Assembly (NCBI GenBank): GCA_903842445.1
Contig: CAIMLT010000027.1
Coordinates: 1 to 38,450, forward strand
DNA: 38,450 nucleotides
DNA from: an uncultured bacterium
Lineage (GTDB): Bacteria > Patescibacteriota > Minisyncoccia > Moranbacterales > UBA2206
Direction: 5' to 3'
The translations under genes and the position numbers were made by a program. A model generated the notes under the pieces. The model ran no database searches and had not been told where the DNA came from. It saw only the letters and a program-made list of their open reading frames with translations. Positions 1 to 38,450 of the stretch are shown one piece after another. How positions within the stretch are numbered: position 1 is the first letter of the stretch; each line of letters opens with the position of its first letter.

Positions 1-29
1 AACTATATTAGCGAGTTTTCCATTTCTTG

Positions 30-2657
30 TCAATAGATACAATTTTTGAGTAATTCCCGCTGGATTTTCAACTTCTCTTGATATTCCTTCAATTTCACCT
101 TATTCGCTACAATAACCTCTTTTGGTGCACTTTTTACGAAATTGCTATTTTTAAAAAGCGCCTCAATTTTTGTGATTAATCCATCAAAATTGGTTATTTC
201 TTTTTCCAGTCTCGCTTTTTCCTTCTCTACATCGATAAGATCTGAGATTGCCAAAGTTAGTTTAATATTTTTTCCCACAATCGCAATCCCCTTTGCGCTG
301 CTCTTTAGCACAATTTCAATTTTTATTCGAGCCATTTTCTCAAGTATTTCCTTATTTTCAATTTTTTTGGCAAAAACTTGGATCGTTTTGCCCGGATCGA
401 TATGATAGCTGGTTCTGATGTTTCTGATTTTTGTAACAACTTGTTTTAAATTATCAAACTCCAGCTTGGCCTTTTTATCAAGAAGATCATTGTCTGCCAC
501 CGGCCATTTTTCAACCATCAAAATTTTTCTACCTTGAAAAAAATCCTGCCAAATTTTTTCAGTCACAAAGGGCGCAAAAGGATGAGATAACTTTAGGATT
601 TTATCCAAAACATATCCTAAAATTTTTGAATTCTTTTCTGCCTTATTTATTTCAAGGTACCAATCCGCAAAATCATTCCAAACAAATTTTTGTAATTTTT
701 CTCCAGCCATCGAAAATCTATAATTCTCAAGGTCTTTGGTTATTTCACCTGAGACATTGTTCAGGTTAGAAACTATCCAACGATCTGCCAAGGATTTTAT
801 GTCTTTTTTGTTTATTTTTTCAATAAAATTAAAATCCGCGTAAGCCATCGCCGAGTAACGATAGATGTTCCAAATTTTTGTAACATAATTTCGAAAAGAT
901 TCAATTTTTTCTTCTGAAATCCGAACATCATTTCCGGGAGTGGAACCGAGAAGAATGGCCATGCGAACGGCGTCAGCTCCATAAATGCTTATCATATCCA
1001 AAGGATCGATTCCATTGCCTTTGGATTTTGACATCTTCTTGCCAAATTTATCCAGAACCAAGCCATGCAGATATACCTTCTCAAAAGGAATTTCTTTCAT
1101 CGCAAAAGAAGACATAAGGATCATCCGAGAAACCCAGAGAGTTAAGATATCATAGCCGGTTTCCAAAACTTGCATCGGGTGAAACCTTGCTAAATCCCCA
1201 GTTTTTATTATTCTATCAGATTTACCCGCCGAAGCTTTGGCGAAGGAGTGCCAACCCAGCGTAGAAAATGTCCACATTCCAGAAGAAAACCAAGTGTCCA
1301 GAGAATCTGGGTCTTGCTTCCAGCCCTTACCTTTTGGCGCAATTTCTCCAACATAAATATCTTTACTCTTATACCAAACTGGAATTTTATGTCCAAACCA
1401 AATCTGACGCGAGATGCACCAGTCGTGCAAATTATTCATCCAATCAAGATAGGATTTCGTAAAGCGAAAAGGGATAAATTCGATTTTTTTCTTTTTAACC
1501 ACTTCAATCGCTTTATCTTTTAGCGATTTATTCCCTAGCTTTTTTAAGGGTTTATTAACATTAACAAACCATTGTTTGGACGGAAGCGGTTCAATGGTCG
1601 TCGCGCAACGGTAACAAACAGATAAATTATTTTCTATATCATCTTCTTTTTCAATTAAGCTATCTTCTTTTAGTCTGCTAACCACTAGCTCACGAGTGCG
1701 CAGGGCCGTCTTTCCGGAAAATTCGCCAAAATCTTTTTTGATATTTCCGTCTTCATCTATTACTTTTACTTTTTCCAACTTATTATCCTCAGCCATTTTC
1801 CAATCTATCATTGAATGTGCTGGCGTAACTCCTAGCGCACCCGTTCCAAAATTAGCATCAACATTTCGATCGGAAATAATTTTTATCTTGAGAGCGATGC
1901 CACAAAAAAATCCTTCAAATTCTTGCCCGATATATTTTTTATAGCGCGCATCTTTTGGATTAACGGCGACCGCCGTGTCTCCCAATTTAGTTTCCGGACG
2001 AGTAGTTGAAATGCTGATTGGAAAATTTTTCCAATAACGAAAAGTATATAATTTTGTTTTTTGCTCCTTATATTCAACTTCGTCGTCAGCTAGAGTTGAT
2101 TTGCACCTTGGACACCAGTTAACAATTCGCTCCCCCCGATAAATCGCACCGGCTTCATGCATTTCCACAAACATCCTCGTAACAGCTTTTTGTCTTTCGT
2201 CGTCCAGAGTAAATGCCTCTCGCGACCAATCAAGAGATGCTCCCATTTTTCTGGTTTGGTTCAGAATTGTTTTTTGCGTAACGCGCAAAAATTTCCAAAC
2301 TTCTTTCAAAAATTTATCCCGACCGAGATCATGACGGGTAATATTTTTTTCTTTTAGGAGTTTTTTTTCAACTACGTTTTGCGTTGCAATCGCGGCGTGA
2401 TCAGTGCCTGGAATCCAAAGCGCGCGATAACCTTTCATTCGATGAAAACGAATAAGCAAATCTTCAATGGCGAGCATTGAAGAGTGTCCAAGATGAAGTT
2501 TGTCCGTGATATTTGGCGGCGGAAGAACAATCGAATACGCCTTAGCATTTTTGGGCAATTTTAAATTATCCGGATTAAAAAATCCGCTTTTTTCCCAAAG
2601 CGCATAAATTTTATCTTCGTATTTTTGGGGTTCGTAGGTTTTTGGGATTTCTGGCAT
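30..2657 (-). CDS. valS: Valyl-tRNA synthetase
   Basis: Class I aaRS: PPPNITDKLHLGHS (HIGH-like), GTDHAAIATQ, KMSKSKGNGIDPLDMI, WFSSGMWTFSTLGW; C-terminal coiled coil. Confidence 0.97.
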   Translation of the reverse strand: MPEIPKTYEPQKYEDKIYALWEKSGFFNPDNLKLPKNAKAYSIVLPPPNITDKLHLGHSSMLAIEDLLIRFHRMKGYRALWIPGTDHAAIATQNVVEKKLLKEKNITRHDLGRDKFLKEVWKFLRVTQKTILNQTRKMGASLDWSREAFTLDDERQKAVTRMFVEMHEAGAIYRGERIVNWCPRCKSTLADDEVEYKEQKTKLYTFRYWKNFPISISTTRPETKLGDTAVAVNPKDARYKKYIGQEFEGFFCGIALKIKIISDRNVDANFGTGALGVTPAHSMIDWKMAEDNKLEKVKVIDEDGNIKKDFGEFSGKTALRTRELVVSRLKEDSLIEKEDDIENNLSVCYRCATTIEPLPSKQWFVNVNKPLKKLGNKSLKDKAIEVVKKKKIEFIPFRFTKSYLDWMNNLHDWCISRQIWFGHKIPVWYKSKDIYVGEIAPKGKGWKQDPDSLDTWFSSGMWTFSTLGWHSFAKASAGKSDRIIKTGDLARFHPMQVLETGYDILTLWVSRMILMSSFAMKEIPFEKVYLHGLVLDKFGKKMSKSKGNGIDPLDMISIYGADAVRMAILLGSTPGNDVRISEEKIESFRNYVTKIWNIYRYSAMAYADFNFIEKINKKDIKSLADRWIVSNLNNVSGEITKDLENYRFSMAGEKLQKFVWNDFADWYLEINKAEKNSKILGYVLDKILKLSHPFAPFVTEKIWQDFFQGRKILMVEKWPVADNDLLDKKAKLEFDNLKQVVTKIRNIRTSYHIDPGKTIQVFAKKIENKEILEKMARIKIEIVLKSSAKGIAIVGKNIKLTLAISDLIDVEKEKARLEKEITNFDGLITKIEALFKNSNFVKSAPKEVIVANKVKLKEYQEKLKIQRELLKNCIY
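1226..1248. repeat. Short GC-rich repeat CCGCCGAAGCTTTGGCGAAGGAG inserted in frame in valS
   Basis: Near-identical to 2975-2997 in pheT; encodes the SFAKASAG peptide inside ValS. Confidence 0.7.
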
Positions 2658-2658
2658 A

Positions 2659-5064
2659 TTATTTTCTCACTTCCACTTTCAAATCATTTTCCAGTTTCGA
2701 AACTATTTTTTTCATCACCGCGTCAATTTCCACGCTTTCGAGTGTTTTGTCTTTGGCGCCAAGTTCAATTCTGATTGCTAAACTTTTTTTGGCTTCGAAA
2801 TAATCAAAAAGCGAAACGGAATAAATCAGTTCTCCACCGGCTTTCCTGACTGTGCCTTCAATTTCGGCATAACTCACATTTTCCGGAATAATCATCGAGA
2901 TGTCTCTGGTCACAATCGGGAACTTGCCGATAGATTTATATTCAAGAATATTTTCCTTCGGCCCGCCGACTTGTCCGCCGAAGTTCTGACGAAGGAGGAA
3001 GCCTTGGCGAAGGAGGCGCAGTGTTTCCAAATTTATTTCTGCCACCGCCAATCGTTTGTTAATTTTATAACTCGAAAGCACGGACTGATTAACTTCTCCA
3101 ATAAAACCAATAACTTTTCCATCCGCGGTAATTTTTGCAGTTCTATTTGGATTCATAAACGTGCCAGGGGTTTTTATTTCTAAAAATTCTGCATTTTTCA
3201 CATTCAGCACTTCAAGTGCATCTTCCACTGCGCCTTTAAGATCATAAAAAGTTTCTGAATTTTGGTCTTTTTCCAAAACTTTCGCCAAAATTAAGTTTCG
3301 CTCCTCAATAAGATTGTTGTTTTTTATAGAGTAGCACTTGCCGATTTCAAAAATTCCAAAATTAGAATAATTTCTTAGATTATCTTTTATGTTTTTTAAA
3401 ATATTTGGCAGCATACTGAGTCGCGCATAAGCTTGCTCGGGATTCATGGGATTTAGAAGTTCAAAATGATTTTCCGCACCTATTCCCAATTTTTTAAGAT
3501 CATCTTCTCCATAAAAAGAATAATTATACACCTCGTCAAAACCAAGTCCAACAAGAATGTCTTGCAATTTTCGCTCAAAGAAAACCTGCTTATTTATTTT
3601 AGCTGGCAAAACCTCCGCTAAAATCGGTCGTGGAGAGATCTTTTCATAACCCCAGATGCGTCCAATGTCTTCAATCAAATCTTCTTGAGTTTTAAGGTCT
3701 AGGCGATAAGTTGGAATTTCGCATTCAATTAGCTTACCATTTTTTGTTTTAATCCCTAATAAACTTAGAATATTTATAATTTCTTTTTCTGATACTTTTT
3801 CGCCCAAAAGACTTTTAACATATTCTAGGTCAAGTTTAATTGTCAATGGTTTTATTTTCTTTGGATAGACATCAATGATTCCTTCCAGCTTGCCATCGGC
3901 AGTATGTTCCAAAATTTCAATCACTCGAACCATTGCCTTTTCCGTGAGATTCGGGTCAAGATCTTTCTCAAAACGATCAGACGAATCAGTCCTCAGATTA
4001 AGCGCTGCTCTGGTTCTTCTGATATTAATCGCCTCAAAACTCGCTGCTTCAAGCACAATTGTTTTGGTGTTTTCTGAAATTCCAGAATCTTTCCCGCCCA
4101 TAATCCCAGCCAGTGCCAGTGGAGTTTTTCCATTTGTAATTAGCAAATTATTTTTAGTAAGTTTTATTTTGTTTCCATCAAGCAATATCAATTTTTCATT
4201 TTTCGTCGCTCTTCTAACTACGATTTGACTCTTAGTTTGATTTTCTCTAATTACATTAAAATCAAAAGCATGGAGGGGTTGTCCAAGTTCCAGCATCACA
4301 TAATTGGTTGCGTCCACTACATTATTAATTGGCCGCAAACCGCAAGTTTCCAGCCTTTCTTTCAGCCATTTTGGAGATTCTTTGATCGTGATATTTTCCA
4401 TAACTGCCCCAATATACCTTTTGCATAAATCATTGTCTTTAATTTCCACTTTCAATTTCTGACTTTTTTTCGTCGGCAAGATTAATTCATCAAAAGCATA
4501 TGAGAATTTCTTTTTTTCCAAAACAGAAAGTTCTCTTGCGACGCCGACATGGCTCAAAATATCATGTGCGCGATCAGGCAAAACTTTAATTTCTAAGGTT
4601 GTATCGCTTGAGCCTAAATATTTTATAACCGGTTCGCCGACTTTTGCCTTCTTATCTAGAATTAAAATTCCATCATGATTTTTCCCGAGTCCCAGCTCGT
4701 CTTCTGCGCAAAGCATTCCAAAAGATTTTTCGCCCCTAATTTCAGCTTCTTTTATCTCTAGTCCATTTGGTAAATTCGTCCCAACTGTCGCCACTGGAAC
4801 TTTTTGACCGACCGCAATATTTTTTGCGCCACAGACAATTTGCAGTTTTTTATCACCAATATTGACTTTAGTAACTTGCAATCTGTCGGCATCAGGATGT
4901 TTTTCAATTTCCAAAATTTCCCCGACAACCACACCGTCCAATTTCTTTCCATTTTTCTCCAAACTCTCAATCTCAAACGAATGCATCGTCAAAAGCTCCG
5001 CCGCTTTTTCCGGCGATAATTTTGTGCCTGATAATTCTTTGAGCCAACTAAATGAATATTTCAT
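2659..5064 (-). CDS. pheT: Phenylalanyl-tRNA synthetase beta subunit
   Basis: N-terminal tRNA-binding domain (VVVGEILEIEKHPDADRLQVTKVNIG), B3/B4, B5 and C-terminal FDX-ACB-like domain; adjacent to pheS. Confidence 0.97.
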   Translation of the reverse strand: MKYSFSWLKELSGTKLSPEKAAELLTMHSFEIESLEKNGKKLDGVVVGEILEIEKHPDADRLQVTKVNIGDKKLQIVCGAKNIAVGQKVPVATVGTNLPNGLEIKEAEIRGEKSFGMLCAEDELGLGKNHDGILILDKKAKVGEPVIKYLGSSDTTLEIKVLPDRAHDILSHVGVARELSVLEKKKFSYAFDELILPTKKSQKLKVEIKDNDLCKRYIGAVMENITIKESPKWLKERLETCGLRPINNVVDATNYVMLELGQPLHAFDFNVIRENQTKSQIVVRRATKNEKLILLDGNKIKLTKNNLLITNGKTPLALAGIMGGKDSGISENTKTIVLEAASFEAINIRRTRAALNLRTDSSDRFEKDLDPNLTEKAMVRVIEILEHTADGKLEGIIDVYPKKIKPLTIKLDLEYVKSLLGEKVSEKEIINILSLLGIKTKNGKLIECEIPTYRLDLKTQEDLIEDIGRIWGYEKISPRPILAEVLPAKINKQVFFERKLQDILVGLGFDEVYNYSFYGEDDLKKLGIGAENHFELLNPMNPEQAYARLSMLPNILKNIKDNLRNYSNFGIFEIGKCYSIKNNNLIEERNLILAKVLEKDQNSETFYDLKGAVEDALEVLNVKNAEFLEIKTPGTFMNPNRTAKITADGKVIGFIGEVNQSVLSSYKINKRLAVAEINLETLRLLRQGFLLRQNFGGQVGGPKENILEYKSIGKFPIVTRDISMIIPENVSYAEIEGTVRKAGGELIYSVSLFDYFEAKKSLAIRIELGAKDKTLESVEIDAVMKKIVSKLENDLKVEVRK
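2975..3016. repeat. Tandem GC-rich repeat units (CCGCCGAAGTTCTGACGAAGGAGG + CTTGGCGAAGGAGG) inserted in frame in pheT
   Basis: Encodes the low-complexity peptide RLLRQGFLLRQNFGGQVGG; nucleotide match to the valS repeat. Confidence 0.7.
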
Positions 5065-5067
5065 AAT

Positions 5068-6099
5068 TTAAAATTGTCTAATAAATCGCAAATCACCTGA
5101 ATGAAAAAGCCGACAATCATCGATCTTGTATTTCATCATTGCCAAGCGTTCCAAACCAAAACCCCATGCAAAGCCTGTGTATTCATTCCTTTTATATCCA
5201 ACAGCTTCAAACACATTTTGATTAACCATTCCTGCGCCGCCAAGTTCCAGCCATTTATTATATTTGCAAGCACGACAACCAGTGCCACCGCAAACTGTGC
5301 AAGAAATATCAAACTCAAAACTTGGCTCAGTAAAAGGAAAATAACTTGGGCGTAATCTGACTTTAATTTCTTGTCCAAAAAATTGCGAGAAAAAATCTTG
5401 AGCCACTTGTTTCAGATGTCCGACATTGATATTTTTTCCAACAACTAAAGCCTCGAATTGATAGAAAGTATGATCGTGCGTCGTATCGGTTGCTTCACGG
5501 CGAAAACATTTCCCTGGAACAATAATCCGAAAAGGTGGCGTATGCGTTTGCATATATCTTGCTTGCACCGCCGAAGTTTGACTTCGCATTGATAATTTTT
5601 CTTTTCCTGCTTCTTGCTTTAACCAAAAAGTGTCCTGCATATCACGTGCTGAGTGATCTTTCGGCATATTTAATGCATCGAAATTATAGAACTCGGTTTC
5701 AATCTCCGGGCCATCGGCAATTTCATATCCCATGCTGGTAAAAATATCTTCAATGTCTCGCCGGACAATGGAAATTGGGTTTAGATGTCCTATGTCTTTT
5801 TTCTTTCCAGGAATTGTCACGTCGATTTTTTCTTTTTCTGTGCTTGGTCCAGTTTTCGACAAATCAACTTTTTTTCCATTGATGATTGCTAAAATTTCCA
5901 ACTTTGTTTTATTGGCCAAATCTCCGATTTGCTTTCTCTCTTCCGGCGCCAAATTTTTCAGATTTTTCAAGAATCCCACAAACTCACTTTTTCGCCCTAA
6001 ATACTTTTTCTCCAAATCAAAAAGCATGTCGCTATTTTTGACTTTCTCAATTTCCTCCAAAACTTGCTTTTTTATCTCTTCGATTTTAGTTTTTAACAT
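5068..6099 (-). CDS. pheS: Phenylalanyl-tRNA synthetase alpha subunit
   Basis: Class II aaRS motifs: LSMRSQTSAVQARYMQ, GKCFRREATDTTHDHTFYQFEALVVG, GFAWGFGLERLAMMKY. Confidence 0.97.
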   Translation of the reverse strand: MLKTKIEEIKKQVLEEIEKVKNSDMLFDLEKKYLGRKSEFVGFLKNLKNLAPEERKQIGDLANKTKLEILAIINGKKVDLSKTGPSTEKEKIDVTIPGKKKDIGHLNPISIVRRDIEDIFTSMGYEIADGPEIETEFYNFDALNMPKDHSARDMQDTFWLKQEAGKEKLSMRSQTSAVQARYMQTHTPPFRIIVPGKCFRREATDTTHDHTFYQFEALVVGKNINVGHLKQVAQDFFSQFFGQEIKVRLRPSYFPFTEPSFEFDISCTVCGGTGCRACKYNKWLELGGAGMVNQNVFEAVGYKRNEYTGFAWGFGLERLAMMKYKIDDCRLFHSGDLRFIRQF

Positions 6100-6105
6100 A
6101 GTTTC

Positions 6106-6134
6106 ATTCTAGCTTCAAAACCTTGAAAAGTCAA
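6106..6134 (-). promoter_or_regulatory. Promoter of pheS: TTGACT-N17-TAGAAT, 6 nt upstream of ATG
   Basis: -35 at 6129-6134, -10 at 6106-6111 (minus strand); ATG at 6099. Confidence 0.65.
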
Positions 6135-6136
6135 AA

Positions 6137-6163
6137 GCGGCGAAACGTAATACGCTTCGCCGC
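6137..6163 (-). terminator. Intrinsic terminator downstream of the 48-aa zinc-ribbon ORF
   Basis: Minus strand GCGGCGAAGCG-TATTA-CGTTTCGCCGC followed by TTTTGACTTTT. Confidence 0.75.
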
Positions 6164-6169
6164 GTAACC

Positions 6170-6316
6170 CTAGCGACGAGGTTTTTTTCTAACTACCACC
6201 CAGCCTCTCCCTCGACAGGAGAGACAACCCTTGCCTCCGCACTTAGCGCATTCGCGCGCATGCGGTTTCCTCATGGATTCACCACCAAGAGGACTTTCTT
6301 TTTTTTCCTTCCGCAT
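6170..6316 (-). CDS. 48-aa zinc-ribbon-like protein (MRKEKKESPLGGESMRKPHARECAKCGGKGCLSCRGRGWVVVRKKPRR)
   Basis: Not in the ORF track (below length cut-off); strong SD (AGGAGGGGGAAGAAATG); CxxC-x4-CxxC; terminator just after the stop. Confidence 0.7.
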   Translation of the reverse strand: MRKEKKESPLGGESMRKPHARECAKCGGKGCLSCRGRGWVVVRKKPRR

Positions 6317-6351
6317 TTCTTCCCCCTCCTTTTTTAAATATCCAACCTATC

Positions 6352-6657
6352 TCACAACATCATTCTTTTTTTCGCTATATCATACTGCTCCTGCGAAATC
6401 TGTCCGCTTTTTCGCATCATTTCCATTGCTGAGAGCAATTTATCTTTATTTTCCGGTTTCAAAAATTCCTGCATCATTTTGGCTTTTTCTTGCAGACTCA
6501 TCCTCTCCATTCTTTTCATTGCCAAACGTTGAAGCATATTCATCTTTGGCGAGTCATCATCTTTTTTCTTGTCATCAGCTTTCACGGAATCATCTTTTGC
6601 AACTGCGCCATTTTGATCATCGCTTTGTTGACTATTTTTTTTAAACGGATTCCACAT
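6352..6657 (-). CDS. Hypothetical acidic/charged protein with C-terminal SHOCT-like helix pair
   Basis: ORF directly after secF; C-terminus MMRKSGQISQEQYDIAKKRMML resembles SHOCT-type sequences. Confidence 0.6.
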   Translation of the reverse strand: MWNPFKKNSQQSDDQNGAVAKDDSVKADDKKKDDDSPKMNMLQRLAMKRMERMSLQEKAKMMQEFLKPENKDKLLSAMEMMRKSGQISQEQYDIAKKRMML

Positions 6658-6661
6658 AACT

Positions 6662-7558
6662 TTATTTTTTAATTTGTGAATTATAACTTGTTACTAAGAG
6701 TGCTGAAGCAATAAAAATCGAAGAATACGTTCCAAAAGTGATTCCAACTAAAAGCGCCAAGGAAAAATATTTAATTGATTCCCCTCCAAAAATATAAATA
6801 GCAAGAAGTGTGATGATCACCGTAAGCGAAGTATTAATTGAGCGCACCAATGTTTCATTAAGACTGCGATTGACGATTTCTGGAAATTTTTCCTTGGATG
6901 AACTGCGTTGCAGATTTTCTCTTGTCCGGTCATAAACCACAATCGTGTCGTGTACTGAAAAACCCAAAATTGTGAGAAGGGCTGCGACAAATGGCACGCC
7001 AACTTCCACGCCCCAAAAATGTCCGAGGATTGAAAAAACTCCGACTGTAATGAGAACATCGTGAATAAGCGCAATCACAGCGCCAGCGCCATATTTCCAA
7101 GAAGCCACCGGATGAGAAACGCGCCGAAAAGCCCAAGCAACATAGGCCATAATCCCAAGAATGGCCCAAAAAATCGCCATTAGTGATTTAGTTTTTAATT
7201 CATTAGAAACAGAAGCATTGGCATAGTCTGTTCTGAGATTTTTTGAATCTGGATATTTTTCCGCCAAAGTAGCGAGAACAGTTTGATTAATATTATCATC
7301 CTCAGAGGCATAACGGATAAGCACAGAATTATTTCCTGTCGATTGCAATGTGAGACTCTTGAGGTTTAAATCCTTCAAAACATTTTCTAATTCTTGATTG
7401 GCCGGAAGATTGTTTTCAAATTTCACTTCCATTAAAGTTCCACCAGTAAAATCAATGCCGTATTTTAGTCCCCAAGTAAAAAGCGCCACAACACAAAGCA
7501 CTGTCAGTGTTATGGAAAAAATATAAGCATATTTAGTTTTAGAAATAATATTAAACAT
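6662..7558 (-). CDS. secF: Protein translocase subunit SecF
   Basis: GIDFTGGTLMEVKF, GFSVHDTIVVYDRTREN, six-TM pattern; start assigned to MFNIISKTKYAYIFS because the upstream residues MPRNWIPAFAGMTHI are repeat-derived. Confidence 0.93.
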   Translation of the reverse strand: MFNIISKTKYAYIFSITLTVLCVVALFTWGLKYGIDFTGGTLMEVKFENNLPANQELENVLKDLNLKSLTLQSTGNNSVLIRYASEDDNINQTVLATLAEKYPDSKNLRTDYANASVSNELKTKSLMAIFWAILGIMAYVAWAFRRVSHPVASWKYGAGAVIALIHDVLITVGVFSILGHFWGVEVGVPFVAALLTILGFSVHDTIVVYDRTRENLQRSSSKEKFPEIVNRSLNETLVRSINTSLTVIITLLAIYIFGGESIKYFSLALLVGITFGTYSSIFIASALLVTSYNSQIKK

Positions 7559-7563
7559 AATAT

Positions 7564-7592
7564 GTGTCATTCCCGCGAAGGCGGGAATCCAG
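7564..7592. repeat. Palindromic repeat GTGTCATTCCCGCGAAGGCGGGAATCCAG
   Basis: 28/29 identical to 9397-9425; 8-bp stem ATTCCCGC/GCGGGAAT. Confidence 0.85.
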
Positions 7593-7665
7593 TTTCTAGG
7601 CAAGATTGATATAACGCATTCACGATTTAAGCAAGCCTTATAAAAAAATATTTAACTTAAAAAAA

Positions 7666-9354
7666 TTACTTTGAATCTTCTATTTTTTTCACACCCACCA
7701 GCCACATCTTATTTTCAATCCAACTTCCCAAAACAAATCGTAAAATTGTTCTAGTGATGACCACCGCCGTGAACATTGAAGCCAGCACTCCAATAATTAG
7801 CGTAACAGCAAAACCTTTCACAAATCCAGTTCCCATTTCAACCAAAATTAACGCCGTAATAATTGATGACATATTTCCATCCAGAATTGACGTCCAAGCT
7901 CTTTTAAACCCTTCCTCAATCGCACTTAAAATATTGCGCCCTTTACGCACCTCTTCTTTAGTTCTCTCAAAAATCAAAATATTTGCATCCACCGCCATTC
8001 CGATTGAAAGAACAAAGCCAGCGATTCCTGGAAGAGTCAGTGTGATTTGCCAAGGCGTGAATCCAGATAATTTAAAAATAGTTATCATAAGAGCAGAATA
8101 AATCAAAAGAGAGAATGAAGCAATCAGTCCCAGGAAGCGATAATAAAGCAACATAAAAATAATCACCAGAAGTAACCCAATCATTCCCGCTTTCAAGCTT
8201 TTTTCAAGAGACACTTGCCCTAGCGTTGCTTCCACTGATTGTTGACCAACCAAACTGATTGGCACTGGTAGAGCGCCTTCGTTTAATCTTTTGACTAGAT
8301 CTTTTGCTTCTTCGATAGTATAATTCCCCGTTACTACCGCTTCCCCATTTAAAATTTCGCTTTGCACGGTTGGCGCAGTAATGATTTCTCCATCCAAATA
8401 TATCGCCACTCGCTTCCCTATATTTTTCTTGGTAACTTCAGCAAATAATTTCGTACCTTCATCATCAAATTTCAAAGACACTTCTGGTTCGGACAATCCC
8501 TGACTCTTAAATTGCACACTAGCACTTTCAAGATTTTTACCGGAAAGTCCCGTTGAAACAAAATCCATCTTGGGTTGTGGCTGAGTCATCTTGGAAAACA
8601 AAATATGCGCGCTTTTAAATTCTTGTTCATCCCCCTCGCCTCTGACTTCAATTCTTTTGATTATATGCCAACCAAAAGAAGTTTCGACAAGATTAGGAAA
8701 AACCTCGCCATCTTTCAAATCTTTATTAAAAATTACATCTTCATATTCGGCCACAAAAGAACCTTTTTTTTGAAAATCATATTCTCCGCCATTATCTTTT
8801 GATCCAGGATCTTGGCTATTATCTTTAGCCAGTTGCGCGAAATCCTCACCTGCCAAAACTTTTTTTAAAACTTCTTCCGCTTTAGCTTTATTTTTTTCAT
8901 TTGTGCTAGTGATAAGTTCCTCCGGGATTTTTTCTGCTTCAGCTTGTTTTTCTTCTTTGAACTCCAAGAATGGCGTTTCGCTGATCATTTTTTTGGCCTC
9001 ATTGATATCTTTGACACCAGCCAACTCAACAACCAATCGCTGCTCTCCGCCGGATTTTGTAGTGTAAACTACCGGTTCAGCTACACCAAAAGCATTCACG
9101 CGCCGTTCAATCACATCTTGCACGGCCTGCATCGCTTCGGCTGTTTTCGCGCCATCTACTTGGCTCGTGTCAGCTTTATACTCAAGATGGATTCCACCTT
9201 GCAAATCCAGACCAAGGTTTATTTTCGGCTTATTCAGAAAATCAAAAAGACGCGGTACTTTCGAAACCGCCTGCGGATAAGCAATAAGTCCAGCGAAAAT
9301 CGCCAAAACGATCACTAGGCTAAATTTTAATCTAAGTTTTTGCCTGTTACTCAT
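7666..9354 (-). CDS. secD: Protein translocase subunit SecD with inserted parvulin-type PPIase domain
   Basis: SecD motifs GLDLQGGIHLEY, GMAVDANILIFERTKEE, EEAKDLVKRLNEGALPVP; insertion around aa 135-262 with AGEDFAQLAKDNSQDPGSKDNGGEY...FGWHIIKRIEV. Confidence 0.95.
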   Translation of the reverse strand: MSNRQKLRLKFSLVIVLAIFAGLIAYPQAVSKVPRLFDFLNKPKINLGLDLQGGIHLEYKADTSQVDGAKTAEAMQAVQDVIERRVNAFGVAEPVVYTTKSGGEQRLVVELAGVKDINEAKKMISETPFLEFKEEKQAEAEKIPEELITSTNEKNKAKAEEVLKKVLAGEDFAQLAKDNSQDPGSKDNGGEYDFQKKGSFVAEYEDVIFNKDLKDGEVFPNLVETSFGWHIIKRIEVRGEGDEQEFKSAHILFSKMTQPQPKMDFVSTGLSGKNLESASVQFKSQGLSEPEVSLKFDDEGTKLFAEVTKKNIGKRVAIYLDGEIITAPTVQSEILNGEAVVTGNYTIEEAKDLVKRLNEGALPVPISLVGQQSVEATLGQVSLEKSLKAGMIGLLLVIIFMLLYYRFLGLIASFSLLIYSALMITIFKLSGFTPWQITLTLPGIAGFVLSIGMAVDANILIFERTKEEVRKGRNILSAIEEGFKRAWTSILDGNMSSIITALILVEMGTGFVKGFAVTLIIGVLASMFTAVVITRTILRFVLGSWIENKMWLVGVKKIEDSK

Positions 9355-9361
9355 AAATTCT

Positions 9362-9389
9362 ATTCTACCCGAAACTCAAAGTTTGGCAA
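9362..9389 (-). promoter_or_regulatory. Promoter of secD: TTGCCA-N16-TAGAAT, 7 nt upstream of ATG
   Basis: -35 at 9384-9389, -10 at 9362-9367 on the minus strand; ATG at 9354. Confidence 0.55.
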
Positions 9390-9396
9390 TAGACCA

Positions 9397-9425
9397 GTGT
9401 CATTCCCGCAAAGGCGGGAATCCAG
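9397..9425. repeat. Palindromic repeat GTGTCATTCCCGCAAAGGCGGGAATCCAG
   Basis: 28/29 identical to 7564-7592. Confidence 0.85.
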
Positions 9426-9544
9426 GTTCCACCAATTTTGAACTCTAAAAAATCGAACTGCGAGTTTGACAAACTCTCTATTTTAGTGGGTCTTGAATTT
9501 TAATAATTCATTTTTTCTCTATTTTAAGACCGAGGTACCCAGAT

Positions 9545-9589
9545 CTCCACCGGAGCTTATCCTCGTGAAAACTGTGGCGAGGATGACAC
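9545..9589. repeat. GC-rich composite hairpin element
   Basis: CTCC-acc-GGAG and ATCCTCG-N12-CGAGGAT; on the minus strand begins GTGTCATCCTCGC, like GTGTCATTCCCGC of the other repeats. Confidence 0.5.
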
Positions 9590-9608
9590 AAAAAATAATT
9601 CCTTACTT

Positions 9609-10079
9609 TTAAATTTCCATTAAAAACTTATTTGCTCTTTCCAAAACTTTTTTTGAATTCAAATTACTTACGCGATTATACGCTTGATTATATTCCATCC
9701 AGACATAATCTCTGTGTTCGTCAGATAAAACAATCTCATGCGTATTTGTTTCTGTTAGATAATAATAAACTTTTTTGAAAATCCACCAACCACGTCCGAC
9801 CTTCCTTCTTTTTTCTTTTTCTTCATTTTTTGCTACATAAAAATATTTTTCTTGACCGAAAAAACCCGGTTTAATTTTCAAATCAGTTATTCCGGTTTCC
9901 TCTTTGGCTTCTCGAAAAAGCGTTTCTTCATCTGTTTCATCATTTTCGCCATGCCCTTTAATAAAACCCCAATGCCCACCAAGATAACGCAAAAGCAGGA
10001 ACTTAATTTTCCCATTTTCTCTTCTAAATGCCACCGCTCCAATTGATTTCTCAAAACTTAAAATTGTATTCATTCTCAT
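9609..10079 (-). CDS. Nudix hydrolase (Ap4A hydrolase-like)
   Basis: Nudix box GHGENDETDEETLFREAKEETGI; 4-nt ATGA overlap with the secA stop. Confidence 0.9.
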   Translation of the reverse strand: MRMNTILSFEKSIGAVAFRRENGKIKFLLLRYLGGHWGFIKGHGENDETDEETLFREAKEETGITDLKIKPGFFGQEKYFYVAKNEEKEKRRKVGRGWWIFKKVYYYLTETNTHEIVLSDEHRDYVWMEYNQAYNRVSNLNSKKVLERANKFLMEI

Positions 10080-12715
10080 TTGCCACAACACTTTTTATAC
10101 TTTTTACCACTCCCGCACAGGCATGGATCATTTCTTCCAATTTTATCAGTGTTAGTAATTGGTTTTTGCTTTGGCGCTTCACGCACTTCTCCGTCTTGAA
10201 TTTCTCGCGCCGAACCAAATGATTCAACTTCTCCTGCTCCGCTAAAATTAAGATTCTTTTCTGGAATAGCCGATTTCGTCTCAACCACCGGAGCAGCGGA
10301 AACACGAAAAATCGTATGTGTGATCGTTGATTTGATATTTTCCATTAGATAAGAAAACATTGAAAACGCTTCCCTTTTATATTCAACCAATGGATCTCTT
10401 TGTCCATAACCGCGAAGACCAATACCTTCCCGCAGATAATCGATTTCATCAAGATGACTCATCCACATCACATCAATTGTTTGCAACGCGATACTTCTTT
10501 CTAGCGAACGCATATTAACCTCGCCCAATTCCTGCTCCTTGTGATTATAGGCTTCCTTGGCAATACCAGCCAAATACTCAGTTGCTCCACCAATCAGCTC
10601 TGCCGTATTTTTATTTCGATCCGTCGCAATTTCTTTTAATTTATTCTGCGCTTCATTAGAAAGCAGAACCATGCTTTGGATATTCTCCACAATCTTCTCC
10701 GCTTCCAGATTTCCATTTTCCGCAGTAAGACTTCCCGAAACGGCTCTTTCAATTTCTTCGCGAATATTGTCCATAATTTCCGGCTTAATATTTGTCGCTT
10801 CGAGAACTACGCGTCTTTTTTTATAAAGAATCTCACGTTGCTTGTTCATCACGTCATCATAATCCAAAATATGCTTTCTAATATCAAAATTGAAGCCTTC
10901 GATTTTTGATTGAGCGTTTTCAATTGTGCGAGAAATAATCGGATTTTGAATTGGCTGATCCTCTGGAAGTCCCAGCCTTGTCATAAGGCTAATAAGATTA
11001 TCACCTCCAAAACGACGCATAAGTTCGTCTTCCAGAGAAACAAAAAATTGTGAGGCTCCAGGATCGCCCTGTCGTCCAGCGCGACCGCGAAGCTGATTAT
11101 CAATTCTCCGTGCTTCGTGCCGTTCTGTTCCCAAAATAAATAATCCACCAAGTTCGCGCGCACCTTCACCAAGCTTAATGTCCGTTCCGCGACCCGCCAT
11201 ATTCGTCGCGATCGTCACTGAACCAACGTGTCCGGCTTTCGCCACAATTTGCGCCTCCCTTTCATGGTTTTTAGCATTAAGAACTTCATGCGGAACACCT
11301 GATTTCAAAAGCAAGGCACTCAGATATTCTGATTTTTCAACTGCAATCGTTCCCACAAGAATCGGCTGACCAAACTTATTCACTTCTTTAATTTTTTCCA
11401 CAATCGCATTAAATTTACCTTTCTCTGATTTATAAACCACATCGGAAATATCTTTGCGCACCGCTGGTTTGTTGGTCGGAATTTCCATCACATCCATTTT
11501 ATATACTTTAAAAAATTCTTCCGCTGATGTTGAAGCTGTTCCGGTCATCCCAGAAATTTTTTGATACATACGAAAATAATTTTGGAAAGTAATTGTCGCA
11601 AGAGTTTTTGATTCTTTTTGCACACGCACACCTTCTTTTGCTTCAATCGCTTGATGCAAACCTTCGCTATATCTTCTTCCGGGCATCAATCGTCCAGTAA
11701 AATCATCAACAATAATCACTTCCCCATCCTTGACAACATAATCACGATCAAGTTGAAAAATTACCTGTGCCTTGAGTGCTTGTTCAAGATGATGAACGTA
11801 GGTGATTTTTCCGGCTTCATAAATATTACCAACGTTGAGCCACGACTCGATTTTAGCCACGCCACTTTCAGTAATCGTTACGGATTTTGTTTTTTCTTCA
11901 ACGGTATAGTCTTCTTCTATCTTTAATCTCGGAACAAGCATAGCAAATTGCTCATACATTTTGGTTGATTCGCTATCAGCCGCCGAAATAATAAGTGGTG
12001 TTCTAGCTTCATCGATAAGAATCGAATCGACTTCATCAACGATTACATAATTCAATTCACGCTGGGCCATATGCTCTAAAGATGGCACCATATTGTCGCG
12101 TAAATAGTCAAAACCAAATTCATTGTTCGTGCCATAAGTAATGTCCGCCACATAGGCTTCGCGTCGTAAGATCGGCACCAAATTTTCCATCTCAACGCTC
12201 ACTTCATCATCATCTTCTATTTTCGGCTGATACATATATGACGCGTCGTGGATAATGCAAGCGGTTGAGATTCCTAAAAAATACAAAATTCCACCCATCC
12301 AATTGCAATCGCGCTTGGCCAGATAGTCATTAACGGTTACCAAATGCACACCCTTGCCAGTGAGTGCATTGAGATACATCGGCAAAAGAGAAGTATGCGT
12401 CTTGCCTTCGCCGGTTTTCATTTCCGCAATCTTGCCTTGATGAAGCACGATTCCACCCATTAACTGAACATCAAACAACCTTTTCCCATCAACACGCTTA
12501 ACTGTTTCCCGCATAACCGCAAAAGCTTCCGGAAGAAGTTCATCAAGCGTCTCTTTTTTGGCAATTCGTTTTTTAAATTCGCTGGTTTTGGCCCGCAACT
12601 CATCGTCAGAAAGTTTAACCATCTGACTCTCGAGCGCATTAATTTTTTCAATAAGCGGCTTCAACTTTCCAACCTCCTTTTCATTGGAACCGAATAATTT
12701 TTTGAAAATTGACAT
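10076..12715 (-). CDS. secA: Preprotein translocase ATPase SecA
   Basis: AEMKTGEGKTHTSLLPMYLNAL, DEVDSILIDEARTPLIIS, TNMAGRGTDIKL, C-terminal zinc motif RNDPCLCGSGKKYKKCCGK. Confidence 0.98.
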   Translation of the reverse strand: MSIFKKLFGSNEKEVGKLKPLIEKINALESQMVKLSDDELRAKTSEFKKRIAKKETLDELLPEAFAVMRETVKRVDGKRLFDVQLMGGIVLHQGKIAEMKTGEGKTHTSLLPMYLNALTGKGVHLVTVNDYLAKRDCNWMGGILYFLGISTACIIHDASYMYQPKIEDDDEVSVEMENLVPILRREAYVADITYGTNNEFGFDYLRDNMVPSLEHMAQRELNYVIVDEVDSILIDEARTPLIISAADSESTKMYEQFAMLVPRLKIEEDYTVEEKTKSVTITESGVAKIESWLNVGNIYEAGKITYVHHLEQALKAQVIFQLDRDYVVKDGEVIIVDDFTGRLMPGRRYSEGLHQAIEAKEGVRVQKESKTLATITFQNYFRMYQKISGMTGTASTSAEEFFKVYKMDVMEIPTNKPAVRKDISDVVYKSEKGKFNAIVEKIKEVNKFGQPILVGTIAVEKSEYLSALLLKSGVPHEVLNAKNHEREAQIVAKAGHVGSVTIATNMAGRGTDIKLGEGARELGGLFILGTERHEARRIDNQLRGRAGRQGDPGASQFFVSLEDELMRRFGGDNLISLMTRLGLPEDQPIQNPIISRTIENAQSKIEGFNFDIRKHILDYDDVMNKQREILYKKRRVVLEATNIKPEIMDNIREEIERAVSGSLTAENGNLEAEKIVENIQSMVLLSNEAQNKLKEIATDRNKNTAELIGGATEYLAGIAKEAYNHKEQELGEVNMRSLERSIALQTIDVMWMSHLDEIDYLREGIGLRGYGQRDPLVEYKREAFSMFSYLMENIKSTITHTIFRVSAAPVVETKSAIPEKNLNFSGAGEVESFGSAREIQDGEVREAPKQKPITNTDKIGRNDPCLCGSGKKYKKCCGK

Positions 12716-12756
12716 ATGTAATTTTTCTAATTTTATATAGCTGTTATTAACATGAG

Positions 12757-13971
12757 CTATTGACTAATTTTAATCCTCCTAAACTCCCGCTTCCCCGCCT
12801 TCAAAATCTTTCCATTAAAACTTTTATCCAATTTTAACTGCCAATCATGTATTATCTCATTATCCACTTTTATTCCGCCTTGGTCAATCTTTCTTCTGGC
12901 ATCAGTTTTACTTGTCGCTAATTTATTTTTTACCAGCACATTAATGAGTTCTTCCCCGCTTGAAACCTTAATTTCAGAAATTTCCGTCGGCAATTCTTTT
13001 TTGGAAAAAACTTGCTCAAAATGTTTTTGCGCCATCTCCGCCGCATTTTCACCTTTTATAGTTTTCACGATTTCAAAGGCCATTTTCTTTTTAAAAATCA
13101 TCGGATTTTCACCTTTTTCCATTGCCATTTTTATTTTTTCAATCTCTTTCATCGACACCATAGTCAGAAGTTCAAATCCAGAAAGAATATGCTGGTCAGA
13201 ATAGGACATTGCTTTTCCAAACATATCCGCTGGACTATCCGCCAGATTAATTCCATTGCCTTTGGTTTTGCTCATCGTCCGCCCATCCGGCGCATCCATC
13301 ATTTTATTGGTGCGCACAAACTTTTCTTTGCCCAAATAACTCCCAATCAAATCGCGTCCAACCAGCATATTGAAAGTTTGGTCTGTTCCGCCAATCTCCA
13401 TATCAACTTCCATCGCCACTCCGTCATAACCTTGCATAAGCGGATAGATAAATTCATGAAGGCGAATCGGATCGCCCTCTTTTATTCTCCGTTCAAACAT
13501 ATCACGCTCGAGCATTCTTTGCACTGTGATACTCGACATTAATTTTATGAGATCATTTAGTTTCAATTTGGAGAGCCACTTATAGTTTCGTTCAAATCGC
13601 ACTGGATTTTCTCCCCCAAAATCAATAAGCTGTGAAGCTTGTTTTTTCCAGCCAGACATATTTTTTTCAATATCTTCGTCCGTGAGCATTTTTCTGGTTG
13701 TGTCCTTGTCCGGATCGCCAACTTTGGCCGTATAATCTCCAATCAAGAAGATAACCTCGTGTCCCAGTTTTTGAAGAATTCCAAGCGCACGAATTCCCAT
13801 CGCATGACCGACATGAAGATATGGTCCAGTCGGATCAAAACCCTGATAGATTTTGAGTCGCTCTCCTGACATCAGTTTTTTGCGAAAAGCTTCCTTGGAA
13901 GGATAAATCGCTTCAACTCCACGCTCCAAAAATTCATCAATTAGTTTTTTGTCTTTTAGTACTTTTGACAT
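12757..13971 (-). CDS. tyrS: Tyrosyl-tRNA synthetase
   Basis: GFDPTGPYLHVGHAMGIRAL, EIGGTDQTFNMLVGRDL, TMSKTKGNGI, C-terminal S4 domain. Confidence 0.95.
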   Translation of the reverse strand: MSKVLKDKKLIDEFLERGVEAIYPSKEAFRKKLMSGERLKIYQGFDPTGPYLHVGHAMGIRALGILQKLGHEVIFLIGDYTAKVGDPDKDTTRKMLTDEDIEKNMSGWKKQASQLIDFGGENPVRFERNYKWLSKLKLNDLIKLMSSITVQRMLERDMFERRIKEGDPIRLHEFIYPLMQGYDGVAMEVDMEIGGTDQTFNMLVGRDLIGSYLGKEKFVRTNKMMDAPDGRTMSKTKGNGINLADSPADMFGKAMSYSDQHILSGFELLTMVSMKEIEKIKMAMEKGENPMIFKKKMAFEIVKTIKGENAAEMAQKHFEQVFSKKELPTEISEIKVSSGEELINVLVKNKLATSKTDARRKIDQGGIKVDNEIIHDWQLKLDKSFNGKILKAGKREFRRIKISQ

Positions 13972-14042
13972 AAAATTGCTCTAATATAAATTAGCTTACC
14001 ACCTAAATTTAGCACTAAAACAAGCTGATTGCAAGAAAAAAG

Positions 14043-14077
14043 ACAGGGCTAGCGCGTCTTTGACGTTCTAGCCCTGT
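14043..14077 (-). terminator. Intrinsic terminator
   Basis: ACAGGGCTAG...CTAGCCCTGT stem with inner CGTC/GACG, followed on the minus strand by CTTTTTT. Confidence 0.75.
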
Positions 14078-14092
14078 TAATGCAAACGATAA

Positions 14093-14317
14093 TCAATGAA
14101 TGTATATTTCAATTTTTTCACCTGATAGCACCGGCTCAATCGCCTTGAGCAATTTTTTTTGTAAGCCATCCGAAGAAAGTCGATTAGGATCATTTGCTTG
14201 ACGAGCAATCTCACTTTTCAACTCTGGACTTTGTAAGAGTTGCATAATCAAACTTTTAGTTCCATTTGCTCCGGAAATGACTACCCAGCAGATTTCGCGT
14301 GTAATATGGATTATCAT
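14093..14317 (-). CDS. Hypothetical 74-aa protein
   Basis: ORF with good SD (GGGAGGGTAAAAATG) and terminator immediately downstream. Confidence 0.6.
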   Translation of the reverse strand: MIIHITREICWVVISGANGTKSLIMQLLQSPELKSEIARQANDPNRLSSDGLQKKLLKAIEPVLSGEKIEIYIH

Positions 14318-14367
14318 TTTTACCCTCCCAAATTTTATGGTTAGCTTAATAAAAGAACAAAAATAAA

Positions 14368-14392
14368 AAAAACCGCCACGTTGGCGGTTTTT
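14368..14392 (-). terminator. Intrinsic terminator (structurally bidirectional)
   Basis: AACCGCCA-cgt-TGGCGGTT with A/T flanks; minus-strand U-rich tail TTTTTTTATTTTT. Confidence 0.8.
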
Positions 14393-14544
14393 GGTTTATT
14401 TCGAAGGATTTTATTTCACTATCTCATCTTCGCTTCAAGCCAAAATTCGCCAACATAAAGTCGAGACCCGGATCCGGAACATGAATACCAAAGATTGGTT
14501 TTAACTTGAAAATTTAGGCTCATAAAACTGTCCGCATTATTTAC
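14368..14544 (-). ncRNA. Candidate small RNA or 34-aa microprotein transcript
   Basis: Promoter TTGCCA-N16-TAAAAT (14551-14578) and terminator at 14368-14392; contains ORF 14419-14523 (MSLNFQVKTNLWYSCSGSGSRLYVGEFWLEAKMR) without a convincing SD. Confidence 0.4.
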
Positions 14545-14550
14545 ACTAAG

Positions 14551-14578
14551 ATTTTAGCACGATTCTATTTTTTGGCAA
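14551..14578 (-). promoter_or_regulatory. Promoter TTGCCA-N16-TAAAAT just after the alaS stop
   Basis: Hexamers and spacing read directly on the minus strand. Confidence 0.55.
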
Positions 14579-14585
14579 GCGCGTA

Positions 14586-16427
14586 TTATTCCACCACCGC
14601 CTTGATTCTTCTCACTCCAGCAGAAGAACTTTCTTCTTTCTTGATTTTAAATACACCTTTAATATCACCAGTATTTTCCACATGCGGACCGCCGCAAATT
14701 TCCTTCGAATATCCTTCAATAGAATAGACTTTAACTTTGTCGCCATATTTATGCCCGAACTCGCCTTCCGCGCCAGCATTTTTTGCCTCTTCCGGTGTCA
14801 TCTCCTCCATCACTACTTCTGTTTTTGATTCAATCGCACCGTTCACAAAATCCTCAACCGCCTTTTTCTGCTCCTCAGTCATTTTGTCCGGATGCGAAAA
14901 ATCAAACCTAAGCCTTTCGCCATTGATGTTAGATCCTTTTTGATGGACATGATTGCCAAGAATTTTTCTGAGTCCAGCCAACATCAAATGCGCGACAGTA
15001 TGCAATTGCGTTGTTTCTTCTTTATTGTCAGCTAGTCCGCCTTTGAACATTCCGACTGAAGCCGTGCGAGAAAGTTCTTGATGCTGCTTTAATTTTTCAT
15101 TAAATTTACTTTCAATTTTCGTTCTTTTATCATTGTCTATACCAATGTTTGCTTTTTCTAATTCTTCAAAAACCATTTCTATTGGAAACCCATAAGTCTG
15201 ATATAAATTAAACATCATGTTAGCTGTATCATCATTTGGATATAAATTCGCTTGTTGTAATTCGTCGCCAACTTTTCTATTTATATAATTTCCTTCTGGG
15301 TTGCTTAAATATTTCTCAAATTCCTTCAATCCATTTTCCAAAGTCTTTCTAAATTTATTTTCCTCTTCTTCCAAAATATTAAAAACTTTTTCACCTAGAA
15401 TTTCTGGATAAATTTCACCATAAATTTTTTGAACGACTTTCGCGATTTCAATCGTAAAATTGTTTTTAATCCCAAGAAGATGTCCTTGGCGAATCGCACG
15501 ACGAATGAGGCGACGCAAGATGTAACCGCGCTCCGTATTTGATGGGCTGACGCCATCGGCAATAATAAAAGCGCTGGCTTTGATATGATCGGAAATAATC
15601 CGCATCGCTTTTTTAATCTCCGGACTTTCATCATATTTCTTACCGGATAATTCTTCAATTTTTTGGATTATCGGCCAAAAAAGTTCGGTTCGATAATTGT
15701 CAGAAAATCCATTTAGTGCAGCCAAAACTCGCTCCAGTCCCATTCCTGTGTCCACGTTTTGTTTCTCCAGCTTCTCATATTTACCTTCGGCGTTCTTATT
15801 GAATTCCATAAAAACATCATTCCAAATTTCCACCCACAAATCATTGTCATCATTGAAACTTTCCGGAACCTTATCTAAATCTCCAACCCAATAGAACATT
15901 TCTGTGTCGCCACCACAAGGCCCGGTAATTCCAGCCGGTCCCCACCAATTATTTTTCTTCGGCAATTTCGCGATTTTCTTTTCCGGCATTCCCAAATTTT
16001 TCCAAATATTATATGCCTCTTCATCGAAAGAAGCGTCCACGTCTCCTTCGAAAACTGAACAGGCTAGCCTTTTTTTATCAAGCCCGAGCCATTCAGGTGA
16101 AGTCAAAAATTCGAAGCTCCAAGAAATCGCTTCTTTTTTGAAATAATCACCAAGCGACCAATTTCCGAGCATCTCAAAAAAAGTGTGATGAGTTGTATCG
16201 CCCACTTCGTCAATATCGCCAGTTCGAATGCACTTTTGGGCGTCCGTTAGTCTTTTTCCAAGTGGATGCTTTTCACCCATCAGATATGGCACCAGCGGAT
16301 GCATTCCGGAATTAATAAAAAGCGTTGTTGGATCGTTTTCCGGAACTAAAGGAGACGACGGAATAATGGCATGTTCCTTGCTTTTAAAAAAATCCAGATA
16401 TTTTTGTCTAAGTTCTTTGGCTATCAT
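14586..16427 (-). CDS. alaS: Alanyl-tRNA synthetase, short form lacking C-terminal C-Ala/DHHA1 domain
   Basis: FFKSKEHAIIPSSPLVPENDPTTLFINSGMHPLVPYL, GCGxTE-like region, HTVAHLM editing motif, CGGPHVENTGDI, ends at SSSAGVRRIKAVVE. Confidence 0.95.
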   Translation of the reverse strand: MIAKELRQKYLDFFKSKEHAIIPSSPLVPENDPTTLFINSGMHPLVPYLMGEKHPLGKRLTDAQKCIRTGDIDEVGDTTHHTFFEMLGNWSLGDYFKKEAISWSFEFLTSPEWLGLDKKRLACSVFEGDVDASFDEEAYNIWKNLGMPEKKIAKLPKKNNWWGPAGITGPCGGDTEMFYWVGDLDKVPESFNDDNDLWVEIWNDVFMEFNKNAEGKYEKLEKQNVDTGMGLERVLAALNGFSDNYRTELFWPIIQKIEELSGKKYDESPEIKKAMRIISDHIKASAFIIADGVSPSNTERGYILRRLIRRAIRQGHLLGIKNNFTIEIAKVVQKIYGEIYPEILGEKVFNILEEEENKFRKTLENGLKEFEKYLSNPEGNYINRKVGDELQQANLYPNDDTANMMFNLYQTYGFPIEMVFEELEKANIGIDNDKRTKIESKFNEKLKQHQELSRTASVGMFKGGLADNKEETTQLHTVAHLMLAGLRKILGNHVHQKGSNINGERLRFDFSHPDKMTEEQKKAVEDFVNGAIESKTEVVMEEMTPEEAKNAGAEGEFGHKYGDKVKVYSIEGYSKEICGGPHVENTGDIKGVFKIKKEESSSAGVRRIKAVVE

Positions 16428-16510
16428 ATGTTTATCATCCCCACAAAAACGGGAACTTTAGTCTTTTTAAATTAGCTTCACACAACCATAATAACCACAA
16501 AAAGACAAAA

Positions 16511-16528
16511 GATCAACCGTTGTTGATC
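16511..16528 (-). terminator. Intrinsic terminator upstream of alaS
   Basis: GATCAAC-AACG-GTTGATC followed on the minus strand by TTTTGTCTTTTTG. Confidence 0.65.
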
Positions 16529-16597
16529 ACTGCCTCATTGCATGTATTCGTAACCTTCTTAATCACTTCTTTAAAGTTAATGACTATTCTGGCTTTT

Positions 16598-16852
16598 TTA
16601 AATTCCCGTATATTCTGAACGTGCGATATTTTCTCCAACTTTTTTTACAATGCCATCCTTATCGGAAGAGCTAAATCTATTACTAACGCTGTCTAAATGT
16701 CCCCTTAGCCCACGCAAAATTCTTGAAATATCCCCGTCAAGATCTTTTTCCAATGAATGCAATCCTTCAGAAATTTTTCTCTTCTCATCTTCGTCTATAA
16801 TCTTATCACCCAAGACCTTAAACACTATTTCTTCTAATTTTGATTCAAGCAT
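16598..16852 (-). CDS. Hypothetical 84-aa helical protein
   Basis: ORF in tight arrangement with the next small gene and mnmA. Confidence 0.55.
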   Translation of the reverse strand: MLESKLEEIVFKVLGDKIIDEDEKRKISEGLHSLEKDLDGDISRILRGLRGHLDSVSNRFSSSDKDGIVKKVGENIARSEYTGI

Positions 16853-16870
16853 ATTATTTAATTTTAAAAA

Positions 16871-17161
16871 TTAAAGCAAATTCAACTTTTTTTTGAGACG
16901 CTTAGCTTCTTCTTCTTTTGTTGAAATCTCTCTCAAAACAATCTCGTACCGACCGTTCTTGCTGTTCAAATAAAGCCTGATCCTTTCGCCATCTTGTTTC
17001 AATTTTCTGATTTCTGCATCCAGTTGATTTTTTTCATTAGTCAATTTTCGCGTATCAGAATCCAAAATCAAAAGTTCCATTTGTACTCGTCTTTTCTGAC
17101 TTTCTTTGGCGGCATCATCCGCACTAGCATTGCCATTACCAGAATAATTTCCCATATGCAT
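16871..17161 (-). CDS. Hypothetical coiled-coil protein
   Basis: Heptad-like LLILDSDTRKLTNEKNQLDAEIRKLKQDGERI. Confidence 0.55.
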   Translation of the reverse strand: MHMGNYSGNGNASADDAAKESQKRRVQMELLILDSDTRKLTNEKNQLDAEIRKLKQDGERIRLYLNSKNGRYEIVLREISTKEEEAKRLKKKLNLL

Positions 17162-17176
17162 ATATTTTTCTCAAAA

Positions 17177-18241
17177 CTATTTAATTATCCCGCCACCTAA
17201 AATTCTCTTATTTTTTCCATAAAAAACCACGGACTGCCCCGGTGAAACTGCTTTTTGCGGAACTGCAAATTCCAACAAGCAAATTCTCTGGTTTTTGCTG
17301 TCTTTAATTATAGCACGGACAAGCAGATTGTGATAACGCGTTCGCACAAAAACAGCAAGAGGTAACTTTGGCGAAACACCATCAACCCAGACCACATCTT
17401 CCACTTCAATTTTTTTTTGAGTGCTTGCCGGATGACTTAAATCATTCGTAACTATGAGTGTATTTTTTTCCAAATCCTTGGAAATTACAAAATATGGTCC
17501 TTTTCCTCCAATTTCAATCCCCTTTCTTTGTCCAATCGTGTAAAGAGAAAGACCTCTGTGTTCGCCAAGCACCCTACCATCCATGTCAACAGTTTTGCCT
17601 TTTTTTAATTTTATCTTTCTCCTTAAAAATTCTTCCAATTTTCCATTCGCCATAAAACAAACATCTTGCGAATCATCCTTGTCAAACACCGGTAGCTGGA
17701 ACTTTTCTGCTAATCTCCGCACATCCACTTTTTGATATTCCCCAAGCGGAAAGATAGTCCGAGACAACTGTTCTTGTCCAAGACGATAAAGAAAATAGGC
17801 TTGATCTTTTTTTTCGTCACTGCCGGGAAATAATCGATAATTCATTTTCCCACCAATCTTGCTTTTCTTGATTCTGGCATAATGCCCGGTCGCCATCAAT
17901 TCAATTCCCCTTTTCTTGGCCGTTTCAAAGAGTAATTTGAATTTCATTTTTTCATTGCAAAAGACACAAGGGTTAGGAGTTTTCCCTTGCGCATAATCGT
18001 CAAAAAAATATCCAATAACAGTTTTTTCAAACTCAGTTCGTGCATCAATAACTATTAGTGGGATATCCAAAATATTACAGATGACCCTTGCATCATTCAA
18101 GGCTTTTTTGTTTTTTTCCACACCCTTTAAAAAGCGTAAAAAAACTGCGCTGACCGCGTAGCCCTTATCTTTAAGCAAGGCACAAGAAACTGAAGAATCC
18201 ACCCCACCGGATATTCCAACCAATACTTTTTTTTGTTCCAT
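17177..18241 (-). CDS. mnmA: tRNA-specific 2-thiouridylase
   Basis: GISGGVDSSVSCALLKDKGY, TPNPCVFCNEKMKF, ATGHYARI, KDDSQDVCFM. Confidence 0.96.
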   Translation of the reverse strand: MEQKKVLVGISGGVDSSVSCALLKDKGYAVSAVFLRFLKGVEKNKKALNDARVICNILDIPLIVIDARTEFEKTVIGYFFDDYAQGKTPNPCVFCNEKMKFKLLFETAKKRGIELMATGHYARIKKSKIGGKMNYRLFPGSDEKKDQAYFLYRLGQEQLSRTIFPLGEYQKVDVRRLAEKFQLPVFDKDDSQDVCFMANGKLEEFLRRKIKLKKGKTVDMDGRVLGEHRGLSLYTIGQRKGIEIGGKGPYFVISKDLEKNTLIVTNDLSHPASTQKKIEVEDVVWVDGVSPKLPLAVFVRTRYHNLLVRAIIKDSKNQRICLLEFAVPQKAVSPGQSVVFYGKNKRILGGGIIK

Positions 18242-18249
18242 GATTATTG

Positions 18250-18402
18250 CTAAAATCTTTGCTCCGGATTAAACGCCTTAGATTCTAGAGAATTTTTTAT
18301 GACTTTATCTCCCACGGCCAAAGCAAACCAAGCCACCAGAAAACTCAAGAGAAAAATTAAAATCAACGCCAAACTAGAAGAAATTTTTTGCTTTAAATCC
18401 AT
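18250..18402 (-). CDS. 50-aa single-TM peptide (MDLKQKISSSLALILIFLLSFLVAWFALAVGDKVIKNSLESKAFNPEQRF)
   Basis: Not in the ORF track; ATG lies 2 nt after the stop of the upstream ATPase gene (CCATAAAAATGG); clear TM segment. Confidence 0.6.
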   Translation of the reverse strand: MDLKQKISSSLALILIFLLSFLVAWFALAVGDKVIKNSLESKAFNPEQRF

Positions 18403-18404
18403 TT

Positions 18405-20306
18405 TTATGGTTTATAACTTTTATTATTCTTGCTTGTGCTTAATAAGCTCCTGATTTCCTCCTTGTTTAGATTTAGATCTTTTCTTGATCCCTTAAATTT
18501 TTTGGGCGCCATATAGGCTATCTGCTTAAGGCTAACTTTTCCATCATCCGCGATAAGACCCACTGAAGTCGAATTCTGAATTTCTGCTCGAATTGTTGGT
18601 TGCGTTTGAATATTGCTTCTAACTTCACTGTTTAAGGAAGGATTATTTTGTATCTGCGCTTTCGCTCTAGCTCTTTGATAATCACGCAAACATTCTCTGC
18701 AAAAAGTTTTTCGGTTTGGATCGGGACGAAATGGCACGGTTATTTTTTCCTCACAAGTCGAGCAAGAAGCTTCAAACAACTCCAATGGTTGTTTGGTTTT
18801 CTCCATCGCAACTTCTTCTCTTTTTTGTTCTCTGTCTTGAGATGCTAAAGTTTGTCCCCGCTTTTCTTCTGTTGGCTCAGCTGTTCGCCTATTTTTTTCA
18901 ACTACTGATTGATTTAGATCTGGGAAACTCTTTTCTGGTTTTGGCTGTTTTTCATTTTTTACGTAGCTATCTTCCTTCTGATCCCCAGCTGGAGCAAATT
19001 CATCAAACTCCAAGCCAACATCCATGCCACTCCAACGTGCAATCTTTTCCACCACTTCCTGACGTGATTTACCATAGCGTTCTCGAGAAACCGCAATAAC
19101 TTTTTCTTCTCCGGAAATTGTGTCCGAAATATCTGCAGGTGGTAAGGTTCGCGCGGAAAAAGCATCACCCGAAATGCCATCAATCATCAGTTTTAAATAA
19201 ATATCATATTTGGAAAGATTGACAATATCATTCATAAGAAATATCGGATCAAATTCTTTTTCCAAATGCTCCGCATCTTCCGCCCCCACTCTAAAAGAAA
19301 GAAGCGTTCCAACATTGCCAAAAATCGCATCCTTAACCGTAGCGTTACCATCGAAAACCAATTGATTGATATATTGATGCGCTAAAATAAGACACAAGCG
19401 ATATTTCCTGGCTTCAGAAAGAATATTCGCGAAAGATTCTGTGGCAAAATTTTGAAATTCATCCACATAGAGATAAAAATCTTTGCGTTCTTGTTCGGGA
19501 ATATCCACGCGACTCATTGCCGCCAATTGAATCTTGGTAATAATCATCCCGCCGAGAAGCCGCATCGCATCTTCACCAATCCTTCCTTTCGAAAGATTAA
19601 CAATCAAAATTTTCTGATTATCCATAATCTCGCGCATATCAATCGTTGATTTTGGTTGTCCGATAATGTGTCGAACGAGTGTATAGGACAAAAATTGCCC
19701 AACCTTATTTTGAATCGCCGCCACCGCTTCTTTGCGAAATTTGTCTTCCCATTTATCAAACTCATTGATCCAAAAAGCCTTTACCACAGGATCTTTGATT
19801 TTAGTATAAACCCGCTTGCGATAATCTTTATCCGACATCATCCTATTCACACCGAGAAGCGTCGATCCCGGATAATCCAAAAGTGCCAAAATTGCATTAT
19901 TTAAAATATATTCCATCCGCGAGCTCCAAACATCAGGCCAAATCTTTTTAAAAACTCCCATCATACCGGAAGCCACTAAATTCTTTTTATCTTCATCCAC
20001 CGCCTCCAAAATATTAAACGCGACCGGAAATTCAATATCAGCCGGATTGAAATAGACCACGTCATTAATCCGGCTTGGTGGAATGACTCGAAGCATTTTT
20101 TCCGCAAACTCACCGTGCGGATCAACCACGCAAACTCCTTTGCCATTGCGAACATCCTGAATCGCCATATTTTCCAGAAGATTGGATTTGCCCATACCGG
20201 TTTTTCCAATGATATACATATGGCGGCGGCGATCATCTTCTTTGATTCCAAAAATTCGTTCTTGATTGCGAAAATTTGTTTTGGCAAAAAAATTTATATT
20301 AGACAT
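18405..20306 (-). CDS. TraD/HerA-like P-loop ATPase (type IV coupling protein-like) with C-terminal CxxC...CxxC zinc ribbon
   Basis: Walker A GKTGMGKSNLL, Walker B DFYLYVDEFQNFAT, AHQYINQL; C-terminal CSTCEEKITVPFRPDPNRKTFCRECLRDYQRARAKAQ. Confidence 0.85.
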   Translation of the reverse strand: MSNINFFAKTNFRNQERIFGIKEDDRRRHMYIIGKTGMGKSNLLENMAIQDVRNGKGVCVVDPHGEFAEKMLRVIPPSRINDVVYFNPADIEFPVAFNILEAVDEDKKNLVASGMMGVFKKIWPDVWSSRMEYILNNAILALLDYPGSTLLGVNRMMSDKDYRKRVYTKIKDPVVKAFWINEFDKWEDKFRKEAVAAIQNKVGQFLSYTLVRHIIGQPKSTIDMREIMDNQKILIVNLSKGRIGEDAMRLLGGMIITKIQLAAMSRVDIPEQERKDFYLYVDEFQNFATESFANILSEARKYRLCLILAHQYINQLVFDGNATVKDAIFGNVGTLLSFRVGAEDAEHLEKEFDPIFLMNDIVNLSKYDIYLKLMIDGISGDAFSARTLPPADISDTISGEEKVIAVSRERYGKSRQEVVEKIARWSGMDVGLEFDEFAPAGDQKEDSYVKNEKQPKPEKSFPDLNQSVVEKNRRTAEPTEEKRGQTLASQDREQKREEVAMEKTKQPLELFEASCSTCEEKITVPFRPDPNRKTFCRECLRDYQRARAKAQIQNNPSLNSEVRSNIQTQPTIRAEIQNSTSVGLIADDGKVSLKQIAYMAPKKFKGSRKDLNLNKEEIRSLLSTSKNNKSYKP

Positions 20307-20321
20307 TTTGTAAAGTATTAA

Positions 20322-21599
20322 TTATTCAATGGGCAAATTAGACGGAGCCACTCCAAGTTTTGAAGTGGTCTGAGTGAGCGCATGAGATTTGACAGAAATA
20401 TCCGGAAAGTGAAACATTGTGGCCAGCTCTTTTGTTGACAGCAAAATATTAACGCCATCCGTATTTCTCTTGCGATATCTGTCATAAATTTTTCTTTTAC
20501 GAAAAGCGGCGATTTTTTCCGTAAAAAATATTATCCCATAAGTTTTACTAATATCTTCTGGTTTAATTTGATTCATATTTAAATCATTGAACTGCTTGAG
20601 TGCGCCAATAAAAGTTCCCACGAAAGATTTATCAAAACCCTCTCTTTTTCCCAAATAAATCATTCGCATTTTAGTTTTGAAAAAATTCTTGCCCAAATTT
20701 TCTTCCACTGCTTTCAAAACATCTCTTTCCATTGGAGAAAGTCGTGTGTCGAGTGGTTGCTCATCTTTTTTAGCAGCTACAGTTTTAAATTCAGGCGGTT
20801 TAAATAATCCGGCAAAAATATTTGCAAAAACATCCATAATGTCTGTCAAAAATCTTCCGCCAGATTCCGCTGCCGGTTTGCCCTTTAATTTATCTGATAA
20901 AGCCTTTCCACCTTTAATTGATTCGCCCTCGAAGACTGGCACAAGAACATATTGCAACCAAATATGTTGCCCCGGACCCAATGTTCCCAAGGCTTCCACC
21001 ATCGCCGCCATCGGATCAATCATTTCCCCCGTAATACTCTCTTCAAATTGATCATAAGTTTTGATTGGATAATACGGATCAGATTGAACAAATGTGAAAT
21101 CCGCTCCCCAAAGATCCCAATCTTTATTAGGAATAACCTTAGGAAATTTATTGTAATAATCCTCCACTTCCAAAATTTGTGCCTCAGGATATTGAGCATA
21201 AATTTGTGACTCAACCATATTGCGATATTTTTTCAACAGCCGAATATAATAATGCACACGACCTTCTTCACTGACCAATTCCACGCCAAAAGTATCTTGC
21301 CGATATGCCCCTTTCACCCAAATGTCAAAAGTATTATGCGTTGACCAGACACCCGTCAAACCTGTATAAAAATTCTCCATCGGCTTTGGACCTCGTTCAA
21401 CATCACGCGGAGGAATCACTTCAAGCATTGTCCATTTGTAACTTGCATTCCAAGAATTGTCTGAATAAAAAGCAACGTAATCCCCCCAAATAATCTTAAA
21501 AATATACCAAAAAGGTATGGGCAGAATTATCCACCAAAAAGAAGAGAAGATATTCCCAAAGCTACTCAAGATATCAAAAGTATTGGCAGAACTGCTCAT
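20322..21599 (-). CDS. Conserved-looking membrane-anchored protein, partner of the downstream ATPase
   Basis: N-terminal TM FSSFWWIILPIPFWYIFKIIW then large soluble domain; 15 nt from the ATPase start. Confidence 0.7.
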   Translation of the reverse strand: MSSSANTFDILSSFGNIFSSFWWIILPIPFWYIFKIIWGDYVAFYSDNSWNASYKWTMLEVIPPRDVERGPKPMENFYTGLTGVWSTHNTFDIWVKGAYRQDTFGVELVSEEGRVHYYIRLLKKYRNMVESQIYAQYPEAQILEVEDYYNKFPKVIPNKDWDLWGADFTFVQSDPYYPIKTYDQFEESITGEMIDPMAAMVEALGTLGPGQHIWLQYVLVPVFEGESIKGGKALSDKLKGKPAAESGGRFLTDIMDVFANIFAGLFKPPEFKTVAAKKDEQPLDTRLSPMERDVLKAVEENLGKNFFKTKMRMIYLGKREGFDKSFVGTFIGALKQFNDLNMNQIKPEDISKTYGIIFFTEKIAAFRKRKIYDRYRKRNTDGVNILLSTKELATMFHFPDISVKSHALTQTTSKLGVAPSNLPIE

Positions 21600-21656
21600 T
21601 GTGCTTTTTATTTTAGAAAAATATAGAAAATTAATCAGAGCTTGCCCACATTGAGG

Positions 21657-22724
21657 CTATGTATTATTCTTCAATCTATATCCATTGCCCACTTTTTCAA
21701 AATCCTTACCGCTCAAGTTAATCATGATAGTGGTTCTTTTAACTTTTCGCACCTCAAAAACTTTTTTAATAATATCTTCTCGATCGAGTGGTTTTTCACT
21801 TTTTTCCAAAATGGTCCTCAAGACATCCTTAACGGCTCCACCTGAATAACCCCATTCGCTAAGCGCATAAATTCCCCTTCCAATAAGCACGAATCTCACA
21901 TCCTTAATTAGCTCATTATGAATTGTCTGCGGATGAACTTTCTTAGTCCCTAATTTATATTTTTCGATTAACATTGCAATTTGGGTAAAATGTAAAGGTT
22001 TTTTTTCTTCCTTCAAAATCAAATAAATTTTTTCTCGACTGCCTTTTGGACTAACTTCCGGCCAATGTCGCATACCCCATTTTCCAAATTTATTCTTTTT
22101 AATATTGAAAAGAACACTCAAATAACTCAGGATTTCTTTTTTGGATAGTTCTCCGATGAGTAAGGCTAATTCATGTGAAATTTCATCATCACTGAGAAGA
22201 TTCTTGTTTTTTAAAAATAATGCCTCTGCTTCCCCTGAGACTTTTCGAACTTTCCCCAAGACGTCTTGTGAATTCATCCAAGCCTTTTCAATTTTATTTT
22301 TTTCCGAAACCACCTTTATTTTGGTAGAATGATAGACCAAAAACCGAACAGCATTTTCTTCGTTTCGCAATCCGCACAAATTAAACTCTGTTAAAATGTT
22401 TTCCTCCTTGATTATACCATACTTTTTTTCAACTGCAAAAAATAGTTGGCTCTCAACTCTTTGAAAATCCGCTTCTTCACATTTCTTGCTAATAATCTTC
22501 TTAGCATCGGAAATAATCTGCCTTACACGTTCTCTGGTAATATTGTAATCAGAACCTATCTTTTCCAAGGTTTGTACGGAAAAATCATCAATCAATCCAA
22601 AGCGTTTCTTTAGGATAGTTTTTGCTCTCTCAGGCAAGTTGGAAAGAATTTTTTCCGCCACAATGAAAAAAGAGCCATTTTCTATTTCTCGTGGCACACT
22701 TTTTGAATTTACCCGTTGATTCAT
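21657..22724 (-). CDS. Sigma-70 region 4-like HTH + HARE-HTH-like domain regulator
   Basis: LPERAKTILKKRFGLIDDFSVQTLEKIGSDYNITRERVRQIISDAKKII (sigma region 4) and KKPLHFTQIAMLIEKYKL...DVRFVLIGRGIYALSEWGY (HARE-HTH-like). Confidence 0.8.
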   Translation of the reverse strand: MNQRVNSKSVPREIENGSFFIVAEKILSNLPERAKTILKKRFGLIDDFSVQTLEKIGSDYNITRERVRQIISDAKKIISKKCEEADFQRVESQLFFAVEKKYGIIKEENILTEFNLCGLRNEENAVRFLVYHSTKIKVVSEKNKIEKAWMNSQDVLGKVRKVSGEAEALFLKNKNLLSDDEISHELALLIGELSKKEILSYLSVLFNIKKNKFGKWGMRHWPEVSPKGSREKIYLILKEEKKPLHFTQIAMLIEKYKLGTKKVHPQTIHNELIKDVRFVLIGRGIYALSEWGYSGGAVKDVLRTILEKSEKPLDREDIIKKVFEVRKVKRTTIMINLSGKDFEKVGNGYRLKNNT

Positions 22725-22765
22725 CTTTTTTATCCTTTAAATTAAGTTATTTTTGACTTCCAGAA

Positions 22766-22795
22766 ATACTAGCACACATTCAATAAATTTGTCAA
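22766..22795 (-). promoter_or_regulatory. Promoter for sigma4-HARE gene: TTGACA-N18-TAGTAT (extended TGC)
   Basis: -35 at 22790-22795, -10 at 22766-22771. Confidence 0.6.
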
Positions 22796-22817
22796 GATTG
22801 TAACCCCATGCTACTCT
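22789..22817 (+). promoter_or_regulatory. Promoter for dprA: TTGTCA-N17-TACTCT
   Basis: -35 at 22789-22794, -10 at 22812-22817; ATG at 22824. Confidence 0.5.
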
Positions 22818-22823
22818 TTGAAA

Positions 22824-23903
22824 ATGAAATATCTCCACGCACTAAATAAAATAGAAGGGGTTGGCTCGCAAAAAATAAAGATACTACTTGCCACCCTTGG
22901 AACGGCCGAAAACATCTGGCAAGCAGATTTAGCAACTCTCAGGAAAGTTTTGGGCGGAGACAAGCTACCAGAAAAAATTTTTTTTGAAAAACAAAACATC
23001 GATCCGGAAGCTGAATGGGAAAAGCTGAAAAAAGATGAAATTAATGTAATTGATTTCATGAGCCCAAATTATCCCAAACTCTTAAAGCAAATTCACAACC
23101 CGCCTTTCATCATTTATACTCGCGGAAAATTAATTTTTGACGAAATTCCAGCTATTGCCATTGTTGGTTCACGAAAATTTTCCACCTACGGAGAGCAATT
23201 AGCTAATACTTTTGCTCGCGACTTAGCCAGAGCTGGTTTTGCAATTGTAAGCGGATTGGCGCTTGGAATTGATGCTATCGCTCATTCAGGCACGCTTAAA
23301 GTTAAGGGCAAAACAATCTCAGTTTTGGGCAGCGGTATTGATGATGACAGTATTTATCCTCGTGCTAATTTTCATCTTGCAAAAGAAATTATTAAGAATG
23401 GCGGACTTCTTATGAGCGATTATGCACCAGGAACGCCTGCCACCAGACTAACTTTTCCAGCTAGAAACCGACTAATTGCAGGCCTATCCCTTGGCACGCT
23501 AGTAGTGGAAGCTAGCGAGAAAAGTGGCGCACTCATTACTGCTCGAATGGCGCTAGAAAGCAATCGCGAAGTTTTTGCCATTCCCGGATCAATTTTTTCT
23601 CCCACTTCCATCGGCACCAATAATTTAATTAAATCCGGTGCCAAAATAGCTGCTTGTGTCCAAGATATTCTGGAAGAGTTTAACTTCCCGCAAGCATCCG
23701 AAACAAAACAAGCCGTGCTTAAACTACCGGAGAATAAAGAAGAAGAAGCTCTTCTCGCCATCCTTTGTGATGTCCCCATTCATATTGACAATATCGCTAA
23801 GCGCTCAGACCTAACAGTCTCAACAATTTCAGCAACTCTTATGATGATGGAAATTAAAGGCTGGGTCAAAAATCTCGGTGGACAAAATTATATTCTCTTG
23901 TAA
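22824..23903 (+). CDS. dprA: DNA processing protein DprA/Smf
   Basis: AIVGSRKFSTYGEQLA, GFAIVSGLALGIDAIAHSGTL, GSGIDDDSIYPRANFHLAKEI, EASEKSGALITARMALESNREVFAIPGSIFSPTSIGTNNLI; C-terminal wHTH. Confidence 0.96.
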   Translation: MKYLHALNKIEGVGSQKIKILLATLGTAENIWQADLATLRKVLGGDKLPEKIFFEKQNIDPEAEWEKLKKDEINVIDFMSPNYPKLLKQIHNPPFIIYTRGKLIFDEIPAIAIVGSRKFSTYGEQLANTFARDLARAGFAIVSGLALGIDAIAHSGTLKVKGKTISVLGSGIDDDSIYPRANFHLAKEIIKNGGLLMSDYAPGTPATRLTFPARNRLIAGLSLGTLVVEASEKSGALITARMALESNREVFAIPGSIFSPTSIGTNNLIKSGAKIAACVQDILEEFNFPQASETKQAVLKLPENKEEEALLAILCDVPIHIDNIAKRSDLTVSTISATLMMMEIKGWVKNLGGQNYILL

Positions 23904-23975
23904 TAAAGTTTGGAGAAAATTTAATTCTGGTTTATGATAGCAATGGATGCTTAATTCTTATTACTTCCACAAATT

Positions 23976-26234
23976 ATGAAACTAATCATTGTTGAGTCAC
24001 CAACTAAAGCTAAAACGATTACCAAATTTTTGGATAAAAGCTATGTGGTGAAATCTAGTTATGGCCACATCCGCGACTTGCCACAAAAAGAAATGGGCAT
24101 TGATATTGAGCATGATTTTGCTCCGCAATATGTCATTCCCAATAAAGTTGCAGATCGCGTTTCTGAGCTGAAAAAATTAGCCAAAAAAGCCGATGGAGTA
24201 ATTCTTGCAACTGACGAAGACCGTGAAGGAGAAGCCATCTCATGGCACCTTGCCACGGCGCTAGAATTAGACAAGCATTTCAAGGGCAAAAAAATTTCGC
24301 GCATTGTTTTTCATGAAATTACAAAAACCGCCATCGAAAAAGCCCTCGCCACCCCTCGTGAATTAGATCTGAATTTAGTTGATGCGCAACAAGCTAGACG
24401 CATCCTTGATCGCTTAGTTGGCTATGAACTCTCTCCTTTTCTTTGGAAAAAAATTCGTCGAGGCCTTAGCGCTGGACGCGTTCAGTCTATGGCGCTACGC
24501 ATTATTGTCGAACGAGAAAAAGAAATTGAAAAATTTAAAGCGGAAAATTATTGGAGAATAAACCTAACCTTAAAAACTAAGACTGGCAATAAAGACTCGG
24601 CGTTCCCCGCCGAACTAGTCAAAAAGAATAACGAAAAAATCGACGCAATCACAACTCTAAAACTTTTTACCGGAGATTATAAAATTAAAAAAACCATTCT
24701 CTCAAAAGAAAAATCTGCCAAAGAAATAATTGCCGATCTGGAAAAATGTAGCTATGAAGTTACAACCATTTCCAAAAGAGAAACCACCAAGACTCCACCA
24801 TCGCCGTTCACCACTTCAACTCTGCAACAATCTGCAATCAATAGCTTGGGCTTCAGCTCCAAGCAAACAATGGTTTTAGCCCAAAAGCTCTATGAGCAAG
24901 GTCACATAACCTACATGAGGACAGATAGTCTCAATCTTTCTCTTGAATCATTAATTTCCGCTCAAAAAACAATCCAAAAATTATTCGGAAAAAACTTTGC
25001 CCTTAAAAGTCCACGCTATTTTAAAAATAAATCCAAAGGAGCGCAAGAAGCCCACGAAGCCATACGACCAGCCTATCCGGAAAAAACACCAGAAGATTTA
25101 AAAGAAAAATTAGAAGCAGGACAATACAAACTTTACAAATTGATTTGGAATCGAATGATTGCATCTCAAATGGAATGCGCCATTTTTAATTCTGTGAAAG
25201 CCGATATTTCTGCGACAAGTAAAGCTGGAAAAAATATCTACGCACTTAGTGCGAGCGGATCAACCTTGACATTCGAAGGTTATCTGAAAGTTTACGCCGA
25301 CAAAAAATCAACGCTAACCGACACGCTTTTGCCCTCAATGGAAACTGGCGACACACTGGAATTGGTCAGCGCCAACACCGAAGACAAAACAACCACTCAG
25401 CCTCCTCGCTATAATGAAGCGACTCTTGTGAAAGTCTTAGAAGAAAATGGCATAGGCCGCCCTTCAACTTATGCACCAACAATTTCCACAATTATCGAGA
25501 GAAAATATGTTGATAAGAATGAAGAAAAACGCATTTTTCCTCTGGAAATTGGCACACTTGTCAGTGATGTGCTTGTAGCGCATTTTCCTCAAATCGTCGA
25601 TATCACTTTCACTGCAACACTGGAAAAAGATTTTGACGAAATCGCCGAGGGAACAAAAAAATGGGTGCCTATCATTAAAGATTTCTATGAACCTTTTCAT
25701 GAAAACCTAAAAACTAAAACCAAAGAAGTTAAAAAAGAAGAATTCCAAGAAAAACTGGATAAGAATTGTCCTGACTGTGGCGGCGATCTGATCATGAAAT
25801 TCGGACGTTTTGGAAAATTTATTGCTTGCTCAAATTATCCGAATTGTCGCTACACTGAAAAAACTGGAGCAGAGAAAAAGATTGAGGAAGAGTTTTCGGA
25901 AGAAACTTGTGATAAATGTGGCGCAAAAATGGCCGTAAAGCGTGGAAAATTTGGCATGTTCCTTGGTTGTTCCAAATACCCTGATTGCAAAAACATCAAA
26001 CGCATTGAAAATAAAACAGGAATCAAATGTCCCAAATGCAAAACTGGCGATATTGTTGAAAGAAAATCCAAAAAAGGCCGACTATTCTTTGGTTGCAATA
26101 CCTATCCAGCTTGTGATTTTTCTGTTTGGAATAAGCCCAATGGTGAAACTTGTCCAAACTGCAATTCGCTTTTGCTTTTTGCCGCCAAAGGAAAGATCAA
26201 ATGCTCTAACAAAGAATGCGCTTTTGAAAAATAG
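23976..26234 (+). CDS. topA: DNA topoisomerase I with three C-terminal zinc ribbons
   Basis: LIIVESPTKAKTI, LATDEDREGEAISWHLA, GHITYMRTDSLNLS, four-Cys clusters CPDCGG...CSNYPNCR, CDKCGA...CSKYPDCK, CPKC...CNTYPACD. Confidence 0.97.
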   Translation: MKLIIVESPTKAKTITKFLDKSYVVKSSYGHIRDLPQKEMGIDIEHDFAPQYVIPNKVADRVSELKKLAKKADGVILATDEDREGEAISWHLATALELDKHFKGKKISRIVFHEITKTAIEKALATPRELDLNLVDAQQARRILDRLVGYELSPFLWKKIRRGLSAGRVQSMALRIIVEREKEIEKFKAENYWRINLTLKTKTGNKDSAFPAELVKKNNEKIDAITTLKLFTGDYKIKKTILSKEKSAKEIIADLEKCSYEVTTISKRETTKTPPSPFTTSTLQQSAINSLGFSSKQTMVLAQKLYEQGHITYMRTDSLNLSLESLISAQKTIQKLFGKNFALKSPRYFKNKSKGAQEAHEAIRPAYPEKTPEDLKEKLEAGQYKLYKLIWNRMIASQMECAIFNSVKADISATSKAGKNIYALSASGSTLTFEGYLKVYADKKSTLTDTLLPSMETGDTLELVSANTEDKTTTQPPRYNEATLVKVLEENGIGRPSTYAPTISTIIERKYVDKNEEKRIFPLEIGTLVSDVLVAHFPQIVDITFTATLEKDFDEIAEGTKKWVPIIKDFYEPFHENLKTKTKEVKKEEFQEKLDKNCPDCGGDLIMKFGRFGKFIACSNYPNCRYTEKTGAEKKIEEEFSEETCDKCGAKMAVKRGKFGMFLGCSKYPDCKNIKRIENKTGIKCPKCKTGDIVERKSKKGRLFFGCNTYPACDFSVWNKPNGETCPNCNSLLLFAAKGKIKCSNKECAFEK

Positions 26235-26261
26235 TTATGAAAAAACTAAAAAACAAAAACT

Positions 26262-27758
26262 ATGCCAATTGAAGAAAATATCACCATTGAAGATGTTTTA
26301 AAAAATGTTAAGTTTAATTTGGAATTCAAAAAAGAAGCATTTATTCGTAGTGCCTACGCTCTAGCAGAAAAGGCTCACTTGGGACAAAAAAGAAAATCCG
26401 GCAAAGATGATTACATACAACATCCACTCCATACAGCTCTTAACCTAGCCAGAATCGGACTAGGTCTAAAAACTATTACGGCTGGACTTTTGCACGATGT
26501 TCCAGAAGATACACCAGTAACTCTAAAGGAGCTCGAGCATAAATTTGGCAAAGAAATTGCCTACATGGTTGACGGCGTTACTAAGTTAGGAAAAATAAAA
26601 CTCCGCGGAACGAAGGAAGATATCTACTTAGAAAATTTACGAAAAATGTTTCTGGCAATGGCATCAGACATTAGGGTTGTTCTCATAAAGCTAGCTGATC
26701 GTCTGCATAATATGGAGACGCTTCAGCACCTCCCACCAGACAAACAGCAGCGCATTGCGCTAGAAACAATGGAAGTTTTTGTTCCAATCGCCAATCGCTT
26801 GGGAATTGGAGAGATTAAAGTCAGTCTAGAAGATTTGTCTTTCAAATATCTCGACTCGAAAAACTTTTTCGCGACAGAAAGATTAGTCACGACTGAATAT
26901 GGACAAAGAAAAAAATTCATTGACAAGATGGTTATTGAACTAAGAAAAGAGCTGACCAAAGAAGGTATCGACGTTCTGAACATTTTTGGTCGAACCAAAC
27001 ATATCCATAGCCTTTATCAGAAATTAAAGCGCCACGATATGGATATCAATAAGGTTTATGATCTTCTTGGCATTCGAATCATCGTGCCAGAAATGGCCAA
27101 CTGCTATGAAACTCTGGGAATTGTGCACAAAAAATACCGCCCACTTGTCGGTCGCATCAAAGATTATATTTCACTTCCCAAACCTAATGGTTATCAATCA
27201 ATCCATACTACCATTTTTGGTCCGGAAAGAATTTTTTTGGAAGTACAAATTCGCACCAAAAAAATGGATGATGAGGCCGAATATGGTATTGCTTCTCATT
27301 GGATTTATTCAGAGAAAAAAAGAAAAATGAAGAACTTTTTTCTCAAGAGCAAACACGCTGTTCCGGACGAAGAGTTAACTTGGGTTAAACAACTGCGCGA
27401 ATGGCAAAACGAACTCGGCAAAGATGACGCCGAATTCGCAGAAGGCCTCAAAATTGATTTTTTTAAAAATCATATTTTCGCTTTCACTCCATTGGGAGAT
27501 ATTATCGATCTCCCTGAAGATGCTACGCCAATTGATTTTGCATATCAAGTGCATGGTGAAGTTGGCAATCGAGCTATTGGAGCCAAAGCCAATGGTAAAA
27601 TGATAACATTGGATCATAAAATTCAAAATGGCGAAGTGATTGAAATCCTAACTACGCGCGACAGAAAAAACCCCAGCCGCGATTGGCTAAAATTTGTCCG
27701 CACATCACTGGCCAAAAGCCAGATTAGAAAGTATTTGAAAAAAGAAGGATTGCTCTAG
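26262..27758 (+). CDS. rel: Bifunctional (p)ppGpp synthetase/hydrolase, HD + synthetase + TGS, no C-terminal RIS/ACT
   Basis: HD: YIQHPLHTA...LLHDVPEDT; synthetase: YDLLGIRIIV, GYQSIHTTIFGP, EVQIRTKKMDDEAEYGIASHW; TGS: FAFTPLGDIIDLPEDATPIDFAYQVHGEVGNRAIGAKANG. Confidence 0.94.
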   Translation: MPIEENITIEDVLKNVKFNLEFKKEAFIRSAYALAEKAHLGQKRKSGKDDYIQHPLHTALNLARIGLGLKTITAGLLHDVPEDTPVTLKELEHKFGKEIAYMVDGVTKLGKIKLRGTKEDIYLENLRKMFLAMASDIRVVLIKLADRLHNMETLQHLPPDKQQRIALETMEVFVPIANRLGIGEIKVSLEDLSFKYLDSKNFFATERLVTTEYGQRKKFIDKMVIELRKELTKEGIDVLNIFGRTKHIHSLYQKLKRHDMDINKVYDLLGIRIIVPEMANCYETLGIVHKKYRPLVGRIKDYISLPKPNGYQSIHTTIFGPERIFLEVQIRTKKMDDEAEYGIASHWIYSEKKRKMKNFFLKSKHAVPDEELTWVKQLREWQNELGKDDAEFAEGLKIDFFKNHIFAFTPLGDIIDLPEDATPIDFAYQVHGEVGNRAIGAKANGKMITLDHKIQNGEVIEILTTRDRKNPSRDWLKFVRTSLAKSQIRKYLKKEGLL

Positions 27759-27905
27759 CAATTATTTAAATATATCTAAGAATTTGAAAGTGGCAACAAT
27801 TCCAGCTAAAGCTTATTTTTCAGACTTTTCAATATCAAAAATTTGTAAATAATATCGATAGCCATTCCTTTTTTCATAATTATTATTTTATAAGTTACTA
27901 CTAAT

Positions 27906-28877
27906 CTACCTCCCAATCCGTTCGATGTTCTCGGCGATACTGCGTAATTCTTCATTGGAATAAAACTCAATCACAATTTTTCCGCCAACGCCGGATTTTT
28001 GGAGTTTTACTTTTGTATTCAAGACTTGCGATAAATTATCTTCCAGCGCTTTTTGTTCAGGATCAACACTCACCACGCGCTTGTGTGTTCGCACCGAAAT
28101 TTCTTTAGTTTTGTTTTCCGTCTGACGAACAGTGAGACCACTTTTTAGGATCAATTCATATAGAGCTTTTTGCTTTTCTGGATTTTCAATGGCAAGAATT
28201 GCCTTGGCATGACCCTCAGTAATTTTTCCTTCCATTAGCGCTTTTTGAATTTCCACCGGTAAATTTAAAAGTCTTAATTTATTTGCAACCGCAGAACGAC
28301 TTTTGCCCATCTTTTGAGCCGTTTCCTCTTGTCCTAAATCAAAATCGTCCATCAGCTTCTGATATGATCTTGCCTCTTCCAAGGGATTTAAATCGTGCCG
28401 TTGAATATTTTCAATAATCGCTAGTTCCAATTTTTGCTGCTCGGTTACATCGCGCACAATCACCGGCACTTTCAAAAGTCCGGCGAGCTTTGCTGCCTGA
28501 AAGCGTCTTTCCCCAGCAATAATTTCATATTTTTCCCCATTAAGACTAACGACAATCGGCTGAATGATGCCATGCTCTTTAATCGAATTAGAGAGTTCTT
28601 GCAACTTTATTTCATCAAAATGAAAACGTGGCTGATGTGGATTGGGAGAAATTTTATTGATCTCAATTTCCCTATCCTCAAGAAGCTTTGGCACAGTTGC
28701 AATTAAACTATTCGCAGAGAGAACGTCTGAGACTTTTTCTGCCCGAGAACCGAAATAATTAAAATCCGCCTCTGGTTTAGTGATCTTATTCTCAGCCTCA
28801 TCAGCATTAGTACTGATTGGCTTTCTTTGCGGGATGAGTGATGATAATCCCCTCCCAAGTCCATAGTTTTGTGCCAT
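27906..28877 (-). CDS. parB: Chromosome partitioning protein ParB
   Basis: GLGRGLSSLIP, ISPNPHQPRFHFDEIKLQELSNSIKEHGIIQPIVV, GERRFQAAKLAG. Confidence 0.96.
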   Translation of the reverse strand: MAQNYGLGRGLSSLIPQRKPISTNADEAENKITKPEADFNYFGSRAEKVSDVLSANSLIATVPKLLEDREIEINKISPNPHQPRFHFDEIKLQELSNSIKEHGIIQPIVVSLNGEKYEIIAGERRFQAAKLAGLLKVPVIVRDVTEQQKLELAIIENIQRHDLNPLEEARSYQKLMDDFDLGQEETAQKMGKSRSAVANKLRLLNLPVEIQKALMEGKITEGHAKAILAIENPEKQKALYELILKSGLTVRQTENKTKEISVRTHKRVVSVDPEQKALEDNLSQVLNTKVKLQKSGVGGKIVIEFYSNEELRSIAENIERIGR

Positions 28878-28887
28878 TTTTTTATTA

Positions 28888-29676
28888 TTAAACTGAAAAC
28901 TTTTTAATATCTTTTTTTTCTAAATTAATCACTTCTTTGGCAAAATTCTTATACGACCGCGCACCACGCGAAAAAGCATCAAAACCCAGAATTGACTTGC
29001 CAAAACCGGGAGCTTCGGCGAGACGCACACTACGCGGGATGACACTTTCAAAAACATGCCCCGGAAAATGATCTTGCACTTCTTTGACAACTTGTCTGGC
29101 TAGGCGATTTCGCCGATCATACATCGTGAGAAGCGCGCCCATAATTTTGAGATTTGGCTGCAAGTTTTCTCTGACTAGGGTAATCGTGTTTAAGAGTTGA
29201 CTCAATCCTTCCAAAGCAAAATATTCCGTCTGCACTGGAATAATAATTTCATCACTGGCCACAAGTCCATTAATCGTAAGCAATCCAAGACTTGGCGGCG
29301 AATCTATGATGATATAATCATAATTTGTCCGAATTTCTCGCAGAACATTATACAGCCTAAATTCCCGATTATCCATATGCACGAGCTCAATCCCTGCGCC
29401 TGCCAGATCTTGTGAAGAAGGAATCAAATCGTGCCCCAATGTTTCCGTGTGTATAATGAGTTTAGATGGATGCTCACCCAAGATCATTGAGTGATAGAGA
29501 CTTTTTTCAATTGTGCGGATATCAAAACCTAGACCTGACGAAGCATTGCCTTGCGGATCAAGATCAACAAGAAGCACAAATTTTCCCGCTGACGCCAAAT
29601 AGGTTGCAAGGTTAATAGCTGAGGTGGTTTTTCCCACTCCGCCCTTTTGGTTGACTAATGAAATTATTTTTGCCAT
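28888..29676 (-). CDS. parA: Chromosome partitioning ATPase ParA
   Basis: MAKIISLVNQKGGVGKTTSAINLATYLA, DLDPQGNASSGLG, DYIIIDSPPSLGLLTINGL. Confidence 0.96.
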   Translation of the reverse strand: MAKIISLVNQKGGVGKTTSAINLATYLASAGKFVLLVDLDPQGNASSGLGFDIRTIEKSLYHSMILGEHPSKLIIHTETLGHDLIPSSQDLAGAGIELVHMDNREFRLYNVLREIRTNYDYIIIDSPPSLGLLTINGLVASDEIIIPVQTEYFALEGLSQLLNTITLVRENLQPNLKIMGALLTMYDRRNRLARQVVKEVQDHFPGHVFESVIPRSVRLAEAPGFGKSILGFDAFSRGARSYKNFAKEVINLEKKDIKKFSV

Positions 29677-29731
29677 AATCAATAAGTGAATTATACTACA
29701 AGTTTAGTTTAAATCCAAATAATTGAATTAT

Positions 29732-29818
29732 GCCTCGGTGGCGGAATTGGTATACGCGCGCGACTCAAAATCGCGTGGGAGTAATCCCATGAGAGTTCAA
29801 GTCTCTCCCGAGGCACCA
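29732..29818 (+). tRNA. tRNA-Leu(CAA), CCA encoded
   Basis: GCCTCGG/CCGAGGC acceptor, anticodon stem-loop CGCGA-CTCAAAA-TCGCG, long variable arm TGGGAGTAATCCCA, GTTCAAGTC T-loop, ACCA 3' end. Confidence 0.97.
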
Positions 29819-29825
29819 ATGTAGC

Positions 29826-29851
29826 AAAAAACTCCCTTCTGGGAGTTTTTT
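29826..29851 (+). terminator. Intrinsic terminator after tRNA-Leu
   Basis: AAAAAACTCCC-TTCT-GGGAGTTTTTT. Confidence 0.9.
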
Positions 29852-29929
29852 GTATATCATTTAAATTGATTACTTAATCTTCAAAATATCCAAAGCAAAG
29901 CTCTCTTGTATCTAAGATTGAGAAATTTC

Positions 29930-30382
29930 CTATTTCCCCAACTCCTCCTCAGCCAATTTCTTAACGAGATTGCCGTCAGCTTGGCCTTTCAGTTTTCCCA
30001 TGGCTAGACCCATTACTTTCCCAATGTCAGCCATTCCAGTGGCGCCAACTTGGACAATCACCGCCTTCACGGTTTCACGCACAGTCGCCTCGTCAAGTTG
30101 GGCAGGAAGATAGGCTGCAAGAATTGCAATTTCTTGATTTTCTTTTTCCACGAGATCTTGCCGCCCTCCTGTTGCGTATTGCGCTGAGGCATCTTTTCTT
30201 TGTTTCACTGCTTTTCCAATCACTTCCAACACTTCTTCATCAGAAAGACCTGTTTCGCGTTTTTGCTTTTCGATTTCAACATTTTTCACCATCGAGTCAA
30301 GCATGCGAAGCGTATCTCTCTTTGCAGTATCCCCGGCTTTCATCGCCACTTTCAGATCATCAAGTATTGTTTGTTTTAACAT
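29930..30382 (-). CDS. GatB/YqeY domain protein
   Basis: LKVAMKAGDTAKRDTLRML, EEVLEVIGKAVKQRKDA, LAAYLPAQL, DIGKVMGLAMGKLKGQADGNLVKKL. Confidence 0.93.
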   Translation of the reverse strand: MLKQTILDDLKVAMKAGDTAKRDTLRMLDSMVKNVEIEKQKRETGLSDEEVLEVIGKAVKQRKDASAQYATGGRQDLVEKENQEIAILAAYLPAQLDEATVRETVKAVIVQVGATGMADIGKVMGLAMGKLKGQADGNLVKKLAEEELGK

Positions 30383-30395
30383 AAATTTTATAAAA

Positions 30396-30650
30396 TTATT
30401 TGATCAATTTCTTTTTGACATTTTTGAAGTTTTGATCATCAAATTTTCCCATTTTTTTGAGCTTGTTCACAACTTTGCGAACTTTAACTTTATACATCGC
30501 ACCAGCACGAAGCTCTCTTTTGCTTTTTTCATCCTGTCGAAAACGAACTTTCCGCGCACGCATCAAAACTCCACTCTGTTGAATGCGACGACTAAAACGC
30601 CTAATTAGGCTTTCTGGCGATTCGCGTTCCTTCTTTTTTACTTCGATCAT
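30396..30650 (-). CDS. rpsU: 30S ribosomal protein bS21
   Basis: MIEVKKKERESPESLIRRFSRRIQQSGVLMRARKVRF; strong SD AAAGGAGG. Confidence 0.88.
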   Translation of the reverse strand: MIEVKKKERESPESLIRRFSRRIQQSGVLMRARKVRFRQDEKSKRELRAGAMYKVKVRKVVNKLKKMGKFDDQNFKNVKKKLIK

Positions 30651-30705
30651 AATAAACCTCCTTTCTTGTTTTAATAAAAAATTACAAAACTAGAAATTGT
30701 CAATC

Positions 30706-31062
30706 TTAACAATCTGCCCAGGGACGAATATTCTCATAAAGTCGAACTCCACCGAGAAGATGCATATGCAGATGCGAAACCTCTTGTCCACCCCATTCTC
30801 CGACCCGAGTTAATAGTTTATACCCTTTTGGCGAAATGTCAAAGTCAATGGCAATTTTCTTAGCAACCAAAACCATCCTGCCAGCTAGTTCAACGTCCTT
30901 CTCGCCCAGATCATTCATGCTCTCAATATGTCTTTTTGGAATAATCAGAATATGCACTGGAGCAAGTGGTCGCACATCCTTGAAGGCTAAAATATCCTCA
31001 TCCTCATAAACAACCCCCGCGGATATTTCTTTTTTGATAATTTTGCAAAATATGCATTCCAT
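30706..31062 (-). CDS. HIT family hydrolase (HinT-like)
   Basis: MECIFCKIIKKEI, DVRPLAPVHILIIPKRHIES, HLHMHLLGG; start set at MECIF because upstream MADEEN falls on the palindromic repeat. Confidence 0.93.
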   Translation of the reverse strand: MECIFCKIIKKEISAGVVYEDEDILAFKDVRPLAPVHILIIPKRHIESMNDLGEKDVELAGRMVLVAKKIAIDFDISPKGYKLLTRVGEWGGQEVSHLHMHLLGGVRLYENIRPWADC

Positions 31063-31067
31063 ATTTT

Positions 31068-31106
31068 CTTCGTCCGCCATAGTCCGCCCCGGGCGGACGA
31101 AGGAGG
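31068..31106. repeat. GC-rich palindromic repeat CTTCGTCCGCC-N13-GGCGGACGAAGGAGG
   Basis: 11-bp perfect inverted arms plus internal GTCCGCCC-C-GGGCGGAC; shares GACGAAGGAGGA with the pheT repeat. Confidence 0.75.
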
Positions 31107-31128
31107 ATCTGAATTAAATTAGTTTTTA

Positions 31129-32538
31129 TTATACAATCGGCTCATCGTGATCATGATTATGATATACAACAACATTGTCTGTTTTTAATTTTTTCTTGAT
31201 TATATCAACCAACTTTTCCATACTAACTGTCTCTTGGACGCCAGTAGTCATATTCTTTATTATTACTGTTCCATCTAGCGTTTCTTTTTGTCCCAAAATT
31301 AAAGTCAATTCAACACCCAAACGGTTGGCAATTTTTAATTGTGATTTCAAGCTTCCTCGACCGAAACTTTCCGCCGTTAAAATTCCATTTTTTTCCAGTT
31401 CAGAAAATAAGCGCAAACTCTTTTTCTTGGCAAGACCTCCAAGTTGGGCCAAAAATACGCGTGGCTTCATCGGGCGATATGCTTTAGCTTGGACTCTTTT
31501 CATCTCAGCTATAACACGTTCCAGACCAATCGCGAAACCAATTGCGGGAGTATCTTCTCCTCCCATGATTTTCATTAATTTGTCATAACGTCCACCTCCG
31601 CCTAAGGAATATTTCTTACCTTCCTCCGAGCCAGACCAAATTTCAAAAACAGTTTTCGTATAATAGTCCAAACCACGAACCAGACGCGGATTTATGGTAT
31701 AAGGTAAGTCAAGCTCATCCAAATATTCCAAAAGTGTTTTAAAATGCACGCGACAATCATCACAAAGATGATCAACTGCCTGAGGCGCAGTAGCCGCAAC
31801 TTGAGCGCATTTATCTTCCTTGCAATCCAAGACACGCATCGGATTAATTTCCAATCTTCTCTTGCAATCTTGACAAAGCTTTGTCTTTTTTGATTCCAAA
31901 TAATTTACCAAGAGATTGTTATAATCTTTTTTGCAAGCGCTACAGCCGATTGAATTAACTTGAATCTGAATTGATTTAAGCCCGAGACAATGAGTCAGGC
32001 GATGTGCCATCTGAATAATTTGGGCATCCAAAATTGGATCATCTTCTCCAAAAGCATCGAAGTTAGCTTGATGATGCTCGCGATATCTCCCTTCTTGCGG
32101 ACGATCATAACGATAAACCGGACCTATGGAAAAAAGCTTTATTGGTTTTGCCAATGTGTACATTCCATGCTGGATAAAGCTGCGACAAATTCCAGCCGTC
32201 ATTTCCGGACGAAGTGCCACCTTATCTCCACCGCGAGTGGTAAAGGCATACATCTCTTTTTCCACAATATCAGTACCCCCTCCGATGTTTCGCGTAAATA
32301 AGTTTGCGAATTCCAAAAGTGGCGTGTCTATTCGAGAAAATCCATAATCACGCGCCAGTCTTTCTGAAACTCTCCTTGCCTGTTCCCAGTAAGCCTGATC
32401 TTCTGGCAGAGAATCCCTCATCCCACGTAAACTTTGCAACACCAGTGGCTCATCTTTTGGCTTTTCTATTTTCTGCTTTTTGGAAAATTTTTTAATTGTT
32501 TCATTTTCCTTGACCGCGTTCTTCTTAGCTTTAAGCAT
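31129..32538 (-). CDS. hisS: Histidyl-tRNA synthetase with lysine-rich N-terminal extension
   Basis: LRGMRDSLPEDQAYW, LRPEMTAGICRSFI, FDAFGEDDPILDAQII, GLDYYTKTVFEIW, AIGFAIGLERV. Confidence 0.95.
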   Translation of the reverse strand: MLKAKKNAVKENETIKKFSKKQKIEKPKDEPLVLQSLRGMRDSLPEDQAYWEQARRVSERLARDYGFSRIDTPLLEFANLFTRNIGGGTDIVEKEMYAFTTRGGDKVALRPEMTAGICRSFIQHGMYTLAKPIKLFSIGPVYRYDRPQEGRYREHHQANFDAFGEDDPILDAQIIQMAHRLTHCLGLKSIQIQVNSIGCSACKKDYNNLLVNYLESKKTKLCQDCKRRLEINPMRVLDCKEDKCAQVAATAPQAVDHLCDDCRVHFKTLLEYLDELDLPYTINPRLVRGLDYYTKTVFEIWSGSEEGKKYSLGGGGRYDKLMKIMGGEDTPAIGFAIGLERVIAEMKRVQAKAYRPMKPRVFLAQLGGLAKKKSLRLFSELEKNGILTAESFGRGSLKSQLKIANRLGVELTLILGQKETLDGTVIIKNMTTGVQETVSMEKLVDIIKKKLKTDNVVVYHNHDHDEPIV

Positions 32539-32569
32539 ATGGGAATTAGAAATAAAAAAATTAATACCC

Positions 32570-33217
32570 TCAAAATACCGAGATTTCATTTAATGGCCAA
32601 GCACGGAAAAGCACCTCGCCAATTATATCATCACTAGTTATTGCCCCCCAAACACGAGAATCGGAACTAAATGCTCGATTATCACCCATCACAAAATATT
32701 CATCTTCACCAAGCGCCATCACCAAATTCCCCGTAGTTTTTAATCCATTTTCAATATAGGTGCTTTCATCCGGAGAGAAACCGGCTGGATTTTCCTTGTT
32801 AAAAATCTTATATCCACCATCTTTTATTTCAATTCTTTCTCCCGGTAAGCCAATAATTCTTTTGATAAAAAATTTACTCGGATCTTTAGGATAACGAAAA
32901 ACAACTACTTTTTGTCTGGTAATTTCACGAAATGCCCCCACTGAAAAAAATTTGATATTGCTAAGCGCCACTGTTGTTTTTTTATAACCAAACTCATTCA
33001 CAATCAAATATTGTCCGTTTTCAAAATTCGGTTCCATCGATGCACCTTGAACAAAGAAAGGCTGAAAAAGAAACATCCGAATTGGCACAATAATAACGAA
33101 GGCAAGAAAAATAATTTTAATTATTTCCAGCACAAAACCACCAACACCAACATAATCTTCTTTTAGAGATTTTTGCATATTTTGATAAAATTCACCATCT
33201 CTCTCGTCATTTTTCAT
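32570..33217 (-). CDS. lepB: Signal peptidase I
   Basis: FVQGASMEPNFENGQYLIVNEF, FIKRIIGLPGERIEI, YFVMGDNRAFSSDSRVWGAI; N-terminal TM. Confidence 0.95.
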   Translation of the reverse strand: MKNDERDGEFYQNMQKSLKEDYVGVGGFVLEIIKIIFLAFVIIVPIRMFLFQPFFVQGASMEPNFENGQYLIVNEFGYKKTTVALSNIKFFSVGAFREITRQKVVVFRYPKDPSKFFIKRIIGLPGERIEIKDGGYKIFNKENPAGFSPDESTYIENGLKTTGNLVMALGEDEYFVMGDNRAFSSDSRVWGAITSDDIIGEVLFRAWPLNEISVF

Positions 33218-33261
33218 AAAAAGTTGATTTAAGCCCGTAATTCTCAACCCCGAACACTTTC

Positions 33262-33290
33262 AGCATAGCAGAAAATTATCCATTTGGCAA
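33262..33290 (-). promoter_or_regulatory. Promoter of lepB: TTGCCA-N17-TATGCT
   Basis: Hexamers read on the minus strand. Confidence 0.6.
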
Positions 33291-33325
33291 GTCAAATTTT
33301 GACCTCTGTAAAGCCAAAATTTGAC
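33291..33325. promoter_or_regulatory. Inverted repeat GTCAAATTTTG-N13-CAAAATTTGAC between divergent promoters (operator candidate)
   Basis: 11-bp perfect arms; abuts the lepB -35 and overlaps the LCP-gene -35. Confidence 0.6.
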
Positions 33326-33349
33326 GACAAAAGATTATACGATTATGAT
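33321..33349 (+). promoter_or_regulatory. Promoter of LCP gene: TTGACG-N17-TATGAT
   Basis: -35 at 33321-33326, -10 at 33344-33349. Confidence 0.65.
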
Positions 33350-33382
33350 TAAATAAACTCGTATTGCTTTTCGAAAAAAATA

Positions 33383-34852
33383 ATGCAACTAAAAAAGATA
33401 TCAATAAAAATAATTCTCTGGTTACTAGTCATCATTTTTCTTGGCGCAATCGCCTATGGAGTCTTTTTCCTGTATAAATTAAATTCTTTTAGTAATAAAA
33501 TCAATATCTACCAAAAGTCAGAAAGCCTTTTTGATACAATCGCTTCTGTTGCTCAAATTGCCAAAAACAATCCAGCAGAACTAAAAAATACCAACGACGA
33601 AAGAATCAATATTCTTCTCTTGGGTGTAGCTGGAAAAGGCAAGCCCGGACAAAACCTAACGGATACAATCATGATTGCCAATATTAACCTAAAAACGAAT
33701 CAGGTTGCACTTCTTTCTCTGCCTCGTGATTTGCATGTTACCATCCCAGATTCCGATTGGCAAACAAAAATAAACGCTATCTATCAAGCTGGATTAAAAA
33801 ATATAAAAAATGAAAACGAAGCTATTGAACCACTTCTAAAAACTGTAAAAAACATCACCTCCTTGGATATTCATTATTATGCTGTTCTCAATTTTGACGG
33901 ATTTCAAAAGATAATTGATGCAATTGGGGGAATAAATATTGCCAACGAAAGAAACATTTATGACACACGCTATCCCGGACCAAATTATAGCTATGAAACG
34001 TTCGACCTCAAAAAGGGTTTTCAGCATCTAACCGGCGACCTCGCTCTCAAATATGCCCGGGAACGCCATGATGACCCAGAGGGAGACTTTGGCAGAGCAA
34101 AAAGACAGCAACAAATAATCCAAGCTACAAAAAATAAGATTTTTTCCACCAGCACCTTATTTGATGTCTTCTCTCTAAATAAACTTTTCGATGCTTTAGG
34201 CGAAAACATTAAAACCAATCTGACATCCAGGGAATTGGAAGGTTTTTTTGAGCTAAGTAAAAAGCTAGACACAGATAACATCATAAACGCCACAGTAGAT
34301 GCCTGGAATAAGGATAGTCTCCTCAAGGTTTCCCATATTTTCTATGGTGAAACGCGAGCCTTTATTCTCATCCCTCGCGTGGGAAATTTCAGTGAAATTC
34401 ATGATCTAGCCCAAAATATTTTTGATTTAAATAAACTGAAAAGACGCCGAGAAGAAATCACTAAAGAAAACGCCCTAGTTGCACTTATCAACAAAAGCGG
34501 TGATAATACTATTGTCGCCAAAATTCAAAAACTGCTCAGCGAAAATTTGGTCTATAAAAAAGTAATAATCATAAATGACCCGGCAACAAATTTAGAAGAT
34601 ATTACTAATGTCTATGATTCCAACTCCGGCACACAACCCTTCACGCTCGATGAAATTGCCACTCGCCTTCCAGCTAAAGTTTTTTATACTCTGCCGGATG
34701 AATATAAAAAGATAACTGAAAAAAAATCGCCAGATATTACCCTAGTCATTGGCAAAGATTTAATCGAAAAATACAATATGCCGGAAGATTCAATTGAAGA
34801 TTTAAAAAAAGCTCAAGACGATCAGGACTATTTAAATATGCAAAATAAATAA
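33383..34852 (+). CDS. LytR-CpsA-Psr (LCP) family protein
   Basis: N-terminal TM; INILLLGVAGKGKPGQNLTDTIMIANI, VALLSLPRDLHV, YARERHDDPEGDFGRAKRQQQII; C-terminal LytR_C-like region. Confidence 0.94.
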   Translation: MQLKKISIKIILWLLVIIFLGAIAYGVFFLYKLNSFSNKINIYQKSESLFDTIASVAQIAKNNPAELKNTNDERINILLLGVAGKGKPGQNLTDTIMIANINLKTNQVALLSLPRDLHVTIPDSDWQTKINAIYQAGLKNIKNENEAIEPLLKTVKNITSLDIHYYAVLNFDGFQKIIDAIGGINIANERNIYDTRYPGPNYSYETFDLKKGFQHLTGDLALKYARERHDDPEGDFGRAKRQQQIIQATKNKIFSTSTLFDVFSLNKLFDALGENIKTNLTSRELEGFFELSKKLDTDNIINATVDAWNKDSLLKVSHIFYGETRAFILIPRVGNFSEIHDLAQNIFDLNKLKRRREEITKENALVALINKSGDNTIVAKIQKLLSENLVYKKVIIINDPATNLEDITNVYDSNSGTQPFTLDEIATRLPAKVFYTLPDEYKKITEKKSPDITLVIGKDLIEKYNMPEDSIEDLKKAQDDQDYLNMQNK

Positions 34853-34859
34853 AAAATTT

Positions 34860-35405
34860 ATGAAACTAATAATTGGACTGGGAAATCCTGGTCAAAAGTA
34901 TGAAACGACAAGGCACAATCTTGGCTTTATTTTTCTTGATAAATTGCGCGCGCTATGGTCTTTTCCTAGTTTTAGATTAGAAAAAAAATTTGACGCAGAA
35001 ATCTCTCAAGGAGAATTTAATGGCAAAAAAATTATCCTCGCCAAACCGCAAAATTTCATGAATCTGTCCGGTGAAGCGGTCAAAAAAATTATGACTTTTT
35101 ATAAAATCGATGCCGGAGATTTATTGATTATTCACGATGATATTGACATTTCTTGTGGAAAATTTAAACTCGCGAATGATTCAACTTCTGCCGGACACAA
35201 CGGGGTGCAAAATATCATTGACCGCTTGGGCACAAAAAAATTCGCTCGCTTGCGAATTGGGGTTAAAAATGAAAATGCGGATGAAACCGAAAACCAGATA
35301 GAAGTCAGTGATTTTGTTTTGGGAAAATTGACAAGCGGAGAGCTCGAAAAAATAACCGCGACGGAAAGATTAGTTTTAGAAGAAGTAGAAAAAATTATTT
35401 CCTAG
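34860..35405 (+). CDS. pth: Peptidyl-tRNA hydrolase
   Basis: MKLIIGLGNPGQKYETTRHNLGFIFLD, KPQNFMNLSGEAV, HDDIDISCGKFKL, GHNGVQNIIDRLGTKKFARLRIGV. Confidence 0.96.
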   Translation: MKLIIGLGNPGQKYETTRHNLGFIFLDKLRALWSFPSFRLEKKFDAEISQGEFNGKKIILAKPQNFMNLSGEAVKKIMTFYKIDAGDLLIIHDDIDISCGKFKLANDSTSAGHNGVQNIIDRLGTKKFARLRIGVKNENADETENQIEVSDFVLGKLTSGELEKITATERLVLEEVEKIIS

Positions 35406-35416
35406 CTTTTGATTTC

Positions 35417-35577
35417 CAAGGTTTCGTACGCAAGATTGTATCCTTTTTAGAATTATCTAAGAAAAATACTTTTGACTTACTCGCGAAAACTAAGGAGGGT
35501 GTTTTCACTTTCAAACTTACGCACGAAACTTTGAAAAACAACTTGAAAAAATGACAAATTTTCAAAAATAACACTAA
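35417..35577 (-). ncRNA. Candidate structured non-coding RNA with anti-SD-like loop
   Basis: Consensus promoter at 35584-35612; 22-nt inverted repeat arms 35417-35438/35512-35533; internal hairpin 35485-35506 with loop ACCCUCCUUA. Confidence 0.45.
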
Positions 35578-35583
35578 CTGGAT

Positions 35584-35612
35584 AGTATAGCATTAAACTT
35601 GATTTTTGTCAA
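35584..35612 (-). promoter_or_regulatory. Promoter TTGACA-N17-TATACT reading into the pth intergenic region
   Basis: -35 at 35607-35612, -10 at 35584-35589 on the minus strand. Confidence 0.75.
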
Positions 35613-35618
35613 ACAAAA

Positions 35619-35633
35619 AAGCCAGGGTGGCTT
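35619..35633 (-). terminator. Terminator AAGCCA-CCC-TGGCTT + T-rich tail
   Basis: Minus-strand hairpin followed by TTTTG. Confidence 0.5.
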
Positions 35634-35655
35634 AAAAAAGACCTACTTAGAATTC

Positions 35656-35688
35656 AAAAAACCACCCGGCTTTCGCAAGGTGGCTTTT
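35656..35688. terminator. Bidirectional terminator between pth region and NMP-kinase-like gene
   Basis: CCACC-N12-GGTGG flanked by AAAAAA (5') and CTTTTT (3'). Confidence 0.6.
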
Positions 35689-35710
35689 TGCCATTTTTTT
35701 ACAGTAAAGT

Positions 35711-36274
35711 TTATTTTGAAATCTTTTCCATCATATCATCAGTCTGTTTTTTTAGCTCTTCTGCTGTTCCATTATTGTTCATTGTGAACTCGGCATTTCT
35801 GCCAATTTCATGAATAGAAAGCTCCGTCAGCCTTCCTTCTTCTTCGAGGAATTGTTCAAGCGTTGCATCCGCCTCACCTTCTTTTTCTTTGCGCATCTTT
35901 GTTCTTTCATAACGAATCTTCAAATCGGCTGTTACATAGACAAGATAGAAATTCTCGCGATACTTCTTTTGGAATGGCTCGACATCTCCATGCATTCTGA
36001 TTCCATCAGCAATGATCAAATCGGCATCACTCTTTTCCATGTCTTGAATCAAAGAATCAATAATCACCGAAGGGCCATAACCCTCCTTGAGCACCAAAGC
36101 TAACTTTACCAAATTATCACGCGTTACCGGAAGATGTAAATCCTCCAGTGTTCGGCGCAAAATCTTGGAAGTTCCAAAGTGCACTGCACCATACTTTTCC
36201 AATAAATAATCAGAAACAGTGCCTTTGCCAGCTCCTTTTTCGCCAATTAGACCAATAATTATTTTTCTTTTCAT
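35711..36274 (-). CDS. P-loop nucleotide kinase (NMP/dephospho-CoA kinase-like)
   Basis: IIGLIGEKGAGKGTVSDYLLEKYGAVHFGTSKILR, IIADGIRMHGDVE. Confidence 0.8.
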   Translation of the reverse strand: MKRKIIIGLIGEKGAGKGTVSDYLLEKYGAVHFGTSKILRRTLEDLHLPVTRDNLVKLALVLKEGYGPSVIIDSLIQDMEKSDADLIIADGIRMHGDVEPFQKKYRENFYLVYVTADLKIRYERTKMRKEKEGEADATLEQFLEEEGRLTELSIHEIGRNAEFTMNNNGTAEELKKQTDDMMEKISK

Positions 36275-36350
36275 GCTAGTTTTTATTTACTATTAGAAAC
36301 TAAAAGCAAAAAATCCCAGTATTAAACTGAAAGATTTTGCTAAAACAGAT

Positions 36351-37040
36351 TTAGACTGCGATCTTAAAACCTACTCCCATTGTTGAACAAATGGAAACAG
36401 TTTTTATTAATTTTCCCTTAAGACTAGCTGGTTTCACCTTTTCTACGCTTTCCAAGAATGCTTTAATATTTTCCAAAAGCTTTTCGTCAGTAAAGGATAA
36501 TTTACCGACAACTTGATGGATATTTCCAGAATTATCAGTTTTGTAGGCTGCGCGACCTTTTTTGAGCGCATCTACCGTTTCTTTGATTTTTGTCGTTACG
36601 GTTTCTGTTTTCGGATTTGGCATAAGCCCTTTAGGTCCGAGAATTTTTGCAACAACAGCCAATTTTGGCATCATTTCCGGCGTTGCAACCAGAACATCAA
36701 AACCACCATCGTCAGAAAAAATCTTACCGCTCTTAATTCTTTCAATGAGTTCTTCTCCGCCAAAAATTTCTGCTCCAGCTTTTTTTGCTTCATCAAGACT
36801 AGTAGAAGTGATAACCGCAACTTTCTTGTTTTTGCCCGTGCCATGCGGCAAAGAAACAGCGCTGCGAATTTGCTGATCAGTTTTTTTCGGATCAATTCCA
36901 GTTTTAACATGCACCTCAACTGATTCGTCAAACTTGGCAATTTTATTATCCCGAACAAGCTGCATTACTTCTTCCAAAGAATATATTTTTTCCCGATCTA
37001 GCTTCTCCACTAGGGCGCGATACTTTTTTCCGTGTGTCAT
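36351..37040 (-). CDS. rplA: 50S ribosomal protein uL1
   Basis: MTHGKKYRALVEKLDREK, LPHGTGKNKKVAVI, GPKGLMPNPKTETVT. Confidence 0.96.
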   Translation of the reverse strand: MTHGKKYRALVEKLDREKIYSLEEVMQLVRDNKIAKFDESVEVHVKTGIDPKKTDQQIRSAVSLPHGTGKNKKVAVITSTSLDEAKKAGAEIFGGEELIERIKSGKIFSDDGGFDVLVATPEMMPKLAVVAKILGPKGLMPNPKTETVTTKIKETVDALKKGRAAYKTDNSGNIHQVVGKLSFTDEKLLENIKAFLESVEKVKPASLKGKLIKTVSICSTMGVGFKIAV

Positions 37041-37107
37041 ATAATTTTTGTGGTAATAGCGACTTTTTAAATCTCCCACTAATTAAAAAATTAAACAAAT
37101 ATACTAA

Positions 37108-37533
37108 TTATCCTTCAATCTTCACGCCCATGCTTCTTGCAGTTCCGGCAATAATTTTTTCTGCCGCTTCCACGTCATTCGCGTTAAGATCTGACATTTT
37201 TTTCTCAGCAATTTCTCGCAGCTTTGCTACAGTAATTTTGCCAACCTTATCTTTTAACGGATTGCCTGCTCCTTTTTCTACACCAGCCGCTTTTCTAAGC
37301 AAATCTGATGCTGGAGGAGTTTTCAAAACAAAGTCAAAACTTCTGTCTTCATAAATCGTAATTTCAGCCGGGATAATATCGCCCATCTTATCTTTTGTCG
37401 CGTCATTAAACTTAGCACAAAAATCACCAATATTAATTCCGTGCTGACCCAAGGCTGGTCCGACTGGAGGCGCTGGATTTGCTTTTCCTGCTTGAATTTG
37501 CAACTTAACCACTGTTTTAATTTTCTTTGCCAT
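37108..37533 (-). CDS. rplK: 50S ribosomal protein uL11
   Basis: [43 protein letters not shown]. Confidence 0.97.
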
Positions 37534-37552
37534 AATTGTAATACTAATAAAA

Positions 37553-38098
37553 TTATAATTTATGAATCTGCAGAAAGTCGAGCTCCACTGGTGTTTCTCG
37601 GCCAAAAATAGAAACCAAAACTTTTACTCGGCCTTTTTCTTCATCCACTTCGTTTACCTTACCATCGAATTCCTTAAATGGTCCGTCAATGATTTTTACC
37701 ATATCTCCTGTTTTTACATCGATTTTATATTTCGGCTCATCTACTCCCATCCGTTTTTTAAGCATTTCGATTTCTTTTGGATCAACCGGAGTTGGTGTTG
37801 TGCCAAGACCAATAAAACCAGTAACATTTGGAGTATTTCGAACAACATACCAAGAAGCATCAGTAACAATCATATCAACAAGCACGTATCCAGGATAGAT
37901 TCGCTCTTCAATTACCGTTCTCTTACCAGCCTTAATCTTAATTTTCTTTTCAATCGGCACCATCACATCAAAGATAAACTCCTGCATATCCATTGATTCA
38001 ATTCTTTGTTTTAAGTTACGCGACACATTGTCCTCATAGCCTGAATAGGTATGGAGCACATACCAAGATCTTCCGTGATGTTGTGATTGTTTTGCCAT
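37553..38098 (-). CDS. nusG: Transcription termination/antitermination protein NusG
   Basis: [47 protein letters not shown] motif [35 protein letters not shown]. Confidence 0.97.
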
Positions 38099-38131
38099 TG
38101 TTTTTAGAAACTAAAACTAATTAAAAATTGC

Positions 38132-38317
38132 TTATTTCAATATAAATGTCTTCAAGAGATATTCAAAAATAAAATCTAAACCACCCAAAAAAAATGACAA
38201 AACCAAGCTAATTCCAATCACCGTCAAAGTATAATTGATAGTTTGCTTTTTTGTGGGCCAATTAACTTTTTGCAATTCTGCTTTAGCTTCTTTTAAGAAT
38301 TGGGCGATTTTGTTCAT
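38132..38317 (-). CDS. secE: Preprotein translocase subunit SecE
   Basis: KEAKAELQKVNWPTKKQTINYTLTVIGISLVLSFFLGGLDFIF; upstream of nusG. Confidence 0.93.
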   Translation of the reverse strand: MNKIAQFLKEAKAELQKVNWPTKKQTINYTLTVIGISLVLSFFLGGLDFIFEYLLKTFILK

Positions 38318-38338
38318 AACCATTTTTTAAGCTTTTTT

Positions 38339-38358
38339 AAAAGCCCTTTGGGGCTTTT
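38339..38358 (-). promoter_or_regulatory. Leader hairpin (possible attenuator/terminator) upstream of secE
   Basis: Minus strand AAAAGCCC-CAAA-GGGCTTTT lying just after the predicted TSS. Confidence 0.45.
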
Positions 38359-38371
38359 TTATAGTGTCTTC

Positions 38372-38400
38372 ATCGTATATTATTTTTGATTTTTTGTCAA
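38372..38400 (-). promoter_or_regulatory. Promoter TTGACA-N17-TACGAT for secE-nusG-rplK-rplA
   Basis: -35 at 38395-38400, -10 at 38372-38377 on the minus strand. Confidence 0.6.
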
Positions 38401-38450
38401 ATATGCAAAATCACAAAGCTCAGTTTAATAGATATATCAACAAAGTTCTT

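Follow-up and report, generated by a model that had tools for sequence, protein, structure and literature searches.

A structured RNA with an invariant CCUCCU loop recurs across the bacterial phylum Patescibacteria

Main

Several bacterial RNAs carry sequences that resemble the anti-Shine–Dalgarno (aSD) end of 16S rRNA. In Sinorhizobium meliloti, the RNA NfeR1 uses aSD motifs in its loops to block translation in trans, and the αr14/cuckoo sRNAs of alphaproteobacteria are trans-encoded RNAs in which the loop aSD motifs are ultraconserved while the stems diverge (PMC10746234). A different tie to translation is found in OLE RNA of Bacillota, an RNA of about 600 nt that binds the ribosomal protein bS21 at a CCUCCU-containing stem in its P6 region, where CCUCCU is identical to the 16S tail and is base-paired to a Shine–Dalgarno (SD)-like strand (PMC12054373). 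Here we describe a previously undescribed folded RNA of ultra-small bacteria that probably controls translation, although its transcription, its targets and its mechanism are inferred. Searches restricted to open-access literature found no prior description of this RNA, nor any description of a non-coding RNA particular to the Patescibacteria (Candidate Phyla Radiation).

The RNA shares with the αr14/cuckoo sRNAs an aSD motif exposed in an unpaired hairpin loop, here the P2 loop in 68 of 68 members. Whereas those sRNAs consist of three hairpins each bearing CCUCCUCCC, the Patescibacteria RNA has one CCUCCU loop within a three-way junction closed by a stem of 22–25 bp. We found no sequence relation between the two, and the exact CCUCCUCCC is not repeated in three hairpins here. 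By analogy, the RNA resembles αr14/cuckoo sRNAs without being related to them, and that it represses mRNAs in trans by covering their ribosome-binding sites is an inference from that likeness.

A promoter-associated RNA beside pth

The window analysed here, a 38,450-nucleotide stretch of DNA, is contig 27 of a 0.98-Mb Candidatus Moranbacteria-type genome (host genome). An earlier note, made from the sequence alone, had proposed a structured non-coding RNA with its own minus-strand promoter, TTGACA-N17-TATACT at 35584–35612, placed just past two terminator-like hairpins and with a strand supported by G-U pairs. The promoter held, ranking best among nine promoter-like sites in the 3 kb scanned. 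Its placement held too: one hairpin just upstream was confirmed at 35633–35619, a second is visible in the sequence at about 35690–35655, and both stand between the RNA and the upstream AAA/NMP-kinase-like gene. The statement that no ORF of useful length is present broadly held, as only chance ORFs of 59 and 38 codons overlap the RNA. Features of the locus are collected in Table 1.

Table 1 Features of the RNA locus in the window (A6, alignment of 68 members)
Feature	Position	Strand	Basis or comment
Sigma-70-type promoter, TTGACA-N17-TATACT	35584–35612	−	Extended TGC before −10; start expected near 35577
Inferred transcript	35400–35577	−	3′ end unresolved, near pth stop codon; basis fold z and covariance model match
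P1 5′ arm, long closing stem	35516–35540	−	24/24 P1 pairs with two-sided changes (A6)
GAA, 5′ strand of loop-E-like internal loop, P2 arm	35510–35512	−	GAA or CAA in 64/68
P2 upper hairpin (35508–35501 paired with 35490–35483)	35483–35508	−	8/8 pairs with two-sided changes (A6)
P2 apical loop, ACCCUCCUUA	35491–35500	−	Contains invariant CCUCCU, 35498–35493
AGUA, 3′ strand of loop-E-like internal loop	35478–35481	−	AGUA or GGUA in 59/68
P3 hairpin, variable	35438–35469	−	14/14 pairs with two-sided changes (A6)
P1 3′ arm	35410–35434	−	Same 24 P1 pairs, two-sided changes (A6)
pth, peptidyl-tRNA hydrolase	34860–35405	+	Pfam PF01195, 3.6e-55; tail-to-tail neighbour, context, outside RNA

Comparison with shuffled sequence on both strands, a check that the earlier note had suggested, supports a stable fold. 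Over 35578–35400 the MFE is −48.5 kcal/mol for the minus strand (z −5.26) versus −35.9 kcal/mol for the plus strand (z −4.04), and on neither strand did any of 200 shuffles do as well. A covariance model (CM) matches 35410–35541, defining the RNA core as 35541–35410 on the minus strand, with a score of 131.8 bits on the minus strand versus 34.6 bits on the plus strand. Across the 68-member alignment, G-U cells number 438 versus 36 A-C cells, which fixes the RNA strand as minus. The note's individual pairings also held as described, both the arms 35512–35533 and 35417–35438 with their two G-U pairs and 1x1 mismatches and the enclosed hairpin GUGAAAAC-N10-GUUUUCGC.

The RNA forms a three-way junction in which the P1 closing stem supports a P2 arm and a P3 hairpin. 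A GAA/AGUA internal loop, putatively loop-E (bulged-G)-like, interrupts the P2 arm. A short lower P2 helix is present in the wider class. P3 is missing in four relatives (L144, L147, L149 and L152), and some relatives retain only a single long hairpin with a CCCUCCU loop. We considered whether the CCUCC loop pairs with P3 as a pseudoknot and rejected this, since on inspection the pairing is not preserved across sequences.

Other members vary in and around P3. One genome, G025, carries two copies of the RNA on two contigs (L033 and L014) that differ mainly in P3. The RNA of two further genomes contains a 65–80-nt inverted-repeat insert between P2 and P3 (L137, about 930–1180 on the RNA strand; L048, 1499–1696), and in L137 a similar palindrome (CCCGCACTAACTTT...), resembling a mobile palindromic repeat, also lies just upstream of the promoter.

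Recurrence and covariation across the phylum

A DNA search of 55 relatives recovered clear homologues, some from the same genus and some from elsewhere in the family. Eleven of these, aligned with plain MAFFT (alignment A2), yield 46 pairs in three helices, 16 of them with two-sided changes. Covariance models R1, R2 and R3 were grown from these homologues. Among 131 genomes of the order, R1 detects the RNA in 30; R2 detects it in 23 of 384 genomes sampled in the class, Paceibacteria (including at least seven families outside the order), and R3 in 25 of 380 genomes sampled in the phylum, 24 of the last lying outside the class. The RNA thus recurs across the phylum Patescibacteria, in a minority of genomes as judged by CM.

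Every one of the 46 pairs has two-sided changes in alignment A6, with 989 such cells versus 297 ± 17 in shuffles, and none of 500 shuffles was as good; A2 gives the same answer on a smaller scale. Pair cells in A6 are paired in 93.3% of cases versus 39–48% when partners are slid, a percentage that leans towards the model because A6 was fitted to it. The earlier note had named conservation and covariation in relatives as a check on its proposal, and both were found; compensatory changes, strand polarity and the promoter all hold in relatives. What it had missed is the recurrence across the phylum and the invariant CCUCCU loop.

In a sensitive phylum sample, the CM finds the RNA in 4 of 39 genomes, about 10%, the host genome included. 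Such prevalence is underestimated because the CM requires P3, and it is also possible that absence from many genomes is real. Three members of the same genus (G001, G003 and G006) gave no sign of the RNA, either in CM searches or on folding of the pth-side region. A loose pattern gave 51 hits in 84,980 genomes, among which the CM confirmed only those in Patescibacteria; R3 had no match in 30 non-Patescibacteria genomes from that set, a small negative control.

An invariant loop in a predicted transcription unit

CCUCCU occupies the P2 apical loop in every one of the 68 members, where it is unpaired in the predicted structures, and it is the sole sequence invariant across all of them. The loop reads CCCUCCU in 52 members, and nearly all have U or A after CCUCCU. 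This hexamer is identical to the 16S aSD core, although the 16S 3′ end of the host itself is absent from the assembly; the exposed loop is therefore inferred to be able to pair with GGAGG sites. Because CCUCCU was already in the seed alignments, CM hits are partly biased towards it and its invariance stems in part from the seed. A CM-independent view comes from 25 further genomes in which the CM found little or nothing: folding of the pth-side region there took no account of the motif, and in 9 of them the best local fold next to pth contains CCUCCU. Several of these nine folds are one long hairpin without P3, which identifies the rod plus loop as the core of the RNA.

Signals of a separate transcription unit are conserved alongside the fold. 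A TTGACA/TATAAT pair matching at least 10 of 12 positions lies within 130 nt upstream in 58 of the 66 members with enough upstream sequence, versus about 6% of control stretches drawn at random from the same loci, and an exact TTGACA precedes a −10 in about 60 of the 66. Several members have a GC hairpin and U run directly after the RNA. The promoter is thus a shown feature of the family, whereas transcription remains unproven.

Gene order is similarly constant. Of the 68 loci, 59 have pth downstream and tail-to-tail with the RNA, and 33 have dprA upstream and divergent from it; both neighbours are encoded on the strand opposite the RNA, in unvarying orientation. The window differs in having the NMP-kinase-like gene upstream in place of dprA. 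That the order dprA–RNA–pth occurs within the class and beyond it points to a single ancestral locus passed on vertically. At five loci (L024, L027, L044, L048 and L052), small unrelated ORFs, often membrane-like and with a strong SD, follow directly after the RNA.

Comparison with described RNA families

No Rfam family, OLE RNA included, matches the RNA. At gathering thresholds, Rfam found only tRNA in the window, and matches around the RNA at E values up to 10 were chance ones only, such as plant microRNA precursors. The earlier note had offered either a 6S-like RNA or a novel sRNA. The 6S option is not supported: neither the window nor the host genome nor any of 15 distant loci has an RF00013 match, and in one genome carrying the RNA (G167) a sub-threshold 6S-like match sits elsewhere. 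The second option is supported as far as a novel RNA family goes, sRNA action being inferred. 6S RNA and the RNA described here are both stable, rod-like and served by their own promoter, but the latter carries an invariant loop motif absent from 6S RNA, differs from it in predicted junction topology and has no match to the 6S CM. Small SRP RNA is ruled out as an identity, as RF00169 matches neither this RNA nor any other part of the host genome, whose SRP RNA may be divergent or may not have been binned.

Three genomes of the class contain 6S-like matches of 30–33 bits, under the 46.4-bit cut-off (L181, L182 and L183), and these may be divergent Patescibacteria 6S RNA.

Proposed occlusion of Shine–Dalgarno sites

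The reading that best explains the locus as a whole, which we consider as likely to be right as wrong, is a trans-acting RNA that occludes SD sites. It is inferred without transcript, target or expression data. A strong sigma-70 promoter would give a transcript of about 150–180 nt that folds into a rigid P1 rod bearing the P2 arm; the loop-E-like bend in P2 would present the open CCUCCU loop, which would pair in trans with GGAGG SD sites of mRNAs, and this pairing would block 30S binding or destabilize the mRNA. On this reading the locus encodes a structured non-coding RNA that stands alone and that Patescibacteria inherit vertically.

SD use in the host bears on the reach of such a mechanism. 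Upstream of 543 host genes, SD-like tetramers form only a small peak between −15 and −6, and they are lacking before most of the window's 21 larger genes, in a survey blurred by start-site errors and by masking of part of the fetched sequence. Only a minority of host genes thus appear to bear an SD, and the RNA would therefore regulate a subset of mRNAs, not all translation. Putative targets with a strong SD include a bS21-like ORF in the window, an HU gene and a T4SS pilin gene. Ranking 51 start sites by loop:mRNA duplex energy essentially reproduces the order of SD strength, with some contig-end artefacts, and places a uppS-like gene with GGGAGGGGG at the top. Too few cases were available to show any host preference for GGAGGG over GGAGGU.

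Among alternatives, the one we rate highest, though still as rather unlikely, is that the CCUCCU loop binds a protein instead, the RNA acting as a decoy or ribonucleoprotein whose loop mimics the 16S rRNA 3′ end and captures bS21, Era or another translation factor, coupling the state of translation to the amount of the bound protein. OLE RNA offers a precedent, as it binds bS21 at a CCUCCU site that imitates the SD:aSD duplex (PMC12054373), and the same window encodes the bS21-like ORF with its strong SD. Loop-E-like bends are a common protein site. Against this, CCUCCU is paired in OLE RNA but every member here presents it in an open loop, most loops read CCCUCCU (52/68), unlike the ACCUCCU of 16S, and the S21 match of the window ORF is under the Pfam cut-off. 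A general brake on translation, or an mRNA-stabilizing store in slow growth that pairs all SD-bearing mRNAs at once, would suit the strong near-consensus promoter of almost all members and the broad conservation, but we consider it unlikely: host SD use looks low, which would limit any global effect through the SD, and there are no expression data.

We likewise doubt a cis-acting leader that sequesters the SD of the gene just downstream. About 10 of 43 loci do have a good-SD ORF within about 60 nt downstream, but these ORFs are not homologous to each other, which rules out a leader of one gene family; in the window, as in many relatives, nothing but the convergent pth comes next, and elsewhere a terminator stands directly after the RNA. 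Least likely of all is a 6S-like RNA that sequesters RNA polymerase by mimicking an open promoter. The long imperfect rod with a central junction would fit, and the absence of an RF00013 match in the host genome could leave the 6S role vacant, but neither the window nor distant loci have an Rfam 6S match, conservation falls on a loop motif, not on an open bubble, and the weak 6S-like match in G167 sits on a different contig from this RNA.

Returning to SD occlusion, a bolder reading, which we lean slightly against, is that the RNA is an ancient Patescibacteria regulator that predates the split of the classes and, as a mimic of the 16S 3′ end, determines which mRNAs get translated in cells where protein regulators are very few and SD use is low. 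Across the phylum the RNA keeps a fixed position among genes, and its covariation support is of the quality seen in housekeeping RNAs; if its loop does pair with SD sites, translation throughout a phylum of reduced-genome organisms would be under the control of an RNA. A ready covariance model is provided for use with metatranscriptomes.

The bS21-like ORF of the window lies at 30396–30650 on the minus strand and matches Pfam PF01165 with an E value of 0.0096, below the cut-off; its strong Shine–Dalgarno sequence, AAAGGAGG, is unusual for this SD-poor contig.
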